From: Mycteria americana
Taxonomy: Eukaryota; Chordata; Aves; Ciconiiformes; Ciconiidae
Direction: 5' to 3'
NCBI RefSeq assembly: GCF_035582795.1
Contig: NC_134366.1
Location: 173,914,362 to 173,978,361 of the forward strand
Length of the DNA: 64,000 bases
Every line of letters begins with the position of its first letter. The stretch's first letter is position 1. This document shows, piece by piece, positions 1-64,000 of the stretch. The notes beneath the pieces were generated by a model that saw nothing but the letters and a program-made list of their open reading frames with translations, had not been told where the DNA came from and made no database searches. Made by a program: the position numbers and the translations under genes.

Positions 1-970
1 GGGTGGACAAGAAGGCATGGGAGCAGGTTGGGTGAGCTGGAGCCATGAGACCACATTTCCTTTGCAAACCTGTTATAAAGATCTGGCTGTTTCTGAGCGG
101 TGGTGTTCCTCTGCTCTCGGCAGACACCCAGCGGAGTGAGCAAAGTGTGTAGCTGCTCTGCCGGTGCAATGAGTCTACAGAGAGAAAACCAGCTGGGTGA
201 GCTGCACCCAACTAATTACCCTGGGAGATCTTGTTGGGGTAATCCTAGTGGAGAGCTTCTTCAGCTCAGGAGAAAGCATTTCAGCCTCCTGTGACTCACT
301 TCGGAAGGGTTTGAGTGAGCAAATCTCTCATTCGTAGCTAAGATTATCCACAAGGAAGGCCAGTGCAGGGGAATGAGTTCCTTCGATTTTCCCAATAGGA
401 AACTTGACTAGCAAACATAAAAGAGTTATTTTCAAAGTTAGTATTTTGTTATAGATGAAGCTGAAATTTCCAGACTCCAGCAGACATACAGTAGAAACTG
501 CGTGTCTTTTCTGATGATTTTCCTTTAAGCACCACGCAAGATGCTTTTCTCCCCTTTCAAAATAATCTGTAATGCTTATAAAGCAATTTCCACTGGCAAA
601 TCTTAAATCAGTTTAAAGAAAACTTAATGCTTAAGATCCCTTCGTGTTGAGTCCTGCCTTGTCCCTTCTGTTTGCCTGCTGGCGAGCTCAACAGCCATTT
701 CCTTTCAGCCAGCTGACCCAGAAGAGAAATGGAAAGCACGTTACAGAGAATACAGTTTACTCTGAAATGGAGTCACAAAATGACACTTCTGCCAATGCAG
801 AAAAAAAAAAGAAAATCTGGGGAGAGGCTTCCTGAAGTGAATGCAAAGCAATTGCAATATATTCCAGCATTATTTCAATTCGAGTTGCAGACTAAAGCCT
901 CCGCTTTTGTTGCTGCTAACATGGATACGTCCAGCCGCTACGCCCAATGTACCATACCACACCGTCATAC
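1..970. other. Flanking sequence with no gene seen
   Basis: I see no exon, promoter or recognisable repeat in this stretch. It lies downstream of the last exon of Ly6 gene A, and that gene's probable polyadenylation signal marks the boundary. The short open frames have no splice context or family motif. Confidence 0.5.
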
Positions 971-988
971 AATAGAATAAAACAACAC

Positions 989-994
989 TTTATT
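989..994 (-). promoter_or_regulatory. Probable polyadenylation signal of Ly6 gene A
   Basis: AATAAA on the minus strand, about 415 nt downstream of the gene A stop codon. Just upstream (about 1040-1068) the 3' UTR shares a short block around AATGATACAGGG on the plus strand with the 3' UTR of gene B (about 10334-10362), which supports this being transcribed and duplicated sequence. Confidence 0.5.
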
Positions 995-1382
995 GTGCCC
1001 AGCTTCTGTTTAACAACTCTAATATTAAAAGCTTCCTCAGAGCAAAATGATACAGGGCAGAAAATGGTAGAGAGGGAAAAATGACACAAGAGAATGGAAG
1101 GGACAAAATGAAGGGGGAAAAAAAAATGCATGGAGTTATAAAGGCCAATAGTAGGAGAGATGGTGACTATAGGGCACCCTTCTGCACGTGCAGGGCTCCA
1201 CATCATGCCTTTCTCTTCCAAACATCATTTTGAGGTAGGGCTGTGCTCTTATGCATTGTCATCAGAGCACAGAAAGAGCAAAAATATTTGCTGATGGGAA
1301 TATGACCTTCCAGGTAGGAGAAACAGGGCAGCATTCACACTGTACAGTTTGATCCCTTGCAGTGTAAGGCCAACAGCTCCTT

Positions 1383-1397
1383 CCCCCCCCCCCCCCC
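1383..1397. repeat. C15 homopolymer (G15 on the transcribed strand)
   Basis: An uninterrupted run of 15 C on the plus strand. It lies only about 10 nt downstream of the gene A stop codon, so the mRNA would carry a G15 run at the start of its 3' UTR. Confidence 0.9.
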
Positions 1398-1407
1398 GCC
1401 AGCTCCT

Positions 1408-4400
1408 TTAAAAACCCAGCCGGAGGATGCAGGCGAGACTGGCCAAGACGCCCAGAGCTATCATAGTGTAGCTGGTTTTCACACTGCTGGCACCACTGAT
1501 GTTGCACAAGGAAGTCTCGCAGCAGCTGGTAGCAACACCAGCTATGCCAATATTCAGGTCAATTGCTGGGCAAAATGCAGAACATTTCTTGGTAATACGC
1601 TGGTTACGGTCATTACCTGAAGTGGGAGAGAGAAAACAGGAAGAAAAGTCAGGTTTTTAATCTTGTGTATTTTTTACAGACTTCAGTGATAAACTGACTG
1701 TGCAATATCCAGTGGGGAATACGTTGTTCTGTATTTAATGCTGTTGGTTTTCCCTTGGGCTTCATCACACTGCATCATTATTTGTGTATATGTGACCTAT
1801 GGAGACCATCTTCCGGCCTTATGACTCTTCTGCTGTTTTCAGGGCCAGCTGAGTGCAACCTAGGGCAAGAATCTGGAGATCTAATGCATTTGTACAGTGC
1901 AAGATTGCAAGACGTCATCGTCACCATGCCTTGGGATTGCTCCTTCCACAGTACCTGATTCTTTCCAATTCCACCACCTCATGAACATATATTTGAGCTT
2001 GGAGATGAGACAACGGGTTTGTGCAGAGAAATCCTCTCTCTTCCAGTGTCTCCCATTCCTAAGTGTGTTTAATCAGCAGTGCAGTATTGTTATGATATAT
2101 CACAACAGAGATGGGCTATGCTGAGTTCCCACCTGCTGCAAAATTTGCTCTCTCGTGTCCTCATTAATTCTTCCACCACACCTCATGGTGGGAGGAGGCT
2201 CTGCAGTCAGCCTAACCTGAACCCCATCTTGTCATCAGAGCCTTAGAAAAGGTTCACACTTACCAAGTCCCCTGGTAGAATAGGTTGTGAGACAGTACTT
2301 CTCATGGTCAGAGCACGTGGTTGTACTGAGACAATGTATATTGGAAGATGCATCTTTGCATGTGAAACAAGTCAAGGAGAAAGCTGCAAAAGAAGCACAC
2401 GACACCCATCAATCACCTCTAGAAATATCTGTAGGAGCACAAAACTGGTGGTGCTGGTCCAGATGGAGGATCTGTCAAGCGCAGCAGCCACAGGCAGACA
2501 AACTCCTGGGTGTGTGAAACGTGGCCCAAGCAACTCTCCTGGACCCAAATTACTTTAAGCTCGGATTCCTGACACTGATGTGGTTTGCTCATTTAGTAAG
2601 CCTCAAGGGGTCTGCCTTCTGGATACTTACTTGAGTCTCCCCTGAATCCATTTAAACATCTGGCATCCCCAGTGTGCTTTTGGGAAGCGCACCCCAGTCT
2701 ACTACCACTTGCAGCATGAAGCTCTTGTGGGTTCTTTCCAACCTAGCTCCTCCAAGCCCTGTTTGCTGTTCTTGTATGGGAAGAGACCAGTGGATTGTTG
2801 TCCACACTCTTTCACATCCTCTTCAAGTCATCTGAAGAGTCCTGGCCTACACATCCTTTCTCAGAGCACACAGACCAACAGTGAATTATTTAAAAAATCT
2901 TTTTAATAGAATCAGTAAGGTTGGAAAAGACCTCTAAGATCATCTAGTCCAACCATCAACCCGACACCTCCATGCCTACTAAACCATGTCCTGAAGTGCC
3001 ACATCTACACGGTTTTTTAACTCCTCCAGGGATGGTGACTCCACCACCTCTCTGGGCAGCCTGTTCCAATGCTTGACCACCCTTTCAGTAAAGAAATTTT
3101 TCCTAATATCCAATCCAATATAATATCTAATATCTAATCTAATCCAATTTTTTAATATAAAAAGGGACACACACCTAAGAGTAACCCCCCTGGCCATACT
3201 AGCCGTGAATATTTTGCTGCATGCCCCCACAATGTATCTCAAATGAGGGACAAGTGACCTAGATCTGCTTCTCAGTGTTTGCTGGGAAGATGGATGCTTG
3301 CATTTGGCTGGTTCATTTTCAGAGCTCTCCTGAGTCAGGAGGCAGTCTTGGACCTGTAGAAGACAGGGCTCAGCAAACCACCCCCTTGGCTGCAGCAGAA
3401 TCCTTTTCACAGCCATCCGTGGGTGATGACTGCCTAATGCTACAAAGTGTGTACATCTGTAACACTCTGCATCTGCAAATGCTGTGCTAATACGAATGAA
3501 TGGAAGCAGCTTGCACTCGAGTAAGCTAAAGCAGTCATTCATAGTAAAGAGATCCTCGGGGAAGGTTTCTTTGCATGATAAGCGGAATTTCCTACTCATC
3601 TGTTTATCTGGAGCAAACACTCCTGCAGTAAGGTCACCCACCAGGGATTAGGTTCATTCTTCTCATTTCCAGGCTATCCCTTTATTACCCACTTTATTTT
3701 TGTACCAGCACTGTCCTTTGCCTTCCTTGCTCTTTGTCTCCCTCACTCTTCTTCTCCCTTGCCTGACCTTCTTTGCCTTCCTTGCTCTTTGCCTTCCTTG
3801 CTCTTTGCCTTCCTTGCTCTTTGTCTCCCTCACTCTTCTTCTCCCTTGCTCAAGCTTCTTTGCCCTTGTTGGTGCCTTCGCCAGCAATGTCCCAACCTCA
3901 TTGCTGCCCTTGTTTGACCTTAGACAAGCTCATATGGCCCAAACAGGCTCTCTTCTCCCTGTCATCCTACTAGCCCAGACCTGGCCCCAGCTCCTACTGT
4001 GACCCAGGTGACCAGGGCGTGCACTGTATTTCACAGGAAGCCACAAAAATGCCTTTTAGGGCACTATTCATCCTTCTCTGTCTTTGTGGAAACTGTCTTC
4101 TCTCCCCTCTCCAGCTAACAGCCCCTTTGCCCTTTCCATGGCCACCCAGCACTGACCATTAATTTCCTCTTGTGGTCTGTAGTCCTCGCAGATCCTATTC
4201 TCCCTCTGTTGTCTCTCACTGAAGAGCAGCTAGCAGAGGACACAGAGGCCAGGCAACTGGGCTTGCAGTGACTTACATCCCATGTCCCTCTGTTGCTATG
4301 CCCTTACGATTTCAAAAGCCTCAGACAGGGCACCCAGCTCACTCTGACTTGATACCAAGACTGTTGCAATTTGCTTCCTATTTTGGTCACGGTCATTTCC

Positions 4401-6624
4401 ATCTCCAGACTCTCTTGGCTGTCTTGCCTGGCTCTTGCGTTCAGTATTCTCCTGACACTGCAGGCTACATTTTCTTTTCAAGTCTGGGACCCTCCTTTAG
4501 ACTATCTGCAGTCAAAACAGTGTGGCTTTATTATCTTGTCTTGTGCAAACCCCACACAGGCACATTTCTGCCCCACCCCACTGGGAACCACCCTTTCCTC
4601 CCAGAATAACCGTACGCTAGAGTCCCCAAACTGGGTTTTCCAGACATGTAACCCATTTTATTCCTTAATTAACACAACTGGGTTTTCCAGACATGTAACT
4701 CGTCTTATTCTTTAATTAATGCAGCTTCTTTAATCAAGCCTATTCCAAGAAAAACTTCCTGAATCTACGCAGGAAACAGTGGAGCTTGTTACATGCCCAA
4801 GTCCTGTTTCATCCCAACCTCCCAAAGCTGCTAAATTTAAGAGTAGAGTTGCCCCGCAACCCTTCTAGCCAGGGGAGGGGGCAAGCACCCGCAGGGGTGA
4901 GTTTGCCAACATCTGTCTGTGCTCAGGAGGTTTCTCTCTCACTCACATTTACGATAGAGGACTCTGGAGGCATGTGAGCTCCTAACCTGGTAGCTCAGTT
5001 AAGACCCTGAAGTCAAGCAGGACAATTTTGATCTTCTGTCCTGATAAGAACAACAATTGCTCATGCGACCGAAAAACACTTCTGATTTTATTGCATCTGT
5101 TGAGATACCTGTTGTAACGAGGGCTGAGTGGGGAAGGGAACAATATTTCTTTAGAAATGTGCCCTGCTCAGAATGCAAACCTGGGGTTAAACCAGACTGC
5201 CTTTGGAGGTCTCCTGTCTGTGCCTAGCAAGACCTCTGCTCTAACTGGAAAAGAATATTCCTCAAGGAAGATTTTCATGTGAATAATTAGAGTCACCCAG
5301 ATAAACAACTTACACGTGTAAAGCATTAGCAAGTGCAAGTGCCAGCAGATGCAGGATTTACACTGTTAAAATCAGTCAGGTTCAGGATTAATTGGAACAG
5401 CAACCAGCCTTCTGGCTAGGTTGCACAGCGAAGTGGTGCTGCGTATGTGTTAATTTTCACCAACTCCTTTGGTAAGTTTGCTGTCTCATTATGTGATCTT
5501 TTTAAAAAATGTGATTACAGTTGATAAGCTGCAGGAAAGACTTCTTTTATTGCCCTCAACTTTCTCAACCCCGTTAAGCACAATGATTTAGCACATGCCA
5601 AATTTAAAGCCTGTGAAGTTCCACAGTAAGAACATTTACAGCCTCAAATTAAGTGTGAGCCTAAGTGCTCTGCTAGACTGGGACGAGAATGGCCAGTAAT
5701 TTGCAGGTGAAGCCCTACAGCAGAGCCTGAGAAAAACTCAGTTTGCAATAAGTCAAAAGCCCCCCAGGCTGAGGAAATCAACTATTCCCCTGGAATAGTC
5801 AGAGGGATATTCAGGGCTGCACCCTCTGCTCCTTGGCTGACCCGCAGCCCACCCCTGTGCAAACAGGGCTTCTTCCAGAGGCACAAGGCAGCAGTCCTTG
5901 GCAGAGCCCAGCCGGGCAGAGTTAAAATGCATGTTCCCAGTGCATCTTTCCCAAGAGAAACAGCCACCAGTTATCAGAACGAGAATGGGACTCTGTGTCT
6001 CCATCCCAGAGCTGGGATAACATCAGCAAAGTTGCGTCTCAAAGCAATAAGCTGCAAGAAAGAGATGGGAGCCAGAATTGCATCTTCTTGTGGCATGCCC
6101 GTCAATACCAATTTAGGTAATGATGGTTTGTAATTGCAACCAATAAACAAGCAAGTGGAAAAAAAAATAAAATCAGGCTGTAGTTAGTTACATGTCAAAT
6201 TTGCAGCTTTGTTGTAGATATTGCCCTTTGCCTGTCCAGCTCTGTCTATCCCTCCACTAATCCCCCTTCTCACGGAGCTGCAGCAAGGGCTCTCAGCTAC
6301 CTACACTGAGTTCCTCCAAGGGCTGGGCTGGGGCTGCACGAGTCAGGTGAGGTGGGTATCTCATCCCCCACTTCAGCTCCTCAGCATCCTTCCAACTTCT
6401 GGTGAGGATACGTCCCCTGCCTTCTTATCCTGAGGACTGGAATATTCTCTAGAGCCTAACGACCCTTCAGCTTTACCATTCATGCTGCAAAATCCCCTTG
6501 TCATCCTGCAATATCAAAGACATGCCCAAGTCTGGGAGTCTTGCTAGTGCAAAGCGATCCTTGGAGACTCACCACTCTCTGTGCACAGGGCTATGATGAG
6601 CACGACAAGAAGAGAAGTCTTCAT
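1408..6624 (-). CDS. Ly6 family GPI-anchored protein A (LY6E-like)
   Basis: This is a three-exon Ly6/uPAR-family gene. Exon 1 is 6573-6624, exon 2 is 2264-2383 and exon 3 is 1408-1616. All introns are phase 1 with consensus splice sites, giving 126 residues. Exon 1 encodes a signal peptide (MKTSLLVVLIIALC). Exons 2 and 3 form one three-finger domain with the ten family cysteines: the paired LTC-FTC start, an SDHEKYC block, and the closing CC-x5-CN motif ending in SLCN. An NIS glycosylation sequon and a hydrophobic C-terminal segment follow, as expected for a GPI-anchor signal. The protein should sit on the outer face of the plasma membrane. The C-terminal half resembles avian LY6E. Gene B is its closest relative here, sharing exon sizes and part of the 3' UTR. 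Intron 1 contains a CR1 fragment and two tandem repeats. Orthology to LY6E itself is not proven. Confidence 0.88.
2905..3175 (-). mobile_element. CR1 LINE, 3' fragment
   Basis: Read on the minus strand, this encodes the conserved end of the CR1 reverse-transcriptase ORF ([20 protein letters not shown]) and then the CR1 3' UTR with the typical 'TTGGACTAGATGATCTTAGA' style tail. The element is 5'-truncated and inactive, as are nearly all avian CR1 copies. It lies in intron 1 of Ly6 gene A, in the same orientation as the gene. A short LDIR-containing segment appears duplicated at its 5' side. Confidence 0.9.
3715..3862. repeat. Pyrimidine-rich tandem repeat
   Basis: A nested minisatellite in intron 1 of gene A. 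The 16-bp unit CCTTCCTTGCTCTTTG is repeated, and a longer block (unit plus TCTCCCTCACTCTTCTTCTCCC) occurs twice. One strand is almost pure pyrimidine. An apparent Lys/Arg/Glu-rich reading frame on the minus strand is a translation of this repeat, not a gene. Confidence 0.85.
4631..4724. repeat. 47-bp direct tandem duplication
   Basis: Two adjacent copies (4631-4677 and 4678-4724) begin CTGGGTTTTCCAGACATGTA and end in a TTAATTAA-containing AT-rich segment. They differ by only a few substitutions. The duplication lies inside intron 1 of Ly6 gene A. Confidence 0.85.
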
Positions 6625-6676
6625 CCTTTATAGGTCTTGCAGCATCCAAAACAAGCAGGACTCACCCAGGACAGGT

Positions 6677-6683
6677 TTTATAC
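6677..6683 (-). promoter_or_regulatory. TATA box of Ly6 gene A
   Basis: TATAAAA on the minus strand, 53-59 bp upstream of the gene A ATG. The short distance predicts a 5' UTR of about 25 nt. Genes B and C have a TATA element at nearly the same distance from their ATGs. Confidence 0.6.
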
Positions 6684-6689
6684 CTCTGC

Positions 6690-9600
6690 AGTGTTTGCCT
6701 TGATGCTAGGATAATAACTATGGAGTTGCTGTGTCAGATGGTGGATAATTGAGAGTAACATGTCAATGCATGTCTGTAGAAGTATGCTTTGCTGGAAATC
6801 TGAACAGGCATATATTCTCCCCCCGCTTCCTCTTTTCCTAGTTGTTTCACAATGCAGTTTGTTCATCTGGTGCTAAGTACGCAACAGTTTCTAATTCTGG
6901 ATAAGTGGAAGAAAAGCAAAACGCAAAAACAAAGCAGTGTCCGTGTGAGAAGAGGAATGTTTTCCTTTCCAGGTCACCTTGGGTCTAAGAGCAGGCTGCA
7001 TCCTTGAAGAACCTGTCCTCGCACACTGTTTTAGTACCTATGGAAATTGATTGAATTTGAAATGGAAATTGAGATTGAAACTTCTACAAAATGTCTCCCA
7101 GGATTGTCAATGCAGCTAGATCAGAAGAGCAGTACAGCAGTATCCTTCCACTGCATTTTGTAGGGGACCAGACACCATTTTTTGTGGGCCTTTTTAAGAC
7201 AGCAGTTCAAAATCATAAATGTTTCTGTTCTAAAATTGGATATTTTATATGAGGGAAAATGTTGTCTTATTAGAAAATAAATTCCACTGGGCAATGAAAA
7301 TGACCACTTAAATTAAAAAATAGAAATAACACCCACCCCCATCACATTGAACAAGCTGTGATTTTTTTTCACAAATTACAAAAAATAAATGTCAGGAAGA
7401 AAAAAACAAACCAGTTAAAGCATGGAGAATGAGGGATTGCCTGATCAAGGATCTCAACTCATTAATTCTTCAGAAAAAAAAATTATAGCCAGCCAAAATT
7501 ATGTGAAATGCCAAATAGGAGTACTCCACCGGATTTCCATACGGTGCTCTTTATTCCTTCTTTTCTATCATGTTTCATCCTATCTCCCTGTATAAAATCA
7601 GAATCTTTCCCATCTTATTCTGATTGCTGTTGCTTTTTTCCTCCCACCGTTGTCTTTCTGCCATCTAGTCATGGGGGTGGAGGCACAGTCCCAGAAACGG
7701 TCCAGCTGGATCCCTTTCACATGACACTCAGAACTGCAGGAGCAACCTGTGTGCCCCAAGCCTCTGCCAGCGACTCTGCCCCTTGCTGCTCTCCATCTGT
7801 TTGGTTTCCCTTTTTTCTTAGTCTCAAAGTTGCTCAGATTTCCATCTCCCATTGACTATTTGGGCTTCCAATATGATCCACCTACAGTCATTATCTCATC
7901 GAAAAGGCATGCCGAGTTCTTGAGGTGATGTAACTCTTTCCAACACCTCTAAATTGGAGGTATAAATATTGTTAGTATGGAGACCTGCGTGACTAAGGTG
8001 AGGAAACGTCTGCTTTCTCAATAGGTAGAGCATAAAACTCGGTTGAAACAGAGGTGGCAATTAACCAAGAAAGCTCAAAGGAAGGGTGTTGTTTGGCTTC
8101 ATAAGGCCAATGCCTTTCTAAGGCACCAGCCAGGAGGAAAACAAAAGTTGGAACCCTCCATGCCAGGCACTTCAACCCTCTCTTCCTTGTGAAATATTTT
8201 ATATTTTCCCCAATCCAGAAGGGATTTCATCAGTCTTTACTGGTAAATCAACTTTTATTGCTGACTATTTGAGGTAATAGCAGAAAAGGGGGCTCTAATC
8301 ACAAGGTGATGCCGTTCTGCAGCCCGTACGTTGCGTTGCAGAGGCAGCCCACATTCAGATTTATTTCAGCCAACAGCCTCCATTAACAGGTACAGAAATA
8401 GCAGCTCAGCCAGGCACTTTTTTTTCCCCTCCCTTGTAGTCTCATCCAAGCAAAAACTAAAATATCTCTTGTCTCCTGCAAGCTGCTGAGATTTTGAGAT
8501 GGCAAGGCTGTATTTCTTAAAGGAGTTACTGCAGGATTCCTGACAGTCAAGATTTTCCATAAGATGGTCCTGCACTCTTCCAACTGGTCCCATATGTCCC
8601 CCTGATATTAAAGTTATCTTCAGCCCTCACCAGTGCCAGGTGAGATAGATTGAAAAGAACCCATGGGGGTAGAAAGGACACAGATGATTAGGACACCAGA
8701 GGGACCAAGGCAAAGGAGAAGATAATATCACAGTCTACAAGTATTTGGAAGCTAAGAACTCCAAGAAGATTTTGGAAGGAGTAACAGGGGATTTAACTGG
8801 GGGTGGAGGATGGAGTGGAAAGACTTACTTCCCTTGACACAGTTGCTGAGTGGAGAAGGAAGGAGAAGGAAGGAGAAGGAAGGAGAGTGTTTTGCTCCTC
8901 TTGTTCTAACCCTGGTTGAAATTGTCACGTGAGAAGGGCAAACAATTTCTTTATTTTGGTGAAAACATGTAGTTTTCATGAAACAAAAGCTGAAATTTAA
9001 AAGTAACTGTGAAATTCAGATGTTTTTACTAAATGTGGATTTTTAAGTTGGCCAAAAGCTTTGAGAATCATTTCAGAAATTGTTGCGATTAACATATAGG
9101 AAAAGTGATGGGAAAAGTGATTAAAAAGAAGTGCAAAAAACCAAGTTTCTGTTGGTCCCTCAGCACAGAAATGCTACAACACTAGCATTCTTCAGTTAGC
9201 CCATCTTATATTTAAATAAATGCCAGAACACCCTCCTTGGCCAGAAATTAAATCTTTATAGGATGACTAAACCAAATCCCATCTTCACAGCCTTCGGCCA
9301 GCGCTACGGTTTCTCCCCATTGCACAGAAACACATCCACTTTGCAGCCTGTCTTGAGCACTGGTGGAGCAGGACTCCCCTCAAATCCAGCTGGGCTGCAA
9401 ACGTCAGGGCTTCTTCCAGGTGCCACTTCTATACAAGCCCTCCCAAAATGCAGCACTGCACTTATAAGCTGCTCAGCTAGAAATTATGCACCTCCAGCTC
9501 CAAGAGTGCATGTATTTTGCCCATCTTAGGTATAGCTCTGCTCCTCCAAGAGCTGTGGGGATCTTCACCCCATCTCCTCTATCCCCAAGTCTGGAAATCC

Positions 9601-10260
9601 AGCAGCAACAGAGGAAAGGAAAGGGAAGGAAAGGGAAGGAGCAGAGACCTCCCCACCAGATCAGACACCCATTGCCTCTGCCAGGCTCTTTCTGCCCGTT
9701 TCCCCTGTCCCTGCAGAGAAGTCAAGAGCAATCACTCAGACAGCAGCATCTTCTCCAAGCAGGCATGGAGGTCCCCTTTCCATGAGGACAGATGCCAGCA
9801 TCACTGTTGTCATCTTGGACATCTCCAGCATCTTGGGGCAGGACCTTTACCTATTTTAAAAGCTGAAACCACCCACCCTGCAGAGATCACATGAGAACTT
9901 TGCAGCACAGCCAGGAGCACAACCAATACCTGGCAAACCCCTAGTCCTGTGTGTTAGAAGTTACACAACAATTCTCACTGTTGCTTGCCATGGGAACAAC
10001 ACAGACATCTTTGACCTTTCCAGATCGACACCTTCATTCGTCAGCGCTGAGTGATCAGGCAGAACATCTGGCTTTATGGAGTGTCTGTCTTGAGTTGCTG
10101 GATGCAACTCAGTCAATTGAGAAAGGCAGCCAGGAGAAGACTCCCAGGTGCTAAAAAGAGGAATTCAATGTGAAGTAGATATTCAGACTACAGCCCTTTC
10201 TGGCAGAGCTGTTTTCTCAGGCTGATCTTAGTGTGGATATAACAAACACACTCCAGAATA
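6690..10260. other. Intergenic region between Ly6 genes A and B
   Basis: I see no exon. The stretch holds AT-rich sequence around 7.2-7.5 kb, a short GA-rich tandem repeat near 8.85 kb, and the promoter side of gene A. The segment around 8640-8830 is weakly reminiscent of CR1 but too decayed to call. Confidence 0.45.
8852..8886. repeat. Short GA-rich tandem repeat
   Basis: The 10-bp unit AGAAGGAAGG is repeated just over three times without interruption, giving a purine-only run on the plus strand. A looser purine-rich stretch of GGAAAGGGAA units follows at about 9610-9640. Confidence 0.8.
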
Positions 10261-10269
10261 ACATAAATC

Positions 10270-10275
10270 TTTATT
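10270..10275 (-). promoter_or_regulatory. Probable polyadenylation signal of Ly6 gene B
   Basis: AATAAA on the minus strand, about 255 nt downstream of the gene B stop codon. It follows a 3' UTR that shares a short block with gene A. Confidence 0.55.
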
Positions 10276-10528
10276 TTGTCTGACGATTGTCACACACATG
10301 CTATCAAAAGAGCTTTCCCAGGGAAAATGAGTACAAAACAACAAATGATACAGGGGAAAAAATAGGAGCTACACTACCAGGCCATTTTGTGGATGGGATC
10401 TGAAGCAAAGTCTCGGAAAAAACAGTGTAGCATAGACCCTGTTGGAGACACTTGACAGAGGATGTTGGTTTCTCAGTTGGGGAATACCTTGTAGGTTCTT
10501 GGGTTGTCACATCTTCTCCCACCCCTCA

Positions 10529-13500
10529 TCACAATCCTGCCCTGATGACACAGATCAAACTGGCCACAATTCCCAGGAACATCACGGCATAGCTGATTTT
10601 TACACTGTTGGCACCGCTGAAATTGCACAGGGAGGTACTACAGCATTTGGTGGAATAAGCCGCGATACCGAAGTTCATGTTCGTCTCAGGACAGTCTACA
10701 GAACATTTCTTGGTGATGCGGTGTCCGGTGTCCTTGCCTGGATGGAGAATAGATGAGAAAGGAGAGCTGTGATTTAAGATTCTTCTGCAAGAGCTGACCA
10801 GAGGATGACAGGAGGAGGTATACTGCACTATGCTTAATTTGCAATGCAGCAATAATGGCGATCAGCGGATTTGATGAGTGCTGGGTGAGGGTCCACACAA
10901 CCTGGATCAAATGCATGACACTAGAAAGTCCTTGGTAGAAACCCACACCATGCTTCATGTGGGACAGCAAAAAATCACTGCCAATGCATTTTTGGTTTCT
11001 AAAACCACATTACTTACAGCCAACACCTTTTCGGCCTCCATCACAAAGCATCTGTGTGAGCTCTCAGATCAAGCAACAGGGTCTGCTCATGAAAATCTGT
11101 GTGCTTCAACCAGCCCTGCCACAAATTGGTGAGGAACATACCGCAAGTGGTGGATCACAGAGCACTGCTGAGGGATTCATACATGTTATGTGTTGTGATC
11201 CATAAACCTCAGTGATCAATTCTTTCCAACAAGACCAACTACTGCCCTAAAAAACTATTGCACATCAGTTTCTCTGGAGGGAAAAAAAAAAAAAAAAGCC
11301 TTGAGATGTTGTTGGTACTCACCAAACCCAGCAGAGCTGTATGTGGTTAGGCAGTATTTCTCATGGTCTTCACACTTGTAGGTTTTAAGACAGTTCCAGT
11401 TGGAGTGCTCATTGTCGCACGTGTAGCAAAACAGCGAGGAAGCTGGAAAGAGCGCACATGACATATATTAGTGGTTTCCAACGCCCTCCTGGGAAGAAAG
11501 TGCGAAAAGCCATGTCCCTTCTTGGAAAATACAAGGTGAAAAGTATGTTACAAACGAGTTTTCATGACAAGTGAAATCAGAAGTTGGTTTTGATTAATGA
11601 AGCTGAAAAAAACAAACAAACAGAACAAAACAAGTTTTATTTCTTTACTTGAGATTTTCTGTGATTAAACCTGAAAACACATTTTTTCAGCCTGAGCAGC
11701 ACTCTCAGGTGACCCTTCTTTCTCCCCCCGGTCTGCATTGGCCTGGTTGACAGTGAACCTGAAAAAGCAGAGCTCACAACCTGCCCAGATGGGTCTAGTG
11801 TAGCTCTGGCAAGGAGAGGATGAACTGGCACTGTTCTCAGGTGAGAGCCTAGTTTTTAGTATTTTCAGACTGCATCTGCAAAACACTGTACAGACATGAA
11901 TTAACTAAAGCCTATGACACCCCTGTGAGCTAAATTACTGGGCACAGAGCCACATTAAAGGGAGTTCCCTGAGAGAGGTTGCTCTGGACAATAGAGAGAT
12001 TATTTCTACCAGCACCTGGAACAACATGTTCTCAGTGATATTATTAGCAGGGCTGAGCCAGGTCTATTACAAAGCCAGAAGAAGGTAGGGTATGTATTTC
12101 TGAACAAAACTGAAGTAAATTGAGTCAAATTTCCAGGCTGGCCAGCTGGCCACGCCAGAAACACAGGTATGTGCCATTTTGTTCCCTGGAAGTGGATTCA
12201 CAACTGGTGGAAACTGTCTCCCTCCTGTTCAGATCCCATGAAATGTTCCTCATTCCTGAGCAGGGGTGACAGAGGCAGTTAAGCTGCTCTTGGGACAGCC
12301 TGCTCCATTGTCACCAGTGGTGGAGAGCTCTTGGTTGAAGGTGACCAAATTGCAAACCAGAGAGGGTCCTCCATTAGGCTGAAATTTCCCTGGTTCAGTT
12401 CCTCCTGGCTTTCTCAAGGCTCTTATTTCTGCACAGAAGAGCCCCTTTCAATTGAATCTGAACCTGTTTTTAACAAGGAAACTCCTCCCAGGGACTCTCC
12501 AAAGCCCAGCTGCTGTTGATTCAAATTCATCTCTGAAGTTGAACCTGCCCATGACGCTTGGTTAGACAATTCCAGAAGTAGTTTTAAAAGAGAATTAAAA
12601 GCCATTTTAGGCCCTAACTACCCCAGGTAGGAGGAGAAAAGACCACCCCTCTCTGCTGCAGGGAGCTCAGGTGCCTCGTGTACAGCTCTGGAGCCAGGTC
12701 TGGGTCCTGGTGCCCCAGCATACGACTGACCATCTTGCTCTGAAACCTACCCAGATGCTCTTTTCTAGTGCCAGGTGTTGCAAGCGCAGGTGTTCTCCAC
12801 AACAGCAGATAAAATCATCCTTGTTGCATCCTGGTTTTAACTTCTCTTTAACTGACTGTTCAGCACTCGCTGTTTCTCCATCACTTGGATAAGTTCAGCC
12901 GCTCACCTCTCCTCTGGAGGTCCCCCAGCCCGAGCTGTGGGCTACTTTCCTTTTGCAGACCATGCCAGAGCAATCCCAGACATACTGCCTAGCAAGTGTT
13001 ATTGCATTTCACAGTCCCTGTAGCTCTCTCTGATCCGCTTTTCTCCCAAATCTCACAAAGTTGTTCGAAAAACTTCCTGCCGCAGATGGAGCCGAGACCC
13101 CAGCGTGTGCGCAAAAGCAACTGAAATGCACTCGTGTTCACTGACTGATGCAAGGAAAACCCCTCCCAGTCAGGAAACAATAACAGCTTAAACCATTATA
13201 GCTGTTATAAAGCCTCGCCTGTGTCTGGCCTCCACCCTCCATTAGCTCTAGTTTTGCGAATGCAGCCAGAAATAGCCTTAAGGGTGCAAAAAGGCTTGCA
13301 GTGCTCCTCAGAATTGCAAATACATGCACAGAGCCAATGTTTGTCAACTGGATATTTCTACACAATTATCTAGTTATATCTGCACCTTCTTTTGAAAGAG
13401 GATGAGCACAGAACATTATGGATCCCATTATAAACACACTCACTCCCAGACACTTAAAAAAAGCTCTTCAAAGCTACAAGTAAAGAGCTCTCAGGCTTTC

Positions 13501-14047
13501 AAATATCTACCAGCAACCTAGTTTCTTAATTGTAATGTCATTGTGGGAAATAAAGCGAAACGTTGGCAGAAGATGAGGTGTCAATACCAGCCGTATTACC
13601 TTTATCAACAACTCCTCAAGTTTCATTCAGGAACAAAAATAAAACCAAAGGCAAAAGGGTGAGCCCAGCTTAATTCCTATTAGCATATTTCAGTTCACAT
13701 GTCTATCTTCAGATGTGAGTGGTCGGAGCTTGATACTTGAGGCTGTGAGAAACCAGAGCGGTGAGCTCATCTTCGTTGGGTTATGGGTGCCTTGGCAGAA
13801 CTCACCCAGAAGCTAAGACTCAACCACACTAAATATTGCTTGATGCAGCTGACGCCAAAGAAAAACTGCGCTACCAAGACCTCACCAATTGCAAAAAAAA
13901 GCTGTCAAACCTTCTTGTTCCTGCGTTATCTCTAATTTATCTTCTGGTATTTTCATCCTCTCCATCTGGCTCTCCCAGCCTCCAAAGCTCCTTACCTTGC
14001 TTGGCACACAGGACTGCCGCCAGCAGGGCAATCAGAAAAGCCTTCAT
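10529..14047 (-). CDS. Ly6 family GPI-anchored protein B (LY6E-like)
   Basis: This three-exon Ly6 gene has exon 1 at 13996-14047, exon 2 at 11323-11442 and exon 3 at 10529-10737. The exon sizes (52, 120, 209 nt) match gene A exactly, and the product is also 126 residues. The signal peptide begins MKAFLIALLAAVLC. The three-finger domain has ten cysteines, starting SLFCYTC and ending KCCSTSLCN, with an NFS sequon. A hydrophobic tail ends in RAGL*, so a GPI anchor is expected. Splice sites are consensus: GTAAGG and GTGAGT donors, TTTCCAG and GCCAGG-type acceptors. The CEDHEKYC and RITKKCS blocks are shared with gene A, indicating a tandem duplicate. Likely roles are those of cell-surface Ly6 proteins such as LY6E, but the ligand cannot be read from sequence. 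Confidence 0.9.
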
Positions 14048-14100
14048 GGTCGTTGTGCTCTCAGAGCCTGAACAATGTGGGATGGTGCACCACAGTAAGG

Positions 14101-14107
14101 TTTTATA
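14101..14107 (-). promoter_or_regulatory. TATA box of Ly6 gene B
   Basis: TATAAAA on the minus strand, 54-60 bp upstream of the gene B ATG, at the same spacing as in gene A. The upstream sequence contains a TCAAAGGAAGTCAAAGT stretch, but no clear interferon-response element. Confidence 0.6.
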
Positions 14108-17100
14108 CTGGGACCGCGTTTACTTTGACTTCCTTTGATTAGAGTAATTTGAGGTTTGGGGAGTGACAGCACATAGGATGTGATCAGTGATGGGTGTGTT
14201 TGTGCGTAGGAACCTATTACGAGGCTCCAGGTAGCAATTTTTTTTTTACATCTCATTCAGATCCAATCTTTTTTCCCAAGGTCTACTCCTGCTGACCATG
14301 TCTGCATTGCTAATTTGGGGAACAATTTATCTGATTCAAAAATGGGAGTCCCTTCTTACTCCGTTGGGCTGAACCGCAACACCTGGAGCAAAGCAGAGGC
14401 AGCTGTGCCAGTCTGGGGTGGCTCATCACTTGCAAGATAGTAGGCGTCACCTGGCATCCTCCATTCTTTCTCTCTGCCATGATATGAAAGCTTCATATCT
14501 GTGGGAAGTGGGAGAGGAGGCAAAAAATAAGATTTTCACTGGATTGTCCGCAGTCATTCATAATTAAGTCACTTGTACTAAGGAAAGTGATTTAAGCTGA
14601 AAGCCAGCTTGTATTGTTCCTGCGACGGCACTATTTGTGCCTGGAGACTGTCACTCAGAGGCTCCCATGGTCCAGGCAGGGATGGGGTCCAATGCTTTTG
14701 TTTTGCTCTGCTTCTCTGTCCTCCAGAAGCATCCAGGGTTTTCAAGCGACGATACTTGTTGCTACCTGTAGATGAACTCTGGACTCTGTCAGGTTTTTCC
14801 AGTCCCTCATGACCTTTCCAGTCCTTCTGGGCTCCTTCCTTCTGCTCCCACAACCACTTCATCACTTCTTGCCAAGTGAATCAGGACGCAGCAGAGGCAC
14901 AAAGTGTGTGGAAATGGCTGCAGGAGTTAAACTACGAATGGGAGTGAGAATTACTGAGAAATAAAACAAGTCCTGGTCAAGAAGACATCTCAGCAGACCA
15001 GGACCCTTCCTCTTTAGAGAGAGAAACGACCAATGGGAGCTCAAGGTTTGTAAGGTCACAAATGATGTGGAAACAGAATAAAGAACATCCAGTTGCTCTT
15101 TCTTTTCCCCAAATTACTCCCCAAGGAGTTGGTTCCTAGGCTGTTCCTCTGATCACCTGTCTTCAGGATCCTGGGCCAATGGTCCCTTGCCAACCCCTGT
15201 GACGGGTCTTTTGCTTCCAGTCATTCTTCTTTTGCCCAGTTCCTCCTTTCTACAGCAGCTTCAGCCCCCAACAATTTCTGTCTCTGCCTGTGCCCAGAAC
15301 AGGGTGGAGGGGATGAGCATCCAGTTTTCAAAGTCTTCCACTCTGTTCTCTGGATTTGCCCTGACCTTGAGCATGAATCTTTAATCATCTCCTCTTTTAG
15401 CAAGGATGTGAGAGACCCACGTGACAGCTAATGTAGCAACTGTACTTAGGAAATAATCTATGAAAAAGCCGAACAAGACTTTGTATAAATACATGCATAA
15501 ACGACATCAGGCAGGAAACACGATCTGCTAGAGCATGGGGGGAAATAGTAGGTATTAGTCCGCATGTTTGTTTTATGTGTTTGTTTTATGCCAGGCTTCT
15601 CTCAGCCAGCTGGAGAAATGGAAAACAAAACTTCCTTCCCTTCCATCCACATCAAAAATCCAGAAATGAAACTGAATTATCACACTGAATTCAGGTCATC
15701 TTGGAGCCAACCAAGCAAAAAAATGCAGCTCCTCAGCAGGAAGAAGGGAGCAATGCATGAACACAGCCCATAACAAGAAAGAAGAAAAGTTTTGAAATTA
15801 AAACAAATAAATGAACACTAAATAAATGACACTGTTAAAGCAAAGTGCAGCTGAATAGAAAATCTGCAAGTGAGAAATGGGCTGTAGGACGTGGAAATGT
15901 GAGAAAGCATTTAAATAGATTAGAGAGAGGGAAGGTTAATAATAATAAACAAGATTAATATTTCACCCAGAACTAGAAAGAGAGAAGGAGGGAGTTGAGA
16001 AATATTGGTACAAGGCAAAATAAATCAAAGCAAACACACAAAGCTTGGGGGGAAATAATTAAAGACAGGCAAAGTGAGGGTAAGAAATAAGATGAGATGG
16101 GAGGTAAGTATCGATGCTTCACTGTTTCTCCTATGGTGGTATTACTTAGCGCTGTGCAAAATGTACGTGTTGTTATGTGTAGACACTGCTCAGGTATTAC
16201 CCACAGCCCTTCAGGGTCTGAGGAGCATTTTCTACAGCTCCACAAATCCCAGTTTAATCAGCCACTGGAGTCAGACTGCAGGGTCTCATGTCGGGGCTGG
16301 ATGGGGAAGGCATCTGGGGCATCACCTGGCCCCTATCCCTGTGTCCCTGAAAGAAAAGACTGCAAAAGCTTTGGGACCCAGACTGGGGTCTGGCCAGGTC
16401 TCAAAACCACGCTATTCTTGTGCACTGTTGATATTGCAATCACGCCCAGGGCCACTGCAAGGGCTCTGGGCTCCAACCAGCACCACAGTGGTGGGGCGGG
16501 GGATGGGTGCCCTTTGAAGCAGAGAACAGCCCACTTGTTCAAGCGAAGGGAGAAGAGAGCTGGAAGAAAAGCTGGGGCCAAGACAACTGGGGAAGTGGGA
16601 GGTGCAGATGGTGTCAGGAGACTTCAGGGAACACAGTGTGGAGGTGTTAAAACTACTTTCCCAGGGACATAAAAAAAAAAAAGAGTGGAGGGCAGCAGGG
16701 TGAATCTTGCTGCAGAAACTGGGCTAGGTGGGTGTTAACCCAATGGTGCCACGAAGGATATTAAACAGTTAACAGAGCCTGGGAATTTTAAGGAATAAAC
16801 CTTAACCCACTTCGAGCTTGGCAGCCGACAGCATGTGTTTGTGCCAGACCTTGGGAACGCGTTGTGCAAGGCCTGTCCCTTTTGTGTTACTGGAGCCAGG
16901 ACAAAACGTGTTTTCAGCCCGTGATGGAATGGCAAGGTGGAGCAAACTGCCAGGTCCAGGGATGTTTTAATGTCAAGTCTCCCCACTTTCTCCCTTTTTC
17001 TGGAGAGTGGCTCCAATCGCAGCTCTCCTCCATGGTGCAGGGAGGCAACTCTCCATTTCAGCTCAGGGTTGCAAATTGTAGCCTCAACGGGGAAAGGAGA

Positions 17101-18245
17101 TGCCACGGAAGAAGGTGGGAAGAAGGCAGCTGTGGGTAGTGCTCCCAGTGTGCCTGAGTCATGCAGATGGTGCATGCAGGGCAAGTGGTCCAGCCCAGCT
17201 CCAAACAGCATCAGGCTGATCTGGGTGTGTCCTCTCCTCCCTCCTCGGCAGGTCAGGGAAGGCTGGGTTGCTTCATCTGGCCCTGCAATGGCAACAGAGT
17301 TAGGATAAGAACAGGAAGGGGGGAGATCATAGGATCCAGAAACCCCAGGGAAAAAGGAAGACCTGCGTGTGATATCTTGCCTTTTCCACCTAAGGCCTGA
17401 CTGTTCCAGGATGCCTGCTCTATTCTTCCCTTTCCCAAACCAACATCTGGGTCTGTAGCTGACCTGGTAGGCTCCAACAACAGGACAGAGCTCCTCAGGT
17501 CAACCTCATGGCAGATGACAGAGGCTACCAAACCTCCAGCTAGGAAGGATGGGGTAGCCCAGACCCAGTGTCTGGCTGAAACACAGGGTGATCCAGGTAG
17601 ACTTCCATCTCAGCGTGACAGCTGTGATGGTCAAGAGGAGCCTGGCTATAGGTCACAATGGGTGAGGAACATGAGTCCTTTGGGGTCGCAGCTACCAGCC
17701 AACAGGGAACCAAAGCCATTTTATCACATTCCCTTAGCCTCCAAGGTCCTAAGATATAATTCAGCCCCATCAGCTTCGAAGCTCATGGGGAGATATCAAA
17801 CAGCACCATTATGCATGGAGTCAACCACTGTGATTCACATCCTCGCCAATGCCCTGGCTGAAGGGCCAGATCCAGACTAGCTCACCAAACAGGGCACAAG
17901 CCCAGCCCCAACACTATCCATGCCATTGGACCATCAACATGGCTTTGGCACACCCCAACCTGCATTTTGTCAAACAGTGCCCTGACATGGGGCTGCTCCT
18001 TGCAAGCAATTTGGCTGTAATTACCCTTTTTGTAGAGGAAAGAGGTTAGAGTTATGGATGTGAATCATCCTTCTTGGATCCAGGGCCAAGGTTTATTATT
18101 CTGAGGTGGCATCTCTGCAGCCAGGAGGGGGGATATTGGAGACCTGCAGGGTCTGAAGGAAAAAGGGCAGTGAAGCAGGGTGGTTGGGAGGAGGAAGAAG
18201 AGGTGAGAGAGAAAAACCCATTACCCTCTTGGGATTCCCCCAAAA

Positions 18246-18350
18246 GAGTTAATGCCAGTCCTCGCCAAGGAGGACACCACTGGCCACAGCTGTGTTTGAG
18301 GAGAAATGATCCTCACAGGTTTCTTTAAGTTGGCACGTGTAACACAGCTC
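18246..18350 (-). pseudogene. Possible decayed Ly6 exon 2
   Basis: On the minus strand the frame reads LCYTC, then QLKETCEDH, and stays open for about 35 codons. It resembles the start of exon 2 in genes B and C (LFCYTC, LYCYTC) and gene B's LKTYKCEDHEKYC block, with about ten residues missing between them. At the nucleotide level the CTTAAA...TGTGARGAYCAT portion lines up with gene B. No convincing acceptor, donor or partner exons were found. It could be a relic of a lost array member between B and C, or a chance match. Confidence 0.25.
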
Positions 18351-21300
18351 AGTTGATAATTCCCAAAACTGTCATTGCTTTTTCACTGAAAGTGGGAATT
18401 TCCCATTGTCCAAGGTCCAGCCCTCCTGATCCTCTTTCATGACATGAGCAGTCAACATGCAGGCACTAAAATGGGACCATCCCCTCTGCCACATGTTCAC
18501 GCTGGTCCTGACAAGCGAGGCTCTGGTTCTTCTTTGGCAATCTTGGGCTACGATAGGCATCTGAACCGTGCCAGTACAAACGCTTATGAGAGGCCTATCA
18601 AAAGTTTTGCCACAGAAGATTTTGGCCAGCCTCACCAGGAAGAAAAGGAGGTGACAGCTCTCATGTTTGTCTTCACAACTGTCTTTCTGATCACGGTGTG
18701 GGGTTTGTGTTTGTTTTGTGGGTTTTTTAAAATTAAACTTTAAGATCCTGGAGTTACATGGTGGTGTAGAGAGCAGTCATTTGAACCTGCCAGGCCAGTG
18801 ATATGTGAGAGAAACTCATCTAGGACACAGCTGTGGTAGCGGCTGGCCTTGTGAGAGCCTCCACAGCCATCCACAGGGACACCAAGAAAGCCTTAGTCTC
18901 ATCGTCCATTTTACTTCTGTAAGAAATAAAATTTTCCATGTCTACCCATTAGAAAGGGTAGACACGCACACCCCACCCCAGAAGGCAAGGAAACAGCCAC
19001 GGTTTTCAAAACTGCTCTTTTATTTTTTTTTAATTTGCTTTAGGTTCTTGGCTCATCTTTTGCATGATGGGTATTTCAGGCCTGGAAATGATTCTCTGCA
19101 CTGAAACCCAATAGCTGAAATTTCCAAGGCAAAGTGAAAGCTGAGAGTAAAATGAGAAAAGCATGTTTTTCTCTGTCTATGGGAAAGCTGTGATGAGCTC
19201 CACAGCCAACCTCTCTACTCTTAATTTGTTTTAGGGCCTCTGGGTCTGATTTTTTCCAAGTGGATCCCAACTGGGAGTGGAAAAACTCATCGTGAGTGGA
19301 AAAACAGCACATGCGTGGGAAGATCAGGATGCTCCAGTTTCTCTCCTGATCCACTCCTGCTGATCCAGCCAGGTACGGTATCAATATCCCAGTTGCATGG
19401 TTAGAACAAGAGCTTGGGCCATCCCTCATTACGTCTAGAAACTTGTCACACCTCAGGTAATAGCCATGCTGAAACCTCTGCAACTGTGGCCAAGGAGGGC
19501 AAGGAGAGCAGGGCTGTCCCCGGAGGAGAGCTCACGGCAGGTGGAGGAGCTGCAGATCAAGGAAATATTCTGGCTGAAACCATCCCAGCCCAACGGGTGT
19601 GTTCAGCAAGGCAGAGAAACAAACAGGATGATATCTGGGAACACAATCGTATTCCTCACTGGGCAAGCAGAAGGGTATTTTCCCAGTAGGGTTAGCCAAA
19701 GATTCAAGGCTGTGTGGTGTTTGGTTTTTTTTTAAATTATTATTATTTTGGAAAAGCAGGGCATGGTTTTGCTGGGGTGCGTTAGTGCTACTGGTAGGGC
19801 AGAAGGAGGGAAATGCATTGGTCCACCTCAAGAGCATCCCTGCACACTGCAGCTGGGCTTTGGCTTCTCTCACCCATCCCCACCGCTCATGGGCTATGGT
19901 GAGAGCAGCTCACGTGCCGTGATTGATCCCATCCACCAGCAGAGAAGCCGCTCTGAGCCCAACTCGCCAACCACTCAGCGCAAACAAGGGCTTGTAAACC
20001 TCACAGATGACAGCCTGGGAGGGGCATGGGAACCAAAAGCCACCCACACTGATCCAGGGAGCAATACCAGGCTGGAAAAGCCACCCTGGGTTTGCAGACA
20101 CCCTCCTGCTTGCCAAGGAAAGGGCACGGTAGGAACAACTCGCCCCATCTTGGTTGCACACACCACATGCCAGGCTTTGACCCACTCCCAACTTGTTAAA
20201 ATGTCAGGAAAAAGACAACCATGTCTTGAATGTTTCAGCAAAGGCTTCCAGAGCCTCAAAATTGAGTCTGAGTGAAGAGAGGCATGCCCAAAGTCACAGG
20301 CGTGGGAGAACGGTGGCTTTTGCTCCTCAGCCCGCAGCAGCAGCTGCAGTTGCTGCTCCCGCCAGCTTCATTTTGCAAACCGACCACTGCTGCAGGAGCA
20401 GGGCAGGGGGAAGGAAAGGAAACAGGATCTCTGGTGAGAAAAGAGGCCCACAAAGCTTTCCTTCCTCTGAAAGCAAAATCCAGGGACGTGCCATCCCATT
20501 TCTGGGCTGTAAACACAGCGCTTGGCATCAGGCCCTGGTTTTGCTCACAGCCACTTTCTCCTGCCTCCCCATGTGGAGCAAAACACTTTTATTCAAGCTG
20601 AAAGGGAGATGGGATGAAGGAAACGCCAACAGAAATAGCTCTGGGGTGGGCTCAGCACGATGAGTCCCATTCTGCAGTCAAAACCTCACCCCCTGTCCTC
20701 TGGGCATGGCTTTCACTGCAGACACACAAGGTATCTCCTCTCCCTTGACATGTCCACAGCACAAAGCAATGCTTCTGGTGTCATTTCCATGGCCAAAACT
20801 GGGCTGTGACATCTCCAGTGCCCTCACTGCCACCTGGTCCTGATGGTGGGATGGGTCCTGCCCACCTACTCTGATCCCATCTCATTCCCATCACAGTGGG
20901 GTCCTGGCCAGACCCACGAAGTGCTATGATAACAAAAAAAAGCTGTGAACCTACTTCTACACCAGTAAATAAGTCAAGGACAGGGCACGGGGTCGCACAA
21001 TTGCCCACTATCAACACTCACCCATGCCAAGAAACACCTCCCAGACCTTGCTCAGGAAATAGCCCAGGGCCAACGGGCCGTTTGGATGTGGCCACCCTGT
21101 TTTGGGGATGGAAAGGGTGCCACAAGCATGCCATACCACATGGCTTCAGGGCTGGAGGACGGACCCTGTCCTGTGCTGTTTACCTGTCTGGATGGAGTCT
21201 CTCCCTGTAGCATTTAGCCTCAGGAGCTTGGTTTCACCCATTTGCTTCTTCACACTCCTGCCAACGCATGCGATGCAGCATTTAGTGTGGAGGGTCTGGT

Positions 21301-22669
21301 GTGGGAGGTGAGATTATCTGCAGGGATGCTGCTGTGACAGCCTCCGACCCAGCTCCCTCTTGCTCCAAATAAGAGGAAGAGGCCATGGAGGCAGGACCAT
21401 TTCAGTAATGCCTGGGAGATGCTGAGCACCAGTCCTGCCAGTTTCCTTGGAAGCAGGACTAGCATCTAAGGGAAGCACTGGGTTTCTGCCACCGTGCCTT
21501 GGCGACGGTGGGTATTTTGGGAAATGAAATACGGTCAGACCTAGAAATTCATCAAGCTCTGCTTGCTCCAAATCCTTCAGCCCCACAGCGGGCAGCAAAC
21601 CTTGGGGAGAGCATCTGTCTCCAGATACATCCACCCCAGAAGCAAGGTCCACATGCCCAGGGAAAGCTTTGTACCGCTCTGAGCATGGGGAAAGGAGGCA
21701 CAGAGCAGCCTGGGGAGGTTTTTCTGCTGTGGGGAGGGGGTAAAGCACCACCCTCCCTTCTCACCACTGCTGACATCCAGCTGGGACCTGGGTGATGAGC
21801 AGACAAGCCAGTCTCCCAGCTTTTTCAGGGTGGGGCACATCCCCAAGCCTCCTCCTCGCTCTCCTGTCTCCTGTAGCGTGGGCTGTGCTGTGCTCAGCCC
21901 TCCTTCTCACCCACGCCAGTGCTGGGGAGGAGGGCAGCCTGCCTGCCAAAGGGAGAGGCAGGCCAGTGGCAGCGTGCAGCCCTCCTGCTGCCTTTTGAGA
22001 TTTCCTGAGGATGCGGGGCTGTGCACCTCATCCTGGTGTTGGGCTCATTCCAGGGACCAAGTCCTGGCCTTGGAGCTCCTCTGTTTGCACTGTCAGGAGC
22101 CTCGGAGTTGAATGAGGTGTCCTAGACCCCATCATACCTACTGAGCAGCCTCAGCCCATCATGAGACTAGTCACCCTGCTGACAACAAGTCAGGCAGTGG
22201 CCAAGTGACCGATGCACTGAGCAATGCCCACGCCCTTGCCTTCACCTCTGTGTCTACATCCATCCATTGTAAAAGCTGCGTGTGACGGGGAAGCGGGGGA
22301 GAGATATCTTTCTGTGCTGTTTTCATGCCCAGCTCCTAACTGAGCTCCTAACAAAAGCTCCTCGGCACCACAGTGAGTCAAAGAACAGCATTTCTGGAGG
22401 AGTGAGTGACGTGGGAGCAGCCCCGGCTTTGCCATGACAGATTTCTGCATTGCATTATGGAGAGGATGAGTGTTCACACCGGTTGTAGCAGCACAGTGCT
22501 GCAGGGTCCTGGGAGAGGCAAGCTCTGAGTGCACAGACATCTGCAGTGAGTGGGCAGGCTGACCTTTCCTGGTCCCAGTGTAAGGACATCCCTGGACCAG
22601 CTGGGTGAAACATCACAAGATACTGAGTGCCGAGATCCAAAGAGCCCTCCAGGTCAGGTCGAGAAGCCC

Positions 22670-22785
22670 TGCATTGTTATCTCCACCTTAAGCACATGAA
22701 TCAGAGACACTGAACGACTCTCCCAAGGTCAGACATGGGGAAGCGGTGGTAGAGCTTGGTTTGAAGTCTCACCTAGACCACCTTC
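22670..22785 (+). mobile_element. Ancient MIR/CORE-type SINE fragment
   Basis: The plus strand carries a degraded but orderly match to the MIR core layout: CTCCACCTTAAGCACATGAA, a CAGAGACACTGAAC block, then CTCCCAAGGTCAGACA, then GGTAGAGCTTGGTTTGAA. The order and spacing are those of the tetrapod MIR core (GAAACTGAGGCACAGAG, TTGCCCAAGGTCACACAG, AGAGCTGGGATT). It is an old, immobile copy. Confidence 0.6.
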
Positions 22786-25700
22786 TCCCCAAAGACCTTT
22801 GTGGACTTTTTCCCTTCTCTACTTTCATACAATTGTGAAGGCATCAGGCAGTGGGTTGAAGACAGAGTTAAAACCCACGGGTGAGGAGGAAAAAGGTGAC
22901 GTTTCCATTATTTGCATGCATGGTGGGTTGCAGGTGCTAGTCTTGTTTTTTGGCTGTGACCATTTATGAGAGGAATGAAGGGGGCTAGCGGAGTTTAATA
23001 TTAGGGGCAGGAAGATGTTCAAGGAGTCATTGCAAAGAGGGAATATGTAGAAAAATCAGGAAGAGGGGACAGAGTCACCCATAATGGGACAGAAAGGTGC
23101 AGCGCTATCCGATTCGATCCAAGAAAAGGTGCCAAGAAAATAAGGTTCCCTTCATGCCGCCCAGGCCCAGGCCAACATCAGTCCAGCAATTTTGGGGACT
23201 CCCAAGAGCACCGCAGCCATAGGAGAGAGAGGGACAGAGGGTTGCACCCCACTTCCAAGCAGCCCATGGCCACAGGCTCTGGACTGAAACCTTTCAGGGC
23301 TTGGTACCAGCTTTGGGGTTCAGATGCAAATGCCCTGTCTTCTAGCACAGGTGCCCCAGGAGCTGACAGTAGATGCACCAGAATTATCCTGCACAGCCAA
23401 ACCGAGGCACGTCCCTAGCGTGGGAGAGAGCAGATGCTGGAAGCTGGCCAGGGCCCGCCGTCAGTGAGAAGAGCTTGGTGTGGCTGGCATCGGCAGTGCG
23501 GTCCCACAGCCATCCTTCCCTGGGCTGCTTCCAGCAGAGCCATCTCATCCCTCGCACGGCTTCTGGTTTTCTGCCTGGAAATTGCTCCAGGAGCATAGGC
23601 TTTCTGTGGGCAGACAGCATTTTGTGGCCAGTCCGGCACCGTGCAGAGGCACCAGCTCCCTCTCGTGGGCTTAGTTTGGTTCTCTGTGCTGGAAGCCATC
23701 CAGAATTTCCCAGGAAAGTGGAGGGTTTTTTGTTGTCCCCCCCCGCCCCCGTGCAAGTCAGAATATTCATTAGTGCACCAGACATGGAAGTTTTATGCAA
23801 ATGTGCCAACTTCCATCAAGTTTCCTCTCGTAGGCAGGGTTTTTTGATAGTTTTGCCACCCTTTTTTTTTTTTGTTTGTTTCATTTTCTCACTGAGGCTG
23901 GGATTCAAAGCAACTAATTTCAGCGTGTAAATGGTAGGTCTCTCTGATTCACTTGCCCTGGGCCTCTGGAAAGAGCTGAGGGTCTCCACTGAGCCCTTCA
24001 AGTGCCATCTTTGATGCCTGTCGTAGGAGGGAGGAGTCGCTCCAGAAGTACCCAGCTCTCTGCAACTCGGGGAGGGCAGGCACAGACTGAGGCATCCAGC
24101 ATTTAGATACGTCAATGAAGGCCACAGCATGAATCCCCGAAGGCCATTTCAGTTCATAATGGTTGAAACTGAGTATGTTTTATGAATTCAAAAGTCAAGA
24201 AAGAAAAGCAGAATAAAAATTTTAAAAAACCCTCTTTTGATCCGTACTACAAACCAAAAGGTCGCTCGACCCCAAACATTGCCTGGGAAATGCTGTCGTT
24301 TCAGCTTTGGTTTGAAAAACTCCTGGTTCCCCCAAAGAGCTGGAATTTCCCCCAGAGCTGAATTTCCCACAGCGTTTCCACCCAAGCCCCCAGCAGGGAG
24401 GTGTCACAAGTCCAGAGAGGTGTTTGCCCATCCTGCAGCATATTCTGGTACCTGCTGGGGACAGCCAGATCGCTTCCCCCTCTCCCTCTTCCCTGAGTTG
24501 CGTGACCCAGCAGGTCTCACCGGCATCCGGATGATGCTGGCCACCCCACAAAAGAAACACAGACCTCACCCCCCACCCCAAGCCTTGCGGAGAATTAGGC
24601 AACACATCAGGGGCTGCGCTTCAGAAAGGTGGTTTGGTGTTTTCCTGCCTGGCATGATACTCATCTCGGTGGCTGTGGGACAGATGGGGTGGCTGCTGGC
24701 CACGGGGAGGCTTGGCTGCCTTCATCTGCCATCACCACCCATGGGGACCCCTGCCCAGGGCACCACTGCTCCGCTTTTTGCAAGGCTTGACGGCTCCATC
24801 CCGCTTCCAGCCTCCCTCCCAGCACTCCTCCAGCTTTGCCCACACGCACAGCTTGGCGCAGGGCTAAATTTATCGCGTGGGTTTGGTTGTTCGAGGCTGT
24901 AAGCTGGTAGCTCTGATAGTAGAAGGGAAGGGTGACAACCACACACAGCAAGTCCAACTGTCCTACAGCCTGGACCCGAAGGAGCCACATCACAACTCCC
25001 CCTGACGTCCAGCCGATGAGTCCCTTAGGTATTTAAACTGCTAGTTATTATCTGCAACCAGGCATTTATTATGCAATTTGTAACTGTTTGTTGCTTCATC
25101 CTCATGCTGTGTTTGTCTGCCAGCTCCAGCCACTGAAAGGACTCTGTGCTTTGTGCTGCCTCTTCTAAGTGCCATGCTTGGGCACTTCTTTCTCCACAGA
25201 CGTATCTCTGTGCCTTGCACCAGTCTGTTAGCCCCTTTGGGGGACAACAGCCTTCTCTCCCCTCTCTCCCCATGTCTGGCTGGTTGGGTATCCCCTCCCC
25301 AAATGACTGCAATAACGCCATGCCGAGTCTCCGTAGCACCTTTCTCCCACACCCTGGACCATCTCCAGCTGAGTCATCTCTTTTGCACTATGCAGTGCCC
25401 TGAACTGCTTGGGTGTTGCACCTGCCTTGTACTGGGGAGAGCAGAAGGGCTCCTTCACCTCTCTCCCACCTCTCCCATCACCATCACATCTTTGAATGGG
25501 GTCAGAGAAGCTCAGTGCAGTCTGTAGTGATGATAACAACTAGTTCCTCTCCACCCAGTGCACAACCCCTTTCTCTTCAGGGTCCTCCAAGCACCTTTCA
25601 AATCCAAGGGGTGAATGCTGCCTTGCACAATGACACAGCAAGGGTCATAGGCTCAGGGTAATTTTCCGGACAGCCTTATCCACGTGCTAATGACTGTCAT

Positions 25701-27903
25701 CTCTCTGTGGTCCCAATTAGCCCTAATTCCTGGTCAAAATTAGTGATTAGGAATCATACCCACCTGTCCTTCCTCCCTGCGCAGCTCGGGTGTATTGGAG
25801 AGGAGTAATTGCCACCAGGGTAGTTCTGCACCACAGAAGGAGGGCAGATTTCAACATCCTTGAGCTGCAGAGCCCTTTGGGCAAGGGAAATAACCCTTTG
25901 TTCTTCAACTCTGCCCAGGATGATTTATTTCCCCTTATATTAGCCATGGAATACAAGAATGCTTTTCTGCAGCAAAGGCAGACCAAACCAAGCAAAAACC
26001 AGCCAGTTTTGCTTTAAAGCAGCAAAAAAATACCCGACTGTGTTTTCCTGCAGGCTGTGGGGGACTCTGTCTCCTCTACTGCAGGACGTGTAAATCCAAC
26101 ACAATGAAATATTAATTATTAGAGTCTGTCCAACTGGGATTCCTCAGTGCTTTCAGAGAGCTGAATAATTCCGGCACACAGGAAAAAAACCACACAAGTC
26201 CCTTTTTTTTTAATGAGAAAATATTATGTGAGGAGTAAATTAGAGCTTTTGAGCATTCGGGCTGAAGAGCAGAGGGGGGCTTGGATTGCTTCAGGGCAAA
26301 AAATGCAAATTCCTAAATGGGGTATGAAAGAGATCACGGTCTAATGAAGAGGTAAAGGGAGGTGCATCACCCAGCGTGGCTCCTTCGGCACGGAGATCTG
26401 CCCTCGCAGCATGGCGTAACTGTGAGAAGGAGGGGGTAAAGGAAAGTAGAAGTCGATTAATAAAAGAGAGCACACATTTCTGAAGACTCCCGTTATGCAG
26501 CACTTCAGAAGAAGGCATTCATCCAGAGCAGTCACGGGCACTAGCCCAAGGCAGACGCGCTGGGCATGGCTCAAAGCCCCTTTTGTCCTTCTTGTTTACC
26601 AGGGCTGGGTTCGAAGCACAGCACAGAGCGTCATCCCTTGGCTGAGCAATGTTTTGCAGATTTGGGAGCCCAGGCTGACCCAAGTTTAAGCAATTCCATG
26701 CTTTTTCCAGTGCAAAACTCCTCCAAAAAGTGCTGCTTGGGAGGAGGGAGAGGCATTCAGCAGCACCTCTGGCAATGAAACATCTCTGAGCTCTCATCAT
26801 TCATTTTTTCAGCTTCTTTTTACCCTCATTTCTCTGCAGCCTCTGGAAACATCTACATGAAATATTTGGCCTCTCTGAAATCTGTATTCTGCTCTTATAA
26901 ACCCCTCCACTGTTCCTCAGCAGCTCGACCCAAATGCTGCAAGTACATTTCATTACCCCGTGGTTGCTTTGGGGGATGTCAGAGGGACAGGTAAATGAAC
27001 GGCTGGAAGACACAATGCTGGAAGACACAATGCCAAGTGGTAGGTCCAGGGCAGTGCTAGCCCTGGGTAAGGTTGCTTGGCTCTAACAAGCCACACAAGC
27101 AAGCAAGGCAACACAAAGAAAGGGATGACCAAGGACAGCTGCTGGAAGTGGAGGTGGGGACAAAGACTGCAGATAAGCAGATATGCGCAGATGTGCACAG
27201 ATGTGCAGGCTGGGCAGATAAGCATCGTTTTGGTAAAAATGTGGCACCGCAGGCAGAGCCGACAGGAAGAGGTACGTGGCTGATGTGTCTGACTGTTAAT
27301 GGGGCACAGTGGGATGTCATTGTCCCTAGCCGGGGGCTGGGAGTGAGAGGTTGGATGGAGGGGGTGAGGGATGCAAGGGAGGAGAGTTGCGGTTAGCACC
27401 CATCGCAGACTCAGGCTTTTATATACCGGACTGCCTTTTTCCCTTCCCCAGCAGCAACCCTGTGAGTTTGCACAGTTTCCCTTCTGAGTTGGTGCAGAGG
27501 GGTTGTTATTTTTGACCACACCTGAGTCTGGAAGCTGCCACTGTGTGGCTCCCAGCTGCACCCAAGATAAGGTAAGATTGCAGGAGAAACCCCTTTAGAG
27601 ATTTCCAGGACATGCAGAAGCAGCATCTCTCTTCCCTGGTCTGCAGAACATAGCACAGCCGCTTCTCCATCAAGCTGCCAGGGCGACAGAGCTCAGGAAC
27701 GAGAAGCAAGTGAAAAGCTACAGGTTGGGAGGCAACACAGGGGAGGAGGTAGTGACCATAATACTTTATCTATTCTGCAGGGGTTTTGATGTCCATACCC
27801 TCCTGGGGGAATCTGACCATGCTCTTCAGGCCTTCAGGAGCCCCTTTCTCCCACCACCACTGAGCAGGTGAAGAAGGACACTGGCATGGGACTCCCTGCC
27901 ATC

Positions 27904-30616
27904 TCACTGCCGAGCTAGCCTGGGTCCTGGACACGCGCTCAGGTTGCACAAGAAGGTTTGGCAGCAATAGGAGGTGTAGGAAGCCAGGCCCAGGCTGAAG
28001 TTGTGGTGTGGGCAGGTCTCAGAGCACTTCTTGGTGATCCTCTTCCACAAAGACAAAAAGCCTGGCCCAAAGAAGGGAGAGAGCAGTATTAGCAATGAGA
28101 GTTTGTTGAGTGCTCCTCGATCTTGTACAGGAGGGAGATGGGCTAATGAGTCCCACTGTCCCCCACAGCCTCACCAGAGACCCACCCGATCCCACCACAG
28201 CCCAATAAGTGCTGGTGACCGGCTACACAAGGCATTCAATATCCCTGCTGGGCATCTGGCACCTCTCAGCATGGACCCTCATGTCAAAGCTTTCTTAGGT
28301 GTATGATGGCATCCGTGAGACAATGTTTATGCCTGGATTGAAAGCACATTTCCAGGCTTCTCTGGTTGAAGGAAAAAATTTTGTTCCCCTCTATACGTCT
28401 CCAGACCTTCTCATCCACCCTGGCTACCTGCTTCTTTTCATCTCCTTGTCTAATCAAGGTTCAAATTTATTTACTCTTTCTTTGAAGTATTGTCTCTTTG
28501 TCCTTCCTCTTCTCTCAGTGTCCCCTGCCTTTTCCATGTAGGCATAAAACAAAGGCTGAAGAGGACAATCTCAATGCGTGATGGCGAGGAGGATTTCAAA
28601 CTGTGCAAACTTCAGCACTGTCAGGCTGGGCTAGCAAGGGCTCCACCTCCCACATGTGCTTTCCCCTGACTCCTCAGCCCATCCATCAACAAAGGGCAAC
28701 CATAACAAATCCAATCAATACCCCACATCCCATTCCTGAGTCAGAGGAACACAGAGATCCTCTGTGTATCAGAGGATACACAGCCAGCACGTACCAATTC
28801 CTACAGAGGCAACATTGGTCACACAGTACTCATCCTTGTCTGAGCACTTCTTGGCCTTCAGACAGCTCCAGTTGCTTTGTTGCCAGTCACAGGTGTAGCA
28901 GTACAGGGCATTTGCTGCAGGAGGAGAGAGGGGATATGGAAGATGGAGACAAAATGCTGCTAGTCCCTGCAGAAAAAATTACCACCTGCCTTCCACTGAC
29001 TCTCGAATGCACACGGTGCAGGTCTGCTGAAAGTGATGGGGCTGCGAGACCCAGACCCAACCCACTCTGCTGTCCACACACTTGCACATTTACACCCAAC
29101 GCATGCACTCATCTGTGCGTACATGCACCAATGGTGCAAGTCTGCTCTTCCTGCCCTGCACTCGAAATAATAGCACGATGGGCCAAAGGTACTGGGTTTG
29201 ATGTGGTGCAGGGAGCCGGGAAAGATAGGGTCCTCTGAAAGAGTCTACAGGGACATCTCAAGGCTTGGGGTCACCTTTCTAGTTGCTGGAGACACTATAA
29301 TGTAGACTGTAGCCTAACTGGGCAGTAAGCATTGGCAGTTGAATAGGGTTAATTGGGACCTCCATAGCCTAAAGAAGTCAGTGTCCCATGCCTGTGTCTT
29401 TGGGTAGGACTTCAATGCTCTCAAACGTATATCCATTACCTGGGTTAAAAAAAAAGCAAGGAGAGGGTTTTTAACTCCTTGCTATGTGAATTCAGCCCTA
29501 AGATACATTCAGTCTAACACTTCATTTTTACTGCTTAGGTTACCTAATGCGGATTAGGGCAGTCTTCGTTTTGGCACTGAAGACAATCTCTCTCTGTCCC
29601 CCAGGCCTTGTTAACACTTGGAAATTTGTCAGAATCACTATTCTGGTTAAGTGAACAAAGCTAAATAGCAGAAAGGTATTCTTAGGCCACAATGAGGCAG
29701 AAATAACGATTCCAATAAATTATTTTTCTGCACCAGACAATATGGCAAATTTCCAAGCACTGGCAAGCCCTGTTCCTCTTTACAAAATGAGGATAACATT
29801 TATTCTCTCTGGTTGCTTAACTGTCTTTTCCATAGAGGCTATAAGATCATATACTTTAAGAGGACTCTGATTTCATTTGCAATCTCTCTGTGAAAGAAAA
29901 TACATAATCTATAATGCAAATAGTACACAAATATACATCTCCACCCAATATCCCAGCATAAGGCTGCTTAACCCATTTAGTCCACAACCCAACTTCTCCC
30001 TAATTCCCTAACTTTGTCCCAAAATCTCTGCAATCAGCAAGCTTGTCGGGTCTCTGAGATAGGCAGAAATCAGGGGCATTCAGCAGGCAGCTGCACAAGG
30101 CCAGATGTTTAGGTCTGGCCCTGTCCCACTGCTGCTGCTAGAAATGGCATCTCTAACTGCAGTAGGAACCAGGTGCACAGAGTTGCTGATGTATTGTGCT
30201 ATTGTAGGCTGAAGCACTTCTTCATCATGATTTAGAAATAACCACAGCCTTGCATCATCTCAACAGACAAACACACTGGAAAGTCTCTTAACAAAGACAG
30301 AACAGTGGCAACTGCTTCCTTTTTCTGTCTTGCTTTCATAAAAATCCAGTAGTGCATGAGTCTACAGGGAAATTTCCCTGCAGAAAATAAACCTTTCACA
30401 CATCCAGGCTGAGACTACACGTGAGAAACCCACTGTGTCCTTCAGCTGCACCACTGCAAGAGCTAAGGCACCCTCTCCCGTGATTTCTTTCCCTGGCTAC
30501 GAGGCTTACCTGACTTTAAAACACGCAACTATTCTTTGTCTAGTAGTGAACCATGATACCTCACCTTGATCTGCACATAGGATCAAAGCCAGCACAACAA
30601 GGAGGGAGGCCTTCAT
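27904..30616 (-). CDS. Ly6 family protein C, predicted secreted (no GPI tail)
   Basis: Exon 1 is 30565-30616, exon 2 is 28795-28914 and exon 3 is 27904-28061, all with phase-1 introns, giving 109 residues. The signal peptide begins MKASLLVVLALILC. The domain runs from ALYCYTC through SNWSC, KKCSDKDEYC and RITKKCSETC to SYCCQTFLCN, so all ten family cysteines are present. After LCN the protein ends within 13 residues (LSACPGPRLARQ*). There is no hydrophobic segment, and an extra eleventh cysteine is present. Exon 3 is 158 nt, against 209 nt in genes A and B. Three N-glycosylation sequons (NWS, NFS, NLS) are visible. The exon 2 donor is GTACGT. The product should be secreted, as SLURP-type Ly6 proteins are. 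Alternative 3' splicing to a tail exon cannot be excluded, but no such exon was seen. Confidence 0.85.
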
Positions 30617-30669
30617 CTTCTCTCAGTCGTCTCCGCAGCGCAGGAAAAGCACCCTTACCTGGGGACAGG

Positions 30670-30678
30670 ATATATATC
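30670..30678 (-). promoter_or_regulatory. TATA-like element of Ly6 gene C
   Basis: A TATATATC core on the minus strand lies 55-62 bp upstream of the gene C ATG. The spacing matches the TATAAAA boxes of genes A and B, though the core sequence differs. Confidence 0.5.
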
Positions 30679-33600
30679 TTCCCTGCGTTTGGACCGAGTG
30701 ATGATGAAGACAACAATTTTGAAAGAGTGGGCAGGGATCATGCATTATTTGACAGGCTAGGAATGCATGTGGGTTGTTTTCTCACCTTGGCATTGCCTTC
30801 AGGCTGGTCTGATGGGTCTGGAGAGGAGTGAAAGCACTAAGGCAATTCATTCCATTTATTGCTTTTAATACTTTAATTTATCTATGGTCGGGCTAGCAGT
30901 GCTACTGATGTCGGAGTGGGGTTTTTGTACTGTTTAGCTCCAATGTGATCATCACATCTGTGGCCAGATAGTTCAGTGAAGGCAGCTACTCAAAGCAAAA
31001 TGGTAATAAGTGGCATAAATTAATGGCTTCATCTGGGTGGCTTATCGCCAAGTGTGTTTCCAGGGTTAGACCTGGAGAACTCCCAATATCTACAGTCAGG
31101 GTAGATCTAGCTGTATATTCATGGTTGGCAATATAAACAGGAAATGTCTTATAAATTCCTGTTTGCCTATAAAAGCTGCTGGTTATCTACAAAGTCCTAA
31201 ATGCTCTGCGTCCTGGTGTTGAGAGCAGCTGCTGCAAGAGAGGAATGGCTTTGGGGTTCAAATGCAGAGGCTGGGACAGTGGAGGTTGGTTTCCAGCTTT
31301 GCAACAGCTTTCTGTTGCTACATGTGAGCAAAGGGTAAAAATATCTTTGTCCCCCTTCTACATGGAGGATCCGATTCAAAGTCCTGCTAGATACCAGTCA
31401 GATATAATGTTCTCAGCCTCTACGGTTTCTCTTCATGCTTACAATTTGGGTGGAGCTGGAGCTGATAATTTCAGCCCTTCTGGGACCTCCATTTGACTGC
31501 CTGTCCCACTTCTGCTTCCAAGGAAAGAGTTACCAAGGAAGTTTGGTGCTGAATATCAGCAGACATCTCTGTGAGTCACCACTGTGCCTGGCCACCAAAG
31601 AGCAGAGAGGATGAAACAGGAGCAGCCCCTTTGAATAAAGCCGCTTGGGCAATCAGCTGTCTGCTCACCCCTTCCTTCTCCACCCTGCAAGACTCCATCT
31701 GCAGGGAAGAGAACAGGGAACCAGCTGTAGCTAAACAGCCTGGGGTTTAGAAGACGGAGATGCAGAAGGAGAATAGGCAGAGGCTCAGAAAACATATGGA
31801 AGAAAGAGCTTAGATGGATGAGGGGAGGGCTAAAATGATTGGGGGCCAACATTAGTTTCTGGGCAGGATATCAGTCAGATGAGCAAGCGTCCCTGAAGCA
31901 GGGGTCATGCTCATCAGAGACATTAGAGCATCTGATGGGACTAATCATTGCTCATCACAATGAAGGCATGGCCAGAGGAAGTTCAAAAGGACACCAAAAC
32001 CCATAGCGTCTTCCTTTTTAAGAAAAAAAAAAAAAGGGGGGGATTATTGAGATGGGCTTTTTTGGTCGATTTGCAGATATTTTTGAGGTTTCTGACACCG
32101 ACATTAAATCACTGGGTCTGCCAATACAGCTGACATAAAGCAGGATCAACAGGATGGTGAAGTCAGCCCTGATAACCCCATGAGCACTAACCATTCCTCT
32201 CCAATGGACATACACCTTCTGGGTGTGGAGAGGATAAGCCACATCACTTGCCCAACAGATGAAGTTCTGCCAGACTCAGGGACTGCATGCCACCGTGGAT
32301 GCCGGAGAAGGTGTGTCAGTCCTCCCAGATGTCACGAGGCAGCAACTGAAGAGTTAGACCAATTTCAGGGAATAAGGATTGTGCAGCGTGATTCATTGCG
32401 TGGTGTCCTCACGTAGGGATGACTCTTTGGGGGCATCTGGAAATCAGCCAAGGCTCAGTGTCCTGCAGCAGCGGGAGCACCCTGGCAAAGGTCTGTGCTG
32501 ACAAAGCAGCAGTTTACTTTAACCAGATTTGACTAGTTTTTTGAAGAAGAAGGGAAAAATAATTGTGTTACTCTTCAATATGATTAACAAAGTGCATTCT
32601 TGATTTTTTTTTTAAAACAAAGAAATGCCTCTGACTCACTTCCAAGGAGTGATGGTGTGAACGTCTCCTCTCTGGCACAGAGCTGGAGAGGAGTCACCTG
32701 GTCCAGGGATTCAAATCTGCTCCTCACTGACAGCAGGAAGATGATCTGCAAGGCCACGGGAAGTGGTCCACCACTGGTCCGCTGGCAGGAGTGGTTTGAT
32801 GGACAAATGTGATGATGGACAAGGGCGCACAATGGGCTGCTTGGCATTTTGAGAGTTGCCGGTGGCCCATTGAGCCAGATAGTTGGGAAGTTACCATCCT
32901 GGCCTCAGGTATGTCTGATGCATATGTGTGAGGTGTGGGACTGCCATGGCTGGCATTTCCTCAGAGGCACATGGGAGACTGAGGATGGTGGTGTCACCCT
33001 GGGTGGCCAACACATGGAAGCAGCATGACTGCAGCATGGAAGGCAGTGCTTGGCTGGGTCAGGGCAGAGAGCTGCAAAAAAGGTGCCCCAGTATCCAGCG
33101 TCACAGAGCAGAAATGAGGCTACAGCTGTAGCAGTAAGTTAAATGTGTCCAGGGCCATCTCCAGCACGGAGGCCAAGAGGTGGACATCAACGGGGCCTCT
33201 TGTGAATAGTCCTTCCCTTGTGCTCTCCCCTCTGTTTTTTTCCAGACATTGCACAGGACTATGGTGGTTGGTCCAGGTTAAAACCTTGCCAGGGAACGTG
33301 CCGGCAATTAAAATGATTGATTAAACATTGTGGATAATGGCATTATGGATCAGGGAATGTTCCCAGGAACTGTTTATTTCCCTTGCTTATGTTCAGCCTT
33401 GCAGATCAGACCCTTGCAGGCATGTGAATCTCATCCTTCAGGATGAGAGCTTGGTCCCTGATTTTACTCTTGGCTGTGCCACACTGCACTACACAATTGT
33501 GTTACAGCTGGCTAGTAAACACAGCTTTATTTGGCTGCCCTCTGCAACGTTCTGGCTGTTGAGTCTTCCTGGATGGAGAACAGAGATCAGAAGTCAATGA

Positions 33601-33914
33601 ACAGAAGTCAGCCAGAGATCTGCTCATCTTCTGGGAGCCTCACACTGGGCTCTTCTCACAAAAGACCTTGGGTCAAGCGTCCACATATGGAACCACAGCA
33701 ATGAGGAGGGACAGAAGCATCATGGCTTGGTCTCATAGGATCTCGTCCTTTTATTTGCCCTGAAGTTTTTAACTATTCAGCTTCCCTGTGGTCAGAGCAT
33801 GACATCTGCTTCATCACTTCTTAGGTGGCATCTCAGAAGGTTCCCAAATATTTCCATCTATCCCAGCATCATTCCAATTTCTGTCTATTGCTATTTCCCA
33901 CCCAGTTGCTAGTA

Positions 33915-34250
33915 CACCAGGGGCTGCTAGGGGTTGCAAGATGGAAAAGGTTCTCAGCACCAGGTACAGTGTGTGTGTTGGTCTCTCTTCCCAAGTAACA
34001 AGTGATAGGATGAGAGGCAATGGCCTCAAGTTGCACCAGGGGAAGTTAAATTGGCTATTAGGAAAAATTTCTTCACTGGAAGGGTTGTCAAGCACTGGAA
34101 CAGGCTGCCCAGGGAAGTGGTTGAGTCACCATCCCTGGAGGTATTTCAAAGACTTGTAGATGTGGTGCTTAGGGACATGGTTTAGTGGTGGACTTGACAG
34201 TGTTAGGTTTATGGTGTCTTTTCCAACCTAAATGATTTTATGATTCTCTG
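33915..34250 (+). mobile_element. CR1 LINE, 3' fragment
   Basis: The plus strand carries the conserved end of the CR1 ORF, with the HWNRLP-type region visible as AGCACTGGAACAGGCTGCCC. The CR1 3' UTR follows, with GTTAGGTTTATGGTGTCTTT and a closing TGATTTTATGATTCTCTGATT-like 8-mer tail. It is 5'-truncated and lies in the opposite orientation to the surrounding genes. Confidence 0.9.
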
Positions 34251-35519
34251 ATTGCACCACCAGGGATTTTCCAGCCCTAAATAAAACCCACTGAAGCAAT
34301 TGCAGAATCTAGCCCTGTCATGGTCCCCATCCTTCATTTTGGGTAGGGTTGCGGGGGAGGAAGAGACCAGGTCAACATGGTACCACTTATTTTTGGCAGG
34401 GAAGACAACAGTTTGAAGCATGCGTTGCCCTAGGAAGAGAAGAGGCAGCTGTGCATGCTGAGCACCCCCTGGGTGAGGGGAAGCTCCAGCTCTTCCCCTC
34501 CTTGAGTCCATTGACAGTGGCTGAATAGTGATTTTTCCTTCTGGCTTTTCTCTCCATCTTTCTCCTCCTCCCCAGGGATTTATTTGTGCTTGGTCCTGCA
34601 AAGCTCATTCTTTGTATCCTTCCTGGTTAGGACCTCCTCAAAATCAGGACAGCGAGGTAGGTTGTCCCCACCTCAGACCTTCAACAGATGTTTCAGTGCT
34701 TAACTCCCAGGGAAGCCAAGGGTAGCTTGGAGCTAATCCCATCCATGGGTTTACTGCAAACTAACATGGGCTTAAACCCTTGGCACACCAAATCGCTGAA
34801 GGACTCAGACCCCGTGGCTGCTCCTACCCAACCTCCCATGCACTCCCCCTTCCTGGGTGCTGTGAAGGTGGCCAGGTACTCACTGTGGGAGTCCCACTGT
34901 GGGGCAGAGATACTCGGGTTTCAGAACACAGCATGGGCAGCCTGGGGCCAGGTTACACCACGGTGTTGAAATCCTTCTGAGAACCTGCCCTTTGGCTTCC
35001 TCTTTTTCAAGCAGGGCAGGGAAATGGTGCCCCAGGGGCATCCCGAATCTCTGTTTACCAGTATTACCTGATTTTATGGTGTCTCTGGGAATCCTGTATT
35101 GCCTAAATCCCAGTTGGGTCTGGATTAAGTCACATACAGGATTGTGCCTGTACTTGGGGGCATTAATAGGGGTAATCCAGCAGTGATATCCAGGTGTCAC
35201 AAGCTCCAGAGGAGCTCACCACCCTTCAAGCTGCCCTGGGGATGGAACTACACTGCAGAAGAGCTGTCATGGAGGCAGCTATGTCTATACCAATAATACA
35301 CGGAGAGCCCATGCACAGTTTCAAGGGCTGTGCCACAGTTGTCCACACTGTTTAATTGTTAGCACGTTCCTCAGCACGTTTTTGGCCTGACCAACTAGGA
35401 TTATCCCTGACAATTCCAGACCTACTTTTCAATTGGTATTTTGCATTCAGCCACCTTACTTTGGAGGAAGAGAGCTCGGCTATGCAGATGGGCACCAGCT
35501 GACCCCAGGGCCAGCAATG

Positions 35520-35579
35520 TTTCATTTGCTAATACGCCTTTCATTTGCTAATACAGGGCGTTTCATTTGCTAATACGCC
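35520..35579. repeat. 20-bp unit repeated three times
   Basis: TTTCATTTGCTAATACGCC and close variants occur three times in a row, with the middle copy ending in AGGGCG. Copies are nearly identical, so the expansion is recent. Each contains ATTTGCTAAT, close to the octamer/POU consensus ATTTGCAT, though functional binding is only a possibility. Confidence 0.85.
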
Positions 35580-35914
35580 TTCCCCATGCTGTCCCAGACC
35601 TTGTCAGGACCAGAGTGTTGACAGCTTACTAGAACAATACCATTGGAGATACAAATTCATTATTTTCCAGACCTTCTTCTATAAGCCTTCAGAAATTTCT
35701 GCCTGAGTGCAACACTAAGAGACGCACTCTGATCTAGGGCTGTGCTGATCAGGATTGTACCCTGCTCTGACTCACCTCCATTTGTTTAGCACTCTGTGTA
35801 CTTGCACGAGCAACCTGACCGTGCTGCTTGCAAAACCGCAGCCCTGCTGTGAATCAGCACTCAATAAAAAAGAAAATAAGTAATAAACATCTTGGAAAAT
35901 TCTTTTTTTTTTTT

Positions 35915-35920
35915 TTATTA
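35915..35920 (-). promoter_or_regulatory. Probable polyadenylation signal of Ly6 gene D
   Basis: AATAAA on the minus strand, about 217 nt downstream of the gene D stop codon. An A-rich run follows immediately. Confidence 0.5.
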
Positions 35921-36136
35921 ACGGCAGCTGCAGAGCCCTGTTGCATAAGAAGCTGTAAAAGAATAACTGAGGGATCTCTTCTCCATCAAACTCAAGCTAG
36001 CTTCAGACTGGCCTTTCCATGCCTGAACATCAGATGTTCAGAAGACATTCTGGGGATAGATGGGCAAAATGACTGCAGGTACTGCGGCACCAAGATGGGT
36101 TAAGAAGCTTGCACAGGTTATTCAACAGGGACCTCA

Positions 36137-37507
36137 TCACAGTCCAGTCCAGAGAAGAGGCCTGGTAACACTGACCAGAGCTGCAGTTCCCAGCACCGCT
36201 ATGGGAGGTCTCATCCCAGATGCCTCGTTGCGATTGCAATTGTCCTGACTGCAGCATTCATATAAGTCTCGAGCCATATCACAATTTGAAATGCAGTTTT
36301 TGCTGATCAGCTTCTGTTGGCGAGTGCCTGGATAAAAAGTCAAATAAAACCAACCCATGAATCTTTCTTCCAAGGACAAATCCTGACTTTACTCTGTAAG
36401 CAGCATGAGAGATCACCCAAGTCTACATGGGTTATGGTGTTCATTTAACTACCCTCTCCCTCACTATTCAAGCAAAGAAATAATTGGACTTGACCCATAA
36501 CCCAACACTATTCAAGTTCTCCCAAAGCCTCATGGAAGGGGAAGGACACAGACCTACTGAGAGCAGGGCTGGGACACACAGGAGCATTGGGCAGCAGGGT
36601 TGGGACGTCACAACCCAGGCAGTTCACAGCAGCGGGACTCACCAGCATCTTTCTTAATTGTAGTCACGCAGGCTGTGTGATTTTTGGTACATGGGGAAGT
36701 CGTCAGGCACTGATCATTGCTGGTCTTGTTGGTGCAGGTGTAGCACGTCAGCGAGTTGGCTACAGGAGGGGAACATAAATGATTTGCATGAGGTCAAAGT
36801 AAGAAACCCCTTCCCAGCTGGACCTGTTCCCAGCCTCATGTAAGCCACTGGACATAGAATAAGACGTAGAGGATTTGGCTGAGTCAGTTCTACCCCTTCT
36901 ACTATCCCACACCCAAAATTTCTAAACACACGCTTCCCCTGTAGAAAAACCCTCCTTCCAGGTGAGTGGGCAGCAGAGGCTTTCTGCAGACGTTGATATT
37001 CAACTACCCCATTACAGCACTTAGCATGGTCGCAGGGCCAGAAAATCAGTGAAGGCTGCACTCAATTTTTATCTCAGAGCTTAATCACACCCCCCATCCA
37101 AGAAGCATAGCATTAGCTGCAGATCTCAAGATGCGACTGCGTTTTTAGAGGAAACTCAGAGGGCTATTTCTGGTTGCGCGTCATGAGAATAGGAGAAGGT
37201 GACAGATTTTGGCTTGCTCTGTGGGTAGCCCAAGGCTGCAGGGTGTTTGCAGCACAAGTCCTTTGGCAGCAGGGCCCTGCTGTGACAGCACAAAGGAGAG
37301 GCAAAGCTGACCATGCAGACCAGCTCTTGATCTATCACTATCTACTGACTTCTTAAAGACCACTGGACTTAGAAGTTACAGATGGGGCTTCTCCCCAGAA
37401 AATGCCAGCTTTCTCCGTCCCAGCCCAAGCCTCGCAGTAATCCTGAACAACTCACCAACATCCACGCAGAGGACAGCAGCCAGACACACCGTCAGGAGAG
37501 CCCTCAT
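36137..37507 (-). CDS. Ly6 family GPI-anchored protein D (divergent member)
   Basis: Exon 1 is 37456-37507, exon 2 is 36643-36759 and exon 3 is 36137-36327, with phase-1 introns and consensus GTGAGT donors, giving 119 residues. The signal peptide begins MRALLTVCLAAVLC. An in-frame ATG two codons upstream (37511-37513) is an alternative start; I chose the inner one because it matches the start position in genes A-C. The domain runs SLTCYTC, NDQC, SPC, TAC, SKNCISNC and YECCSQDNCN, giving ten cysteines but a shorter third loop than in A-C. NKT and NHT sequons are present. The C-terminal RPPIAVLGTAALVSVT segment is a plausible GPI signal. It is not a close copy of A-C. It could be related to PSCA, LY6D or LYPD2, but I cannot choose between them. 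Confidence 0.85.
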
Positions 37508-39907
37508 CTCCATTTGGTCCTCTCTACCTGCACGGTCTTCAGAGAAAGCAGCTCCCAATCCTCTGTGGATTCTGCGCCGGGAGGGTGGCCGATGCCAAGG
37601 CTGACGCAGGTCAACCCACGTGTTGCACAGCGCGCACAGCTCAGACCAGGGGGCCGACACGTACTTGCAGAGCCTTGCAGGAGCCCGGTGCTCGCGTCTG
37701 CTGTCCGAGTTTTGTGCGCTGCCTTTGCCCAAGCATACGTTACTTAATATCTCAAAATAAGCCGAAAGGAAAGGAGTTGCTACCGATAGCAGCGGTTCCT
37801 CTTTGAAAGAAGGCAGGAGATAAAAGGTGGGTAGGAAGTGGTGACCAGCCTAGGAGGAAGCAAGGCCACCCAAGAAGGGGGATGGGGACTCTTGGACTTG
37901 CATGCTGTGCCTTGGTCCTAGGGAAAAGGGGATATGCATGCTGGGTCCAGCAAGGAGGAGCCACTATTTGAGGACCAGGACCCCCATCTTTGGTTGCCCA
38001 ACCTGGGTCAAGCCTGGAGCCTTGGGTTAGCACTGGGAAAGCTTGTTCCCCCTGCAGCTATGCGGATTTCCCTCTCGCGACTTGCCCCAGGTGCTGCTCT
38101 ACCAACTCCGTCACCACAACTCTAAGGTTGGCAATGGTACCAGCCAGATCAGGGGAGCCCAAGAGAATCAGAGAAAGACCAGGACAAAGATGCCATGCTA
38201 CTGCTACAACCTCAAAATCTCATCTTATGGGCAAAGAGAAAGCACGTCATGTATGTGTGTATATATACTATTAGAATAATTGGAATCTTAACAGTTTCAT
38301 CCAAGAATGATTGTTGGTCTAGATCTAACTCCTATAGGAAAACAAAGAATAATCCTAGAATGATTATTATTATTAAAATTATTAGACACACTTAGTGGTT
38401 TCTACCCCTTTTCTTGGTGTTATGCTCACCCTTCCCGCTCTTGGGGGTTTCATGCTAGTGGCATTACAGTGAGTTGTCAGCATCTGGAGCCCTATGCCAG
38501 GAAAAATAAGATGTTCATGTCGATGGCTCCTTCATCCTCTCCCCAGGATTCACTCAGAGTCATTTCAACTATGTTTAGTAACTTTTTTTCTTTTTTAACA
38601 TGCTTTTTGTCATTGGTCTGCAGCTGCATGTTACATCTCAATTTACTACGTGCAGTACCTTTTACATATGCCTTTTGTACTGTTTGTTACCCCTAAAACC
38701 AGCCTGGTCCAGCTCCAGGTCTGCATTTCTTCAGCGGAGTAGTTTATAGCCGAGGGGTCTCCAGTTCCAGCCCAGGCCCCATCTCATCACCCCATACCTG
38801 CATTCCTCTGCATCACGTCTCACATCTCCATTTCTCAAGACCTTTGCTGTTTACACAAGCTTGTAAGGGCCGGGGAGGGCGGAATTTATTTGCACAGCAA
38901 GGGAGTCGGGGGTTGTGCGGCCACAGTCCAGTCACGCTGTTTGCTAAAGGGGCCACGCTGCAAAGCCTCCCCAACTGGCTGTAGGGAAAGTGAAACTAAA
39001 TCAAACATAACTGAGAGCAATAAAGGAGGACATCACGGAAGGAGTTGTGACTGAACTACAGCCTGTTACAGCACAAACTGCGTGCCAAATGGCGAAGATG
39101 CTCGGCCAGCATTGCCAAGACCCCACTGCATGCTCACGTGGCACACATCACTACATCAGGACAAAGCTGGGGTTGGGGACACTCCATGGGGATGAAGCAG
39201 AAAGCTGGATGAGATATGAGGTTGTAGCCATCCAATACAAGGTCCCAAGGGAGAAGGAAAAGAAGCCTAATAAAAAAAAAAAAAAAAGGGGTTGTGCCAT
39301 GTGCCTGGGCTAGGAAGAGAGGGCAGACCTGCTGGGTGACCTCCCTTCACCACCTTCAACTCTCACCACCCCAGAAAGGCAGCCAGCAGAATTTGCTTTT
39401 GCAGGCACTCAAGGTCAGCCCATGCCTGTTTTTGTGGGGACTCCTTGTGCATGCAGAAATGGGGACAGTGCTGGGTCCAACAACGCACAGGAGAGAAGGG
39501 GGTGGAGATTTAACCCCCCTCAGATCCTGTTTCCGACAAAAGTGGGGTTTGCAGCACCAGGAATGAACTATGGGAAGTCAGGAACTGTTTCTGCCTGAGG
39601 GACAACCAAGAAGGAAACGTGAGCTGTAATTAAAGCTGGTTGAGATGGTTGCCACCCCATTCTCTTCCACTTTGGCAAACTAAGCCTTCACAAGTTGAAG
39701 AGTCCAGCTATGGCTTGAGAAATAGATGGAAGAGATTACATACAACAGCTTTACAAAAAAAAAACAACCAAAGAGCTCATTTGTGTATAGATGATCTGTG
39801 GGAAGGGATTAGACACTTCCTCATCTGACCCAGCTTGGCAGATAAATAATGTGCCCTGCTTACAAGAGATGGGGCAGTCTGGATGAAATCCACCAAGCTA
39901 GAAACAC

Positions 39908-39910
<3 letters not shown>

Positions 39911-39939
<29 letters not shown>
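39911..39939. repeat. T29 homopolymer
   Basis: An uninterrupted run of 29 T on the plus strand. No SINE body or target-site duplication was recognised beside it, so it is listed as a simple repeat. Confidence 0.9.
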
Positions 39940-39943
<4 letters not shown>

Positions 39944-41914
39944 AGGCACCAGCTATCTGCCTCACCATCCCTCCAGCAACACAGGGCAACCCCAGGGAAG
40001 CACTGGAAGCTACCTCAGTTTGCAGAGACCTTGCATCACACTCTTCTCAGGCTCATGGCAGCAGAAGGAATTTATGAGCCCTCCTGCAGCCGTGAAAGCA
40101 GTTATTCAAAGGCTTATTTCTGAGTCAAGCCAATCACTCTTAATTGCAGCGTAATGCAGACTTGGATTAAGGATATTAATTAAGTAATCTATTGGGATTC
40201 CTCATGCCCCAGCTTGCAGTGGCTCAGGCTTGGCTTCACTAGACCTTATTCTCAGAGCTTGGGACAAGCTCAGCTGAGCAATTCCTGATTCTTATTTTCT
40301 TCTGAATAAAACATGTGCTCAGCTGGCCTACTAAGGCTAAAAAGAAGCCAAAGGAAGAACATGCCTATGTGTTATCTACTCATTCGCTGTGGGACACCCA
40401 TGATGGGCAGCCATCCCTCTTCCACAGCTGCATGGAGCCAGTGCCAGTTCTCCTTTGCAGGGCACAAACCTGATATCCTGGAGTTTTATCCTTGCCTTAG
40501 AAGCCCTTCCTCTGCCCCTCATTAGACCATCCTTCATTTTACCACAGGGATCCCATTTCTTGTAGGTTAATCATTTGCTTTCCTTTGTAGCCACGCTCCT
40601 TGGCATCAGCAGTGCTGCCTTTACAAACACATGGCAAAGGCTAATGTCTGTCCACTTTGAGCTTATTTTACAGCAGTCTGAACTTGGCTGACTGTTGGTG
40701 GACACAGAGCACAGCTGTGTAAACCCAAGGAGCTCCTTACATACATGTTTTATTTATGCCAAACCACAGACGTGATCATCTGTCCTGACAAACCACATTG
40801 GAAAAGGAAATACCGCCATTCCTTGTGTTCAGAGACAGAGGGTCTGAAGCACAGCAGTGATAGTCTCAACTTAAATGTTGTTCTAACCCTTTTCCTCTCA
40901 TACTGGCAAAAGCAGTCCCCTGTAAAGTTGTTTTTTTTTTTTTTCCATTTTTGCAACATCAGACCTCAAGGGAAGAAGGGAGGGGAGGAAAAACCCTCTG
41001 GAAACCCTTCACATTTCTCTTATTCACATCCCCACAGGGGTTTCCCACCTCTCACATGTCTGCCAGACTACAGCTGTTTTGTTTTCCCCCCTTAATCTGA
41101 TCACTCACCAGGGAGCAGATGCAGAGCATAAGCAGCAGTTCAACAGCAAATGCTCCTCACTGAGGAGTTTTCATGACACCCACTTCCCTCTCTGCACCAG
41201 TTCAGATGAATCAGCCAAAAGCCCACCCCTCCTAACCACCTACAGGTGAGCAAAGGCCCTTGTCATTAAGCAGATGAAAGAGTAGCTAAGCAGCTTTGAT
41301 GGCTGCCCTTCCTCAGATCATCTGCCAGGGCCCCTTCATCCACCCCACACGGCCCTGATGGGCAGGGGAGCAGTGCTGCCAACCCCACTGCCAGCCCCAA
41401 CCACTACGGAAAGCAGCTCTGGGAAACAGGGAGGCTGATGCACTTTTTTCATCAACGAGGATCAATAATCTGTTGGCTGTGCATCAAGACCTTGACTCAT
41501 CCCCAGGAGAAAGCATGACGTGGGAAGGTTTCTGATGAGCACGGCTCAGTCCAAGGGCTTCAGTACCTGCAAAAGGTGCCAACATACAGGCTTGATGTTC
41601 CCATCTCTCCAGGATGCTGATGCAGAAGCAACAGGCAGGGATGGAGGCCCATCAGAGCCTCCAGCTGCTCAAACAACCTCCTATGCAGGGAGAGGTATTG
41701 CTCATACACACCCCCAAGCTACAGATTGAGATGGTCCTACCTCCTTCAGCCACAAGCTCCTACCACATCCCTCCAAGGCTCAGCAGGCTGGTGTTCAGCG
41801 GAAGAGGAAGTTCAAAGGCCCAGATGTGGGACTGAATGACCCCATGCAACAGAGCAGGCTGGAGGGGAGCAGGCTGAGGGGGATGGAGTTGTTGCCTTCA
41901 GCTATTTAATGGGG

Positions 41915-42215
41915 GGTGGCTATAGAGAGGCCACAGCCAGACTCTCCTTGGAGGGGCAGAGAAAGGACAAGCAGCTGGTTACAAGATGAAACAAGGGAAA
42001 TTCCAAGCAGATATACAGAAAGAAAAAAAGTTTGCCAGGGCAGTGATTAACTGGCAAAACAGGGACCCTGAGATACGGTGGAGGAGTCTCCCTCCTTGGA
42101 GATATTGAAATTTGGCTGGAGAAGGCCCTGAGCAACCCAATCAAAGTTGGCCCTCCTTTGAGCAGGAGGTTGGGGTAGAGCCCTCTAGAGACCCTCCCAA
42201 CCTCAGCATTTCTGG
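41915..42215 (+). mobile_element. CR1 LINE, degraded 3' fragment
   Basis: Despite heavy decay, the CR1 3' layout is clear on the plus strand: AACAAGGGAAATTCCAAGCA, then GAGGAGTCTCCCTCCTTGGA, then GAGATATTGAAA, then CCTTTGAGCAGGAGGTTGGG, then CTCTAGAGACCCTCCCAACC. It is more diverged than the two other CR1 copies and belongs to an older subfamily or insertion. Confidence 0.75.
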
Positions 42216-43720
42216 GAAGAGGCTGGGCATGGGCAGCAGATGGCAAAGCAAGACAACAGGAACTTCCCACTACCTCCTACCACCCAGAGGTTTATCTTAT
42301 CAAACAGCCACAGTATCAGTTCTGTCCTTGCGCCATCACACAGTGCAGGACATCCCCAGCCTGCAGGCAGGGAGACAAACTCTCCAGCCCCCCCCCGAAA
42401 GGTTTTTTTTAAACATCATTATGTAACTAGAGCAGCCCTAAGCCCATCCCAGTATCAGCATGAGCAGTCAGCTTTGTTCCTGGTAAATTTGCCTTGAGGT
42501 CTCCTCCCAACCAATATGAACAACAAGGTTTTATGAAAAGCACATTAGTAACCTGAGAAGTTACAGGGGAAGGTACCAATTCTGGTTTTGCCTGAGACCA
42601 GAACTTCCCTTTTTCCAATTTTTTTTTTCTTTAAAATAAAAAAAGGAAGTAATTGCAAAGGAAAAACGCTAAACTTTTGACTTCACATTTCACTAGTCAA
42701 ATACTGGCAAAAGTGCTCGTATCTTGACTTTGGGCTACCAAGTGTCTTAGGCATCAAAGCACAGGCTTTTATGTGCCTATAGAAGAGGCACTTCATTGGA
42801 GAAGTTGAGTTGAGAATGAGTTGAAAACATCCCCAGAAGGGCCAAGGCAGGTAGGGTTCATCTGAGTATGCCACTACTGCTTGGAGTCACCAAATAACCC
42901 CAAACCATTGGGTTGGAAGAGGGATCCTGCTCTCATAGATGTCTGTGACGGGCCACGATCCTGCTCCACGGGGTCCTGAGCAGTGGAAAAGCCCTGTCAG
43001 ATTGGGCATTAGACCAGACTGCTGCTTCGTGCCACTGTGATGTCCATGGCAAGTAGCTCAGCTTCTCCAACCTGTATCTCACTTCCTTATGGCCAAGGGC
43101 CAGGAGGACACTCCCCAGATTTATCCTCTCTTTAAAGCTTAGCTATTTCAAACACATTGTGTTACTCATCCCAGTATGGGTTATTTGATACCTGGCTAAA
43201 CACATGAACTCTCCACCTTGTTTTTTGCTTCATACCTCCCATACATTTGGATTTCCAATCTTGGTTTCACTAAGCTTTTTGACAGAAATTGTCAAGCCCC
43301 ATAGAACTGGTTTATAGGGCAACACAATCCAGGGTACCACCCTTTGGAGAAAAGGACGCTTCACTTAAGCTCCTACAGAATAGCCAATAATTACTATTTA
43401 GCTGACACTGGCAGGTCTTTGCAGCCCTGACATCCAGAGCATCTGAGCATGGCCAACGAGTCTTTCAGTATTGCACAGAGCCCATCTGCCAGCCTGGCCC
43501 TCCTCATCTGCTGCAGCACAAGAGGCAAACACAAGGCCTCCAGCTTCCTTCATTAGCTGAGCTCTCACTGGAGTTGAACCACCTCAATTTTACTCCAGGC
43601 ACGGCCTTTCAGAGAAGCAGATGTATTGATACAGACAGGGAAGCATAGCCCTGCAAGCATGAAATATTGCCAGCACCCACTCTATGGATCCACTGCCCCA
43701 GCAAAAACCAGGGTGAGGAT

Positions 43721-43799
43721 GGACAGGACCATGTGGGACAGCATGTGGGACATGCTGTGGGACATGCAGGACCATGTGGGACAGGACCATGTGGACAGT
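43721..43799. repeat. Minisatellite based on CATGTGGGACA
   Basis: Imperfect copies of GGACAGGACCATGTGGGACA and CATGTGGGACATG are interleaved over about 80 bp. Open reading frames crossing this block are translations of the repeat. Confidence 0.8.
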
Positions 43800-46231
43800 C
43801 TTTCCACCCCATTAACCCAGCAGCCAGCCAAGGATCACAGCACCAATGGGAACCTGCTGGACCAAGTTACTCATTTCCCCCCAAAGCTGCAGTAGGATTT
43901 GCTTTCTGGGGTGATTTTTCCAGTGCTCCCCCAGCAGCTGTTCAAACTGGTGCAGCTGCTCTTACTAATGCAGCTCCCTTCTCTCACATGGTGCTTGAGA
44001 GACTTTTTCCTCTAGGAAATACTTTAAAAAAAAAAATCTGTTGGTTCAATGGAAACACCCACAGTGCTCATCCAATTGCATCTTGCTCCTTTTTTCTGCT
44101 ACTGGAAAACAGAAGCACTGTTTCACTAGGGGCTTGGCTAGAATTACTCCCTTATTTGGGATGGAACAAACTTACCACCTTTAGTGGTAAATATTCACTT
44201 TAACCTCCTTTGAAAGCCAGAAAGTGTTTAGCAGGGTGGGCAGAAAAACATCTCCATCCACTGGGACCAAATTGGTTCCCTGTGTTTCACAGGTACAAGT
44301 CCAACACAGGGGTCAAGGCACGCTTGGCAGCTCCTGCCCGTTGCTTGCGCAGCTGATAACTGGCCTACCTTCGCCAGAAAAAAAAAAAAATCTTGCCACC
44401 ATCCAGATTGATTTAGATCCCTGTTTTAGGAGTCAGTTGCCTCATTAAAACCAACATGAGCTCTTGGGGCTTGCAGGAACAGTCCGGTTGTGTTTCATAA
44501 GCTGCCACATCTCAGCCAAGTGGTGGAGCACACCCCAGTGAGGATGTGAGATAAAACAGCATTGGTTTCACACATGCATTTTCCTCTTACATTTGTCATG
44601 ACTCTGCTATCAGGCAGCAATTCAATTTTGGTGGTTGAGTTCTGTATACGGGCCCTTAGGGACCAAACACAAATGGTTTTTTTGAGATCTGCAGGCAGGC
44701 TCTTTGCTTGAAGGCAAAGGATTTCCCATCAAGCCTAATCCCCTGCAGACAACTGAGCATACACAGACCCCACTATAGAGACTGAGCCCTGGCCCAGAGC
44801 TCTGCACATCACCTCACAGCAGAACCGCATCTTGGACGAGTTGCAAAAAGCCTCCAGTCACCAATACTCAGAAAAAAAAAATCACTTCCAGTTTTAATGA
44901 AATGCATTTCGAGTACCTGACTTCGAACCAAAATAGCAATAGTTTAAACACAAGAACAAGTGGCTGTAAACGAACACATGGGAAGCACCAAGAGCTTTGG
45001 ACTATAGCAACCTGAACATCAGCCCTGAGATGCCCGAAGGCCTTGCTGCCAATGCAACAGCTTGCTTACACCTGAGATTCACTTGCATGTAGGCTAACTG
45101 TTGCCAGGTACATGCTGATATCACTTATTTTTTTTTTTTTTTTTCCTCTGAAAAGCAGCCAATTAGGCAGCAAGCACCAGCAGTTTATGCTATCAGTCCC
45201 TGCCTGTTTCATGACCAGCAGGAGCAGACTGGGGAGGATGCAGCCTGATGACGAAGCTGTCATCCCAACACAGGCACAGCTCCAGCAAGATTGGTACCGC
45301 TCCCCAGCACGCTCACATCCCACCGGAGCCTGGTCCAGCCCCACAACCAGCATCATCCTTTCCCATTGCTAAATCTGTGGCTGGACAGTTTCGTTTCTGC
45401 TGTGGATACAGTGAGCTGAACCAGAGCCAACTGAAGCAAGTAGGGGAAAGAAAGTATGGCCCCAAATGAGATGTCCTCTCCCAGACCAAGGTTTAACCGC
45501 GTAGGGGCGATTACTGAAGTACGCTTTGCTAATGCCAAGGTGAATTTCATGCCTCCAATGTGAAACCTGCTTTTTAATCCAGCATTTTCCCTTCCCTCCT
45601 TTCTCCTGCCATGACATTCTCTCCCTCCCACAACATTTCTCCATTTTGATAGTGTTTGTGCAATCGCACAGTTTCTTCTTCTCCTGGAGGTGAAAGGGCA
45701 CAAAATACCCTGACGTGTAAAACCCTGAGATTTTTCTTTTCCTCTCGGTGCATCCCCGACCCATGCCCAGGTCTAATACTCCAGCTGCCTGTTTCAGTGC
45801 TGTCATTGCCTTGTGTTGCCCCATCAAGCCAATTCAGAGAGTCTGAAAAGGGCAGTCCTCCACTACATCAAGGAGATAAACAAGATTAGACCTAATCCTA
45901 TCAGCACAATTAAGGCTCTCATTCAATCTTCTTCCCAGACTCTGGAGGAGGAAAGAAAAGATCCAAAGCACTTGGCAACTCTGAAGAGGAATTAAAAGTT
46001 CGCATCAAAGTCACTGCCGTCAGGATTGAGTGTCACAAGTCGACAATACCTGTTTCAACTAGAAACTATGTGTTTTCTTTTGTATACAAAAAAGGCACAA
46101 AATACCTGTATCAAACTCTTTCCTTAGACAACACCCCAGCCCCCCAACACTCCTGCAAGGACTGCAGCAGCAAGTAAAAAAAGCTTTCCAACAGCACCAA
46201 ATGAGCATGGGTTAACACGAAAGGCACTCTC

Positions 46232-49200
46232 TCAGAATTCAAAGTCCTCATCGGCCATATCGATTGCCCAGGCAAACTTCTCCCTCTGCGTCTTGTTGTA
46301 GATCTTCTCAATAGGCACACCAAACTTCTTGCACCTGTGCAGACCACAAGACAGCAGTGGGGATGTGCTACCCATCCCGCTCTGCTCCCACCATAGAGGT
46401 CCTCTCTACTCAGGGTGCAGCATCTTTTACCCATGCAAGCTCCTTAAGAAAGTACCTTTGTGCCACTGTCAATAATGACGTGCAAAGTGACCCCTTCTTG
46501 CCCTGAACCCAGAAGGGACATCCTGCAAATAGTTATTTGCAGCAAGGGAAGCCTCAGCTTTGGACTTTGCTCACCTCCCCCAACACATTCAGGGCTTGGA
46601 CAGGTTTCTCTGGCCAAAGTTTATTCCTTTCCCCCCAAAGGCTCAGGGCTCTGGCATGTGTTTTATCCCCCTCCCCTGTGCTAGGTGACCTGCACATCTC
46701 TAGAGGAGCATCTGCCCCATAGCACGCCCAAGACTTACCAGGCTATGCTAATCCTGGGGTCCAGGTAATTCAGTTTGGACGTGCCCAGAGCTATCTGCTT
46801 GTTTTCCTCCTTGTCTGTGGCCTGGACATTCAGCTTGGCCAGCTGCTCTTCCAGCCGCTTCAACAGCTTCTTTTTCTTCTCCACATTGCTTAGGGCAGAG
46901 GAAGAGCACCACAGACAGCATGTTAAAGGGGAAAAGCAGCAGCAGAGGTGAAATACAGAGCAGTTCTTATCTGCTGCTGCCTGGGAGCATGATGTGAAGC
47001 CAATGAACTTCAGCTCAGAGTAGTCTCTACACTTACCTTAAATCCTGCAAGGCCTGAGCCTAGAAATACTCCAAAATGGAAGATGCCATTCAGCACTAAC
47101 CTATTTCAAGTACTTTAACCTGATAAGACACTTGTGCTTTTTAAATTATTATTACCAAATTTGGGCAAGCACAAAAGCCAGCACTCAGCAGAGACTGGCT
47201 GAATCTCCTCAAATTCAGCCTGAATCTCCTCAAATTCAGGCTCCGTGAGCAACAGCCATCTCTGACAACCTGTTCTGCATCTCAGCAACACAGAGCACAA
47301 GCAGAAAACAAGAAACCCCGGAGCACAACATAAAATACGAGCCTTGTTTCTCTCCTCTAACCTCCTCCTGTCTTTGAGCAGCAAGTCCCATTTGGGCTCT
47401 GGGAGGAAGGAGCAAATTTGAAGAGACACCAAGGAATGACTGCTGCAGAGATCAGACAAGCCACAATCCACCACTCAAGTGTCCCGCGAGAAAACCATGC
47501 ATCAGGGCTAGTCTGTCTATCCCCAGGTCCAACCCCAAGCTAGGCATCCTTTGCACCATGGCATTTGTAGGCTAACTCCAAGGCTGGGTTGAAGTCTGAG
47601 TATTCAGAGAGATGTGCCCTATCCTAAAGAAATCCCCCTGAAGGAGCTCTTTGCAATCCCACTGTTGCAAGGAACCATCCACAAGACCTCCACCCATCTG
47701 CCAGGCTCCCATGGGGCAGAAGGCACCTGGTACCCAACAAGGACACGTCAGTTGTGCTGAGCTGCACGTAGGGTGTCACACCGCACCGTCCCCATCCACA
47801 GGCCCTCTGCAAAAGAGTATTGTAAGGAAGAGTTACTCACGCTTCTGCTTTGGCATCTTTTGTGTCTTCAAGCTCATCTTCAGCTTTTTTCAGCTCTTGC
47901 TGGGCTTCCTCCACCTGTTGCTTCTTGGCATCGATCTGTTAAGGTAAATACAAAGTCAGCCCGTGTTCCTGTCCTCCCTGGAGGTTTCAGCTGCCTCCCT
48001 CTTGCCCTTTCCTTTACCACACCACTCCTCAATTTCTCACCAGCCCTACTCCAGTCCCAACAACTTGCCCCTGCAGCACCTGCTGGAGCTCAAGCATTTC
48101 TTAGCATCTTACAAAAGTTCCTCACAGTACTGACGCCAGAAACATTTGCAGCTCTTGTCTGTTCATCTTGTGCAACTGCACGAGTGACTGGCTCGTGACA
48201 GTGCTGGAGCCCACTGCAAAGTCCCAGGCTCACCAGCAGAGTGTGAACAAAAGCCGAGGACAATTAAAAGTAGTAGTCTGAGGTATTTCCATAGCAGACT
48301 CATGAAATTTCAGCTGGTCCTCCTGCAAACAGCCAGACAGGAAAACCAATTTCCCTGGTCCCAAGCCAACTGTGTCAAAGCTGTGCCATCACACAAGGCA
48401 CCCAGACTGGTCTGAAGTCAGGAAGCGATGAAAACCAAACTCTGTGCCAAGCGTGCTTCATCCAGCATTTGATCTTACCCCATCACTCTCCACCCCTGGG
48501 TTGCCGATATCTCTGTACTGATTTAAAAAAGCCACTATTCCTGGTTTATTCCTTGCCACACTTGATCAATGCAATCTCTTTAGACATCAGGTTATTCACC
48601 TTCTCCCCATCCCCTCCCCCCAAAAAGAGATCAGAGGTGAGATCAGGTCTGGGGGCTCTCAGTTAGTCTGTCTCACCTTGGTCTGGAGGTTTTGCATTGA
48701 CTTCTCAAAGGTTTTCGGTGTAGACCTCTGATGGTTGCACAGGATGGCCACAGCTCTGTTAGCTCGGTTGTAAGAGAGGAGCTTTCCCGCAACATTGTCT
48801 TCAGCTGGAAATAAATGGAAGCATCACTATGTCTCCTTTCTGGTAGTTACAGAAGGCAGGGAACAGACCAGAACAACAGCAAGTTGTTTGCTTTTCCCAT
48901 CCTTTCTCAGGGGAGAGCAATCCTGGTTGTGGAAATTGGTGAAGGATACTTGGAGCATCACTGAATTTGATATTGTGCCTCATCACTCAAGTGTCCAAGG
49001 CAAGCAAAAATAATGCAGCTAACCAGGAATGCAAGGAAGGGGGAAAAAGAAACACTCCCGTCTTGGCTATCAGTTAGTCAGACCATTGCTGAGCAGGTAA
49101 CTATTTCTCACTTAGCATGGTTCCCAACCTGCTGCATGCCCCCGTGGGTTGCATACCACCCTACAACGTGGTGCATCACCTGCCAAGGAGGAGCAGGGAG

Positions 49201-52200
49201 TTCTAGGGACCCCAAGGCAACGGACAGACATGGCTGAGCCCACTGGCCGCACCACGCGGCTGGTGATACCACGAACACTGTTCGTAACTCACAGTTAGTG
49301 AGTGCCTTGAGCTGCTCCTGCAGGGTAATGGAGGCATTGTAGGTCCTGAATACTTTGGCACTCAAACCATCCATCAGACTCTGGAGGTGTCTGTTCAAGA
49401 TGCATGTCTGGAGGAAGGAAGATAGGACAAAGGTGGGGGGGGGAAAAGAAGGAAGAGAACAAGCAGAAGCCAGGACAATAAAGCACTTGCTTTTCAGACC
49501 ATCTTCCGCCTAAACAACCAAATCAGGCATTAAAAAAAGTCTCCTGTAGCTGGCAGATCTACTTGTTGGGTCAGGCACTTATCTACCAAAAACTGGCACA
49601 AATTCCACCTATACCCACAAAGAATTTCTCCGGAAGTCAACAATTTCTGCCCATCTATGTCCAAGAGGACACACGTCTCATCCAATATTACATCTCGCGT
49701 ACATCACATCTGATATCTCTGTTCTACAGAGCACAGGGGGCTGCAGTTGGACTGGAAACAGAAGATGCTAAGAAGAGTCTTCTGGGGTTTGGAGGAAGCC
49801 TTACTTGTACCAAGAAAGCCTATCACAGATAAATCTTATACAACCAGAGAGGAGCAGCCTCTTCAGAGTAAAGATGGGCAAGGGGCTTTGTAGGGGATGC
49901 AGGCAGAGGGGGAGCATGGGTGGCAGCACCCCATATCCCATACTGAGGAAGAGGAGGGAAGAGGTTTTTGCAGGGGAGTAGCTCAGGACAGAAGGCTGCA
50001 GCACATGTCTCCAGCATCCCTGTGCTCCGGCAGCCTCTCACACTTCTGCCGAACCCCGGCAAGGTGCGAAAGCATCAACAGCTGATGTTTGACACCTCTA
50101 GCAACGCCCTGAGCAACATGTGTGTGGGCAGGCCTTCCCCGGCTAAAAAAAACCCCAAGCAGATGAGTTAGAGGAGGGAAGGAGCAGAAAGTCACCTCCT
50201 TAGCAGGGACACGGGTTACTTGTGGGTGCAGGCAGGCAGCCAAGCCTGCATTCAGAGAATCAAAGATGCTACCAGTGCAGAAAGAGGATAGAAAAAAAAT
50301 ATCACAGCATCCCAACAGGGTGTTCAAACAGTTACAGTGATGTCTCTGGAGGGGAGATAGTTAAAACCATGGTAAGGGATGACACTGATGCATCACCACA
50401 GCCTGGGAGCCTGCAAGCTGGACAGGGGTGTCATGGCTTAGCTTCTACTCCCTCTGGGCCATCGGTGCCGTTTCAAAAGCTTAGAAGTGACAACTCACAT
50501 TGAGCCTGTCAAAGAGGTCATCTCCTGGGTCCTTGTTCTTCATGAACAGCTTCAGGTTCTTGAACACCTGAAGAGAAGGAAAGGATGGCCCTGGTCAGGG
50601 ACAAGAAGCAAATTGCTCCCAGACATCTGCTTCATCTCCGTCTGCCTCCTCAATCAGATATATTCTGTTTCAGACTCATGTAGTACACATCCTACCACAC
50701 CACCAACCTTCTCAACTTCAAGGGCTGCTAGTGGGACCCAAAGCCACTGGGGCCACAGGCTGTTTTCCCCCCCATCTCTGCTATCCCTGCCACTCCAGTT
50801 TCCCCACAAACACCATTAAAATAATCTATCCCATGGGCAAAGCAAAAAATAAAATATCAGTAAGGACAGTTCAAGTCTTAATGCCCACCAGTCAACTGAG
50901 GATGCTCCAGCAGGAGGCAGGACTTCTCTCTCATGGTTCATGGGCTAGAACAACCTTGAAAGCCCTATCCCAAAGTTTCTCCCCCTTCTTCAGGCCAGGG
51001 TCAGCACGTGTGCATCCTCATCACCCAGAACCGTTGCATCTCATGCACATGCTGCCACCGTGGTGTTAAAGCACAGGAGGCATCTTTGCAATGGATTTCA
51101 GATGCAGATTTGGGACTGGTGACCACTGAGCGAGCCAAGCCACCCAGTTAACCCTGCACCAAGATTGCCATGCCAGCCGCTGCCTCCATTTCTGCCCCAC
51201 TCACCAGCTTCTCCACTGACACTTTGTTGTAGTAACGGATCGAGTCTTTCCCAAGGAAGTCAAACTCCACCACGTGCTCCTGCCCATCCAGGTTGGGGTG
51301 CAGCTTGATGTGCTCCACGCGCAGAGAGCAGCAGCCAACCGTGTCCGCGGTCTCCCCTTCCTCCTTCTCATTGCCGGCTCGCAGGGCCAGCTAGAAGGAG
51401 ACAAGTTACCCATCCCAGCCCACCACAATTCCCCTTTTCCAAGGTTAATGTGCACATGGACACCAAAGGGAAAAAAAAAAAAAAAAGAGAAATTTTTCTC
51501 AGGACAGTACCTCACTGAATGGCTGCTGGGACCCTGGTAGAAGCCAAGAACTGACTGGCTCCAGCAGAAGATTATTTCACTGCTCTAAGAAACCCTAAAA
51601 TATCCCCCTCAGAATAAAGTTATCCAGCTCTCTGGTGGGGCCTTTGCCATCACACAGACACACACATGCTGGTAAAGTCCGGGAAGGACAGTACAGCTCC
51701 TGTGCTGCCACACAACTTAGTCTTCACACAAGCATCAGCGGATAGTAGGAGTCTCCATCCTCCATGGTCATTGCCAGATGCCTCAGGAGGAGCAACCCTG
51801 GCTAGTACAACCAGCAGGCACCAAAAAAACCCTACAGGGTGGGGTGGATCAGGTAAGCTAAATCCCAAACTCAACCCTGGGGGCCAGGGTGAGGCTGCAG
51901 ATACCTTATCAATGAAGTAGAGGGCCACTGCTCTTTGCCGCTTCTTCATCTCCTTGGACTTCCAATCAGCTCGGTACTGAGCACGGATTTTGTGGACAAC
52001 ATCTTTTAAGCGCCGGGCTACCTCATACTTCTGCCAGTCTTTCTCCCCCTGGAAAGAGAGGCCAAGACCCAGTGCCCCATCTTCATTCCACCCCTACCAG
52101 TCAGACCCTATTCTGGGAACACCTCCAGCATCTAAATACTGCTCAGACCCATTGTTTTCTTGAGAAAAATCTAATCCACGAAGTGGAAAAATCAGAGCAG

Positions 52201-55200
52201 AAACAGCTCATCCAGGGTTTCTGTGGCCTCTGCTGGCTGTGCTGGACCTGGAATCCTGGCCAAGTCTGGGCTGCTTATAGCCTGGAGGCATCCACCACCA
52301 GCTAGCAGCCAGCACACAGCAAGTGAGGAGTCAAGCACTGCACAGCCATGGCCACCACTGCTGCTTGGACACCACCAACACGGACTGACACGATGCACTT
52401 GCTCAGTTGTGCCTAACTTGCATGCAGTTTCCTTCTTTGCTTTGAGGACTGGAAATAGCTTTAAATCACCTTTCCCCCCCCATGGTGTTCAACCCCTCCC
52501 TCCCATGGCACTACAGATGGTGATCCCACTTCCCCCTGCCCTCCCATTTACTGGCATAAATGAATTCAACCCCATAGACTCTGGTTCCTGTGAACCCTCT
52601 CTGCTCCTGCCTGGCTTTCAACAGCTGTCCCTAGACACACACATGCAGCAGGGTACAGGGATGGCTCTACCAGTAGCAATCCATCCCCTGGAACAGGCTC
52701 AGCGCTTAACAATCATCTCTGTACTTTTCCCCTCACCACCCAACGGCATACCAATTAAGTTAGTTTACCCCCTTTTTTGGGGGTGGGGGGGAGTACATTT
52801 TTGTTGTCATGCCACATCTCTGCTTTCCCCTGATCTTTCCACTTGGCAAAGAGCCGGTGGCCCAACAGACAACAGCTCTGCCTGAACCACAGCATAACTT
52901 CAACCTTCAGCTTGGAGCTGGGGTTCAGCATGATGTACTTCAAAGTGTTCTGGATGTTTTCTGTCCACGAGGCCAGCCAGGTAACAGTGTTGTCGAAGCG
53001 CACCTCCTTCCACTTGTGCCCTTCTGGTGGCTCAGGGATCTTGGAGTCCCTGTGGGCAGAGCAGGGTTACAGCCCTCAAACCATGAAGGAGAACAGGAAC
53101 AGGTCATCCACTCAACTGCTTCTTCACAGTGAGCCAAGGGTGGTCAACACATTGCAGGATTACTTACAGAAAACATACAGCCCACCCAAAATTGCTCCAC
53201 AACATGATCAGGTCTTTATCCTTTGGATGCTGGGGACAATGGGAAAACTTGCTGGGCTGGTGGGGAGTGTTTTGAATCAAGGCCACAAGGTCTTTGTACG
53301 GGTGGTTTAAGAACAATCCAACTCACTTAACTGAAAGGGCAAACACTCTTAATCCAATCACTGCTTTTCCTCCCTCCAGTGAGGATCCTGATGCTTCCAG
53401 CCAGCATGAGGGACCCATAAAATGAGGAGGAATGGCTTGTTTGGAAGAGGAACACAAGAGAAGTACAGAGTTGTCCCTTCTTTGGAGAGACCATAGGAGC
53501 ACTGCAGTGTTTGCAGTTGATGCCAGGTGAACAGTGCAGACACCAGTGAGAGATGGTAGCTGCTGAACAGCTTCCCTGGCCACTGTACATCCACAGAGAA
53601 ACTGGAAGTCAGACCTAACTGCAAAGCCAATATTTGGAGGTGACCAGGAGGTGACAGAAGGGCTCCAGTGAGTTCAAGGCTGAGGGTGTGCAAAGCAGCG
53701 ATTGTAGGAGATAACAAAACCCCACAGCAACTTGAGGCAGAGAAAATGTGCTGTTCACCCCAGTCCCAAGAGCAGCTCATCTTTTGGGAGCTCAGCTCTT
53801 CCTGAAGGGACTCACTTGCTGCAGTTGATGACAACATCTTCTGGCATGATCCTCTTCTTCAACATGCCCATTTTGGGGTGGTCACCACGTCCACGGAACA
53901 GCCCCGGTGGCTCAGTTTTGAAGTTGCCTATCTTCTCCCGGTGCCCATCCAGGATGCAATACCCATACTCCTCCTGGATCTTATCTGCTTCTTCCTTCAG
54001 TTTCTGAAACGAGCACCATCCCACCATCACCCCACAGGATGAAAACAAAACCCCGTGACTCGTGCCTGCCTATCGCTACCCTCCTTCCCCTGGAGAAAGC
54101 AAGGCTGGAAAAGCAGAGCTCAAAGGGTTGGAGGAAGAGGTGAGCATGGGTCCAAGTCCACTCCCAACAAATGGCTCATCTCCACCCGCTTTGCAAACCC
54201 TCAGTGATGCTGTCCCAGCATGATGTGCTAATGGAACAAGCCTGTGTGCTACCAGCTCCTTAGCAAGGTCCACCATCCTCTGGACAGGGCAGGACCCCAA
54301 ACCATGGTCCGAGGATGACTGGTATCCTGCAAAGCCATGAAACATGCAGCACCTGCAGATAAACTTGATGAAAAGGGGTGTGATGGTCATGGAGACAGAG
54401 CTGGTCCAAAGGCCAAAGAGGTCCCAGGTCAGGGCATAACACCAGGAAAGGAGACAAGCAGGAGTCAAAATAAGCCAAGCTGGTCCCAAACCATATCAGC
54501 CAGCCCCAGATGTCATAGGAAACAGTCCTCACCTGCTTCTCCTCTTTGGAGAGTGCTTTCCGTGCCTCACTTTTGTCCACAAAGTACTTGTGGATCTCCC
54601 TGAAGTCACACTTGTCCAGGTCCTTGATTATCTTCTGCTCCTTTGAGGTCATCTCCTGAGTAAGAGATGAGAGGCTGGGTAAGGCCAGTAGGCAAAGCCA
54701 ACTCCACACAGAACTGCTGCCTATGCCTCTGCTTCACAGAAAAGGAAATAGAGACCCACATGCCAGTTCTTCAGAAAAATCAGAAGGAACCAGCCACCCC
54801 AGCTATCCCAGCCACATCCACCCCAGGGCAGACAAAGCTGCCATGGTAGGAAGCCAGGCTGCCTCTGGACCCCTGAGCCTGCACCCACAGAGAAGCAAAA
54901 CACAGCCAGCTGTGGGGCAGAGCAACCTCTAACCTCTGCTGTGGAAACAAGCGGTCCCCAAGCATGGCTGCAAGCAGCTTGCAGGGACTGCGGAAGCAGA
55001 ACCGACAGTAACTGGGGGCATGTAAGCTTGGCCTAGTAGGGGTCTTGCTTTTGTTTGGATCCTGAGCTGTGGTGCTGTGGGACCATGAGGTTAATCCTTC
55101 AGAGGTACCTATGCCCCAAACCATTTGTGAAGCTGTTTGCAAGACCCAGCACCTGCTTTCTTAGGTAGCATCCCTAAAACTCAGAGGGAGCACGAGTGCC

Positions 55201-58200
55201 AACATGAAGCCCTCAAGGATGCTGCAAGACAGCAAGCCCCAGCCCAAACCCACAAGAAGCAAGGAAATAAATCGTATTATTTATAAACATACAATTATGA
55301 GATTCTAAATTAGAAACTAAGCCATAAAAAACAAACTCATCCCCTCCATCCCACATTGCAGCCTAGGGTCTGTCCGGGGATGACAGGTTTAAAGCTGAGT
55401 GTTTAATGCAGAGGATGGACAGCAAGGAAGCCCTCACAGGGAAGGTACCTTTCTCCAGTCATTGAAGAAGTTATTCTGGAAGATCTCCTTGGTCGTGTAT
55501 TCATGATCAAGCATTTTGGCGTAGAAGGTGGCAATTTCCTCCGTGGCCAGGCTCAGCTTCAGGGGTTTCCCTAGGAAGGGAGAGGACCTTTAGCATCAGT
55601 TACGGGGACAGCCCAACCCCACAGCCCCATGCAGTTGTTCAGCGAGTCCCCATGCTCACAGTGCCAAAACAGGGACAAGGGGTGAGAACAGACACTGGCA
55701 AGACTTCAGCACCCCCCTGCACCAGGCACAGCCTTGTCCGCGGATCAATACCCAGAGCGCTTGGCACAGCAGGATGCTGCCGCAACCCATCTGCAATCAC
55801 ACACTTCATTTTCTCTTCCAGGAGAGTGGAAATCCTGATTTATGCTAAGGTCACTGAGCCACAGGGCTTTCAGCAGCCACCATGCCATGATGAGTCCCAA
55901 ACTTCTGGCTCCACAGGACAACACAGAAAGGTTTGTTTTCTGACCGTGATCACTTCCAGGACCATGCTGAATAGCCAGCATCCCACTTGGAGAGGTTTTA
56001 TCTCAAATACTTTCCCATGCAGATGGAGCAATCATGGGAAGCTCAAAGCTAAGATTTGTGCAACAGATACAGATGCAAGAGCCTCTCGTGGTTGTCCAGT
56101 GGATCTTGGATCATTTCTTGGAGGTGGCAAAGCCACCGTCCTCTCCTGAGTTCTTTGACTAGAGCACTTAAGTCTAGTGAATCCAAGGAACATCTTGGCT
56201 CTTCCTAGGAAACCAATACTTGGAAATAGTTCTTCTAGGCAAGCTGCAGGAAAAGCACACTGCAGAGCTTCAGGGGATGGTTCAATCCTACCTGCACCGG
56301 ACACTGTAGTTTTTGGGGTTCCTGACCTCCACCTGAACTGGACATGGTGGGTCACAGCCTTATAGCAGCCCCATGACAACCTACATACACCAGTTCAGCC
56401 GCGGTCCCTTCCTACTTGGGGTTGTTGCCTGTCCACAAACACTTTTTCATCCAGGAACGTTGACACCTTTTAGCAAACAAGCCAACGTCACCCAAGATCC
56501 CAGGCCAAAGCCACCAGCCTAGATGCACACAACACACAGATGGGTCTCCAACAGCTCAGAGGCCACAGAGCAGGTCTACACCCTATGCAGGACTACATAC
56601 AGCTGCCAGGGCTCCTCCTCAGAGAGCCAAAAAAAGTCTCCAACATCCCCCTCGATGTCCCAGCAGCGCCCTCTGGTGACATCGTTGCCAGACACCTCAT
56701 TTCCCCAAATTGGCCTTTTTTTTTTTTTCTACTGTAAGAAAACCGACAAGGTTTAGGAAGCCCTAGTGAGGGGGCTGAGGAGGACCAAGACCCCATGGGA
56801 CTGCAGTCCCCTTCCATCTCTAGCATCCCTTGGTCAAGCCCCACAGTCCTTCTTGCCTCCCTTCCCTGATCTGTCAGAAAACTGTTCAGGGATGGAGCCG
56901 AGAGCAGGGAGGAGATGACAGCCCAGCAGGCATGGTGGGAAACCAAGGAGTACAGCAGAGACCTGATCGGCCCTGCCAATCTCTCAGCCCCTTCACCGAT
57001 GCACCGAGTTGCTGTAAGGCAATGTGTGGCAGCCCTGGGGACAACATCAGGAGCTGTGACTGAGAGCTTGGAGCAACCCAGCCAAACCCTGCAACGTCTT
57101 AGAGGACAAGCAACATGTCAGTCACTGAGGCCATGGGACAGGCAAACTGCATCTCATCAAAAGTAAAACCCCATTTTCCCAGCTTGCAGTGAAACTGGGC
57201 ATGAGCTGACTTAAAACTCAAACCTCAAAGCATCTTAATGAGGACAAAATGTTTCTTTCCCTCCCCCTCAGTCCATCTTTGCAAGAGGTACACAAGGACT
57301 TCAGGCAACAGCACCAAGATGCATTGCTTCCCCTCAAGAAACTTCGGGTCCAGCCCCACCACTGCATGCCCCATGGCCAGGAGAGGCTGTGAGCAGAGGT
57401 TCAAGTCCCAGATCCATACGTGGTTGCATTACAGCATCCTAAAGCCAGCTGCAGGCAGCTGCATGGAAGCCCTCACCCTGCCCAGGGTGCTCCACACAGA
57501 GGGGATGCATGAAGCACCCTGCAACTGTCAGGGGTTCATTAGCTCCCCAATAATCCCATAACTCCCACCACATCCAAAACCCTCCAGCTTTAACCCCCAG
57601 TTCAGGCTTTATCCAATGGGATATTTAGGCCCCTCAATAATTTGTGGTCTGCAATACTCTCCCCTCCATACAAGAGAAGATAGCGGCTCTTCGGCCAGGC
57701 AGAGGACAACTCCACATGCCCCAGCTCCCATTGCAAGGCAGACGTACCATCGTAATAAAACTGCACATCATCAGGAAGCGGCTCATAGAGGGGGGCGAAG
57801 TAGGGTCCTCTGTGCTCCAGTTGAGTCCACTTTACCCCATCTTCTTTCTTCTCCTCTTCCCACCTGGGACAGATGCACAGGGACTCGTGAGAGCATCCCT
57901 ACCCTGCGGTCTGGGACCTTCTCTCAAGGTCACACCAGGAAGATGTTCTGTGAGCAGCCAGGGTTGCCACAAAACCCAGGTGAAATCCTGTTGTCTCTGC
58001 TACTGCCTCAGTTTCCCCATTCTTTCAAACAAGGAAGACTGCAATGCAACCCAGGGAAAGGTGTTTTGAGGAAGGGGATGTGCTCGGTGCAGTGACGTGG
58101 AGGAACGCAGGGGGAGAGCAAAAGGATGGATGGGTCAGCCAAATCCACAGGGACAGGCACAGAGACCCCACCGCTGAGCCACAAAGGTTGCTCAATTCAC

Positions 58201-59124
58201 ACCAAAGAGGCTGCAAGGGCTAAAACACTCCCCCCTCTCCTCCCCAGACCTCAATGCATTTTTTTTTTTTTTAAAACCACACAAAAAAGCTCATGTGCTT
58301 CCAGAGGAGGAGCTCACACCACATTCATGGCTAGGAGACCACCACCCCATACTACTTACACCTAAGATTTTATTTACATTAAAATCATAAAGCACCTCTC
58401 CTCCCTGCAGAGCAATTAGGATTTTAGAGTCACCACAAGCCTTAGCTGAGAAACAATTATTTTAAAAGAGTTAAAACAAAAGAAAAAAAAAATAATGAAA
58501 ACACCCACCCTGAAGAGCAGAGGGAGAACATTAAAAAAAAAAAGATAACCCAGGTCAGGGGCACAAGAAGCCCACCAGAGAAGTTTGCTGATGGCAGTGC
58601 ATGGGACAGGCAAGAGATTTGCACCCTGCGGCTCGGTGCCAGCCAGGCACCTGCCCATTAACCCCAGCATCTCTGGGAAAACAAGAGTTGCTGGGAAAAC
58701 ACGGCAAGACTTCACGCCGGGAAAATAAAACCCCTGTGTTTCTTGCTCAGCAGTGCCCCGGAAGTATTTCTGACTTTTCTCCTCCCCACGGGAAGCGGGG
58801 TGGAATAAATCAATCGCATCAAAAGGTGCATTGTGCCAGGAAAACATAGAAAAGAGATATTAAAACAAACCAACAAAAAAAAACCCAACAAGCTACACAA
58901 AACTTGGCTGAAAGCATCTCAGAGACAGGCAGCCACAAGGGTGATACGTGGGATGCGGCAAGGGCTCTGTCTCTCCTCTCAAACCCACGCCGTCCCTCAT
59001 CCCGGCAGAGCATCGCCCGCACTCACCTGCCGCAGCCCCTCGAACCTGGCCAGAGGCAAACGGGGGCGAGCCAGGGCCGACGGACCCTGCGGCCAAGCAA
59101 CGAGGAGGCAAGACACCGGTACAT
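46232..59124 (-). CDS. TOP1MT: DNA topoisomerase I, mitochondrial (14-exon, 593-residue form)
   Basis: A type IB topoisomerase that relaxes supercoiled DNA by transient 3'-phosphotyrosyl cleavage; with this first exon it should act in the mitochondrial matrix. Exons are 59027-59124, 57748-57863, 55449-55570, 54533-54655, 53816-54003, 52905-53049, 51905-52048, 51205-51390, 50499-50567, 49293-49407, 48677-48804, 47841-47935, 46739-46888 and 46232-46334. Phases agree throughout, and the 1782-nt sum is an exact frame. Residues 1-33 are the presequence; the core starts [12 protein letters not shown]. The catalytic set is Arg316 (LALRAGNE), Lys360 (FLGKDS), Arg418 (KVFRTYNAS), His460 (CNHQR) and Tyr551 (SKLNYLDP). 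Tyr551 is 42 residues from the C-terminus, as in human TOP1 and TOP1[17 protein letters not shown] and GYCILDGH point to TOP1MT rather than TOP1. The exon 6 donor (GTTGAA) is weak; a site 6 nt downstream would add two residues. Confidence 0.96.
47199..47240. repeat. 21-bp direct duplication
   Basis: CTGAATCTCCTCAAATTCAG occurs twice head-to-tail in a TOP1MT intron. Copies are identical except for the last base. Confidence 0.85.
59027..59124 (-). CDS. TOP1MT: TOP1MT mitochondrial first exon (targeting presequence)
   Basis: The exon begins with an ATG in good context (G at -3) and encodes [18 protein letters not shown] and 14 further residues before a consensus GTGAGT donor. It has no Asp or Glu and seven Arg counting the junction codon, typical of a mitochondrial presequence. 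It ends in phase 2 with AG, which pairs with the leading G of the next exon (57863) to give Arg followed by WEEEKKEDG. Human TOP1MT has the same arrangement, with a basic presequence joined directly to WEKEKHEDG. The sequence is CpG-richer than its surroundings. An out-of-frame upstream ATG at 59153-59155 could act as a uORF start if transcription begins above it. Confidence 0.8.
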
Positions 59125-59288
59125 GCCACCGACCACCCCCGGAGACCCTGAGCATCTTGTGCTGGCACCCTTGCTACCCACCAGGGCACGGCGGTGGCGG
59201 TGCCCAAGGCATCGCCATGAGGAGCCACCGTTGCGTCCAAGCAGTCCAGGTTATGGCACTCCCCACGTGCCAAGGCAATGCAGCCTTA

Positions 59289-59301
59289 TGGGAAATGTAG
59301 T
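59289..59301 (-). promoter_or_regulatory. ZNF143/STAF-type promoter motif of the mitochondrial TOP1MT transcript
   Basis: The minus strand reads ACTACATTTCCCA, matching the ZNF143-bound ACTACANNTCCC promoter motif. It is about 165 bp upstream of the presequence ATG. A perfect E-box, CACGTG, lies at 59264-59269 between them. Together with the CpG-richer exon this marks a TATA-less housekeeping-type promoter internal to the longer transcription unit. Confidence 0.6.
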
Positions 59302-59304
59302 CCC

Positions 59305-60165
59305 GCATGTGTTTCGGGGCAAATCTGCTGCAAATCGAGCTGATGCTACATACTGGCCTCTCGCCTCTGTGCCAGGCTCCAGCTCCCCCCAAACACGGCA
59401 TTATTTGGCAAAAAAAAGCTCCACAGTCCCACTTTTCATGCCACCCTGTGCCCCGCAAGAGCTGTCCCAAAGGTCCAGGCACCCATGGGCATCCCTGTCT
59501 GGGATAACACCCTAGCAGCTCCCTGCAGCCCGGGTTTGTAACAGGGTCCAAAGCATCTAAGCCCCCTAAATGCTCCTTCTCCGTCCCAGATATTGGGGTG
59601 CTCTGGGAGAGAGTGACACCAAGTGGCTAAAACGACTGCTCCCTGCCACCTCGACAGAATACAGCATCCATCAGCCCCACTCATACATCATTTCCCAACG
59701 CTCTCCTGCTAAAAATCTTGCCTGGATCATCCAAAAACTGCTGCAAAGGGGGTGGGGAAAAAAAAAAATACAGCCCCTTCATATCCTCGACAACTCCCAG
59801 TGTCTTGGAAACTGTTTTATTACAGGGGGTTGTGGGGATCATCTCCTTCCACCAGCCACGAGCATCTCCCTTCCCTGGCTGGGCACCAGCAAAGCCATTT
59901 CAGGAGGAATATATGTATTGTATATACTGTTACAAGAATAAAAAAAAAATACAAATACTATTGTGTATTCAGGACCTCCCATTATCTCTCATCCCCTTCC
60001 TCCTGCCAAGTGTGCCAAGTTCAAGGCTTAAGAAAAACATAGCAGAGCAGTTAGAAATAGTAATAAAAAAAGCATTTTCACAGTTTTACCCTAAGAAATA
60101 AAACTAAAACCCCCAACTGAATTAGTGTTAAACCTACCCACAGGTCAAAGGCACACAGGACACTT
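59305..60165. other. Intron of the long TOP1MT form and upstream flank of the mitochondrial promoter
   Basis: No coding exon is seen. The region lies between the internal promoter and the donor of the Lys/Glu-rich exon. It is AT-rich toward 60 kb, with several short A runs. Confidence 0.5.
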
Positions 60166-60167
60166 AC

Positions 60168-61066
60168 CATTTCCACTTGTTTTCTGTCTCTTCTTTCTTT
60201 TCTTCCTCTTTCTCCTCCTTTTTAGCCTTTTTGTTGTTCTTTTCTTCTCCTTCTTCCTTAGATCTCCTTTTCCGGGTTTTCCCTGGGGTCTCATCCTCTT
60301 CACTATTCTCCTTGATCTTCTTCCCCTTCTCTTTTGTTTCCTCTTTTGGCTTTTTCTTCTTGATTTTCCACTTTTTCCCTGCCTTTCCCTCCTCCTCCAG
60401 CTCCTGCCCAATCTCTGCGCTCTGGGTCTCTCCCCATCTTTCATCCTCTTTCTCATCCACCTCCTCTCCCTCCTCCTTTACTCCTTTCCCATCTTTGCTT
60501 TCCTTTCCCACCCCATATCTCTCCTCCAGTTCACCTCCCACTCCTTTCTCTCCTTCCTCAGTCTTCTCCAGGTCTTGCTCCTCTTCCAACATTTTTTCCT
60601 TCTTTATCTTCTTCTTCCCCATCTTCTCCTCCCCCTCCATTTTCACCTTCTTGCGCTTCTCTGCTTTTCCCTTCCGCTTTTGCCTCCCATCACCCTGTCC
60701 CTGGGTACTGCTGCTCCCTCGCTTGGCTCTGCCCCATCCCGCTGCCCGATTCCCATCCCCATCAGCACCCTCCTCCTCCTCGATGCCCTCCATCACATCC
60801 CCAAGACTTTCCTCAAATTCATCCTTCTTGCTCCCTCCTTTTCTCAGCAACCCCTTTTCCTGCTGCTTCCTTTGCTCTTGCTTCTTCCCTCTTTCTTTTT
60901 TCCTTTTCGGGTCTTGGGCACCCCCTTGCTGCTGTGGGACAGGGGGGTCTAGCTCCTTCTCCTCACCCTCCCTCACAGTGGTGATGGCCACCTCCATTTC
61001 CAAAGCCCCATGCTCTCCAGAAAGGGATGCAGCCCCACCAGCAACATCATCATTTGGCTCTGGGAC
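60168..61066 (-). CDS. TOP1MT: Alternative TOP1MT exon encoding a Lys/Glu-rich N-terminal domain
   Basis: An 899-nt open frame with a good polypyrimidine tract and CACAG acceptor at its 5' end and a consensus GTAAGT donor at its 3' end. It starts in phase 0 and ends in phase 2, so it joins the exon at 57863 exactly in frame. The junction reads KWKW|WEEE, identical to the linker motif of nuclear TOP1. The roughly 299 residues are almost all Lys, Glu, Arg and Gly, with several basic clusters of nuclear-localisation type (KKWKIKKKKPK, GKTRKRRSK, KKAKK). Nuclear TOP1 has a similar disordered charged N-terminus, spread over several exons. Mammalian TOP1MT lacks it. Failure to splice would end translation at once, because the donor reads W-TAA. 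The frame strength and junction make it real coding sequence; how often it is used is unknown. Confidence 0.75.
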
Positions 61067-63442
61067 CTGTGGGAAGCAGCCAGACAGGAAGAAAGGTTGA
61101 AGCTGGGAAAGGAGAGCAATTATCCCAAAGCCCAGGCACATGGAGAAGGTTCTAAAGGATGTGCCCCATGCAGAATTGGGGCCAGAGGGTGACAGTTCCC
61201 CTTGAGTTTCCTACCCCAACTCCAGCCTTGGTTACCGAGAGCTGCTGTCCCACTGCAGGTCCTGCTCTCCAGGGTTTGCACTGTGACCTACAACAAAAGC
61301 ACAGTCACTTCTCACTGCATTGGTGAGCAGCAGCCTCCACCTTTTACAGGCAAAATTAGGGGATCATTCCCAAATGATCCCATGTTTCCCTTCGAGCATG
61401 GCAGCACTCCAGGTGCTACAACAGATGGAGATATCCTAAAGCAGTAGTGGCCGGCCCCCGTAGGAACTGGCCCCAGGTTGCAGTTTATGGGATTAGGAAG
61501 CTCAAATGAGCAGGACCACAAGGTCTCCAGACCAAATGGGGAGGCCTCAAGGAAATGTCCCCAGGGACACCTCTGCCCAGAGAAGGAGACAGGTTTGCAA
61601 GGATTGGCAGCATCAGTAGAAAGCAGGACAGAGATGGTATCAGGCCGAGCATTGTGGACACACTGGAGGAGGAGACCTTGTGATGGGACACATCTCCTGG
61701 GACTGCGGGGACAGGCTCCCCCACCTCTCGTCTCCCGAGGAGGCAGCCTGAGCATTGACACAATGGGGAAGGACACAGCCTCATCATCACAACAAGCTGC
61801 AAGACCAGGAATGTCCAGATCCGTGACCTCCACCATCAGGAATATGGGTGGGGAACACAGGAACGTTTCCCTTGGTCAGCAAAGAGGTCAGGGAGTTCCA
61901 TGGGACAAGCAAAATTATGAAGCACCAACCTGCTCTTATAAAATACTTTCTCCCAAGGCTTCTTCAAGCCAGGGATTTGGGAACCTCATACTTTGAGTTG
62001 CTCATGTTCCAGAAAAGCAAAGCAAGAGATGAATGAGGGAGTAGCATGCACAGCCGAAACCAAGCCTACATCTTGTAGGTTGAGCCTACATCTCCACAGG
62101 GTTGAACTGATGGTGTCCCCTCACCCACAGGGAAACTCAGGGCTGTCCCTGCTTGGTCATTGCCACCTCCCAACTGAGCGAGATGCCTGCCAGGCTGCAG
62201 AGCATCATATTCCCAGCTTGTGATCGGCACCACCACAAAAAAAAAAACGAACTTATCCAGGCCAGCAGGTCAGGGCAGCAGGTAAAAAGCAACCAGAGCC
62301 ACATTCCTCCAGCCCATCCCAGAGAAGTGTGGAGCTGAGCTCAGGCCCTTGCACCAGCCCATGGGTCAGACCCATTGGCCTGCCTTTCCCCCTCCTGGCA
62401 CCCCTCAGCAGGGCCAGTTTGAAAGCATGGCCAGTTGCCCTGATGCCACCCAGGAAGGTGCTGGGAAGCCAGCTTTCTCCTCCTAAGGAGGGTGGCGACA
62501 GCTCTCCTGCATGTCCAGGTGAGCACAAAGAGAGCAGAGCCACAATTTCTGCTTTTAGCCAAAACATCCCGCAGACAACATTTCTGCAACAGAAAGGGAG
62601 ATTTTTAGCCCTTTTCTAAAAGATCATTTAGGCTGATGCTAAATTGCCAGGCTGTGGGACATCAGAGCAACACAGGGCTCAGGAAAGCCTTCAAGCCTGC
62701 TTGGGATGGAGGCAGCAAGTTCCCAAAAAAACCAGAGGCTGGATGCTTTTTCTGTACAGCTGGAGCATGCATTACCCAATCTCCACTAAACTCATTAGGG
62801 CAAATGGCCCAACAAAACACTCTCAGCCCCTCCAATCTCATTAGCAGCCGAGCACCAGCACCTTCATGACTCAGAAGGCAAAGTCCTGCCACCTTTCGGG
62901 ATCAGCTCCTTCCCCAGAAGATCTTATTAGAGGCCTCTCACCGGACATGAAAGCCCCTGCCTCTAAGACAGAGAGGATTAGCCTGCTAAGGGACAGCTTT
63001 ATGAATTCAGCTTCCTATCTCTGCCCAGATCTAGCATGGGGCAAGGAAAAGAAACACCTTTTTCCCAGGCTTTGCAAGGCTGGTTGTCCCCACTAGCATT
63101 TCCCCACCGCCTACCTCTGTATTTATGTAGGTATGTGCATCTGAGCGATCGCACCCTGCTGACTCAAGCATCCTTGGGGAGGTTGGATGGGACCAGGAGC
63201 CTCCCTCTCCACCCTCAAATCCCAGGATGGGGCCTCAAATTCCACTTGCGATGTTTTTGGCAAGCTTTAAGGTCACTGAAGACACCAGGACATGGCCAAG
63301 CTGCCCAGTGAAGGCATCAGCAGCAGAGTGGTCCCAGTGATACAGGACAGAAAACCAGGGCTGTGCAACCCCGTGGCAAGAAGAGAAAGGACAAATTTCC
63401 AGTTCTCTGGGCAAAAACCATTCAGAAAGCAGCCCAACTTAC
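61067..63442. other. Intron of the long TOP1MT form, no gene seen
   Basis: No further exon is recognised between the Lys/Glu-rich exon and the 59-nt exon. Open frames on both strands here have no domain or splice support. Confidence 0.5.
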
Positions 63443-63501
63443 CTTGAAGAGTCTTTCAGCCCCACTGATGGCGCTTGGTGGAGGGTTGATTTGGTCTCCT
63501 C
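63443..63501 (-). CDS. TOP1MT: Probable small upstream coding exon of the long TOP1MT form
   Basis: A 59-nt stretch bounded by a TTTCAG acceptor and a consensus GTAAGT donor. It encodes GDQINPPPSAISGAERLFK and ends in phase 0, which fits the phase-0 start of the Lys/Glu-rich exon. Its 5' end needs one base from the previous exon (phase 1). No clear homology to a TOP1 exon is visible, so the call rests on splice sites, phase and position. Confidence 0.5.
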
Positions 63502-63619
63502 CTGAAAGATATTAACAGCGTTGATCTGGGAGAGGTTAGCTGGCATGGGTACTCCAACAGCACCATCACTCCCAAGCAATCACCCGGCCCCTGCGATGGC
63601 AGCCAGCCAGGCCACATAC

Positions 63620-63623
63620 CCAT
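63620..63623 (-). CDS. TOP1MT: Candidate start codon and first coding exon end of the long TOP1MT form
   Basis: The sequence GACATGG followed by a GTATGT donor places a start codon in strong context right at an exon end. Splicing ATGG to the 59-nt exon gives MGGDQINPPP in the correct phase, with an in-frame stop just upstream of the ATG. This would complete a protein of 881 residues with its active-site Tyr at 839. The exon is supported only by these signals; the real first exon could also lie beyond the window. Confidence 0.35.
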
Positions 63624-64000
63624 GTCTCATTGAGATCACCTTCCCCTTCCTCAGCCACGTTGGCTAGAAACCAGGAGCCCAAAACAGCAGGCTTTTCTAA
63701 GCATGAGGAGAGCTTTGAGGTTTTATGGGGTTAGGAAATCCCTGTCTTACTTCCAACAACACTGAAAATGTATTTTATAGAGCAAATACATGAAAACTAT
63801 CACCCCTCCTCAACCGCCTGCTCCTTAGATGCATTGCTCCTATCGGGGACAGCAGTCCAGAACAGCAGAAGGGATAGGAGGGCTCCAAAACAAAGATGCG
63901 TCAAGTGACAGCTTCTGTGCATCCATGCCAGCTTGATCCTTAGAAGATTAAACGACCCTTGTAGCAGATGGCAAGAGGGAAAGAGAGGTGGGGGACAAAG
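63624..64000. other. Upstream flank or 5' UTR of the long TOP1MT form
   Basis: No promoter element or further coding exon can be identified with confidence. A CTAG acceptor-like site lies at about 63664, so part of this could be exon or intron. Confidence 0.3.

Follow-up and report, generated by a model that had tools for sequence, protein, structure and literature searches.

The stretch of DNA analysed here, 64,000 nucleotides from Mycteria americana (hereafter the window), carries a TOP1MT locus on the minus strand with 13 intact core exons, all of which have canonical splice sites and lie in a single reading frame. Core exon 1, common to both forms described below, was placed at 57748..57863 by its splice sites and frame. 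Core exons 2-13, located by tblastn, splice sites and frame, span 46232..55570 (exons 2-5 at 55570-55449, 54655-54533, 54003-53816 and 53049-52905; exons 6-9 at 52048-51905, 51390-51205, 50567-50499 and 49407-49293; exons 10-13 at 48804-48677, 47935-47841, 46888-46739 and 46334-46232, the last containing the stop). The catalytic core is intact by Pfam (Topoisom_I_N, Topoisom_I and Topo_C_assoc), and an Rfam search at gathering thresholds gave no match in the window or in sequence L009. The core accepts either of two N-terminal exons, 59124-59027 in a short form or the charged exon 61066-60168 in a long form. Both end in phase 2 at GT donors and both fit the AG acceptor of the core exon at 57863, as an earlier note on this DNA had claimed.

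The first exon of the short, mitochondrial-type form (59027..59124, minus strand) carries its own ATG and encodes a 33-residue peptide with seven Arg and no acidic residues; similar starts are found in the relatives P0022, P0024 and P0025. Translation of the model that joins this Arg-rich exon to the core yields 593 amino acids, the length given in the earlier note. That note had also held that the two forms must have separate promoters because the charged exon, at 899 nt, is not a multiple of three; however, since the mitochondrial exon has its own ATG, the frame alone decides nothing. A somewhat better argument, although still a slight one, is the CpG-rich stretch at 58751..59500, a candidate short-form promoter that extends across the mitochondrial first exon (GC content of 0.59-0.62 and CpG observed/expected of 0.57-0.66 in two 500-base windows).

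The long form required a revised gene model. This model comprises 20 exons joined by 19 GT-AG introns in one frame and encodes a product of 1008 amino acids, of which a Lys/Glu-rich N-terminal domain of 448 amino acids is encoded by seven coding exons. Its first ATG lies past the window end, at extended coordinate 66653 (C2:173981014), and three further N-terminal coding exons on the same strand are also beyond the window end (66337-66238, 66110-66034 and 65803-65713, extended coordinates). Within the window, the domain continues on the minus strand with exon 5 (63443..63501, 59 nt), read as EETKSTLHQAPSVGLKDSS, which has AG/GT sites and is 80% identical over 20 residues to turkey P0005. Exon 6 (61215..61287, 73 nt, in-frame SQCKPWRAGPAVGQQLSVTKAGVG) likewise has AG/GT sites, is 75% identical over 28 residues to parrot P0017, and closes the frame when included; a waterbird frameshift, which we had considered, was rejected on this ground. 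Exon 7 is the charged exon (60168..61066, 899 nt, VPEP...KWKW), which passes from phase 0 to phase 2 between AG/GT sites. The earlier note had instead proposed an ATG at 63623, a direct junction from 63443 to 61066 and a product of about 881 amino acids. A donor at 63619 does yield an open frame for that arrangement, which we nevertheless regard as highly improbable: in related bird proteins, the matches to exon 63501-63443 are all in another frame, and the sequence of the 73-nt exon lies between it and the charged exon. Thus, exon 63443-63501 stands as a coding exon, but in the EETKSTLHQAPSVGLKDSS frame rather than the one read as GDQINPPPS. The resemblance of an M(G)GDQ start at 63623 to the MSGDQ of TOP1 was rejected as well, because the bird protein alignment shows another frame.

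Could the upstream exons be a decaying relic, or a transcript without protein function, with an open purine-rich exon having misled gene prediction into most of the long proteins? Most of the relatives are automatic predictions, and their predicted starts vary, those of P0001 (shearwater), P0003 (shag) and P0004 (king penguin) falling within the charged exon. Such a relic would fit the rapid divergence of the charged exon, over which goose P0002 is 57.7% identical, compared with more than 90% for the core in many birds among the matches listed; the models P0036 (quail) and P0058 (swallow), in which this exon is used in a different frame or splice, point the same way. Nevertheless, four observations make a relic or artefact quite unlikely. 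First, the charged exon has no stops in its coding frame and seven and 16 in the other two, and none of 2000 dinucleotide-preserving shuffles left any frame open. Second, the seven exons are in frame and have canonical sites. Third, the exon 3/4 motif occurs in 29 of the 37 N-terminal domains examined, from frogs to mammals, the remaining eight lacking the pattern, against a maximum of two in shuffles. Fourth, uninterrupted long-type proteins were found in other species on contigs of 7582 (P0099) and 2151 (P0086) bases, which look like spliced RNA. Bird proteins align along the charged exon.

Long TOP1MT proteins are predicted, among the matches listed, in birds, turtles, crocodilians, lizards, monotremes, marsupials, three placental clusters, frogs and newts. 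A KWKW-type junction was present in 69 of 120 relatives among those matches, a ratio biased by a query that contained the charged exon. In Pogoniulus, Xenopus laevis and the tammar wallaby, long and short proteins are listed on contigs of equal length and are nearly identical in the core tree. The exon structure, the many predicted orthologues and these same-species pairs all support a single TOP1MT gene that offers two alternative N-termini. Judging from these predictions, the long form is neither specific to birds nor absent from mammals, for which the earlier note had recognised the presequence form only. To our knowledge, no long TOP1MT form is known in human. With the N-terminal 115 residues of the colugo form as query, two clusters, colugo and Equus, were returned from 37 candidates, and no primates. 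Because the same search missed Tamandua, which has the long form, the missing primates are weak evidence of loss. When the Tamandua long form was the query, with words drawn from its low-complexity N-terminus, six proteins were recovered from 7997 candidates.

The relationship to nuclear TOP1 was examined with a midpoint-rooted core tree of 25 rows. Bird and human TOP1 grouped with support of 100/99, and the TOP1MT rows, drawn open, had 89/88; the core of the window sits in the bird TOP1MT group (100/100) and outside the TOP1 group, and the long-form relatives included likewise group with TOP1MT, not TOP1. The charged exon ends at KWKW|WEEE, where nuclear TOP1, on contig C14 of this genome, has its intron at the same place, in the same phase and with the same junction sequence (AAATG|GTGGGAAGA). 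We also considered taking the VPEP that opens the charged exon (VPEA in C14) as proof of homology over the whole exon, and rejected it: the TOP1 exon begins earlier, and the case for homology therefore rests on the KWKW junction.

It might be argued that the long form is produced without acting as a nuclear topoisomerase, being instead cytosolic, or carrying a domain for regulation, storage, or RNA or protein binding. No counterpart of the upstream TOP1 exons in C14 (MSGDQLHNDSQ and IEADFRAN) was recognised in the TOP1MT N-terminal domain, in keeping with such a role. We consider it unlikely, however, given the TOP1-type KWKW junction, the Pfam-intact catalytic core and the abundance of basic clusters: the N-terminal domain of this locus contains 13 K-K/R-X-K/R sites, whereas shuffles averaged 4.3 and one of 1000 had at least 13. 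A caution on this count is that NLS-like patterns arise easily in Lys-rich sequence.

We therefore favour, with a probability of roughly 0.7, the reading that bird TOP1MT makes two type IB topoisomerases with one catalytic core, a mitochondrial enzyme of 593 amino acids and a nuclear-type enzyme of 1008. Transcripts starting at about 59.1-59.3 kb would have the short presequence exon first and give the mitochondrial enzyme, whereas those starting at extended 66.65 kb or above would skip it and join the seven coding exons of the TOP1-type domain to the core. Both exon sets with their splice sites and frames, the tetrapod homology of the long domain and the intron position shared with TOP1 can be read directly from the genomic and predicted protein sequences. 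Both RNAs are presumably made in the stork, each form probably from its own promoter, and the long enzyme would act in the nucleus, its short counterpart in mitochondria. In the simplest account, the long domain would be an inherited TOP1-type N-terminus, retained as the mitochondrial first exon arose.

How does this locus compare with known systems? Like other vertebrate TOP1MT genes, it has 13 core exons, a short, putative presequence exon joined before WEEE and a core that groups with TOP1MT; unlike TOP1MT as usually described, exclusively mitochondrial and lacking a long N-terminal domain, it adds seven exons encoding a nuclear-type N-terminus. The TOP1MT N-terminal domain is given as 49 amino acids in the accessible text of PMC10081982. 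Nuclear TOP1 shares the charged Lys/Glu-rich domain ending in KWKW at the identical intron position, but is a separate gene (C14) whose upstream exons are not recognisably alike and whose group excludes the window core. TOP3A is a type IA enzyme. It resembles the window locus, whose two N-termini are predicted from sequence, in being a single topoisomerase gene whose nuclear and mitochondrial products have different N-termini (PMC3834834, PMC12718117, as far as the available portions go); however, TOP3A relies on different translation starts within one transcript, according to the portion of PMC3834834 available, whereas the stork locus would use alternative first exons. For yeast, a single TOP1 gene has been suggested to serve both genomes, nuclear and mitochondrial, and the accessible text of PMC10081982 describes no alternative first exons; the stork, by contrast, has a second, nuclear TOP1 gene. 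A point against a nuclear form is that, in the available part of PMC3834834, where human TOP1MT was used, the protein is reported not to interact with nuclear chromatin. No long or nuclear-type TOP1MT form is described in the listed titles and the portions covered of the open-licence literature, where the enzyme is presented as exclusively mitochondrial.

TOP1MT serves in the literature as an example of a duplicated gene whose product was redirected to mitochondria (PMC2790464) and is described as the topoisomerase confined to that organelle (PMC6514783), in the portions of these sources available. Should the nuclear-type form prove genuine, the duplicated gene would have served both compartments for hundreds of millions of years, and what has been learned from human and mouse TOP1MT may not transfer to birds, reptiles and frogs. 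It is an even question whether TOP1MT was ancestrally a two-compartment enzyme, with a long form that has persisted from the tetrapod ancestor onwards in amphibians, reptiles, birds, monotremes, marsupials and some placentals, and with a derived loss behind the mitochondria-only enzyme of human. If so, many vertebrates would have two nuclear type IB topoisomerases.

The TOP1MT gene lies on the minus strand of C2:173914362-173978361, in a genome of 1.35 Gb. Its core comprises 13 exons running from 57863 to 46232 on that strand, with AG acceptors and GT donors, a single reading frame and a last exon that ends at the stop codon. Joined to the exon at 59124-59027, the core would yield the short form of 593 aa, as the earlier note had proposed, and the Arg-rich, acid-free character ascribed to this putative mitochondrial exon was likewise borne out, with 7 Arg and no acidic residue among 33 residues. 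The starts of P0022, P0024 and P0025, relatives from other birds, closely resemble this one, and a CpG-rich stretch at 58751-59500 (CpG observed/expected 0.57-0.66) covers the exon. Three topoisomerase I domains were found by Pfam in the protein, all above the cut-offs, and the active-site residues R, K, R, H and Y named in PMC10081982 are readable in it when placed by eye.

How is the charged N-terminus of the predicted long form encoded? The charged exon at 61066-60168 is open: its own frame contains no stop, and the other two contain 7 and 16. Every frame of 2000 dinucleotide-preserving shuffles was interrupted, by 10.3 stops on average. The earlier model, which led from an ATG at 63623 into this exon, stood only in part: its path is open for 881 codons, but homology to bird proteins contradicts it. 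A protein search with this 881-aa model scored 8000 candidates, 1847 of them at E <= 0.001; among the best 120 of these 1847 matches, the closest relatives are bird proteins, in agreement with the earlier note's statement that the DNA is from a bird, and many TOP1MT proteins carry long N-termini. When the upstream parts of ten such proteins were aligned back to the DNA by tblastn, the matches of the bird proteins, on the minus strand, covered the charged exon, exon 63501-63443 (which they read in frame EETKSTLHQAPSVGLKDSS), an exon that the earlier model had missed (about 61287-61215, reading SQCKPWRAGPAVGQQLSVTKAGVG) and upstream exons at about 66337-66238, 66110-66034 and 65803-65713, where coordinates above 64000 denote the window extended by locus L009. 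Turtle and alligator proteins matched the upstream stretches only, and the platypus protein gave no match at the threshold used. The first exon, 66653-66610 on the minus strand (MGVSRAGGVKNSSS), was found by pattern. The spliced long model has 20 exons and 19 GT-AG introns, with fitting phases and no internal stop, and encodes 1008 aa, including an N-terminal domain of 448 aa. Upstream of the gene, L009 also contains a G/C-rich minisatellite of approximately 47-bp units (length by eye) at about 70.55-71.0 kb; the adjoining sequence, at 69.75-70.75 kb, is strongly CpG-rich.

In the literature consulted, TOP1MT is described as exclusively mitochondrial, with a targeting sequence in an N-terminal domain of 49 aa (PMC10081982), is treated as a relocalisation after duplication (PMC2790464) and is stated to be unable to interact with nuclear chromatin (PMC3834834). 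No description of a long form was found in the portions of the literature searched; sequences of this kind are nevertheless public, since NCBI and UniRef carry them as products of automatic prediction. Among the best 120 of the 1847 matches, 69 bear the KWKW-type junction, at which the charged exon ends before the WEEE core start, 39 are of the mitochondrial type and 12 of neither, a long-to-short ratio that is biased to long forms because the query carried the charged exon. A simple pattern served to assign the 39, among which are partial models and no fewer than two misfits: P0053, where an insertion follows KWKW, and P0058, which reads the charged exon in a different frame. Among the 12 are the presequence-like P0106, P0112 and P0115, the nematode TOP1 P0041, alligator P0079 and P0080, which lack the charged exon, and models whose start lies within the core. 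Within the same 120, hosts of the KWKW type are birds of many orders, turtles, an alligator, a crocodile, lizards, platypus, echidna, marsupials, frogs and newts, together with placental clusters from Tamandua (6 members), Equus (34) and Galeopterus (6).

Predicted start sites of the long form vary, P0001, P0003 and P0004 beginning inside the charged exon. We compared the window's domain with 36 of the 69 KWKW-type proteins, hand-picked for apparently long N-termini and group spread; the 37 domains measure 344-839 aa. EKPLQEN and its variants, mostly followed by ISSS, span the exon 3/4 junction in 29 of them. Over 500 rounds of shuffling the count averaged 0.1 and never exceeded 2, figures that serve as a guide, the pattern having been written after the sequences were inspected. 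The motif is absent from eight (Pezoporus, whose VKPLQEN is one letter off, Chloebia, Equus, Xenopus laevis, Mixophyes, Pelobates and two newts). A bipartite-like basic pattern lies near the domain end in 20 of the 37. At the exon 3/4 junction, IISSSLK and IISRSSLK distinguish the two Alligator mississippiensis isoforms P0079 and P0080, and also P0032, P0034, P0043 and P0070 from P0051, which suggests a 3-nt alternative acceptor. In both alligator isoforms the N-terminal long exons reach the core directly (TESWSRGR|WEEE), and the choice of exons may therefore not be strictly either/or.

Long and short proteins occur on contigs of identical length in Pogoniulus pusillus (P0006/P0050), Xenopus laevis (P0091/P0112) and Notamacropus eugenii (P0067/P0076), and in a midpoint-rooted core tree of 25 rows each such pair is nearly identical, as is that of platypus (P0063/P0071). 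The tree unites bird and human TOP1 (100/99), next to which stands a long-branched fish protein; a second group (89/88, drawn open) takes in the 21 TOP1MT rows, and human TOP1MT pairs there with Galeopterus, which has the long form (97/94). By BLAST against human TOP1 and this bird's TOP1MT core, 4 of 122 proteins score higher on TOP1: the nematode, the fish, Xenopus tropicalis (942 versus 939 bits) and Hymenochirus (900 versus 890 bits). Xenopus falls within the TOP1MT group of the tree, from which Hymenochirus was left out. Two long-type entries of 'lgn' source are uninterrupted and sit on short contigs: P0099, which is close to the newt Lissotriton, has 1399 aa on a contig of 7582 bases, and P0086 has 636 aa on one of 2151 bases. 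Given the many exons of the gene, they have the appearance of spliced RNA, or else of a retrocopy, as do the short-type P0048 (2432 bases) and P0052 (2219 bases).

Two further TOP1-family loci lie elsewhere in the genome: TOP1 itself on C14 and, on C8, a TOP1-like locus that has decayed. The latter (about 45932300-45956460; L024, L017 and L025) contains stops. Its pieces, which are spaced as if by introns across 24 kb, match 7 of the 13 core exons in order (4-8, 12 and 13), exons 9-11 being without a match; the locus resembles an ancient unprocessed duplicate. In TOP1, AAAAATGGAAATG|GT marks the end of the last N-terminal exon and AG|GTGGGAAGAAG the start of the next one, a junction identical to that of TOP1MT in the window. 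The upstream TOP1 exons (MSGDQLHNDSQ; IEADFRAN) are without a recognisable counterpart in the TOP1MT domain. On the simplest reading, a TOP1-type N-terminus was inherited and then diverged, and the intron preceding core exon 1 acquired the mitochondrial exon.
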